Of a stretch of 33,452 nt of DNA, positions 1 through 33,452 are shown piece by piece (within the stretch, counting starts at the first letter, position 1; each line of letters begins with the position of its first letter). The stretch lies in NCBI GenBank assembly GCA_015231515.1, contig JADGBM010000024.1, forward strand, positions 1-33,452, given 5' to 3'. The stretch is from Desulfobulbaceae bacterium. GTDB lineage: Bacteria; Desulfobacterota; Desulfobulbia; Desulfobulbales; VMSU01. Made by a program: the position numbers and the translations under genes. Under the pieces are notes generated by a model that was not told the DNA's origin, made no database searches, and saw nothing but the letters and a program-made list of their open reading frames with translations.

Positions 1-663
1 CGAATAGTTCTTATTGCAGATATTCATGTTACAATGTCTCGGCGTGAGGTTGTCAACAGTCTGCTGAAAACCTTGGAAGAACCACCCGAATCGACTGTTT
101 TTGTCCTTACCACCGACGAATCGTCTGACTTGTTGCCGACCATTGTTTCTCGTTGTCAGGTGGTTCCCTTCTACTCTTTAACCCAAGCTGATATTGAAAA
201 AAGTCTGGAAGTGCAGGGCATAGAAAAAGGGCTTGCCAGCAAGGCCGCCGTAGCTGCGGCTGGGTGTCTGGGCAGGGCGGAAGAGCTTTGCCGGAATGAA
301 CACTTAGCACTGGTTGAAGAACTTATTAGAAAGATCTCCTCTCTCAAGGCGACAGATCCCGGAGCTGTGGAGATTATTTTTCGAACAGCCGAGAAAATGG
401 CTATGCTGAAAGAGGAACTCACTGATTTTTTAGAGCTGTTGAAATTGTGGTATGGGGATTGCCTCAAGGCCCATTCATTATCCGATGACATTTTTTTTGT
501 CTGGCGGGAGCTATATCAAAATACTTGTCAGGCAAAGGATCGCTGGAATTTGTCAGATCTTTCTGATAAAGTGGCCCACATTACTATGGCCCAGAAACAA
601 ATTAAGGCAAATTGTAATAAAAGTTTTGTTTGCGAGATTCTTTTCTGGCATCTCATACAATAA
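1..663 (+). CDS. holB: DNA polymerase III delta' subunit, 3' part (5' end outside window)
   Basis: Delta' is the non-ATPase wrench subunit of the clamp-loader complex that puts the beta sliding clamp on DNA. The reading frame is open from base 1, so the gene starts upstream; the ATG at 34 is internal. Visible hallmarks are the AAA+ segment NSLLKTLEEPP (bases 58-90) and, after a beta strand reading VFVLTT, the sensor-1 SRC motif (SRCQVVPF, about 148-171). The remainder is the helical lid and C-terminal collar domain. The Walker A and Zn-finger region lies outside the window, so it cannot be excluded that this is a DnaX paralogue. However, the short length after SRC and the position directly before ricT fit holB, an arrangement also known from Bacillus (holB-yaaT). 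The gap to ricT is 62 bp. Confidence 0.88.
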   Translation, partial: RIVLIADIHVTMSRREVVNSLLKTLEEPPESTVFVLTTDESSDLLPTIVSRCQVVPFYSLTQADIEKSLEVQGIEKGLASKAAVAAAGCLGRAEELCRNEHLALVEELIRKISSLKATDPGAVEIIFRTAEKMAMLKEELTDFLELLKLWYGDCLKAHSLSDDIFFVWRELYQNTCQAKDRWNLSDLSDKVAHITMAQKQIKANCNKSFVCEILFWHLIQ

Positions 664-725
664 ATTTCTTGAAAGAAGAACGGTTACGAAGAAAGCTTCA
701 TTAACTTATAATTGGTTACAAATTT

Positions 726-1814
726 ATGTCTGAAGTAGCAGAAAACCAAGAGCAGATTTTGCAGGAAGACAACCAAGATTCACCCAAACTGGTAAATAAA
801 CTATACCAGATCAAGTTTCGGGAGAAGGGTCATATACATTCGGCTGCCTCTAAAATCAGCAATTTAACAAAGGGTGAGCTTGTTATGGTCGCCACTGATC
901 ACGGACAGGAGCCTGCCACAGTAAGTGGTTTAGGCGCAGTGGTGTTTAGTGATGAGCCGCAAACAACAGCATTATATGCAATAGCCCGTCGTGCATCGCG
1001 TGATGAGATGGTGAAGTATGAAAATCTCATCACAAGAGAGCGGGACTCTATTGCATTCTGTAATGAGACCATAAAAAAACTTGGATTGGATATGAAGTTG
1101 ATTCGAGTTGAGCGGTTTTTTAACGGCAGTAAAATTGTTTTTTATTTTACGTCTGAAAACAGGGTTGATTTCCGGGTTCTGGTTAAAGATCTTGTTCAGG
1201 AGTTCCGGACCCGTGTTGAAATGCGACAAATTGGTGTTCGCCACGAAACCCAGATGCTGGGCGGGTTGGGATGCTGTGGCAGAGAGTTATGCTGTGCATC
1301 GTTTATGACCAAGTTTGTGCCAGTGTCCATAAAAATGGCCAAAGAACAAAATCTCCCACTGAATCCATCAAAAATTTCAGGGGCATGCAACCGATTATTG
1401 TGTTGTCTCACCCATGAGTTTGAAACCTACAAGAGCTTGAAGAAAGATATGCCCAAGCCTGGAAGTTCAATCAGTTGCAATGGTGAAAAATTCAAGGTCA
1501 ATAAAGTCAATATCTTGAAGGGCTCTGTTAACGTCACCTCGCTTACGAATCCCGAAACATCGATCGAGTTGCGCCGTGATCAATGGCAACAAGTAGAATC
1601 TGTCGGTGGTTCTTCGCGAATACAGCCAGAGCCGCCTCTAAAAGAGCAACCAGAACATCGCAAGAAGCAGGAGCAGCCCAAGAAGCAGGAGCAGCCCAAG
1701 AAGCAGGAGCAGCCCAAAAGGCCGGAGCAAGCTAAAAAAACGGAAGAAAAAAAGCCGCATCCTCAGGGCCGAAGCAAGAAGCGAAGAGGCCCCAGGAAGG
1801 GGAAAAAACAGTGA
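726..1814 (+). CDS. ricT: RicT / PSP1-domain protein with Fe-S cysteine motif and basic repeat tail
   Basis: The PSP1 C-terminal domain spans about residues 85-180. It is followed by the cysteine-rich signature of RicT proteins: LGCCGRELCC (181-190) and CNRLLCC (221-227), separated by the conserved stretch around SIKMAKEQNLPLNPSKISG. In Bacillus, RicT (YaaT) forms a complex with RicA and RicF that binds [4Fe-4S] clusters and assists RNase Y-dependent mRNA maturation; in Desulfobacterota its role is untested. The 362 residues exceed the Bacillus protein (about 275). The excess is a C-terminal tail from about residue 300 of Pro/Glu/Gln/Lys, including three exact KKQEQP units, ending in a very basic KKRRGPRKGKKQ. 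The tail could bind RNA or the ribosome (inference). The stop overlaps the metG GTG (GTGA), so the two are probably translationally coupled. Confidence 0.92.
   Translation: MSEVAENQEQILQEDNQDSPKLVNKLYQIKFREKGHIHSAASKISNLTKGELVMVATDHGQEPATVSGLGAVVFSDEPQTTALYAIARRASRDEMVKYENLITRERDSIAFCNETIKKLGLDMKLIRVERFFNGSKIVFYFTSENRVDFRVLVKDLVQEFRTRVEMRQIGVRHETQMLGGLGCCGRELCCASFMTKFVPVSIKMAKEQNLPLNPSKISGACNRLLCCLTHEFETYKSLKKDMPKPGSSISCNGEKFKVNKVNILKGSVNVTSLTNPETSIELRRDQWQQVESVGGSSRIQPEPPLKEQPEHRKKQEQPKKQEQPKKQEQPKRPEQAKKTEEKKPHPQGRSKKRRGPRKGKKQ
1662..1733 (+). repeat. 18-bp tandem repeat inside ricT
   Basis: Three exact copies of an 18-bp unit (AAGAAGCAGGAGCAGCCC) lie at 1662-1679, 1680-1697 and 1698-1715. 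A fourth, diverged copy lies at 1716-1733. They encode KKQEQP x3 plus KRPEQA in the RicT tail. The repeat is in frame, so a change in copy number would lengthen or shorten the tail without a frameshift. Confidence 0.93.
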
Positions 1815-3736
1815 ATACCTACATAACAACACCAATATTTTATGTTAATGCTGAGCCTCATCTCGGGCATGCCTATACGACAATTGTGGCTGATACATAT
1901 AGCCGGTTTTCGAAATTACTTGGCCGTAATGTCCGCTTTCAGACCGGAACCGATGAGCATGGTGATAAAATTGATGTCGCTGCTCAGAAAGCCGGGATAT
2001 CGCCTCAGCAATATGCCGATATGATCAGCGCCAAGTTTCGGGATGCCTGGCCTGGACTATCGATTGAGTATGATAACTTTATACGTACCACCGATGAGGG
2101 GCATAAGAAGGTTGTGCGTCAGATTCTTCAGAAGCTCTATGATAAAGGTGATATTGTTTTTAGTGATTACACTGGTTTTTACTGTCAGGGATGCGAACGT
2201 TTTCTGACGGAAAAAGAGCTTGTCGGCGGACTTTGTCCTGATCACCAGAAGGCTCCCGATGAGATATCAGAGAAGAATTATTTTTTCAAAATGAGTAAAT
2301 ATCAGGACTGGTTGATCGAGCATATTAAGGCTCATCCTGAGTTTATAACTCCTGAACGCTATAAAAATGAAGTTTTATCCTTTTTAAGTGAACCATTAAC
2401 GGACTTATGCATCTCAAGACCGACTTCACGGTTAACCTGGGGTATTCCTCTGCCCTTTGATGAAACTTATGTTACCTATGTCTGGTTTGATGCCTTGATT
2501 AATTATATTACCGGTTTGGGCTATTCAGCAAGTGGCGACCATAGCCAGAACTTCCTGACGTTTTGGCCGGTAGCAGAGCATGTAGTGGCCAAAGACATTT
2601 TGAAACCGCATGCCATCTATTGGCCAACAATGCTCAGGGCTATGGGGGTCGATCCCTATAAAAAGCTCCATGTGCATGGTTACTGGAACATTAATGACAC
2701 CAAAATGTCTAAGACTATAGGAAATGTTGTGCGTCCCCAGCAGCTGGTTGATGATTTTGGGACAGACACTGTTCGATATTTTCTGCTCAGGGATATGGCC
2801 TTTGGGGTAGATTCATCCTTTTCGGATGAGGCAATTATTAATCGGCAAAATTCAGATTTGGCCAATGATCTGGGCAATTTGTTCAGTCGTACCCTGGCCA
2901 TGGTTAAAAAATTTGCTGACGGGAAAGTTCCACCTAAGCCGCAGAGTGCAACCGAACTTGATCAGGCTCTTATTGATGCTGCCGAATCAATGTTGGTGGT
3001 TTTTGTCAAGGATATGGACGCTTTTTTATTTCATCGTGCCTTACAGTCGGTATGGGAAGTGATCAGCCTGTCGAATAAATATATAGTCGAAAATGCACCA
3101 TGGGAACTTGCTAAAGACCCTGATAAAAGAAAGCGCTTAGAAGATGTAATCTATAATTTACTGGAAGTGCTTCGCATAATTAGTCTGCCATTACACGCCA
3201 TCATGCCGCAAACTGCCTCTAAAATGTCTACAGCACTTAATGTTGCCTCTAAACCCAGTCTGAAGACCAATGAACCGGTATGGGGCACAGGCCTTGAAGT
3301 GGGGACTGCGGTCAACCTTGGTGAGGCCTTGTTTCCTCGCCTGGATAAGAAAAAGCCCATGGCTGAAAGTTCTTCAAAGTCAGAACCTGCTTCAAAAGCA
3401 AAAAGCGAGGTTGAAAATCTGCTTGATTTTGAGCAATTCAAACAACTTGATCTACGGGTTGCAACCATATGTGCGGCAGAGTCGATACCTAAATCAGACC
3501 GGTTACTCAAATTAACTGTGAAGGCCCCTGAGGAAAGAACCATAGTTGCCGGAATTGCCGAGCATTATGGGCCAGAAGATGTTGTCGGTAAGCAGGTAAT
3601 TATCGTGGCAAATCTTAAACCAGCAAAGTTAATGGGAATTGAGTCAAATGGGATGGTGCTGGCGGCCAAAGATAATGGAAAACTCTTTTTGTCTGCTGTT
3701 TCTGCAGAAGTGACTGCTGGTACAAAAGTTTCTTAA
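1811..3736 (+). CDS. metG: Methionyl-tRNA synthetase with C-terminal tRNA-binding domain
   Basis: Class I aminoacyl-tRNA synthetase that charges tRNA-Met in the cytoplasm. The Rossmann fold carries the HIGH-type motif HLGH (residues 17-20) and the signature KMSKT (298-302), where KMSKS is usual. A zinc knuckle CQGC...CPDH (C125, C128, C142, H145) marks the single-knuckle MetRS type. After the anticodon-binding helices and a Lys/Ser-rich linker (about 505-533), residues about 535-641 form an EMAP-II/Trbp111 tRNA-binding domain (FEQFKQLDLRV ... MGIESNGMVLAA). The total of 641 residues is normal for the tRBD-containing form. The start is GTG at 1811, overlapping the ricT stop; no in-frame ATG lies near. 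The stop TAA (3734-3736) shares one base with the next ATG. Confidence 0.97.
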   Translation: MNTYITTPIFYVNAEPHLGHAYTTIVADTYSRFSKLLGRNVRFQTGTDEHGDKIDVAAQKAGISPQQYADMISAKFRDAWPGLSIEYDNFIRTTDEGHKKVVRQILQKLYDKGDIVFSDYTGFYCQGCERFLTEKELVGGLCPDHQKAPDEISEKNYFFKMSKYQDWLIEHIKAHPEFITPERYKNEVLSFLSEPLTDLCISRPTSRLTWGIPLPFDETYVTYVWFDALINYITGLGYSASGDHSQNFLTFWPVAEHVVAKDILKPHAIYWPTMLRAMGVDPYKKLHVHGYWNINDTKMSKTIGNVVRPQQLVDDFGTDTVRYFLLRDMAFGVDSSFSDEAIINRQNSDLANDLGNLFSRTLAMVKKFADGKVPPKPQSATELDQALIDAAESMLVVFVKDMDAFLFHRALQSVWEVISLSNKYIVENAPWELAKDPDKRKRLEDVIYNLLEVLRIISLPLHAIMPQTASKMSTALNVASKPSLKTNEPVWGTGLEVGTAVNLGEALFPRLDKKKPMAESSSKSEPASKAKSEVENLLDFEQFKQLDLRVATICAAESIPKSDRLLKLTVKAPEERTIVAGIAEHYGPEDVVGKQVIIVANLKPAKLMGIESNGMVLAAKDNGKLFLSAVSAEVTAGTKVS

Positions 3737-4587
3737 TGATACCCGAAAAAATTGGCCAGGCGCAGACGCCTCCCGGAACCTCGCAACCCGCCAAAGAAGT
3801 CAACCGAACCTACTCGCTTTCAATTTCAGAAGGTGGCAAAGTTGTTGGTAAATTTATTTATGACAGGTTGAGCGCCGCAGTTTCTCTTATCCATGAACTT
3901 AAAGTTTTAGCAGCGATCAAATTTACTCAGCTTGAGATCACTGATGAGTCTGTGCGGACGGGCTCAGACAGTTCGGTTCAGGGTACCGATGTTATTGATA
4001 CTCTGCAATCGGGACAACTGAGTTCACGGGATCAGATTCGTAAAATTTTGCGCCACCATCTGGATGAGTCCCGCCAAGTTCAGATGCCATGTGCCTTGAT
4101 CATGATGATGGCCTCACTTGAAACAGTGTCAACAGTACCTGTGGATACGATTCTTTTTGAAATAACCTCTATTATCGGAGAAATAAAAGAACCTCAAGGT
4201 CATTTGTTGTGGTATCCTCTCCAGGGTGCGGACTTGGCTCCTGAATGCTATAATGGCCTGAAAATGAGTTGCTTAAGTACCGGGTTTTGCTTGATTCTTC
4301 CCGCTGCTGGTTTGATAAAGGCACGCTTGCTTGTTGATGAAATAAAGAAGAAACTTGATGGGCCGGACTGGAGTTATTGCCCGATATCACTTGCAGCAGG
4401 TATTGGAGTGAAAACCACAAGTGACATAACGGTTGATGAGTTAATTGAAAAGGTGACTGATAATTTGAAAAAATCCATAACCCAGGGCGGCAAACAGATC
4501 TGTTTTACTGACACTTTTTCCAGCAGTCAGGTTACGGTTGAGGAAAGGGCTCAACTTTTTATGATTTCAAAGAAGGCTTTAAATTGA
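3736..4587 (+). CDS. Degenerate GGDEF-like protein of unknown function
   Basis: 283 residues, not recognised as a named family. The N-terminal half (about 1-110) has no motif I can identify. Residues about 115-260 follow the pattern of a GGDEF (diguanylate cyclase) fold: a hydrophobic strand ALIMMMASLETV, then GFCLILPAAGLIKARLLVDEI at the place where active enzymes have GGDEF plus the following helix, then PISLAAGIGVK (cf. the usual vTvSiGva), and VDELIEKVTDNLKKSITQGGKQICF (cf. AD.aLY.AK..GrN). The GGDEF signature itself and the metal-binding Asp are absent, so diguanylate cyclase activity is unlikely; a binding or scaffolding role is inference. It is joined to metG by TAATG and to the downstream ATPase gene by TGATG, so it is almost certainly co-translated with the FlhG/MinD-like protein. 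Confidence 0.7.
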   Translation: MIPEKIGQAQTPPGTSQPAKEVNRTYSLSISEGGKVVGKFIYDRLSAAVSLIHELKVLAAIKFTQLEITDESVRTGSDSSVQGTDVIDTLQSGQLSSRDQIRKILRHHLDESRQVQMPCALIMMMASLETVSTVPVDTILFEITSIIGEIKEPQGHLLWYPLQGADLAPECYNGLKMSCLSTGFCLILPAAGLIKARLLVDEIKKKLDGPDWSYCPISLAAGIGVKTTSDITVDELIEKVTDNLKKSITQGGKQICFTDTFSSSQVTVEERAQLFMISKKALN

Positions 4588-5345
4588 TGGCTAAACATGT
4601 AAACGACTGTGCCCATGTACCTGAAATAATCTGTCTGAGCAGTGGCAAGGGCGGTGTCGGTAAAACATCCCTGACGGTTAATCTGGCCGCAGCTTTTGTG
4701 AAAAAGCGGAAAAGGGTGCTGGTTGTTGATGCTGACCTTGGCCTGGCTAATATCGACATTCTTTTAGGGCTTAATGTCAAGCATACCGTGCAGGAGGCCC
4801 TTGAGCAGGGCGCGCCATTATTAGATATTTTAGTCGAGCACGAAGGGTTCTATATATTGCCGGCGAGTTCTGGTGTCCCTGAAATGGCTAATTTGTCCTA
4901 CGAGGATCAGGCCTATTTAACCAGTTCGCTTGAAGAGGTTATTAATGATTTTGACTTTGTTCTTGTTGACTGTGCTGCCGGAGTTGGCGAGTCAGTCTTG
5001 TGGTTTAATCAGTGGGCACACTCAAACATCATTATTCTGACGCCGGATCCGACTTCAATGACTGATGCCTATGCCCTCGGGAAAATTTTAGCGACCAAAT
5101 ATGATAAAAACTCTTTTCAGCTTGTAATCAATAACGTAAAAAGTAATAAAGAGGGTCTTGATGTTTACCAAAACATGGTGATGGTTTTTAAGAATTTTTT
5201 AAAGATTGAGCCGGGACTTTTAGGGATAATACCTACGGATCAGAACGTTGCCCAAGCTATCAGGAAACAATCCCCTTTTGTGCTGGGTGCCCCGAGCTGT
5301 AAAGCAAGTGTGGCTATATTTGAAATTGTTGATAAATTGATATAG
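4587..5345 (+). CDS. MinD/ParA-type ATPase, FlhG (YlxH) subfamily
   Basis: 252-residue P-loop ATPase with a deviant Walker A motif SSGKGGVGKTS near residue 19, a switch I-like VDADLGLANIDILLGL and a Walker B-like FDFVLVDCAAG. The run DLGLANIDILLGL is typical of FlhG/YlxH proteins, which set flagellar number and place in Gram-negatives, rather than of chromosome-partitioning ParA. No flagellar gene (flhF, fliA) is next to it here, so the cargo is unknown. An orphan MinD-like ATPase that places another envelope structure is equally possible. ATG 4587 is preferred over TTG 4584: it overlaps the preceding stop as TGATG and starts the conserved part without an extra Met. The preceding partner is the degenerate GGDEF-like protein. 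Confidence 0.85.
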   Translation: MAKHVNDCAHVPEIICLSSGKGGVGKTSLTVNLAAAFVKKRKRVLVVDADLGLANIDILLGLNVKHTVQEALEQGAPLLDILVEHEGFYILPASSGVPEMANLSYEDQAYLTSSLEEVINDFDFVLVDCAAGVGESVLWFNQWAHSNIIILTPDPTSMTDAYALGKILATKYDKNSFQLVINNVKSNKEGLDVYQNMVMVFKNFLKIEPGLLGIIPTDQNVAQAIRKQSPFVLGAPSCKASVAIFEIVDKLI

Positions 5346-5384
5346 ACTTTAAATCTACTAACTTTTTTTAATCAGGACATAGAG

Positions 5385-5684
5385 ATGTTTGTGTTGAGTA
5401 ATTTTATTAGCGCCTTGGCTACTCTTTTAAGTTTTATTCTTAATGCCTATATGTGGATACTTATAGGTCGAGCGGTTATCTCATGGGTCAATGCCGATCC
5501 CAATAATCCTATCGTTCGGTTCCTCTATGAGGTTACCGAGCCTGTTCTGGTTAGAATACGCCGTGTGCTCCCTTTGTATGGCGGCGGCATAGATTTTTCG
5601 CCAATGATTTTGATTATGGCAATTATATTTTTACAACAGTTTCTTGTCACAACTTTGAAGCAGATCGCCTTTTCATTGGGATAG
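5385..5684 (+). CDS. YggT family membrane protein
   Basis: 99 residues with two hydrophobic segments (about 5-33 and 72-95) around the family hallmark SWVNADPNNPIVRFLYEVTEPVL. YggT/YlmG proteins are small inner-membrane proteins implicated in osmotic tolerance and, in chloroplasts and Gram-positives, in nucleoid or division-site organisation; the biochemical role is not settled. The ATG at 5385 follows AGGACATAGAG. Its neighbour is a DivIVA-domain gene 111 bp downstream, then DUF167. The same trio sits together in many bacteria and parallels the Gram-positive ylmG-ylmH-divIVA order. Confidence 0.92.
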   Translation: MFVLSNFISALATLLSFILNAYMWILIGRAVISWVNADPNNPIVRFLYEVTEPVLVRIRRVLPLYGGGIDFSPMILIMAIIFLQQFLVTTLKQIAFSLG

Positions 5685-5795
5685 TGTCACACCTCACGGA
5701 TCTCTTTGCTTTTCATGCTATTATGAAGCCAAAGCGTTTCACTTGCTAAGTAACAGGTCTTTTACTTGTTGTCTCAATTCACCAGGAGCTGAATT

Positions 5796-6647
5796 ATGAG
5801 TTTAACCCCGCAGGACATTCAAGCTAAACAATTTCATGTACGTTTTCGCGGTTTTGATGTTGAAGAGGTTGATGGGTTTCTCGAACAGATTGCTGAAAAT
5901 TTTCTTATGGTCATTGAGGAAAATAAGGCAATTAAACTTCAAGCTGATACCTGTAGACAGGAGTTGGATAAATTAAAAAAAGAGGAGCACTCCTTTAAAA
6001 ATGCCCTTATCTCTGCGCAGAATATTTCAGACCAAATGGTACGCAAAAGCCGAGAGGAGGCCGATTACATTCTCAGTCAAGCTCATGAAGAGGTGAAAAG
6101 ACTGAAGGATGAGGCTTTAAAAGAGATTACCGAGCTTGAGTATCGGGTTGATCAGCTCCGAGGAACTCAGGGTGAGCTGGAAAATGATCTCCGTGCTGTC
6201 ATTGATGATTATCTCGATATGATTGATAACAGTTCATCAACGCGAATTGGTGGGGACAACGCTCATGATGACACAGACGAGAGAGAAATGAGTATCTCCT
6301 CGGAGCTTTACGGGGAAAGTGATGATCAACTGACAACTTCTTCAGCGCTTACTGTTGATTCCGAAGATACCGGGATGGCTGCCTCGACGGCCCTTTCTGA
6401 TGCTGATGTTGATCTGTCGGATTTGTATGAGAAAATTGAACTGCCTTCAGCACACCCAGCCGATCACGATATTCCAGAAGCAGAGAATGATAGTGATGAT
6501 GACGAGGTAACTGTTCAGTTTGAATCAGAAACGTCGTTGATAGATATGAATATAGCTGAGGGTTCCATCCCCGATCTGGATGATGAAATTATGTTTACCC
6601 TCGAAGATCCACTTGATGAAGTCAAAATTGAAGAGGATAAGTCATAG
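5796..6647 (+). CDS. DivIVA-domain coiled-coil protein with acidic tail
   Basis: 283 residues. The N-terminal DivIVA membrane-curvature domain is clear (residues 1-36: LTPQDIQAKQFHVRFRGFD then EVDGFLEQI). It is followed by a long coiled coil (about 38-145) rich in E/K/L. The C-terminal half (about 150-283) is low-complexity and strongly acidic (D/E/S-rich, e.g. ENDSDDDEV), which is unusual for Gram-positive DivIVA and suggests a flexible partner-binding region. In Gram-positives DivIVA marks poles and septa; in this Gram-negative background the function is unproven. The start is supported by AGGAGCTGAATT directly before ATG 5796. The stop TAG (6645-6647) may overlap the start of the DUF167 gene. 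Confidence 0.9.
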   Translation: MSLTPQDIQAKQFHVRFRGFDVEEVDGFLEQIAENFLMVIEENKAIKLQADTCRQELDKLKKEEHSFKNALISAQNISDQMVRKSREEADYILSQAHEEVKRLKDEALKEITELEYRVDQLRGTQGELENDLRAVIDDYLDMIDNSSSTRIGGDNAHDDTDEREMSISSELYGESDDQLTTSSALTVDSEDTGMAASTALSDADVDLSDLYEKIELPSAHPADHDIPEAENDSDDDEVTVQFESETSLIDMNIAEGSIPDLDDEIMFTLEDPLDEVKIEEDKS

Positions 6648-6718
6648 CTGCAAAGCAGACATTAAGTAGTCAGGGCTGTATTCGCAGCGCTGATGGAAAT
6701 CTGCTTGTTGATGTTACC

Positions 6719-6985
6719 GTGCAACCAAGGGCATCTAAAAATACTGTTGTAGGAGTTTTTAATCACACGTTAAAAATTGCTACAACTGCCCCACCAGTAG
6801 AAGGGAAGGCAAATTCTGAAATTATTGCTTTGCTGGCGAAATTTTTTGAAATACCAAAGAGTACTATTTCGTTAAAAAGTGGTCAGCAAAGCAAAACGAA
6901 ACGATTTGTTCTTCCCGGCCTGTCAGTTGAAGAAGCCGACAGCCTCTTCGCTAAGAAAATCCCGCCACCTAAAAATCGTAAATAA
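6719..6985 (+). CDS. DUF167 (YggU) family protein; true start probably upstream and non-canonical
   Basis: Small alpha/beta protein of the YggU family, function unknown. The hallmark VQPRASKN is followed by TAPPVEGKANSEIIALLAKFF and a basic strand KSGQQSKTKRFVL. The only canonical start in frame is GTG 6719, but it has no Shine-Dalgarno and cuts off the first beta strand. Family-like residues continue upstream without a stop (CIRSADGNLLVDVT, encoded 6677-6718) and the frame is open back to 6641. Candidate real starts are ATT 6680 (AGGG four bases before it) or ATA 6644 (AGAGGA six bases before it), the latter overlapping the divIVA stop as ATAG. The coordinates given are the minimal canonical ones. 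Confidence 0.85.
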   Translation: MQPRASKNTVVGVFNHTLKIATTAPPVEGKANSEIIALLAKFFEIPKSTISLKSGQQSKTKRFVLPGLSVEEADSLFAKKIPPPKNRK

Positions 6986-7000
6986 TGGACAGATATTAGC

Positions 7001-7056
7001 TATTAGCCTTTAGCCCCTTAACCCTTAACCCTTTACCCTTAACCCCTTACCCCTTT
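7001..7056. repeat. Heptameric tandem repeat, CCCTTAA family
   Basis: Eight consecutive 7-bp units fill the gap between the converging DUF167 and Fe-S protein genes. The units are TATTAGC, CTTTAGC, CCCTTAA, CCCTTAA, CCCTTTA, CCCTTAA, CCCCTTA, CCCCTTT. The period is strictly 7 although the units drift. A related array in the opposite orientation lies at 27492-27520, and an AAAGTTA heptamer array at 17155-17175. No hairpin or terminator is apparent. Confidence 0.88.
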
Positions 7057-7060
7057 AGCC

Positions 7061-8056
7061 TCAAACTCCCATTTCATAATAGCGTTTCATGATTTCAGCT
7101 GGTAGTGAGTTGTGCCAGTGACCAGTCGAGACGGCAATCAGCCAGAATAATAAGAATATGGCAATCGTCAAAAATGGAATCAGATACGGTGAAACCTTTT
7201 GAGATGGCCCCACTCTGACGGTCAGGCAGTCCTCCTGAGGGCAAGTGCTGACGCAGTCAAGGCAACCAATGCACTCAAGGCTCCGAACGTGACCACTCTT
7301 GTCGGATACCGAAATCAGCGCAGGGCAGATTTTGTCGCATTTTTTGCAGTCGATACATCTCTTTGAATCACGTTTAACTGCAAAAGGGCTGATACATGCC
7401 AGAATACCCAGCAGCGCACCGTAAGGGCATAGGTATCGACACCAGAAATTCTTAATGACGAAGGAGATCATCAGCAGGAAGATCATGACAGTTGCAGCCA
7501 GTTTCCCAGGAGCAATGAAGAAGTAAAGCATTTTAGCATCAACTGTAATGTTATAGGGTGAGCGTAAAAAACTGTCGATGGAGGCAAGGTTCATCTTGAA
7601 GGCGATGAGATATATAAAAAAGAAGAGCAGTATGTATTTAAGGGAGAGTAGTGGTATGTCGAGAAAAAACGGTAGTTTGAAGATGGTTTTAAACCTAACC
7701 CCGGCCTTTTCTGCAAGGTTGGAGGTGAAACCAACGGGGCATATCCAGCCGCAAAAGCCTTTTCTGACAAGAAGTGCTATTGTTAGAGCTGCAATAAATA
7801 TTGTTAAGCCAGCTGGATGAATTGGGTCATATTGGCCTGTGAACAATAGTCTTTTAAGGCCCAATAGGGCGCTGATAGGTAAAAAGGCCTCGACCGAAGG
7901 GGGCCTTTGGATATAAACAGCAGATTTTCCAATAGCCCACTGGTGAAATTGGAAAAACTGCCACCCACTGTAAAGGCAAAAAACAGTGAACAGCGACTGG
8001 CTTAAGCGCCGGAAGACGATGAGGTGTTCACGAGACAATAGTTTAGTTTTGGGCAT
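7061..8056 (-). CDS. NapH-like membrane protein with two 4Fe-4S clusters
   Basis: 331 residues. Multiple membrane segments (about 20-36, 82-97, 136-153, 175-200, 288-310) carry two cytoplasmic-side CxxxCP motifs, CGWICPVG (102-109) and CRYLCPYG (206-213), as in NapH, NosR and YccM/RdxA-type proteins. Two classical ferredoxin motifs follow: CIDCKKCDKICP (234-245) and CIGCLDCVSTCP (262-273). Such proteins pass electrons between the quinone pool or membrane donors and a periplasmic or membrane partner. No nap, nos or cco genes are nearby. Instead its ATG (8054-8056) lies 14 bp inside the end of the MMPL transporter gene, which implies coupled translation with a lipid-type transporter. The electron acceptor is unknown. 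Confidence 0.85.
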   Translation of the reverse strand: MPKTKLLSREHLIVFRRLSQSLFTVFCLYSGWQFFQFHQWAIGKSAVYIQRPPSVEAFLPISALLGLKRLLFTGQYDPIHPAGLTIFIAALTIALLVRKGFCGWICPVGFTSNLAEKAGVRFKTIFKLPFFLDIPLLSLKYILLFFFIYLIAFKMNLASIDSFLRSPYNITVDAKMLYFFIAPGKLAATVMIFLLMISFVIKNFWCRYLCPYGALLGILACISPFAVKRDSKRCIDCKKCDKICPALISVSDKSGHVRSLECIGCLDCVSTCPQEDCLTVRVGPSQKVSPYLIPFLTIAIFLLFWLIAVSTGHWHNSLPAEIMKRYYEMGV

Positions 8057-10598
8057 TGGCTGATTTTGTAGGGGCCTCAGGACCTAATGGCTTGAAAACA
8101 ATGATGAGCTGGGGTAGCAGAGTTAAAGCGGCCAACAGGGCGGCCAACATGGCGAAGCCGGTGAAAAGACCAAAGTAAATTGTAGGGATGAATTTTGAAA
8201 GAACAAGGATTGAAAAGCCTATTATGATGGTCAGTGATGTATAATACATAGCTTTCCCAATACTTGCATGACAGCGATGCATTGTCGCCCGATAGTTTCG
8301 ATCCTTTTTGAACTCTTTCATGAACCGATGTATGTAGTGAATTGTGTCGTCAACTGCAATCCCGATGGAAATGGCTGCAATTGTAATTGTCATCATGTCC
8401 AGTGGAATACCAAAAAAACCCATAGCTCCTAAGACCATGGCTGCCGGAAGCAAGTTTGGCAGGATAGCTATCAGGGCAATTGACAGGGATCTGAAAAGCA
8501 CCATGAACATGAGCATAATTCCGCAAAACACAACCCCAATCGTCATAATCTGAGATTTGAATAAACTTTGCAGCATATTGTTATAGAGAACCACCATGTT
8601 GGTAAAGTGAATGGAATCAGCCGGATAGTTCATCTCATCAACAAGAAACAGATCTATTTTCTCAATCAATTTCTGGCGGGAAAGGTTGATATCTGACTCC
8701 ATAATTCGAGTGGCAAAACGAACTTGGTTGTTGGCGATGGAAAGGTAGGGGGTAACAAGAACATCTTTGATGGTCTGCGGTATTTTATCGTACATAAGCG
8801 ATAACTCGTAATCATCAAGAGCAATGCTGTTATTAAGAGATGTGGCAATTTTTGTCAAAGTAGCAATTGAAGAAACTTTGCCTGTTTCGGGTAACTGCTC
8901 GATAAAGGAGTGGATTCGTTCAAGTTTTTCGAGCTTATAGGCGGTAAACCAGTATCTCTCTGAAGAGAAATTTGATTCGTCCACCAGGAGTTCATCGCCG
9001 CCAAAATCGGCTGAAAGCAGATCATCGTCCAGCAGATCACCAGCTGACGAATCGCTTGTTGAAGCTGCTTTGCTGGTTGAAGTAGCGACCTGTTCGTCAG
9101 GGAGATCGATAATTATGTCAAGCGGTGTCGTTCCTCCTAGCTTTTCATCAATAAGTTTCATGCCCTGGTAGATCTCTGTTGATTCGCTGAAGTAGTCGAT
9201 AAATCTATTTTCAACTTTTAGCTTGGTAACCCCGTAGGCGCTTAACATAATTAATAAAAATGAAATAAATAGAACCAGACCACCTCTCTTGTCGGTAAAT
9301 ACAGCAAATATCGAGGTGAAAGGGGCCTGTTTACTTTCTTGCAGAGCAATGTGTTCACGGTTGATTAGCATTGCAGCAGCAGGAAAAATTAGAAATGTAA
9401 GGATAAAAGAGGCGATTAAGCCAATTGTCATCATGAGCCCAAAGTCCATTACCGGGCGAATAGAACTGACAAGTAAGGAAACAAAAGCCACAATTGTGGT
9501 CAAAACAGTGTAGAGGCAGGGCATGAATTTTAAACGGACCGTTTCGAGAACAAGAAACTCTTGACTTTCATCAGGGTAGATAGTGCATAATTCACGATAG
9601 CGCACTATCAGGTGAATGGTGAGTGACATCGTGAAGATGAGCATTAAGGAAATAAAATTAGAGGAGATAACCGTTACCCGCCAATCCATCAATCCAAGTA
9701 AGCCAATCATGGTAGTGGCGGCGGTAAAACAACATACCATAGGTAGAAAGACCCATCGTTTTTGTTTGAAAATTATGGTTAAGGTTAGAATAAGGAAGAT
9801 AAAAACTCCGACGCTGAAGATGATAATGTCGCTTTGCACATATGAGATCATGTCGGCAATGATCATTGGAACACCGCCCAAAAACAGATTGGCAGTGTTG
9901 CGGTGCAACTCCATTGTAGAGCGAATCTCATCGACCAAAGCGTTCTGCTCGCCGGTGAGGTGTGTGGCGTAGGCTCTGTACTCTTCTGAAACGACAGCCA
10001 ATCTTGAGCGTTCATCGGCTGTGATAGTCTTGTTGAACTCTTTCTCTCGTAAATTTGTTCGTTCGGTCAGGAGGTCACGTAATTTATGGTTAATAGGCAG
10101 GTTGATTAGAATGGCAGTTGTTTGACCGTCAGGGCTTACAAGTTGTTCGCTGTAAATTGGATTTGTTTTAAACTCCTGCTTGGCAAGCTGGAAATCAACA
10201 TCCGGAGTTAAAAGGGTCCTGACCTGGTTCGATAAATCGCTGAAAGTGACTTTAGGACTAAAAAGCAGCGGGACATTTAAGATACTGACAATGGAATCCA
10301 CACCACGGAGAGCTGAAAGCTCGTCGGAGAGTTTTTTTAAATCATCAATGACCGGCTTGCTGAAAAGGTCAGCGGCAGGGGTGTAGGTCAGAACCAGATA
10401 ATCGTTTGTTCCGTACTGGTTGTAGATTTTACGAAAATAACGCAGGGCATCATCATTTTCGAGAACCAGAGAGTCAGCCGAGGCGTCAAGTTTGAATTTT
10501 CCTGAATGGAATGAAAAAAATGCCACTGCCAGAAAAACAAAAAAAATCGAAAAACCTGGATGTTTAATGATGGTTCGTTTATATATTTTTATAAACAT
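8043..10598 (-). CDS. MMPL/RND-superfamily transporter (HpnN-like)
   Basis: 851 residues with the duplicated RND layout: TM1 (about 14-31), a large periplasmic loop, a five-TM bundle (about 258-411), TM7 (about 440-455), a second loop and a second five-TM bundle (about 684-836). The proton-relay signature GIAVDDTIHYIHRF is at 746-759; the equivalent first-half site (SLTIHLIVRYRE, 325-336) lacks the Asp pair. Relatives carry lipids or hopanoids from the inner membrane outward. The second periplasmic loop contains an acidic Ser/Asp-rich insert (about 505-546). Divergently transcribed MlaA-SPOR and MlaC genes suggest glycerophospholipid or related lipid trafficking (inference); no mlaFED genes are in the window. 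The gene overlaps the NapH-like gene by 14 bp. Confidence 0.88.
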   Translation of the reverse strand: MFIKIYKRTIIKHPGFSIFFVFLAVAFFSFHSGKFKLDASADSLVLENDDALRYFRKIYNQYGTNDYLVLTYTPAADLFSKPVIDDLKKLSDELSALRGVDSIVSILNVPLLFSPKVTFSDLSNQVRTLLTPDVDFQLAKQEFKTNPIYSEQLVSPDGQTTAILINLPINHKLRDLLTERTNLREKEFNKTITADERSRLAVVSEEYRAYATHLTGEQNALVDEIRSTMELHRNTANLFLGGVPMIIADMISYVQSDIIIFSVGVFIFLILTLTIIFKQKRWVFLPMVCCFTAATTMIGLLGLMDWRVTVISSNFISLMLIFTMSLTIHLIVRYRELCTIYPDESQEFLVLETVRLKFMPCLYTVLTTIVAFVSLLVSSIRPVMDFGLMMTIGLIASFILTFLIFPAAAMLINREHIALQESKQAPFTSIFAVFTDKRGGLVLFISFLLIMLSAYGVTKLKVENRFIDYFSESTEIYQGMKLIDEKLGGTTPLDIIIDLPDEQVATSTSKAASTSDSSAGDLLDDDLLSADFGGDELLVDESNFSSERYWFTAYKLEKLERIHSFIEQLPETGKVSSIATLTKIATSLNNSIALDDYELSLMYDKIPQTIKDVLVTPYLSIANNQVRFATRIMESDINLSRQKLIEKIDLFLVDEMNYPADSIHFTNMVVLYNNMLQSLFKSQIMTIGVVFCGIMLMFMVLFRSLSIALIAILPNLLPAAMVLGAMGFFGIPLDMMTITIAAISIGIAVDDTIHYIHRFMKEFKKDRNYRATMHRCHASIGKAMYYTSLTIIIGFSILVLSKFIPTIYFGLFTGFAMLAALLAALTLLPQLIIVFKPLGPEAPTKSANAQN

Positions 10599-10803
10599 TA
10601 TTTTGTCTTATTAAGGGTATTTTTTGGGTAGATGATACGTTTATCGACACGGTAAATACAACACAGTTTGAATAATAATTCAATGATACATTAAATTATA
10701 AAAAGCATATTTGGGATTATTTTTTGTCTTGTAAAATTAATTTAAATTATCGACAATGCTTCTAGCAGCTATTTTATCACTTTAATAAAAGGAGCCTGAT
10801 GTC
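10599..10803. promoter_or_regulatory. Divergent intergenic region between MMPL and mlaA genes
   Basis: 205 bp, very AT-rich, and the only place from which both divergent transcription units can start. I see no unambiguous -35/-10 pair and no long palindrome. On the plus strand a GGAG Shine-Dalgarno (10791-10794) is followed by a two-codon ORF ATG TCT TGA (10799-10807), whose stop overlaps the TTG start of mlaA. Confidence 0.5.
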
Positions 10804-11889
10804 TTGAGGAGAAAAATCACATCGTATCTCGTAGTATTCCTTTTGTTTGCGCAGCCTTTAGTCGCGATGCAGGCCGATGATGACTTGCTTGGTGAGTACG
10901 AAACTGACACTGAAATTTCTGAAATCAGTGACCCGATAGAGCCGCTCAACAGGATTTTTTTTCAGTTTAACGATACGCTATACACGTATCTCTTAAACCC
11001 TGTGGCTGAAACATATGCTGCAATATTGCCTGAAGATATTCGCGGGTGTATTGGCAATGCCTTTAACAATATCGTGGCACCTATTCGAATTGTAAATAAC
11101 CTTTTGCAGGGAAAAGTTGCACAGTCAGGGACTGAGCTGCTGCGTTTTGTGATAAACACCACTGCTGGCGCTGGAGGTTTAGCTGATCCGGCTAAAGAGG
11201 TGTTTAACTTGCACACTTCAGATGAAGATTTTGGCCAGACTCTGGGAAAATACGGTTTTGGTGAAGGTATCTATATCTGTTGGCCTATCTTTGGCCCCTC
11301 TAATATCCGTGATACAATCGGCAAGGTTGGTGACTCCTTTCTCAACCCTCTAAGCTATATTTATTTTGATGACTCAACAAATGGCTTAGCTGTCCATGCC
11401 GGGAAACGTATTAACCAGACCTCACTTGTGCTCGGGGAGTACGAACAGTTTATTGAATCATCCTTTGACCCGTATATTGCGATGCGGCAGTTTTTTACTG
11501 ATAGTCGTCGGAGTCAGATCCTCGATAAGCATATTGATACATCTTCGTATCCGAAACAAAGCAGTTTTTTTAATTTTGATGAAGCTGATAAATCCGCGAT
11601 GTTAAGCGCTTTAACGGATGGTCCTGTGAAAGCAGTTAGCCCGGAGCGATTAAAATCAAAAAAATACTTTATCCAGGTGGGGGTTTTTACCGACATTGAA
11701 AATGGTGACGCCTTATCCCAAAGACTGCTGTCAATCGATAGAGAGCCTGTTGTTGTAGAATATATTCGAGAGGATTATACGTTTTATGGTATTCAGGTCA
11801 TCGGCGGCAATGAGTTTGTCTTGGCAAAAAATGCGGAGCAGGAACTAATTAAGGCCGGTTTTCAAGAGACTCTAGTACTCAGTAGATAA
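10804..11889 (+). CDS. mlaA: MlaA (VacJ) family protein fused to a SPOR domain
   Basis: 361 residues. A signal peptide (1-22, RRKITSYLVVFLLFAQPLVA) has no lipobox Cys, unlike the classical MlaA lipoprotein. The MlaA domain (about 43-245) begins with the hallmark DPIEPLNRIFFQFND, and later has TAGAGGLADPA and DFGQTLGKYGFGEGIY followed by FGPSNIRD. MlaA forms a donut in the outer membrane that removes phospholipid from the outer leaflet and hands it to MlaC, the next gene. A SPOR domain (about 286-360; KKYFIQVGVFTDIENGDALSQ) is added at the C terminus. SPOR domains bind denuded peptidoglycan, so this protein may be tied to the wall or septum (inference). The TTG start is nine bases after GGAG; an ATG five bases upstream is out of frame and stops after two codons. 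Confidence 0.9.
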   Translation: MRRKITSYLVVFLLFAQPLVAMQADDDLLGEYETDTEISEISDPIEPLNRIFFQFNDTLYTYLLNPVAETYAAILPEDIRGCIGNAFNNIVAPIRIVNNLLQGKVAQSGTELLRFVINTTAGAGGLADPAKEVFNLHTSDEDFGQTLGKYGFGEGIYICWPIFGPSNIRDTIGKVGDSFLNPLSYIYFDDSTNGLAVHAGKRINQTSLVLGEYEQFIESSFDPYIAMRQFFTDSRRSQILDKHIDTSSYPKQSSFFNFDEADKSAMLSALTDGPVKAVSPERLKSKKYFIQVGVFTDIENGDALSQRLLSIDREPVVVEYIREDYTFYGIQVIGGNEFVLAKNAEQELIKAGFQETLVLSR

Positions 11890-11920
11890 TTTAAAAATTG
11901 AGCATACAAGGTATTTAAGC

Positions 11921-12550
11921 ATGGTATCGTTTCACATTAAGAGAAAGATAGTGGCATCATGCACTGTTTTTTTATTTGTTCTGGGTTTTGTTGCAGTGGT
12001 CTCTGCCGAAGCGAGTTTGCCTATTGACTCAATAAAAATGACAGTAGAAAGAATAATCCAGGTTGTAACTGATCAGGCTCTAAAAGGTGAGGAAAACTCA
12101 GAAAAGCGTAAGAACACGATACTGCAGTTGGTGGATCAGCGTTTCAATTTCCAACTGATGTCGAGACTGGCACTCGGCGATAACTGGGACAGTCTGACAG
12201 TGGAGGAGCAGGCAGGTTTTGTTGTCTTGTTCTCTGATCTTTTAAAGAAAACCTATATCAGAAGGATTGAGTCGTATTCCGATGAGAAAGTCGTTTTTTC
12301 AAAAGAGAATGTCAAAGATAATTTGGCGTTGGTCTATAGTCAATTTGTGAAGGATACGAGTGAAATTTCGATAATTTATAAATTGAAAAAAGAAGGCGAC
12401 GAGTGGCTGGTTTTTGATGTTGTAATCGAGGGCGCCAGCGTTATAAAACAGTACAGACGCCAATTTTCAGAAATAATTACTGCCGAAAAATTTGACGGTT
12501 TGATGTTACGTCTTCAAGAAAAAATTAAATTGTCAAACGCTTCACACTGA
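11921..12550 (+). CDS. mlaC: MlaC / Ttg2D family periplasmic lipid-binding protein
   Basis: 209 residues with a Sec signal peptide (about 1-29, cleavage near VSAEA). It then follows the MlaC fold pattern: IIQVVTDQALKG, RKNTILQLVDQRFNFQLMSRLALGDNWDSL (the usual F.f..ma...LG..W....), EEQAGFVVLFSDLLKKTYIRRIESY, and the C-terminal DEWLVFDVVIEGASVIKQYRRQFSEII. MlaC shuttles phospholipid across the periplasm between MlaA and an inner-membrane transporter. Here the nearest inner-membrane candidate is the divergent MMPL protein, not an MlaFEDB ABC transporter. HpnM of hopanoid clusters belongs to the same family, so a hopanoid role is an alternative. It follows mlaA by 31 bp, likely one operon. Confidence 0.9.
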   Translation: MVSFHIKRKIVASCTVFLFVLGFVAVVSAEASLPIDSIKMTVERIIQVVTDQALKGEENSEKRKNTILQLVDQRFNFQLMSRLALGDNWDSLTVEEQAGFVVLFSDLLKKTYIRRIESYSDEKVVFSKENVKDNLALVYSQFVKDTSEISIIYKLKKEGDEWLVFDVVIEGASVIKQYRRQFSEIITAEKFDGLMLRLQEKIKLSNASH

Positions 12551-12761
12551 AATTTCCTCCTTATGGTTTATCCCTGCCTGAAATTGTTCCCTTCGTGTTT
12601 TTTCGTTCTCGATTAATCCTTTATTCGACAACGCCATTGTACTTCATGCTGTTTTACTGGACTGATTTATCTTGCGTAGCCTTCCTGGGCAAATTACCCA
12701 TAACTCATAGTTTGAGATATCTTTAAAGCAAATTAATGATGGTGTGATTTTCTTAAATAAC
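12551..12761. other. Intergenic stretch between mlaC and the yceD promoter
   Basis: About 210 bp without an ORF of coding character on either strand. No convincing terminator hairpin follows mlaC, and I recognise no RNA gene here. Together with the promoter and leader it makes a 312-bp gap separating the lipid-transport locus from the fatty-acid cluster. Confidence 0.5.
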
Positions 12762-12789
12762 TTGACAATACTGCGTAATTTCTTATATT
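12762..12789 (+). promoter_or_regulatory. Sigma70-type promoter for yceD-rpmF-plsX cluster
   Basis: Perfect -35 TTGACA (12762-12767), 16-bp spacer, -10 TATATT (12784-12789; five of six match to TATAAT). Transcription would start near 12796 and leave a leader of about 66 nt before the GTG of yceD. It is the best consensus promoter I find in the window. Confidence 0.75.
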
Positions 12790-12862
12790 CACCTGTTCTT
12801 CTGATTTGAAAAAACAGTGCTTTGCTTAGGTATTTTTAAAAGTAAAAAAAATTGGAATTTGT

Positions 12863-13381
12863 GTGAAAATTTCATTTGATGAGATACCTGAAGAAGGGTT
12901 GAACTTCGACATTAATGACCGGTTCTGGCTTACCAATACAGACTTCAAGGTACTAAGTGACCCTTTAGCACGTATCACCTTAAAGAAAATCGAATCACGC
13001 GTCGTTATGAGAGGTTTTATTACATGTTCGGTTGAGTTGGAATGTGATCGTTGCCTTTCCAGTTTTGAATCTAAACTTGAGTCGGATTTTACACTTTTTT
13101 TCGACTGGGTAGGGGTTGGGAAAAACCTACATAATGAAGATGAGCATCAACTGACAGATGCTGAAATGGATATTGTTGAGCTTGAAGATCCGGAAATTGA
13201 TCTATTTGAAACGCTTCAACAACAGTATTATCTGATGCTGCCGGTAAAGACTATCTGTAACGAAAAATGCAAAGGGCTCTGTTCTCACTGCGGCATAGAT
13301 AAAAACCAGAGTTTGTGTTCATGTTCTGAGTTATATAAGGATAGCCCTTTTTCTGAACTTACTAAAATAAAAATTCATTAG
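12863..13381 (+). CDS. yceD: DUF177 (YceD) family protein
   Basis: 172 residues. The DUF177 pattern is visible: VVMRGFITCSVELECDRCLSSFESKLESDF (strand, CxxC, strand), acidic middle EMDIVELEDPEIDLFETLQQQYYLMLPVKTIC, and the C-terminal cysteine cluster CNEKCKGLCSHCGIDKNQSLCSC. YceD is found before rpmF and plsX in very many bacteria, and its plant and E. coli relatives are linked to 23S rRNA processing. The start is GTG 12863 with only a weak purine stretch (TTGGAA) upstream. It is separated from rpmF by an attenuator-like hairpin. Confidence 0.92.
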   Translation: MKISFDEIPEEGLNFDINDRFWLTNTDFKVLSDPLARITLKKIESRVVMRGFITCSVELECDRCLSSFESKLESDFTLFFDWVGVGKNLHNEDEHQLTDAEMDIVELEDPEIDLFETLQQQYYLMLPVKTICNEKCKGLCSHCGIDKNQSLCSCSELYKDSPFSELTKIKIH

Positions 13382-13384
13382 TCG

Positions 13385-13415
13385 TACCGTCCATATTGTG
13401 ATGACGGTATTTTTT
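13385..13415 (+). terminator. Hairpin with T-run between yceD and rpmF (terminator or attenuator)
   Basis: Perfect 7-bp stem TACCGTC (13385-13391) / GACGGTA (13403-13409), 11-nt loop, followed at once by six T (13410-13415). It lies four bases after the yceD stop. It could partly terminate the upstream transcript and so set the yceD:rpmF ratio, since no other strong promoter is visible before rpmF. Confidence 0.7.
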
Positions 13416-13419
13416 ATCC

Positions 13420-13433
13420 GTTGAACGTTCAAC
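13420..13433. promoter_or_regulatory. 14-bp perfect palindrome upstream of rpmF
   Basis: GTTGAACGTTCAAC is its own reverse complement and is followed by another ACGTT. It lies 31 bp before the rpmF ATG, just after the hairpin T-run. It may be an operator for the rpmF-plsX-fab transcription unit, or a remnant of heptamer-type intergenic repeats; the sequence alone cannot tell. Confidence 0.4.
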
Positions 13434-13464
13434 GTTATTTACTATAATTTGTAGAGGCAATCTG

Positions 13465-13653
13465 ATGGCATTACCAAAAAGAAGACATTCTCACGCTCGG
13501 ACCCGATTACGACGATCACATGACGCATTAGTAGCACCAAATGTTTCAAATTGTTCTGAGTGTGGCGAGCCCAAACAACCTCATCGCCTTTGTGCCGGCT
13601 GTGGTACCTATAAGGGTAGAACAGTTGTTAAATTTGATGACGAAATCGAATAG
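13465..13653 (+). CDS. rpmF: Ribosomal protein bL32
   Basis: 62-residue large-subunit protein. It has the N-terminal ALPKRRHSHARTRLRRSHDAL, typical of L32 (usually AVPKrr.S), and a zinc-binding CSECGEPKQPHRLCAGCG (C-x2-C...C-x2-C), so it is the zinc-containing (C+) form. The end GTYKGRTVV is also canonical. The ATG at 13465 follows AGAGGCAATCTG. Its position between yceD and plsX is the classic arrangement; 213 bp of non-coding DNA follow before plsX. Confidence 0.98.
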   Translation: MALPKRRHSHARTRLRRSHDALVAPNVSNCSECGEPKQPHRLCAGCGTYKGRTVVKFDDEIE

Positions 13654-13866
13654 AAAAACTTGGTATGGCACTTACTTTCGTCAGCATTGATATGATGCGC
13701 GCTGGCATAGACCGCAAAAGTCGATCTAGTAGTCCTAATAAGAGCAATAGCCTACATTCATCGTTGACGCCTGTTTTGCACGTGAATTATCAAATAAAAT
13801 CTGACTCCATGGCGTGTTACCATGAGTTGTCATGAAGATCCCGGCCTGCCGGATTAGGGGAGTGAC

Positions 13867-14934
13867 GTGCAGATAGCTTTAGATGTAATGGGTGGTGATC
13901 GCGAACCTGATGAAGTCATTTCCGGTGCTGTTGACGCAGTCTGCAAGTATGGTTATCAGGTCGTTTTGCTTGGCGATAAAAAGTGTATTGATACATCACT
14001 GACAAAACATCTCGCTGATTATAAAAAGTGTGCTGCTCAAAAAGAACATACTTCTGCCTTTGATGTTCATGACAGAATTTCGATTGTCCATACAACACAG
14101 GTAGTCGAAATGGATGAATCTCCGCTTGATGCGATTCGCAAAAAGAAGGATTCTTCCATAGTTGTTGCCTTTGAACAACTTAAAGATAAAAAGGTTGATG
14201 CTGTCGTGAGTGCCGGCAATTCAGGGGCCACTTTAGCTGCCGCTGTAAAAACACTTGGTCGGCTTAAAGGTATTTCCAGGCCGGGTATAGCAGGTATATT
14301 TCCAACGCTCAAAAAACCACTGGTTATTATGGATGTTGGTGCCAATGTGGATTGCAGGCCCCAGCATCTGCACCAGTTTGCAGTGATGGCAACCGCATTT
14401 TCCAGGGTATTGTTTGATATTGATGAGCCGAGGGTTGGTCTCTTGAGTATTGGCGAAGAGGGTGGCAAGGGCAATGCCCTGGTAAAAAAAACCCACGAAC
14501 TGTTGACTGCAAGTAACCTCAATTACATCGGTAACGTCGAGGGCAGAGATATTTTTCAAGGTGATGTCGATGTTATGGTTTGTGATGGTTTTGTCGGAAA
14601 TGTTTGTCTGAAGCTGAGTGAAGGTCTTGCTGATGCGATGGTATCCATGCTAAGGGAAGAGTTTTCTAAAAACCTTATATCCAAGGTGGGTTATCTTCTT
14701 ACCAAGAAAGCCTACGCGAATCTGAAAAAACGAACTGATTATGCTGAGTATGGCGGAGCACCACTTCTGGGGTTTAATGGTACCGCCATTATCTGCCATG
14801 GCCGCTCAAACTCGCGAGCTATAATGAATGCCATTAGAGTCGCAGCAGAAATGGTACGTAACAATATGAATGACCATATCTGCAATCTCCTCGCTAAAGA
14901 TCAGGTTTTGCCCGAAAATATAGAAACGGCCTGA
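13867..14934 (+). CDS. plsX: Phosphate acyltransferase PlsX
   Basis: Converts acyl-ACP and phosphate to acyl-phosphate, the first step feeding PlsY in glycerophospholipid synthesis; peripheral membrane enzyme. 355 residues with the family signatures IALDVMGGDREPDEVISGAV at the N terminus, VDAVVSAGNSGATLAAA, RPGIAGIFPT, MDVGANVDCRP, LLSIGEEGGKGN, GRDIFQGDVDVMVCDGFVGNVCLK and YGGAPLLG. The start is GTG 13867, preceded by a strong AGGGGAG. fabH follows after 10 bp, so the two are co-transcribed, as in most bacteria. Confidence 0.97.
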   Translation: MQIALDVMGGDREPDEVISGAVDAVCKYGYQVVLLGDKKCIDTSLTKHLADYKKCAAQKEHTSAFDVHDRISIVHTTQVVEMDESPLDAIRKKKDSSIVVAFEQLKDKKVDAVVSAGNSGATLAAAVKTLGRLKGISRPGIAGIFPTLKKPLVIMDVGANVDCRPQHLHQFAVMATAFSRVLFDIDEPRVGLLSIGEEGGKGNALVKKTHELLTASNLNYIGNVEGRDIFQGDVDVMVCDGFVGNVCLKLSEGLADAMVSMLREEFSKNLISKVGYLLTKKAYANLKKRTDYAEYGGAPLLGFNGTAIICHGRSNSRAIMNAIRVAAEMVRNNMNDHICNLLAKDQVLPENIETA

Positions 14935-14944
14935 AAACAATTCC

Positions 14945-15925
14945 ATGAAGAATTCATTTATTTTAGGGACTGGTTCATGTCTGCCAAGGCGTGAAGTTTC
15001 CAACCACGACCTTGAATCCATTGTTGATACCTCTGATGAGTGGATTACTACTCGAACTGGTATCAAATCTCGTCGTATCGCCGGCCCTGGCGAAGAAACC
15101 TCTAAAATTGCTGCACATGCTAGTCGTCAGGCTCTGGATATGGCTGGCGTAACTGCCCAAGAGATCGACCTGATTATCTGTGGCACAATGACCAGCGAAA
15201 TGTCCATGCCTTCATGCGCTTGTCTTGCCCAGAAGGAGCTCGGTGCTGTTAAGGCATTTGCCTACGATATTAACGCTGCTTGCTGTGGTTTCTTGTATGG
15301 ACTGGATTTAGCAGATGCGTATGTCAGACGTGATCCTGACCTGAAAATACTTGTGATTGGTGCGGAAAATCTTTCAGCACGGACGAATTGGCAGGATCGT
15401 ACCACATGCGTATTGTGGGGAGATGGTGCGGGCGCTGTAGTTGTGACAGGAACATCGTCCTACGACTATGGGCTACTGGGCAGTAAACTTTATGCCGATG
15501 GGACGTTGTCTCACCTTCTGAGTATGAATTCTGCAAAAGGTATGAACCCTGATCTGCTTAATGCAAACAATAAAGGGTCATATATTAAGATGGAAGGGAA
15601 AGATGTATTTAAGTATGCTGTTAAATCTATGGAAAATGCAGTTGTGCAAGTTTTAAAAAAACAGAACATGACAATTGAAGATATATCGTATGTGATTCCC
15701 CATCAAGCCAATATTCGTATTCTTAACAGCCTGCTGGAAAGGCTTTCGGTCCCTCCAGAAAAAGTCTATGTAAATATACACAAATATGGTAATACATCTG
15801 CAGCCAGCATACCCATAGCACTTGATGAGGCCAATCGTTTGGGCAAGTTGCATAGAGGTGACACAGTACTTTTTTGTGCTTTTGGTGGTGGGTTTACCTG
15901 GGGTGCTTCTATTGTTAAATGGTAA
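14945..15925 (+). CDS. fabH: Beta-ketoacyl-ACP synthase III
   Basis: Initiates fatty-acid synthesis by condensing acetyl-CoA (or branched primers) with malonyl-ACP. 326 residues. The thiolase-fold catalytic triad is Cys113 in NAACCGFLYG (C-x-G-F context; a second Cys lies at 114), His253 in IPHQANIRI and Asn283 in YGNTSAAS. TTRTGIKSRRIA and the C-terminal GDTVLFCAFGGGFTWGA match the family. It sits 10 bp after plsX and 66 bp before the acyl-CoA dehydrogenase. Confidence 0.97.
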   Translation: MKNSFILGTGSCLPRREVSNHDLESIVDTSDEWITTRTGIKSRRIAGPGEETSKIAAHASRQALDMAGVTAQEIDLIICGTMTSEMSMPSCACLAQKELGAVKAFAYDINAACCGFLYGLDLADAYVRRDPDLKILVIGAENLSARTNWQDRTTCVLWGDGAGAVVVTGTSSYDYGLLGSKLYADGTLSHLLSMNSAKGMNPDLLNANNKGSYIKMEGKDVFKYAVKSMENAVVQVLKKQNMTIEDISYVIPHQANIRILNSLLERLSVPPEKVYVNIHKYGNTSAASIPIALDEANRLGKLHRGDTVLFCAFGGGFTWGASIVKW

Positions 15926-15991
15926 TTTGAATTTAAGATACGAAGCGTGTCTTTACTCAATGATTGTAATACCAGTAATTTGGGGATTTTA

Positions 15992-17140
15992 ATGGACTAT
16001 TTTTTAACAGAAGAACAGCAAATGATCGTTGAGGTCGCTCAACAAATTACCAATGAAAAAATAATACCTTGTCGAGCTGAACTTGATGAAAAAGAAGAGT
16101 TTCCCCGTGAAATTATAAAAGAGATTGCTAAGGCCGATCTATCAGGACTCTATATTGAAGAGCAATATGGCGGCTATGGCGGAGGTAGTTTTGATATTGT
16201 CTTAGCGCTTGAACAATTTGCCCGTGGCTGTGTCGGAATTGCTACTAGTTTTGCTGCTAATGCGCTTGGTGCATACCCGATAATCCTATCAGGAAGTGAT
16301 GAGCTGAAAGAGAAGTATCTGCCATTGTTGGCATCTGGTGAAATTATGGCGGCCTTTGCACTCACTGAAGCAAATGCTGGAAGTGATGCCTCCGGTATTC
16401 AGACCACTGCGGTACTTGACGGTGATGAATGGGTTCTTAATGGTACAAAACAGTGGATAACTAACGGTGGCGAGGCAAATTTATACACTGTGATTGCTAT
16501 AACCGATCGTAGTAAGGGCCCTCGTGGAGCGTCCATGTTTGTGGTTGAGGATACCGACCCTGGTTTTTCCTATGGGCCAAAGGAGAAAAAACTTGGTATC
16601 AGGGCCTCTTCCACCAGGGAATTGATCTTTAAAGATTGTCGAATTCCTAAAGATAGGATAATTGGTCGACAGGGAACAGGGTTTATTACTGTTATGAAGA
16701 CCTTGGATAAATCTCGACCAGGAATTGCTATATTGGGCGTCGGTCTTGCTCAGGCGGCCTTGGATGAGTCGGTAAAGTATGCTAAAGAACGTATTCAGTT
16801 TGGTAAGCCGATAATTTCATTTCAGGCAGTACAGCATTTATTGGCTGATATGGCAATTCAAACTGAAGCAGCCCGCGCCCTGGTGTATCAATCGGCAAAA
16901 CATATTGATGCGCACCCGAAGGATATGTCGAAGGCTTCATCAATGTGTAAAGTTTTTGCAACAGATGTAGCGATGAAGGTGACCATTGATGCTGTGCAAG
17001 TATTGGCAGGGTACGGGTATATGCGTGAATACCCGGTTGAAAAGATGATGCGGGATGCCAAGATACTGCAAATTTATGAAGGAACTAATCAGATTCAACG
17101 AAATGTTGTCGGTTTGGCTCTGAACAAGGAATATACTTAA
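15992..17140 (+). CDS. Acyl-CoA dehydrogenase (short/branched-chain type)
   Basis: 382 residues from ATG 15992, which follows GGGGATTTTA. An in-frame GTG at 15947 would add 15 non-conserved residues. Family signs: N-terminal FLTEEQQMIVEVAQQITNE, AFALTEANAGSDASGI (FAD contact), WITNGGEAN, KLGIRASSTRELIFKDCRIP, FGKPIISFQAVQHLLADM, and the catalytic base Glu363 in IYEGTNQIQRNVVG. It takes hydride to or from the acyl alpha/beta carbons and exchanges electrons with Etf, whose genes follow at once. Its place between fabH and fabG is striking: it could run in the saturating direction as an enoyl-thioester reductase with the bifurcating-type Etf, or oxidise acyl-CoA. Substrate length cannot be read from the sequence. 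Confidence 0.93.
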   Translation: MDYFLTEEQQMIVEVAQQITNEKIIPCRAELDEKEEFPREIIKEIAKADLSGLYIEEQYGGYGGGSFDIVLALEQFARGCVGIATSFAANALGAYPIILSGSDELKEKYLPLLASGEIMAAFALTEANAGSDASGIQTTAVLDGDEWVLNGTKQWITNGGEANLYTVIAITDRSKGPRGASMFVVEDTDPGFSYGPKEKKLGIRASSTRELIFKDCRIPKDRIIGRQGTGFITVMKTLDKSRPGIAILGVGLAQAALDESVKYAKERIQFGKPIISFQAVQHLLADMAIQTEAARALVYQSAKHIDAHPKDMSKASSMCKVFATDVAMKVTIDAVQVLAGYGYMREYPVEKMMRDAKILQIYEGTNQIQRNVVGLALNKEYT

Positions 17141-17154
17141 TACGGCGGAGCCGG

Positions 17155-17175
17155 AAAGTTAAAAGTTAAAAGTGG
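17155..17175. repeat. Short heptamer array AAAGTTA x3
   Basis: Three 7-bp units, AAAGTTA, AAAGTTA and AAAGTGG, lie in the gap between the dehydrogenase and etfB genes. The unit differs from the CCCTTAA/AAGGGTA family at 7001 and 27492 but keeps the same 7-bp period. Confidence 0.65.
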
Positions 17176-17227
17176 CAAGCGCTAACTGATGTCATCATTT
17201 ACATTCAAATTACTGTTAGGGCATTAA

Positions 17228-18007
17228 ATGAGAATTGTAGTTTGTATTAAACAGGTACCGGATGCCAAAAATGTACGTTTGGACCCAGTTACTAATACAT
17301 TGAGTAGAGAAGGGGTTAAAAGCATAATGAATCCCTTTGACCGTCATGCGCTTGAGGAGGGTGTTAAACTCAAGGAGCAATATGGCGGCACTGTAGCTGT
17401 TCTCAGTATGGGGCCTCCTCAGGCTGAGGAGATGCTTCGTGAAGCAATTTCCTGTGGTGCAGATGAAGGCTATCTTGTTTCGGACAGGGCTTTTGCTGGT
17501 TCGGACACCTGGGCCACCACCTATACCCTGGCGATGGCAATTGCCAAAATTGGCGGCTTTGATTTAGTTCTGTGCGGCAAACAGGCGATAGACGGCGATA
17601 CTGCCCAGGTCGGACCCGGACTTGCCCATAGACTGGACTATCCATACGCTTCATATGTCAAAAAGATTCATGAATGTAAGGAAAATATCATCTATCTTCA
17701 GCGAATGATGGATGATGGCTATGATGAAATTGCTATTCCTTTGCCTGCTCTTTTGACGGTGGTTAAGGAGATTAACACGCCGCGAATTCCTTCTTTAAAA
17801 GGTAAAATGAAGGCCAAGAAGGCCACAATAACTGTTCTGAATGCAACTGATATCGGTGCAGATCCAAGGTTTTTAGGTTTAAACGGATCACCAACTCAGG
17901 TTTCACGGGTTTTTGCACCTGAACCGAAAGGCAATCGAACTATTCTTCAAGGTACAGTTGAAGAGCAGGTTGGCCAATTGGTTGGAAAAATTGAGGCATT
18001 ACTCTAA
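17228..18007 (+). CDS. etfB: Electron-transfer flavoprotein beta subunit (anaerobic/bifurcating type)
   Basis: 259 residues. N-terminal MRIVVCIKQVPDAKNVRLDP and NPFDRHALEEGVKLKE are typical. The nucleotide loop reads CGKQAIDGDTAQVGP (116-130), the form seen in anaerobic, electron-bifurcating Etfs, where the second site holds FAD rather than AMP; mitochondrial-type proteins read NQTGQM here. Together with the ferredoxin-fused EtfA it should take electrons between the adjacent acyl-CoA dehydrogenase, NAD(H) and ferredoxin (inference from family). It begins 87 bp after the dehydrogenase stop and ends 9 bp before etfA. Confidence 0.94.
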   Translation: MRIVVCIKQVPDAKNVRLDPVTNTLSREGVKSIMNPFDRHALEEGVKLKEQYGGTVAVLSMGPPQAEEMLREAISCGADEGYLVSDRAFAGSDTWATTYTLAMAIAKIGGFDLVLCGKQAIDGDTAQVGPGLAHRLDYPYASYVKKIHECKENIIYLQRMMDDGYDEIAIPLPALLTVVKEINTPRIPSLKGKMKAKKATITVLNATDIGADPRFLGLNGSPTQVSRVFAPEPKGNRTILQGTVEEQVGQLVGKIEALL

Positions 18008-18016
18008 GAGAAATCG

Positions 18017-19210
18017 ATGCTTAAAATTGATAAAGAACTATGTATAGGTTGCGGTGTCTGCGTTGATAGTTGCGCATTTGGTGCCATAGAGATGGTTGAT
18101 GCTAGCGCTGTCGTTAATGAAAAATGTACTCTTTGTGGTACATGTGTAGATAATTGCGCTGTAGAGGCACTCTGCATAGAAAAAACTTCAGATAACAGAC
18201 AGGCTAATATTGACGAGTATTCTGGGGTATGGGTTTATGCCGAATATCGAAATGGCTCGGTGGCTCCCGTCTCTTTTGAGCTCCTTGGTGTTGGACGCCA
18301 GATAGCTGGCCAAAAAGAGGTGTCATTGTCTGCAGTTCTATTTGGGCATAATTTAGAGAGTGCAGCTCAGGAGCTTATTGCCTTCGGCGCCGATACTGTA
18401 TATGTGGCTGATTCCCCGAACCTTGAACATTTTACCGATGAGTCGTATGCTAACCTGTTGGAAGATTTGATAGGTCAGTATAAACCCGAAATAGTTCTTG
18501 CCGGTGCAACCGCAATTGGACGATCATTTATACCAAAAGTTGCAACAGCTGTTGGCGCTGGGCTTACTGCAGACTGTACCGATTTGTCCATACGTGTTGA
18601 AGACGGAACTCTCTTGCAGACCAGGCCTGCCTTTGGTGGTAATATTATGGCAACTATCGTCTGCCCGGACACAAGGCCGCAGATGGCGACAGTCAGGCCG
18701 ATGGTTATGACTGCCTGTGAGCCCGACAGCAGCAGGCAGGGAAAAATTATAACCGTTGAGCCGGGTGCTATGCGTCTGGCTGATCGAGTGAAAGTTCTGG
18801 AGACTGTTATTGCAGTTGAGGATGCAGTCAAACTTAATGAAGCTGATATCGTCGTTGCCGGTGGGCGCGGGATGGAGAACGAGAAAGGTTTTGCCTTGGT
18901 TCGCGAATTAGCCTCAACTCTTGGTGGCGCTGTTGCTGCGTCGCGTGCGGCTGTTGATTCAGGTTGGATTGGCTATCCGCACCAGGTTGGACAAACCGGT
19001 AAAACTGTGGCACCGAAACTTTATATCTGCTGTGGTATCTCCGGTGCAATTCAGCATATGGTCGGCATGCAGTCTGCCGATACTATTGTTGCAATCAATA
19101 AAGACCCCGATGCACCGATTTTTGATATTGCAACCTATGGAATAGTCGGTGATCTTTTCGAAGTTCTGCCCAAATTAATTGATGCCTTTAAAGAACGAAA
19201 AGGGTTGTAA
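18017..19210 (+). CDS. etfA: Electron-transfer flavoprotein alpha subunit with N-terminal 2x[4Fe-4S] ferredoxin domain
   Basis: 397 residues, about 70 longer than classical EtfA because of an N-terminal ferredoxin module. C9-x2-C-x2-C-x3-C19 (CIGCGVCVDSC) and C37-x2-C-x2-C-x3-C47 (CTLCGTCVDNC) can hold two [4Fe-4S] clusters. Then comes the EtfA alpha/beta domain, and from about residue 270 the FAD-binding domain (VVAGGRGMENEKGF, SRAAVDSGWIGYPHQVGQTGKTVAP, ISGAIQHMVGMQSADTIVAIN, DPDAPIFDIATYGIVGD). The same fusion occurs in CarE of the caffeyl-CoA reductase complex of Acetobacterium, which couples enoyl-CoA reduction to ferredoxin reduction. The gene ends 6 bp before fabG. Confidence 0.96.
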   Translation: MLKIDKELCIGCGVCVDSCAFGAIEMVDASAVVNEKCTLCGTCVDNCAVEALCIEKTSDNRQANIDEYSGVWVYAEYRNGSVAPVSFELLGVGRQIAGQKEVSLSAVLFGHNLESAAQELIAFGADTVYVADSPNLEHFTDESYANLLEDLIGQYKPEIVLAGATAIGRSFIPKVATAVGAGLTADCTDLSIRVEDGTLLQTRPAFGGNIMATIVCPDTRPQMATVRPMVMTACEPDSSRQGKIITVEPGAMRLADRVKVLETVIAVEDAVKLNEADIVVAGGRGMENEKGFALVRELASTLGGAVAASRAAVDSGWIGYPHQVGQTGKTVAPKLYICCGISGAIQHMVGMQSADTIVAINKDPDAPIFDIATYGIVGDLFEVLPKLIDAFKERKGL

Positions 19211-19216
19211 ACGTTT

Positions 19217-19960
19217 ATGACAATTGCAGGTAAAATCGCTTTGGTTACAGGTGGAGGTCGTGGGATAGGACAGGCAGTAAGTCTTAGACTTGCCAGATTG
19301 GGGGCTAAGGTGTTAATTAATTATGTGAGTCGCCCTGATGCGGCGCTTGCAACCGTTAAGCAGATTACTGAAAATGGCGGTCAAGCTGGTGCTGTTCAGT
19401 TTGATGTTGCTGATTTTGACGCAGTCCAGTCGGCCATTAAAAATTGTATTAAGCAGGAAGGCTCTATTGACATACTCGTTAATAATGCCGGGATTACCCG
19501 TGACGGTTTGCTTGCAATGATGAAGGAAGATGCTTGGGATGCTGTTCTTGATACAAACCTTAAAGGTTCATTTAACTGTATCAAGGCGGTTTCCAGGCCA
19601 ATGATGAAATCACGCTGGGGCCGAATAATTAATATAGCCTCAGTTATTGGTTTTGCTGGTAATGCCGGACAGGTTAACTATGCTTCAGCAAAAGCAGGTC
19701 TGGTCGGGTTGACCAAATCTGTGGCTCGGGAGTTATCCTCTCGCGGTATTACTGTAAATGGCGTAGCCCCAGGTTATATAGAAACTGAAATGACTGATGG
19801 ACTTTCAGAAGAAGTAACCAATAAAATATTGAGTGAAATTCCACTCTCAAGATTAGGTCAAGCTGATGATGTGGCTGCCGCAGTTGCATTTCTTGCTTCG
19901 GAGGATGCCTCATACATAACCGGACAATTCATTCACGTAAATGGCGGAATGTATATGTGA
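19217..19960 (+). CDS. fabG: 3-oxoacyl-ACP reductase
   Basis: 247-residue short-chain dehydrogenase that reduces beta-ketoacyl-ACP with NADPH. The cofactor loop is TGGGRGIG (11-18), then NNAGITRDGLL (89-99). The catalytic Ser142, Tyr155 and Lys159 lie in NIASVIGFAGNAGQVNYASAK. APGYIETEMT and the C-terminal YITGQFIHVNGGMYM are FabG-like rather than from another SDR. It is tied to etfA by a 6-bp gap, which places the Etf module firmly inside the fatty-acid operon. Confidence 0.96.
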   Translation: MTIAGKIALVTGGGRGIGQAVSLRLARLGAKVLINYVSRPDAALATVKQITENGGQAGAVQFDVADFDAVQSAIKNCIKQEGSIDILVNNAGITRDGLLAMMKEDAWDAVLDTNLKGSFNCIKAVSRPMMKSRWGRIINIASVIGFAGNAGQVNYASAKAGLVGLTKSVARELSSRGITVNGVAPGYIETEMTDGLSEEVTNKILSEIPLSRLGQADDVAAAVAFLASEDASYITGQFIHVNGGMYM

Positions 19961-19981
19961 ATTTGTGAAAGATTTAAGTGC

Positions 19982-20001
19982 TGAAGCGTGAGCGTTTCAC
20001 G
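19982..20001 (+). other. Small inverted repeats in the acpP leader
   Basis: Two mutually exclusive stems are possible. One is TGAAGCG (19982-19988) with CGTTTCA (19993-19999), which includes one G-T pair. The other is CGTGA (19987-19991) with TCACG (19997-20001). No T-run follows, so this is not an intrinsic terminator. It lies 69 bp before the acpP start and might serve mRNA processing or a binding site. Confidence 0.3.
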
Positions 20002-20069
20002 TAGATAAACATTTTAGAATAATGAATAATTTTGTGTAGCAAAAAAAATAGATAAAAAGGAGAAAAAAC

Positions 20070-20297
20070 ATGTCTGTAGAAGATAAACTTATAGAAATCA
20101 TTGCTGAGCAGCTGAGTGTAGATAAAGCAAAGGTCGTTCCTGGAGCCTCTTTTGTCGATGATCTTGGTGCTGATTCACTTGATTTGGTTGAGCTTATTAT
20201 GGCGATGGAAGAAGCTTTTGATATTGAAATAGCTGATGAAGTAGCAGAAAAGATCACTACTGTAAAAAGTGCAATTGAGCATATTCAGTCTGTCTAA
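20070..20297 (+). CDS. acpP: Acyl carrier protein
   Basis: 75-residue acidic protein that carries the growing acyl chain on a phosphopantetheine arm attached to Ser36 in [13 protein letters not shown]. Helices II and III ([28 protein letters not shown]) are canonical. A near-ideal AAGGAG is placed eight bases before ATG, which fits high expression. It lies between fabG and fabF, as in E. coli. Confidence 0.98.
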
Positions 20298-20310
20298 TAG
20301 GAGCTGAGTT

Positions 20311-21552
20311 GTGGCTAGAAGAGTCGTTGTTACAGGTCTTGGCCTTGTTACTCCGTTAGGTACAGGTGTAAAGAAAACCTGGGATAATTTATGTGCAGGC
20401 AAGAGTGGCATAGATAAAATCACCCGATTTGATACAACTGACTATGCAGTTAAAATTGCTGCCGAGGTCAAGGATTTTCAGGTAGAAGATTTTATCGACA
20501 GTAAGACAGCTAAACATCTTGAGCTCTTTGTCCAGTATGCTGTTGCTGCTTCAAAAATGGCCTTGGATGACTCTGGCTTTTTGATTACTGATGAAAATGC
20601 CCACCGAGTTGGCTCTATATTTGGTTGCGGTTTAGGTGGTCTGCCCACCATTGAACACTATCATCAGGTAATGCTTGAAAGGGGACCTAAAAGAATTACT
20701 CCTTTTTTTATCCCAATGGTTATTCCTAACATGGGTGCAGGTCAAGTATCGATTATTTTGAAAACAAAAGGTCCGAACCTGTCGCTTTCAACTGCCTGTG
20801 CCGCTGGTACACATGCTGTTGGCGAAGCCTATCGGTCAATACTGTTGGGTGATTGTGATGTTGCCTTTACTGGTGGCAGTGAGTCAGTGATCTGCCCCAT
20901 GGCTGTCGGTGGTTTTAATTCGATGAAGGCTCTGTCCAAGGAGAATGATTCCCCGCACACTGCATCCCGACCTTTTGATAGAGATAGAAGCGGTTTCATT
21001 ATCGGTGAAGGCGGGGGGGCGCTTCTGCTTGAATCTTTGGAACACGCACAGGCTCGAAATGCTAAGATTTATGCTGAGGTTGTCGGCTATGGAATGTCCG
21101 GAGATGGATATCATATGGCTGCACCGCCCGATGATGGTGAGGGAGCTGCTCGGTGTATGCAGATGGCTTTGAACAGTGCGGGGATGACTCCTGAGGATAT
21201 TGATTATGTTAATGCCCATGGGACTTCAACTCCTTTAAACGATCTCTGTGAGACTCGTGCTATTAAAACTGTCTTTGGCGATCACGCCTTGAAACTTGCT
21301 ATTAGCTCCACAAAATCTATGACGGGCCACCTGCTTGGTGGCGCTGGTGGTATTGAGTCTGTTTTTACAGCACTCTCTATTTCTGAACAGATAGCGCCTC
21401 CAACCATGAACTTGGAAAATCCTAGTGATGAATGTGATCTTGATTATGTGCCCAATTCGGCCCGTAAAATGAACATTCGGGCCGCGATGTCAAACTCATT
21501 TGGTTTCGGTGGTACGAATGCCGTTTTAATTATGAAACGTTACGAGAATTAA
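20311..21552 (+). CDS. fabF: Beta-ketoacyl-ACP synthase II
   Basis: 413-residue elongating condensing enzyme. The nucleophile is Cys163 in STACAAGTHA, with the two catalytic histidines H303 (NAHGTSTPLND) and H340 (SMTGHLLGGAGG), plus the C-terminal SNSFGFGGTNAVL. The two-His (not His/Asn) triad distinguishes FabF/B from FabH. The start is GTG 20311, preceded by AGGAGCTGAGTT and 13 bp after acpP. rpiB follows after only 2 bp, so transcription continues into the next block. Confidence 0.97.
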   Translation: MARRVVVTGLGLVTPLGTGVKKTWDNLCAGKSGIDKITRFDTTDYAVKIAAEVKDFQVEDFIDSKTAKHLELFVQYAVAASKMALDDSGFLITDENAHRVGSIFGCGLGGLPTIEHYHQVMLERGPKRITPFFIPMVIPNMGAGQVSIILKTKGPNLSLSTACAAGTHAVGEAYRSILLGDCDVAFTGGSESVICPMAVGGFNSMKALSKENDSPHTASRPFDRDRSGFIIGEGGGALLLESLEHAQARNAKIYAEVVGYGMSGDGYHMAAPPDDGEGAARCMQMALNSAGMTPEDIDYVNAHGTSTPLNDLCETRAIKTVFGDHALKLAISSTKSMTGHLLGGAGGIESVFTALSISEQIAPPTMNLENPSDECDLDYVPNSARKMNIRAAMSNSFGFGGTNAVLIMKRYEN

Positions 21553-21554
21553 AA

Positions 21555-21998
21555 GTGAAAATTGCTATTGGCTGTGATCATGGCGGTTATGTTCTGAAAG
21601 AATCCATCGTTGATCTCCTTGTTCTGGAACAGTGTGAAGTCGTTGATGTAGGTTGCAATTCGACTGCATCTGTTGACTATCCCGACTTTGCAAATGCAGT
21701 TTGTCAAGCGGTGCTCAAGGGTGATGCGGATCGAGGTGTACTTATTTGTGGCACCGGGATTGGGATGTCAATTGCAGCTAATCGATTTAATGGTATTCGC
21801 GCCACTTTGTGCCATGAACAGTTTACAGCCCAAATGAGTCGAGAACATAATAACTCTAATGTGCTATGTCTTGGTGCCAGAGTCGTCGGACCGGGACTGG
21901 CACTTGAAATTGTTAGAACGTGGTTACACACCCAATTTGGCGGTGATCGTCACCAGCGACGTCTGGATAAGTTCGCTGCCGGTTGTCAGATCTCGTAA
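21555..21998 (+). CDS. rpiB: Ribose-5-phosphate isomerase B
   Basis: Interconverts ribose 5-phosphate and ribulose 5-phosphate in the pentose phosphate pathway; ribulose 5-phosphate is also the substrate of RibBA further downstream. 147 residues, with IGCDHGGY at the N terminus, catalytic Cys65 in GVLICGTGIGMSIAANR, and the phosphate/His region GIRATLCHEQFTAQMSREHNNSN. The C terminus GGDRHQRRLDKF is typical. GTG start 2 bp after fabF. Confidence 0.96.
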   Translation: MKIAIGCDHGGYVLKESIVDLLVLEQCEVVDVGCNSTASVDYPDFANAVCQAVLKGDADRGVLICGTGIGMSIAANRFNGIRATLCHEQFTAQMSREHNNSNVLCLGARVVGPGLALEIVRTWLHTQFGGDRHQRRLDKFAAGCQIS

Positions 21999-22048
21999 TC
22001 CAGTAATTAAAATTTGTAATCATTAAAATCTAATAAAAGGCGTTTATT

Positions 22049-23299
22049 GTGTCTTGTTTAAGTAAAGAAGATCCAGAAGTTTTCCGTTCAATTGAGCACG
22101 AACTTGGTCGACAGGCCAATCAACTAGAGCTTATTGCCTCTGAAAATATTGTCAGTCAGGCTGTGCTAGAGGCTCAGGGTTCTATATTTACCAATAAATA
22201 TGCCGAAGGGTATCCAGGTAAACGCTACTATGGTGGTTGCGAATATGCTGATCAGATAGAGACCCTTGCCCGTGAGCGAGCACTGAAGATATTTAAGGCT
22301 GAATACGCAAATGTTCAGCCCCATTCAGGCAGTCAGGCTAATATGGCTGTTTATTTTTCTGTGTTATCTCCCGGTGATAAAGTTTTGGGGATGGATCTTG
22401 CCCATGGTGGACATTTAACCCATGGTAGTGGGGTGAACTTCTCAGGACAGCTCTTTAATTTTGTTTCTTATGGTGTCAGCAAGGAAACTGAGCAAATTGA
22501 TATGGCTGAAGTTGAACGTATTGCTGTTCAAGAAAAGCCGAAAATGATTGTTGCTGGTGCTAGTGCATACCCTCGCATTATCGATTGGCAGGGTTTTCGT
22601 ACAATTGCCGATACGGTCGGCGCGCTCTTTATGGTCGATATGGCTCATATTGCCGGCCTTGTTGCGGCAGACCAACATCCTTCACCGGTTCCATATGCTG
22701 ATTTTGTTACTACAACTACTCACAAAACCTTGCGTGGTCCTCGTGGTGGTTTGATCCTGGCTAAAGATGAGTATGGGCAGAAATTAAACAGTAAAATATT
22801 CCCTGGTATTCAGGGTGGACCTCTGGTTCATGTTATTGCCGCTAAAGCCGTTAGCTTTAAAGAGGCTATGACTGCTGAGTATCGCCAGTATCAGGAACAG
22901 GTTGTGAAAAATGCCCGAACTTTGGCCGAAAGCCTGACTGGCTTCGGTTTTCGGCTTGTCTCCGGGGGTACTGACAATCATCTTATGCTCGTTGATTTGT
23001 CACCGAAGAAGATCACTGGAAAGGATGCGGAGGAGGCCCTTGAAAGTGCTGGCTTAACGGTCAATAAAAACGCCATTCCTTTTGATACCCAAAGTCGATT
23101 TGTTACTGGTGGTATTCGAATCGGAACTGCGGCCGTGACAACTCGTGGTTTAAAAGAACCTGAAATGAGAAAAATTGGCGATTGGATTAATCGTGCGATT
23201 GAGAACACGACTAAGGCAGAAGTGTTGTCTCAACTTAGAGATGAGGTTCGTGCACTGTGTGACCACTATCCACTCTATCCCCACTTGCGAAAACAGTAG
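22049..23299 (+). CDS. glyA: Serine hydroxymethyltransferase
   Basis: PLP enzyme converting serine and tetrahydrofolate to glycine and methylene-THF, the one-carbon donor for thymidylate and purines. 416 residues. The Schiff-base lysine is Lys226 in [44 protein letters not shown] and [10 protein letters not shown] are all canonical. The start is GTG 22049 with AAAGG eight bases upstream. The rpiB-glyA order is common in many bacteria; a dCMP deaminase follows after 63 bp. Confidence 0.97.
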
Positions 23300-23362
23300 T
23301 CTTTTTTAGAATGTGACCCCAACATTTCTTAGTACACCTCTATACTGAGTTCTCGATTTACT

Positions 23363-23821
23363 ATGTCATCAAAACTTGTTCATATACGACCATCGTGGGA
23401 TGACTATTTTATGGGGATTACCGAGCTTGTTGCTCAACGTTCGACCTGTACTCGTCGGAAAGTAGGGGCTATTTTAGTTCGTGATAAACGTATTGTTGCT
23501 ACAGGGTACAACGGAGCACCATCAAAAATTCGGCATTGCCTGGATGTTGGATGTCTTCGTGAACAGAAAGGTATTCCTTCCGGCGAACGGCATGAACTCT
23601 GCCGAGGTCTTCATGCCGAACAAAATGCAATAATTCAGGCTGCCCTTCATGGTTTCAGTGTTGAAGGTGCAACGCTCTATTGCACAAACCTGCCGTGTTC
23701 AATCTGCACCAAGATGTTGATAAATATTCAACTTGAAAAAGTTTACTACAAAGAAGGCTATCCAGATGAATTGACCTCTCTAATGATGTCTGAGGCAGGA
23801 ATCCCACTCAATCAAATCTAG
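23363..23821 (+). CDS. Deoxycytidylate (dCMP) deaminase family protein
   Basis: Zinc deaminase of 152 residues, expected to convert dCMP to dUMP for dTTP synthesis. The Zn ligands are His84 with catalytic Glu86 in LHAEQNAI, and Cys112 and Cys115 in PCSIC. N-terminal [26 protein letters not shown] and the internal TGYNGAPS are typical of the dCMP deaminase/ComEB group rather than cytidine deaminase. Its position between glyA (methylene-THF for thymidylate synthase) and nrdR (dNTP control) makes nucleotide metabolism the natural role. Confidence 0.92.
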
Positions 23822-23960
23822 CTTTTTTTCCTTCCCCTTGTCGTTCAGCTGTTCATCTTCTATCCAGCCTCAGTAATAAATGTTTTATTTCTTATCTGAT
23901 TTTGACTTACAGTGTTGAACTTTTCTTTTGCCTTTAAGTCTAAGCTTATTATAGTAGCAC

Positions 23961-23975
23961 GATGCAAAATGCATC
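23961..23975. promoter_or_regulatory. Interrupted palindrome upstream of nrdR
   Basis: GATGCA-AAA-TGCATC forms a perfect 6-bp inverted repeat with a 3-bp centre, 54 bp before the nrdR ATG, in a 208-bp AT-rich gap. It has operator-like geometry but does not match the NrdR box as I know it. I could not place a convincing -35/-10 pair around it. Confidence 0.4.
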
Positions 23976-24029
23976 TGATCTATACAAAGTAATCTTATAT
24001 TCTGTACTGTCTATAAATAGGGTGAACTT

Positions 24030-24494
24030 ATGAAATGTCCATATTGCGGCCTTCTTGATAATCGAGTTGTTGATTCTCGTTTAAACAAAGATAATACAAT
24101 TACGCGTCGACGACGCTTGTGCGAATCCTGTGAAAGGCGTTTTACGACCTATGAGCGACTTGAAGTCACTATGCCCATGTTGATAAAGAAGGATGGCCGT
24201 CGTGAGCCTTGGGAACGGCATAAAGTTGTTGAAGGGCTTAAGAAAGCTTGTGAAAAACGGCCTGTATCTATGGCTCAGATTGAAGAGTTTGCCGATGCCC
24301 TTGAAAGAAATCTACAGGATATGGGTGAACGTGAAATTCCTATTACTTTGGTTGGCGAAAAAGTAATGGATGGCTTACGTGAAATCGACGATGTTGCCTA
24401 TGTTCGTTTCGCGTCTGTATATCGACAATTTAAAGATCTTAGTGAGTTTATGGATGAACTCAAAAATATGCTTGGGGCTAATGGAAAATCATAA
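24030..24494 (+). CDS. nrdR: Transcriptional repressor NrdR
   Basis: 154 residues. An N-terminal zinc ribbon has C3-x2-C6 (MKCPYCG) and C31-x2-C34 ([13 protein letters not shown]), followed by an ATP-cone domain (about 49-139; [21 protein letters not shown]). NrdR senses dATP/ATP and represses ribonucleotide reductase genes. The stop lies inside the first codons of ribD (14-bp overlap), giving translational coupling; nrdR next to rib genes is frequent in bacteria. The 208-bp gap upstream suggests its own promoter. Confidence 0.97.
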
Positions 24495-25590
24495 CTCTGA
24501 AGATCTGAAGTACATGAAATTAGCCTTGGATGAGGCGGTCAAAGCTGCGGGGAGGACATCACCAAACCCACTGGTCGGCGCTGTGGTTGTGAACAACGGC
24601 AGAGTTGTTGGTCGTGGATATCATAAAAAAGCTGGCACAGCCCATGCCGAGATTAATGCCTTGGCTGAGGCGGGGCCAAAAGCGCATGGAGCCACAATTT
24701 ACGTTACTTTGGAGCCATGTAATCATCACGGTAGAACAGGCCCCTGTACAGAAGCTATACTCAAAAATGGTCTGAGGCGGGTTGTTGTCGGTATGCCTGA
24801 CCCAAACCCCTCTGTTGCTGGAGGCGGAAACTTATTTTTAACTCAAAATGGGCTCCAGGTAACCTGCGGTGTGCTCGAAGAAGAGTGCCAGAGAATAAAT
24901 AGACCGTTTGTTAAGTGGATAACTCAAAAAAAACCGTGGGTTATCGTTAAGGCTGGAGTTTCATTGGACGGTAAAATTGCATCATCAAGTGCTGAACAGC
25001 TCTGGATTACCAGTGAAAGTTCGCGGGCCTATGTCCATCAGGTTCGTGATCAGGTTGATGCAATTTTAATAGGTGTTGGTACGGCTTTGGCAGATGACCC
25101 TGCGCTCACCTGTAGAATTTCAGGAAAATCTACACAAGATCCAATACGCGTTGTTCTTGACTCTCATCTTCGGTTGCCGCCCGAATCAAAATTGCTTAAC
25201 CAGAAATCCGCGGCCAAAACCATCGTTTTTTGTGGTGAACATGTGACAGATGACCAGCTTAAACCCTTTTCAGGTGTTAATGCCGATATTGAGCGAACTG
25301 TTAGAGGCATTGATGGACAAATTAACTTGGAAGTGGTATTAAGCGCACTCGCTCAAAGACAGGTGACCAGTATCCTCGTTGAAGGTGGAGGGCAGATTCA
25401 TGCCTCTTTTATTCGTAACCATCTCGCCGATCAGGCGATGCTTTTTTATGGTCCTATTTTTGTTGGCGATCAGGGGGTTTCTTTAGTGGGCGGTAAGGTC
25501 CGGGGGGGAAATGGTACATTCCCCAGGCTTGTGCAGGTATCTACGAAACAGTTTGACAATGATGTGCTAATCGAAGGTTTATTTGAGTAG
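24481..25590 (+). CDS. ribD: Bifunctional diaminohydroxyphosphoribosylaminopyrimidine deaminase / uracil reductase
   Basis: Performs the second and third steps of riboflavin synthesis after GTP opening. The N-terminal deaminase domain (1-145) has the zinc site His55-Ala-Glu57 (TAHAEINAL) and Cys80...Cys89 ([11 protein letters not shown]). The C-terminal NADPH-dependent reductase (150-369) shows [12 protein letters not shown] and [16 protein letters not shown] 24481 gives 369 residues, the usual length. A longer in-frame extension back to 24370 lies inside nrdR, is non-homologous and was rejected. Overlaps nrdR by 14 bp. Confidence 0.96.
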
Positions 25591-25601
25591 AATACATTCA
25601 T

Positions 25602-26255
25602 ATGTTTACAGGAATTATACAAGGTAAAGGAAAGTTGTTTGAGACAAGACCGTCCGGGGGTGGTCTCGTTTTTGGACTTGAAGCTGATTTTGATCTAAAT
25701 GATCCTCTGGAAGGTGAAAGTATCGCCATCAATGGCGTTTGCTTAACAGCAAAGAATATCACAAAAAAACGGTTTTACGCTGATGTTTCACCTGAATCTC
25801 TGGCGCGAACCAATTTAGGTTCTTTAACCGTCGGCAGCGGCGTGAATCTTGAGCGTGCCTTACGATTAAGTGATCGCTTGGGTGGCCATATTGTCAGTGG
25901 TCACGTTGATGCTGTCAGTAAAGTTATTTCACGAGAGAAGCTGGGTAACTTTACGATTTTTACATTCAGTATCCCGGACGGACTGGGGAAGTATATAATC
26001 AGTAAGGGTTCCATAACAATTGATGGCATAAGTTTAACGGTTAATTCGTGTGCAAGCCGTCAGTTTTCTGTTTCAATCATACCGCATACCCTTGAGGTTA
26101 CCATGCTGGGCACCATCGGTGCTGGATCCGTGGTCAATCTTGAGGTTGATATTATCGGGAAATATGTCGAGAAATTGGTGCTCCATACTTCTGATGAGCA
26201 CGAGCGATCAAAAATTGATGTATCTTTTTTGGCTGAGAATGGATTTTTAAAGTAA
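25602..26255 (+). CDS. ribE: Riboflavin synthase alpha chain
   Basis: Dismutates two 6,7-dimethyl-8-ribityllumazine molecules into riboflavin. 217 residues made of two lumazine-binding barrels. The first begins [10 protein letters not shown] and contains INGVCLTA and [10 protein letters not shown]; the second has [11 protein letters not shown] and [10 protein letters not shown]. It starts 11 bp after ribD. The product of ribH downstream is its substrate. Confidence 0.97.
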
Positions 26256-26271
26256 ATAAATGGTGAAATAA

Positions 26272-27474
26272 ATGACTGTTAGTACGATTGAAGAAGCGAT
26301 TGAGGAGATACGTTCCGGGAAAATGATCATTCTTGTTGATGATGAAGATCGCGAGAATGAGGGTGATTTATGCATGGCTGCACAGATGGTAACACCTGAT
26401 GCCGTTAATTTTATGGCTACCCATGGTCGTGGCTTGATCTGCATGACAATGACACCTGATCAGATCGACCGTCTGCAACTGCCTATGATGGTTCAGCAGA
26501 ATAAGTCACCCTATGAAACAGCGTTCACGGTCAGTATTGAAGCTCGTACTGGCGTTTCAACCGGTATATCGGCCGCAGATAGAGCCCGCACTATCCAAGT
26601 GGCAGCACGTCTTGATGTGACTGCTGATGATATTGTCAGTCCTGGTCATGTTTTTCCTCTTCGAGCCCGCACCGGTGGCGTTTTAGTTCGAACGGGTCAA
26701 ACCGAGGGCTCTGTTGATCTTTCTCGATTGGCTGGCTTACGTCCTTCTGCGGTTATCTGTGAGATAATGAAAGACGATGGCACTATGGCCAGAATGGACG
26801 ATTTGAAGGTTTTTGCCAAAGAGCATAATTTGAAAATTGCCACAATTGCAGATTTGGTCGCCTATCGTATTCGGATGGACACGCTGGTCCATCGTGCAGC
26901 TGAAGCGAATCTTCCGACTAAGTATGGCGGTGATTTTAAAGCGATAGTATACACCAATGATGTAGATGCTCATGAACATGTTGCTTTGGTTAAAGGAAAG
27001 ATCACCAGGGATAAATCTGTCTTAGTACGTGTCCATTCCGAGTGTTTGACTGGAGATGTTTTTAGTTCAACACGTTGTGATTGCGGCAGTCAACTACAGG
27101 CAGCCATGGAGATGGTTGATAAAGAGGGCTGTGGTGTTGTTCTCTATATGGCTCAGGAAGGACGCGGGATTGGTCTGGTGAATAAGATTAAGGCCTATGA
27201 TCTTCAGGATCAGGGGATGGACACCGTTGAGGCCAATAAAAAATTGGGCTTTAAAGCGGATTTGCGCGATTATGGCATAGGCGCTCAGATTCTGCGTGAC
27301 CTGGGTGTTTCCAAGATGCGACTTATCACTAACAACCCTAAAAAGATTATCGGGCTTGAAGGGTATGGAATTGAAGTTGTTGACAGAGTTTCACTTCAGA
27401 CTGCACCATCAGCTCAAAATTTAAAATACTTGCAAACAAAGAAAGATAAATTAGGCCATTTGCTTGATTTATAG
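26272..27474 (+). CDS. ribBA: Bifunctional 3,4-dihydroxy-2-butanone-4-phosphate synthase / GTP cyclohydrolase II
   Basis: Supplies both starting branches of riboflavin synthesis. The N-terminal half (1-200) is DHBP synthase with the metal/substrate loop [11 protein letters not shown] (23-33), THGRGLICM and [10 protein letters not shown]. The C-terminal half (about 205-400) is GTP cyclohydrolase II with zinc ligands Cys258, Cys269 and Cys271 ([17 protein letters not shown]), EGRGIGL and [11 protein letters not shown]. All key residues are present in both halves, so both activities are expected. 16 bp after ribE. Confidence 0.97.
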
Positions 27475-27491
27475 GAGATAGTTTTTAGGTG

Positions 27492-27520
27492 AAGGGTAAA
27501 GGGTAAAGGGTAAAGGGGTA
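27492..27520. repeat. Heptameric tandem repeat, AAGGGTA family
   Basis: Three exact AAGGGTA units (27492-27512) and an 8-bp variant AAGGGGTA (27513-27520) lie between ribBA and ribH. Degenerate units probably extend on both sides, giving about 27485-27527. The reverse complement TACCCTT matches the units at 7001-7056, so both loci belong to one repeat family in opposite orientation. Confidence 0.88.
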
Positions 27521-27562
27521 AGGCTTAAACCGTACTGATTTGAAAAATATGGAGGAAGTTCT

Positions 27563-28024
27563 GTGAAAATATTTGAAGGAAGTTTACAATCTAAGGGTAA
27601 AAAATTTGGCATTATAGTCGGACGTTTCAACTCGTTTATTTCAGAACGGCTTCTTGAAGGAGCCCTTGACACCTTGAAACGTTCTGGAACAATAGACAAG
27701 GACATCGATATAGCGCGTGTGCCCGGCGCTTACGAGATGCCACTCATAGCTCAGAAAATGGCCGGCACAAAACGGTATGATGCGATAATTTGTCTTGGTG
27801 CTGTTATCCGTGGCGCTACTCCACATTTTGACTATGTTTCCAGTGAAGTGGCAAAAGGTGTTGCTCAGGTAGGTATGGATTCTGGTCTGCCGGTTATTTT
27901 TGGTGTTTTGACTACAGATACCGTCGAGCAAGCTATTGAACGAGCCGGTACCAAGGCTGGTAACAAAGGCTCTGATTGCGCCTCTGCCGCCATTGAGATG
28001 GTTAACCTGATTGACAGCATTTAA
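27563..28024 (+). CDS. ribH: 6,7-dimethyl-8-ribityllumazine synthase
   Basis: Condenses the RibD-derived pyrimidine with DHBP to lumazine; forms an icosahedral or pentameric shell in the cytoplasm. 153 residues, with [29 protein letters not shown], and the catalytic His88 in [17 protein letters not shown] 27563 is preceded by GGAGG at an optimal seven bases. Its stop shares one base with the nusB ATG (TTTAATG). Confidence 0.97.
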
Positions 28025-28425
28025 TGGGACTTCGTAGAAAATCTCGGGAGCTTGCACTGCAAGCTCTTTATCAGGCCGACATGTGTGGATTGGATGTCGC
28101 CGATATCAGATTGATATCTGATAACTTTCGTGTGGCGCAGAAGGCAGTCCCTTATGCAACGACCATCTTGGCTGGTATCCGTGCTAATCAGGATGAAATT
28201 GACACTATTATAACCGGTAATGCCAAGAATTGGCGTGTAGACCGAATGTCAATTGTTGATCGTAATTTGATACGGATTGGCATTTTTGAACTTGTTTTTC
28301 AAAAAGAAGTTCCTGCCTCAGTTGTTATTAATGAAGCCATTGAAATTGCTAAACGTTTCAGCACCGATGAGTCATCTTCATTTATTAATGGTATCTTAGA
28401 CGCTATTCGAGATGGCAAAAAATAA
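28024..28425 (+). CDS. nusB: Transcription antitermination factor NusB
   Basis: 133-residue all-helical protein that, with NusE (S10), binds boxA RNA and supports rRNA antitermination. N-terminal GLRRKSRELALQALYQADM and C-terminal VVINEAIEIAKRFSTDESSSFINGILDAI are canonical. ribH-nusB adjacency is widespread. The ftsK ATG lies 14 bp before its stop. Confidence 0.96.
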   Translation: MGLRRKSRELALQALYQADMCGLDVADIRLISDNFRVAQKAVPYATTILAGIRANQDEIDTIITGNAKNWRVDRMSIVDRNLIRIGIFELVFQKEVPASVVINEAIEIAKRFSTDESSSFINGILDAIRDGKK

Positions 28426-30550
28426 TACCGCAAATGAACCACCCTCTAAAGTCCAAGAAATAATCGCCATTATTGGCGTCTTTATCTCGCTCTTCTTTTT
28501 TATCAGTTTACTCAGTTATACCCCCTCAACGCCCGATGCATTAACTGCTAGTTCAAACTGGGGTGGCAGTATCGGAGCCTTTACTGCCCAGGTCCTGCTT
28601 GGGATGTTTGGCATAAGTGCCTATCTGCTCATATTTCTGATTACTTTATTTGCTGTAAAGTTTTACTTCTATCAGTTCCCGTTGAAAAATCTGCCAGTTG
28701 TTCTGTTTGGCATAACCGGAATTATGATCTCAAGCAGCTCGTTGTCAGCACAAATTCCATTTACACTGTTGTCCACCACAAGTGGCTCTGCTGCTGGTGT
28801 TATCGGTGAAAACATCCATTCCTTGCTGCTGCCTTTTCTGGGGCGGGTTGGGTATGCACTGGTTTTTATTTTCATACTTGTTATGTGCTTGATAGCCTCT
28901 CTTGAGTTTTCACCTTTCAAATTTTTTGCAATGATTTCTCGTGTAGTCAGTAATCTAATTCGAAGGTTATCCGCACCGCGTAGTCAGGAGCAGAGCAGTG
29001 TGGCAGTTGTAACCCCGAAAAATCGTCTAGTCCAGAGCCCAACTCAATCCCCACTGATTATTACCCCAAAACTTAATGAACCTGTTAAGTTTGATATATC
29101 CGATGACGATGTTGCTTTCCAGCCGCTTCTTCCTGTTGCTAAGGGTGATTTTGTATTGCCAACTGTAACCTTGCTGGATATGCCACTTGATCAGACGTCC
29201 GGCAAGTTTGATCGTGAACATTATCTTGAGATCAGTGAGAAACTTGAATCAAAATTTAAAGATTTCGGCATTGACGGAAAAGTCATTGGTATTTCTCCGG
29301 GGCCAATTGTTACTACCTACGAGTATTCTCCTGCCCCTGGTGTTAAGATCAGCAGAATTGTTTCTCTGGAAAATGATCTGGCGCTTGGTCTTAAAACCGA
29401 AAGTGTTCGAATCGCCGGCTCTATACCCGGCAAAGCTGCGCTAGGTATAGAAATTCCAAATCCCATCCGTCAGTTAGTATATTTTCGAGAAATTCTTTCC
29501 AATGAAAAGTTCCTGAAATCCAAGTCTGCCCTTACACTGGGTCTTGGTAAAGATGTTGTTGGTAACCCTGTTTTTGCCAATTTGGCCGATATGCCGCATC
29601 TACTTATTGCGGGTGCGACAGGAGCAGGTAAATCTGTCGGTATAAATACGATTATTTGCAGTTTTCTTTTAAAGGCGTCGCCGGATGAAGTTCGACTGTT
29701 GATGATCGACCCAAAGAGGATAGAGTTATCTCATTATGAGGATATTCCTCACCTCTTGCATCCTGTTGTTGTTGATCCTAAAATGGCTAGTCGCGCTCTA
29801 CAGTGGGCAGTTTTGGAGATGGAACGGCGTTATAAGCTGATGGAAGAACAGCGGGTTAAAAATTTAGCCAGTTACAATAAAGTTGCCGATATCAAAATCC
29901 CCTTGATTGTTATAATTATTGATGAGTTAGCTGACTTGATGATGGTGGCGTCAAAGGATGTTGAAGGATCTGTAGCACGTCTGGCCCAGATGGCAAGAGC
30001 TGCTGGAATGCATCTGATCCTGGCGACACAGCGGCCATCGGTTGATGTGTTGACAGGGCTCATAAAGGCTAACTTTCCAACGCGAATGTCTTTTAAGGTT
30101 TCTTCCAAAATTGATTCGCGAACCATTCTTGACGAATCCGGGGCCGAACATCTGTTGGGCAAAGGTGATATGCTTTTCACCGCTCCCGGTACCAGTCGTA
30201 TGCAGCGGATTCACGGGGCGTATATCTCTGAAAAGGAGATTGATCGTGTCGTTTCGTTTCTAAAAAAACAAAGAGCTGTTCAATACGATGAGACGGTAAT
30301 GAAAATTGCTGAAGAACCTGGTGATGTAGCTAATGGGCAGGAAGGTGATTTAGATTTTGACGAAAAATATGATGAAGCGGTAGAGTTTGTCTGCGAATCC
30401 GGCCAGGCCTCAATCTCCATGGTTCAGCGGCGCTTACGAGTTGGATATAATCGGGCGGCGAGAATGATTGAAACCATGGAAAAAGAAGGGATTGTTGGAC
30501 CTGCTGACGGGGCTAAACCCCGCGAAGTACTGACCAGAAAATCATACTAA
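28412..30550 (+). CDS. ftsK: DNA translocase FtsK/SpoIIIE
   Basis: 712 residues. The N-terminal membrane domain has four clear hydrophobic segments (about 15-35, 57-83, 92-108, 142-163). A short linker leads to the alpha domain, then the RecA-like motor with Walker A GATGAGKS (401-408) and Walker B IVIIIDELADLM (Asp504-Glu505), LATQRPSVDVLTG and FKVSSKIDSRTILDESGAEHLLGKGDML. The C-terminal gamma winged helix (about 645-712, QRRLRVGYNRAARMIETME) reads polar KOPS-like sequences and activates XerCD. FtsK clears chromosome termini at the septum. The linker is far shorter than in E. coli FtsK, closer to SpoIIIE. Start overlaps nusB by 14 bp. Confidence 0.97.
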   Translation: MAKNNTANEPPSKVQEIIAIIGVFISLFFFISLLSYTPSTPDALTASSNWGGSIGAFTAQVLLGMFGISAYLLIFLITLFAVKFYFYQFPLKNLPVVLFGITGIMISSSSLSAQIPFTLLSTTSGSAAGVIGENIHSLLLPFLGRVGYALVFIFILVMCLIASLEFSPFKFFAMISRVVSNLIRRLSAPRSQEQSSVAVVTPKNRLVQSPTQSPLIITPKLNEPVKFDISDDDVAFQPLLPVAKGDFVLPTVTLLDMPLDQTSGKFDREHYLEISEKLESKFKDFGIDGKVIGISPGPIVTTYEYSPAPGVKISRIVSLENDLALGLKTESVRIAGSIPGKAALGIEIPNPIRQLVYFREILSNEKFLKSKSALTLGLGKDVVGNPVFANLADMPHLLIAGATGAGKSVGINTIICSFLLKASPDEVRLLMIDPKRIELSHYEDIPHLLHPVVVDPKMASRALQWAVLEMERRYKLMEEQRVKNLASYNKVADIKIPLIVIIIDELADLMMVASKDVEGSVARLAQMARAAGMHLILATQRPSVDVLTGLIKANFPTRMSFKVSSKIDSRTILDESGAEHLLGKGDMLFTAPGTSRMQRIHGAYISEKEIDRVVSFLKKQRAVQYDETVMKIAEEPGDVANGQEGDLDFDEKYDEAVEFVCESGQASISMVQRRLRVGYNRAARMIETMEKEGIVGPADGAKPREVLTRKSY

Positions 30551-30604
30551 TTTTGATTCAAACCGCTATAACGCATACTATAAGCAGTCAGAGCTCAGAA
30601 TGAG

Positions 30605-30645
30605 AATCCCCCTTAATCCCCCTGTCAAAGGGATTGAGGGGGATT
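30605..30645. repeat. Long imperfect palindrome (dispersed-repeat-like) after ftsK
   Basis: 16-bp arms AATCCCCCTTAATCCC (30605-30620) and GGGATTGAGGGGGATT (30630-30645) pair fully except for one G-T, around a 9-base loop. Neither side has a T-run, so it is not a normal intrinsic terminator. The C-rich arm composition matches AATCCCCC palindromes that I know to be scattered between genes in many Desulfobacterota and other bacteria. It lies between ftsK (+) and the end of the bTHX gene (-). Confidence 0.75.
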
Positions 30646-30769
30646 TAATGAAGGTCGAAAATTACTCACATAGGTCTTTTTTAAATAAAGAGCTGAAGCT
30701 GACACACATGCACTATGTTTTCTGGAAAAACAGGTGATTGCAACACAGATTGAACTGTTTAAGGATGTG

Positions 30770-30874
30770 CTATTTCTTGGTTGTGTCTTTTGTGTTCTTA
30801 TCCTTAGGACGGCTGTTGCCATTACTGCTTTTAAAGATTTTACCCTTTTTTGTACGTTTGTCGCCTCTACCCAT
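30770..30874 (-). CDS. Small ribosomal subunit protein bTHX (34 residues)
   Basis: A 34-codon gene on the minus strand within the 440-bp ftsK-NlpC gap. The product starts MGRGDKRTKKGKIFKSSNG, continues NSRPKDKNTK and ends DTTKK. This is the pattern of bTHX (Thx), M-G-(K/R)-G-D-K-(K/R)-T-(K/R)-(K/R)-G-K-I-(F/W)...G..RP(K/R), a basic peptide that in Thermus sits in a cavity at the top of the 30S head. About a third of its residues are Lys or Arg. On its strand AAGGGAG stands seven to eight bases before the ATG, an excellent ribosome-binding site. The antisense ORF at 30738-30989 has no family resemblance. Confidence 0.87.
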   Translation of the reverse strand: MGRGDKRTKKGKIFKSSNGNSRPKDKNTKDTTKK

Positions 30875-31002
30875 TACGATCTCCCTTACTAAAAATATTG
30901 CTCAATTAAAATTATTGAATAAGAATGTGACTACTTCATGTAGATCACTTCAAACCCTTTACCATAAAATTAAAGGTTTGGACACTTAATTTGAGTCTCC
31001 CA

Positions 31003-31812
31003 ATGGCAAAAGAAACGTTCAAAATTATTCATATATCGTTTTTGGTAGATAAAGTTTTTACAGTTTTGATTTTTTCGTGGCTGGCCTTAGGTCAGTCATC
31101 CTGTAGTTCGATTACTTCCGAAGATATTTCACCCCAACTCCCTCCGCTCAAAACTCCTGTCACTAGAACAGCGCCAGCACTGGGGTATGTTCTTCAATTT
31201 GGGGCCTTTAGCCAACTTGCTAACGCCCTGAGATTAACAGAAAGCCTCAATGATTCTGGGTTTGAGGCCTATTACTATATTGACGATGATGCCCTTTATA
31301 AGGTCAGAATGGGTAACTTTACATCTGTCAAGCTTGCTGAAAATCATGCACGTGCTCTTTTGGATCGACAGCTGATTACGGATTATTACATAGTTTCACC
31401 ATCGTCATATTCAGTGAATTATGACCAATCTTCAGAAGCCGTGCGGCACAATATTATCCAAACGGCCCAGCGCTTTATTGGAATACCTTACAAATGGGGC
31501 GGCACATCTCCCGATGAAGGTTTTGACTGTAGCGGGCTTTCCATGGTGGTTTATAGTCTGAACGGTATGGTACTACCGCGAACATCAAGGACGCAATTTA
31601 TGGAAGGTCAGGAGATTTCTATCAACGATCTGCAACCTGCAGATCTGGTTTTCTTCTCTACTGATATGAGTGGTAAGGTAAATCATGTTGGGGTCTACGC
31701 TGGAGATGGGATTTTTATACATGCACCACGAAGCGGTAAAAAAATAAAAAAAGCCCGTTTGGAGTCATCGTATTTCGGCAAACGATTTGTCGGGGCCCGA
31801 ACATTTCTTTGA
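31003..31812 (+). CDS. SPOR-domain NlpC/P60 peptidoglycan hydrolase
   Basis: 269 residues from ATG 31003; an in-frame TTG at 30991 would add four residues and neither has a strong ribosome-binding site. An N-terminal hydrophobic stretch ends in SWLALGQSSC, a possible but imperfect lipobox (QSSC). A SPOR domain follows (GYVLQFGAFSQLANALRL ... YKVRMGNFTSVKLAENHA). The C-terminal NlpC/P60 domain has the catalytic Cys in FDCSGL (codon 31528-31530), His in NHVGVYAGDG and the third polar residue in FIHAP. Expected role: cleavage of the D-Glu-meso-DAP bond in peptidoglycan, targeted by SPOR to denuded septal glycan, which suits the nearby ftsK. Confidence 0.92.
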   Translation: MAKETFKIIHISFLVDKVFTVLIFSWLALGQSSCSSITSEDISPQLPPLKTPVTRTAPALGYVLQFGAFSQLANALRLTESLNDSGFEAYYYIDDDALYKVRMGNFTSVKLAENHARALLDRQLITDYYIVSPSSYSVNYDQSSEAVRHNIIQTAQRFIGIPYKWGGTSPDEGFDCSGLSMVVYSLNGMVLPRTSRTQFMEGQEISINDLQPADLVFFSTDMSGKVNHVGVYAGDGIFIHAPRSGKKIKKARLESSYFGKRFVGARTFL

Positions 31813-32007
31813 AAACGGAAATTTGGGGTACTTTGTTAATTGCTGTTGTTCCGAAACCGTGGTCTGCCCGATTGCTCAGGCCTCAAAAGTCAAAAGCGGA
31901 CTTTACCCCTTTCTACCAGGGCTGTAGTGATAAAATAGTTCTGTTTCGTTTTCGGTCCGTTCAGCGTCGTGAGGTGGCAGGATGAACCGGCCAAGCATGA
32001 ATACTCC
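31813..32007. other. Non-coding gap between NlpC/P60 and toxin genes
   Basis: About 200 bp. An in-frame extension of the toxin ORF reaches GTG 31969 but shows no conserved residues. No clear terminator after the hydrolase gene. This gap is the border between the conserved chromosomal block and the accessory tail. Confidence 0.4.
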
Positions 32008-32036
32008 TTGTCTGATACCAATAATAGGTATATTAT
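32008..32036 (+). promoter_or_regulatory. Promoter-like and operator-like element at the toxin start
   Basis: TTGTCT (32008-32013), 17-bp spacer and TATTAT (32031-32036) resemble a sigma70 promoter. An inverted repeat ATACC (32015-32019) / GGTAT (32027-32031) lies within the spacer, as expected for an antitoxin-bound operator. The -10 overlaps the toxin ATG, so transcripts from here would begin inside the toxin gene and could express only the antitoxin. Confidence 0.45.
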
Positions 32037-32313
32037 GAAATGGTCAGTGAAGTTTATAGGTCAAGCACGAAAACTGAAAGAAAAGTTGCCCGTCAAGGTT
32101 CGGGAAATTCTCTTTCAGTTGGTGCGAGAAATTGAGGCCGCCGGGCCGGTGCGGGGAGACTGGCCCAATTATTCAAAACTTTCAGGATGCGAACACCATT
32201 GTCACCTGAAGAAAGGCAATCCCACCTATGTTGCTGTATGGCGGGAGGACAAATGCCAAATTAGACTTGTAGAGGTGATTTATGCAGGAAGCCACGAGAA
32301 AGCCCCATATTGA
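32035..32313 (+). CDS. RelE/HigB-type toxin
   Basis: 92 residues: MKWSVKFIGQARKLKEKLP, then a helix-rich part VREILFQLVREIEAAGPVRGDWPNYSKL, then strands HHCHLKKGNPTYVAVWREDK and IRLVEVIYAGSHEKAPY. The strand pattern (LKKG.pTYVavWr....rlvev.YaGsHEkaPY) is that of small RelE-superfamily mRNA interferases; these cut mRNA at the ribosome. The ATG at 32035 starts the conserved part; earlier starts are non-conserved. Toxin-first order with a 32-bp overlap into the antitoxin gene is HigBA-like. Activity is inferred. Confidence 0.82.
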   Translation: MKWSVKFIGQARKLKEKLPVKVREILFQLVREIEAAGPVRGDWPNYSKLSGCEHHCHLKKGNPTYVAVWREDKCQIRLVEVIYAGSHEKAPY

Positions 32314-32635
32314 TGAGGAGATGATAACCCTACGCCTGCGCGTCCATCGGAGCAACGCGCCAAGGATAAAGGAATATGCTGCAACAGTTGAAGCCGGGAA
32401 TGATCGAACATACTCCATCGCTGAGGTGTTCCCGGAGTACATGGAGAAGGAACAACAAATTGCCCTTCGCGCTTACCGTAACCGTGAAAACCTTACGCAA
32501 CGGCAACTTGCCGAAATGACTGGCATACCCCAACGGCATATCTCGGAAATGGAGAACGGCAAGCGTTCCATCGGCAAGGAGCTGGCCAAGCGGCTTGGTA
32601 AGGCCCTGAATGTTGAATATAAGATGTTTCTGTGA
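32282..32635 (+). CDS. Xre-family antitoxin (HigA-like)
   Basis: 117 residues. The C-terminal Cro/CI helix-turn-helix (about 68-115) reads NLTQRQLAEMTGIPQRHISE then MENGKRSIGKELAKRLGKAL. The N-terminal about 60 residues (EEMITLRLRVHRSNAPRIKEYAATVEAGN) probably bind the toxin. ATG 32282 lies inside the last codons of the toxin gene, after GAGGTGATTT, giving coupled translation. It probably represses its own operon at the inverted repeat near 32015-32031 (inference). Confidence 0.85.
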   Translation: MQEATRKPHIDEEMITLRLRVHRSNAPRIKEYAATVEAGNDRTYSIAEVFPEYMEKEQQIALRAYRNRENLTQRQLAEMTGIPQRHISEMENGKRSIGKELAKRLGKALNVEYKMFL

Positions 32636-32712
32636 TTGGCCACCCTCGCTACTATGTCTGGAACGAGGATCTTACCAAAGAGTCGACACATGGGGGTAGT
32701 TCAATATCTTTT

Positions 32713-32800
32713 TAATAAATAGTAATAAATAGTAATAAATAGGGTCAGAGTAAAATTAATCTCACAACGAAAAAGTAATAATAAATAGGGTCAGAGTAAA
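32713..32800. repeat. REP-like direct repeats next to IS66 end
   Basis: A 10-bp unit TAATAAATAG is repeated three times in tandem (32713-32742). A 22-bp direct repeat, TAATAAATAGGG followed by TCAGAGTAAA, occurs at 32733-32754 and 32779-32800. The AATAGGGTCAGAGTAAA core resembles intergenic repeats I associate with REP/Y1-type transposases, though no such gene is in view. The second copy is cut by the IS66 terminus. Confidence 0.8.
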
Positions 32801-32890
32801 GTAAGCGCTTATTAAACCCCATCTAAAAATCTTTGGCCAGACGTGTCATGATGATCCCAAAACTCACCACACTTAACGAGGAGGAACATC

Positions 32891-33253
32891 ATGCGAACCG
32901 AAGCACAACCTAATTGTCGAACGAATCCAGCCAGGGCCAGAAAGATTTGGCTTACCCATGTTAACGCTTGGCAGCAAAGCGGTTTGAGTCGCGCTGAGTA
33001 CAGCCGCCAGCACAATTTATCCCATCACCAATTACGGTACTGGCAGAAAAAAAATGAGCTACAAGAGTCTCCAGGGCTTACTTTTGTTCCTGTCCCTTTA
33101 GCGAGCGTTGTCAAGCATAGCACACGGCATAACACACAGGAATGGAAGTCATTTCTAAAGGTCGAGATAAACGGCCGGTTTAAAGTTGAGGTGGCTGACG
33201 AATTTTCTCCAGCTATTCTTGCCCGATTGATAACTACACTGGAGGGTTGCTAA
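32891..33253 (+). CDS. tnpA: IS66 accessory protein TnpA
   Basis: 120 residues with a helix-turn-helix-like N-terminal region (WLTHVNAWQQSGLSRAEYSR, then HNLSHHQLRYWQKK) and a variable linker, ending FKVEVADEFSPAILARLITTLEG, typical of IS66 Orf1. The AGGAGGAAC ribosome-binding site is ideal. Needed with TnpB and TnpC for transposition; its exact role is not settled. Stop TAA shares one base with the tnpB ATG. Confidence 0.92.
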   Translation: MRTEAQPNCRTNPARARKIWLTHVNAWQQSGLSRAEYSRQHNLSHHQLRYWQKKNELQESPGLTFVPVPLASVVKHSTRHNTQEWKSFLKVEINGRFKVEVADEFSPAILARLITTLEGC

Positions 33254-33452
33254 TGTTTCCGGATCTACCTGGCATCAGAGTTTATCTGGCGGTTGGTGTT
33301 ACCGACATGCGCAAAGCAATCAATGGGTTGTCGATTCTTGTGGAGGATCAGATGGAACTTGCCCCCTTTTCGGGTCATCTGTTTGGATTTTGTAACCGCG
33401 GTCGAGACATTGTCAAAATTCTCTACTGGGATCGCAATGGTTTTTGTCTTTG
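33253..33452 (+). CDS. tnpB: IS66 accessory protein TnpB, 5' part (cut by window end)
   Basis: 66 codons are visible from ATG 33253 with no stop before the window edge. The translation contains VYLAVGVTDMRKAINGLSIL, PFSGHLFGFCNRGRD and VKILYWDRNGFCL, the hallmark of IS66 Orf2/TnpB (GvTDMRK...dPfsGhlFvF.nr..d.iKiLyWD..Gf.L). Full length would be about 115 residues. Confidence 0.95.
   Translation, partial: MFPDLPGIRVYLAVGVTDMRKAINGLSILVEDQMELAPFSGHLFGFCNRGRDIVKILYWDRNGFCL

Follow-up and report, generated by a model that had tools for sequence, protein, structure and literature searches.

The MMPL gene and the divergently oriented mlaA-mlaC pair described here probably specify an Mla-type lipid shuttle in which a proton-driven RND transporter acts as the engine instead of the MlaFED ABC transporter, a reading based on comparative sequence analysis. 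The window (the complete 33,452-nucleotide stretch of Desulfobulbaceae DNA that was analyzed) corresponds to contig 24 of a 3.4-Mb draft genome that is 95% complete. Substitution of an RND pump for MlaFED, as had been proposed in a preliminary description of this DNA, is well supported by the loss of the MlaC-linked ABC transporter in the sister genus g4, its breakage in the window's genome, and its absence from the relative G044, and also by the use of the same genomic slot, by neighbor switching on gene trees, and by linkage in several phyla.

Organization of the locus

The features of the locus and its immediate surroundings are as follows.

6719-6985, + strand: DUF167 (YggU) gene (Pfam DUF167), which adjoins the NapH-like gene in genus g3 also
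7061-8056, - strand: NapH/NosR-type membrane 4Fe-4S protein, 331 aa (Pfam Fer4_5, twice, and Fer4_10)
8043-10598, - strand: MMPL/RND (HAE3-like) transporter, 851 aa (Pfam MMPL, 66.8 bits, in two stretches)
10599-10803, no strand: divergent MMPL-mlaA intergenic region, 205 bp, a probable promoter region judging solely from gene orientation
10804-11889, + strand: MlaA with C-terminal SPOR, 361 aa, TTG start (Pfam MlaA, 222.5 bits)
11921-12550, + strand: MlaC periplasmic lipid-binding carrier, 209 aa (Pfam MlaC, 140.7 bits)
12863-13381, + strand: yceD (Pfam and synteny)
13465-13653, + strand: rpmF (Pfam and synteny)
13867-14934, + strand: plsX (Pfam and synteny)

The positions and families first assigned to the four central genes were borne out by open reading frame positions and Pfam, as were the divergence of MMPL from mlaA-mlaC, with 205 bp separating MMPL and mlaA, and the absence of mlaFED from the window. 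A promoter scan listed no sigma-70-like site within the 205-bp intergenic region, and its matches across the window were not above those obtained with shuffled sequence. The yceD-rpmF-plsX segment (12863-14934) marks the slot which, in ABC-type relatives, holds mlaE-F-D-A-C.

Homologs of both MlaA and MlaC are encoded in the window, this MlaA being the sole representative identified in the whole genome by profile search. Its N terminus is without a lipobox cysteine, and its C-terminal SPOR domain reaches 21.2 bits (Pfam cut-off, 21 bits) only when the C-terminal end is searched alone. The possibility that SPOR represents an RND-linked trait of MlaA was rejected, as ABC-linked MlaA proteins (e.g., that of G097) align through the same C-terminal region. 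Across the order, the lipobox cysteine is often missing from MlaA regardless of the linked transporter, and several MlaA proteins carry a SPOR or SPOR-like C terminus (10804-11889, L042, L044, L045, and L096 for both observations). The window MlaC scores 86 bits against the NCBIfam HpnM model (cut-off, 160 bits); ABC-linked MlaC proteins of the same order reach similar scores, and an HpnM-like score was for this reason dismissed as a sign of RND partnership.

Decay and loss of the MlaC-linked ABC transporter

Profile searches of the window's genome returned one MlaA (window), two MlaC (window and C77), two MlaE (both on C1), and three MlaD proteins. The MlaC-linked mlaE-F-D(-C) operon is present in two copies, both of which are broken. 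The copy on C1 retains MlaE residues 1 to 204 (of 264), MlaF residues 152 to 186 and 225 to 408 (of 413), and MlaD residues 1 to 122 (of 156), with MlaE residue 204 joined to, and at most a few bases away from, residue 152 of MlaF and a second gap running from MlaF residue 186 to 225. The copy on C77 retains MlaF residues 209 to 410 (of 413) together with complete MlaD and MlaC. Neither MlaF remnant (C1 or C77) has a Walker A motif or LSGG signature left. The broken operon type is intact in G027, where it is arranged as mlaE - mlaF-GGDEF - mlaD - mlaC (L088). The MlaF protein of G027 (L088:6173-7414, 413 aa) is an ABC ATPase carrying, as a C-terminal fusion, a GGDEF-like domain that apparently has no GG[DE]EF motif, and remnants of this fusion occur at L009:5396-6052 and L010:6944-7510; the fusion is possibly a regulatory version of MlaF.

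In the sister genus g4, represented by G003, G005, G007, and G009 (completeness of 93, 95, 93, and 73%, respectively), the MMPL gene is divergent from mlaA-mlaC in all four genomes, and the NapH-like gene lies behind MMPL in G003, G005, and G007, the contig of G009 stopping inside MMPL. The MMPL gene of G007 is divided between contig C62, which carries the NapH-like gene, and contig C205, which carries mlaA-mlaC. No match to MlaE (PF02405) and no single-domain MlaD was obtained in any of the four genomes, the MlaD matches, where there were any, being PqiB-like multi-MCE proteins of 380 to 581 aa. Were such a gene present, the probability of its being missed in all four genomes through incompleteness would be approximately 7e-5, assuming independence. 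The RND protein is, therefore, the only visible inner membrane partner for MlaC in g4. Intact MlaC-linked MlaE, MlaF, and MlaD, by which an Mla system is recognized, were thus found neither in the window's genome, where the copies are broken, nor in g4, where MlaE and single-domain MlaD are absent.

A complete mlaFEDB operon elsewhere in the genome, combined with a lack of conservation of the MMPL-NapH pair in relatives, had been named in the preliminary description as evidence that would refute its reading. An intact MCE-ABC system is indeed present (C1:65155-68725), but it is of the STAS-MlaE/elongated-MlaD/PqiC type, encoding STAS-MlaE, MlaF, a 320-aa MlaD, and an ABC_trans_aux (PqiC-like) lipoprotein. 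As this system is intact, it could act in trans, in which case MlaC would still be served by an ABC transporter and MMPL would be a mere neighbor. We consider this quite improbable: the elongated MlaD and the PqiC-like lipoprotein resemble the Mpc (Mla-Pqi chimeric) system of Brucella, which functions without MlaC and MlaA (PMC12436622), and the intact operon appears from its gene content to be akin to systems that operate without MlaC; the same STAS-type system is absent from g4, which nonetheless keeps the RND-mlaA-mlaC arrangement; and the repeated linkage of the RND family to mlaC (see below) would stay unexplained. The likeness to Mpc is confined to this operon and does not involve the window genes.

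Distribution among 116 relatives

Replacement of the ABC transporter by the RND protein was further assessed among 116 relatives in the order. Of the 24 genomes with an MMPL ortholog, 7 lack MlaE, versus 1 of the 92 without one; this count is regarded as no more than supportive because five of the seven belong to one family and the other two (G047 and G057) are contig-edge artifacts. The latter two were rejected as further MlaE losses, because in both genomes the mla operon is cut by the end of a contig. Linkage to mlaC was observed in 9 of the 24 MMPL-bearing genomes, whereas chance would, on a rough estimate, give approximately 0.4% per genome. The suggested co-occurrence of MMPL, MlaA, and MlaC in genomes devoid of the ABC transporter held in g4 (without MlaE in four of four genomes), but many RND-linked genomes retain MlaE, including G027, G041, G042, and some Nitrospinota, so that the RND transporter can also be present alongside the ABC transporter without displacing it. 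The assemblies of the key genomes are drafts and are fragmented.

Genus g3 (G008, G002, G004, and G006; L082 to L085) uses a distant mlaF-E-D-A-C operon elsewhere in the genome, which sits on very long branches in both the MlaA and the MlaC tree, and the MlaA of G008 bears a lipobox. This operon was perhaps acquired from outside, with MMPL-mlaA-mlaC being lost.

Transporter exchange at a common genomic site

In most relatives read, the gene order is mlaE-mlaF-mlaD-mlaA-mlaC, followed in G097 and G051 by a cNMP-binding gene and then plsX. The corresponding order in the window and in G027 is MMPL, mlaA-mlaC, yceD, rpmF, and plsX, and that of g4 matches the window through to plsX, but without a called yceD. 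In G044, MMPL is located on the same strand as mlaA-mlaC, in the yceD/plsX neighborhood. G044 and G051 are both members of family f15 and have this neighborhood in common (51, 54, and 74% identity for MlaA, MlaC, and PlsX, respectively); G044 carries the RND gene, whereas G051 carries mlaE-F-D at the same site. A profile search of the G044 genome identified no MlaE besides the STAS type and no MlaC-linked ABC transporter. The G044/G051 contrast represents displacement at one and the same site, distinct from the case in f1. A further variation was apparent in L199 (G054) and L201 (G064), whose ABC-type mla operons have two mlaC genes flanking mlaA.

Trees of MlaC (47 rows) and MlaA (38 rows), in which some long rows (L159 and L131) are doubtfully placed, group by bacterial family and not by partner transporter, so that the same MlaA-MlaC pair has repeatedly changed its neighboring transporter. 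RND-linked G042 is placed among the ABC-linked f4 sequences (support of 97/80 for MlaA and 100/99 for MlaC), RND-linked G044 nests within f15, and, in the MlaA tree, RND-linked G027 pairs with ABC-linked G036 (f7) with a support of 95/95. The MlaA tree needs six partner changes, five of which are forced by well-supported branches alone; the MlaC tree needs seven, of which such branches force only two. Linked and unlinked members are mixed in the MMPL tree, with at least 12 changes, some of the "unlinked" members being located at contig ends.

Linkage of the RND gene to mlaC in other phyla

When a single genome per species was scanned, 456 relatives of MMPL were obtained, of which the best 80 were read. 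Among these 80 loci, mlaC is located within two genes (≤1.6 kb) of the RND gene in 18 (4 of which represent genomes already in the order survey), derived from Nitrospinota, a "Nitrospirae" MAG, SAR324, Desulfobulbales, and Gammaproteobacteria. Five arrangements were counted: MMPL divergent from mlaA-mlaC (Desulfobia and the "Nitrospirae" MAG); mlaA-mlaC-MMPL (SAR324 and RIFOXYD12); MMPL-mlaA-mlaC (G044); mlaC-MMPL and MMPL-mlaC (two Gammaproteobacteria); and MMPL/GHMP kinase/mlaC (nine Nitrospinota). The intervening gene of the linked Nitrospinota loci (L115, L117, L124, L126, and others) belongs to a single cluster and, in the locus tested (L115), encodes a GHMP kinase. A 4-bp overlap of mlaC with the RND gene occurs in SAR324 (L159) and in a Hahellaceae MAG (L151). 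MlaE was not seen in 8 of the 14 mlaC-linked genomes tested, including SAR324 (4.2 Mb) and the "Nitrospirae" MAG, a proportion which, as genome completeness was not given, is suggestive only. Many MMPL orthologs are unlinked to mlaC, above all in Gammaproteobacteria. Alloalcanivorax xenomutans (L174) and Zhongshania antarctica (L176) possess an MMPL ortholog and have no match to MlaE (PF02405).

Properties and potential cargo of the RND protein

Assignment of the 851-aa protein to the MMPL/HAE3-type RND transporters is supported by its Pfam MMPL domains, its structural model, and fold matches in the PDB, the hallmark of the family being DASADSLVLEND. The best NCBIfam model is HAE3 (TIGR00921) at 164 bits, below the cut-off of 352, for which reason the protein appears to belong to a divergent HAE3-like subfamily. 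The AlphaFold model (pLDDT of 82) has MmpL5/MmpL4/MmpL3, NPC1 relatives, and HpnN as its nearest folds. MmpL3/4/5 share the RND fold and provide the best structural matches (TM of approximately 0.66 to 0.68 for MmpL4/5), but they differ in being approximately 12% identical, in handling mycobacterial lipids, and in their partners. Residues D750 and H754 in TM10 are invariant, with H329 located in TM4, and a proton relay in this protein may be anticipated from RND precedent.

Pairing of HpnN (RND) with HpnM (MlaC-like), as reflected in the NCBIfam model names, is a feature of hopanoid loci and offers a close parallel, in that an HAE3-type RND lipid transporter is encoded near an MlaC-family protein. 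This parallel raises the alternative that the RND protein exports a lipid or hydrophobe other than a glycerophospholipid, borrowing MlaC and MlaA as carrier and outer membrane acceptor. HpnN is the best sequence match of the RND protein among solved structures, and HAE3-type RND relatives carry such compounds outward from the inner membrane, namely, hopanoids (HpnN), sterols (BstA), and monoterpenes (AmeD) (PMC6394551, PMC10942540). The NCBIfam HpnN score, however, is 82 bits against a cut-off of 752, the scores for HpnN and HpnM both being far below their cut-offs and ABC-linked MlaC proteins being equally HpnM-like, and no squalene-hopene cyclase (PF13243) match was obtained in the window's genome (G000) or in the g4 genomes. 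This is, therefore, not the HpnN hopanoid system, and hopanoid transport by the RND protein was ruled out. MlaA, which is present in the window, and MlaC are, furthermore, orthologs of the ABC-linked pair of relatives, and the locus lies beside plsX and fatty acid genes. Another nonphospholipid cargo is accordingly rated as unlikely. The BstA/BstB/BstC sterol transporter and the AmeABCD monoterpene exporter likewise combine an MMPL/HAE3-type RND protein with periplasmic and outer membrane partners, but these partners derive from families other than MlaC and MlaA.

Proposed RND-driven lipid shuttle

In the preferred reading, that of an Mla-type shuttle powered by the RND protein, MlaA at the outer membrane would exchange phospholipid with the periplasmic carrier MlaC. 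The docking site for MlaC would be provided by the periplasmic domains of the RND transporter, which would pass lipid between MlaC and the inner membrane's outer leaflet, using the proton motive force in place of ATP. The NapH-like protein would not be part of this shuttle. The reading draws on gene content, on the decay or loss of MlaC-linked ABC genes, on neighbor switching, on recurrent linkage, and on an RND fold like that of lipid transporters; physical contact between MMPL and MlaC, a phospholipid cargo, proton drive, and direction are all features that we infer. Movement from the inner to the outer membrane may be slightly favored, because the RND lipid pumps that serve as precedent are exporters. 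The proposed shuttle shares with the Mla system (OmpC-MlaA/MlaC/MlaFEDB) orthologous MlaA and MlaC proteins and the operon site of the relatives' mlaE-F-D-A-C; it differs in that the window has the RND gene instead of intact MlaC-linked MlaE/F/D and in that its MlaA has a SPOR domain and no lipobox.

More tentatively, and at somewhat below an even chance, MMPL proteins of the DASADSLVLEND subfamily may serve as MlaC engines beside or instead of MlaFED in a proton-driven "Mla-RND" pathway that extends across phyla, MlaEFD then not being indispensable. According to a broad Mla survey, MlaEFD is the ancestral core, and MlaA, MlaB, and MlaC were added to it later (PMC10665443); lineages possessing MlaA and MlaC but neither MlaE nor MlaD represent the converse of that view. 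If correct, the MlaA-MlaC shuttle could be driven by the proton motive force instead of ATP, and the exchange of ABC for RND transporters, proposed here in a lineage of sulfur cycle bacteria, would provide a natural setting in which to test the direction of Mla transport, which is disputed. No paper joining MlaA/MlaC with an MMPL/RND partner was found in the literature searched, which covered a minority of subscription journals.

The NapH-like protein

The cluster cysteines C102, C106, C206, and C210 of the NapH-like protein, together with two 4Fe-4S sets, are conserved in 18 orthologs. Its score against the NCBIfam NapH model is 83 bits (cut-off, 234), and it is thus designated only as a NapH/NosR-type protein. 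A role for it in redox-linked lipid transport or modification had been considered, as had coupled synthesis with MMPL by virtue of a 14-bp overlap. The overlap (8043-8056) is real where the NapH-like gene starts at the annotated ATG (8056), but an in-frame TTG 18 nt downstream (8038), close to where the g4 orthologs start, would abolish it, and it is not conserved in relatives, where gaps of 10 bp (G003), 17 bp (G005), and 76 bp (G007) separate the two genes. Conservation of the gene pair itself, the absence of which was to weigh against the original reading, is evident, but only in genera g1 and g4, in which cotranscription is possible.

The co-directional adjacency to MMPL in four genomes of g1 and g4, overlapping in the window, might be taken to indicate that the NapH-like protein is a functional partner in lipid transport, either powering or modifying it, as might a weak co-occurrence (18 of 24 genomes with versus 49 of 92 without an MMPL ortholog; one-sided p = 0.04, uncorrected for relatedness). 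Distribution and synteny nevertheless contradict redox-linked lipid transport, making such a partnership highly improbable. NapH-like orthologs are encoded by 67 of the 116 relatives, 49 of which are without an MMPL ortholog, and one persists in G089 even though MlaA, MlaC, and MlaE are absent there. Outside the window's family, 13 genomes have both genes, in no case side by side, and only L104 (= G005) among the best 80 of 456 loci shows the pair. In g3 (G008), the NapH-like gene is retained between DUF167 and yceD as in the window, and MMPL, mlaA, and mlaC are missing from that site. Because the NapH-like gene is common without MMPL, unlinked to it outside the family, and kept at the g3 site, its adjacency most simply appears to be an accident of gene order in the window's family rather than the mark of a component. 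Between DUF167 and the NapH-like gene of the window, positions 6990-7060 contain a low-complexity CCCTTA-like run which resembles a degenerate short repeat.
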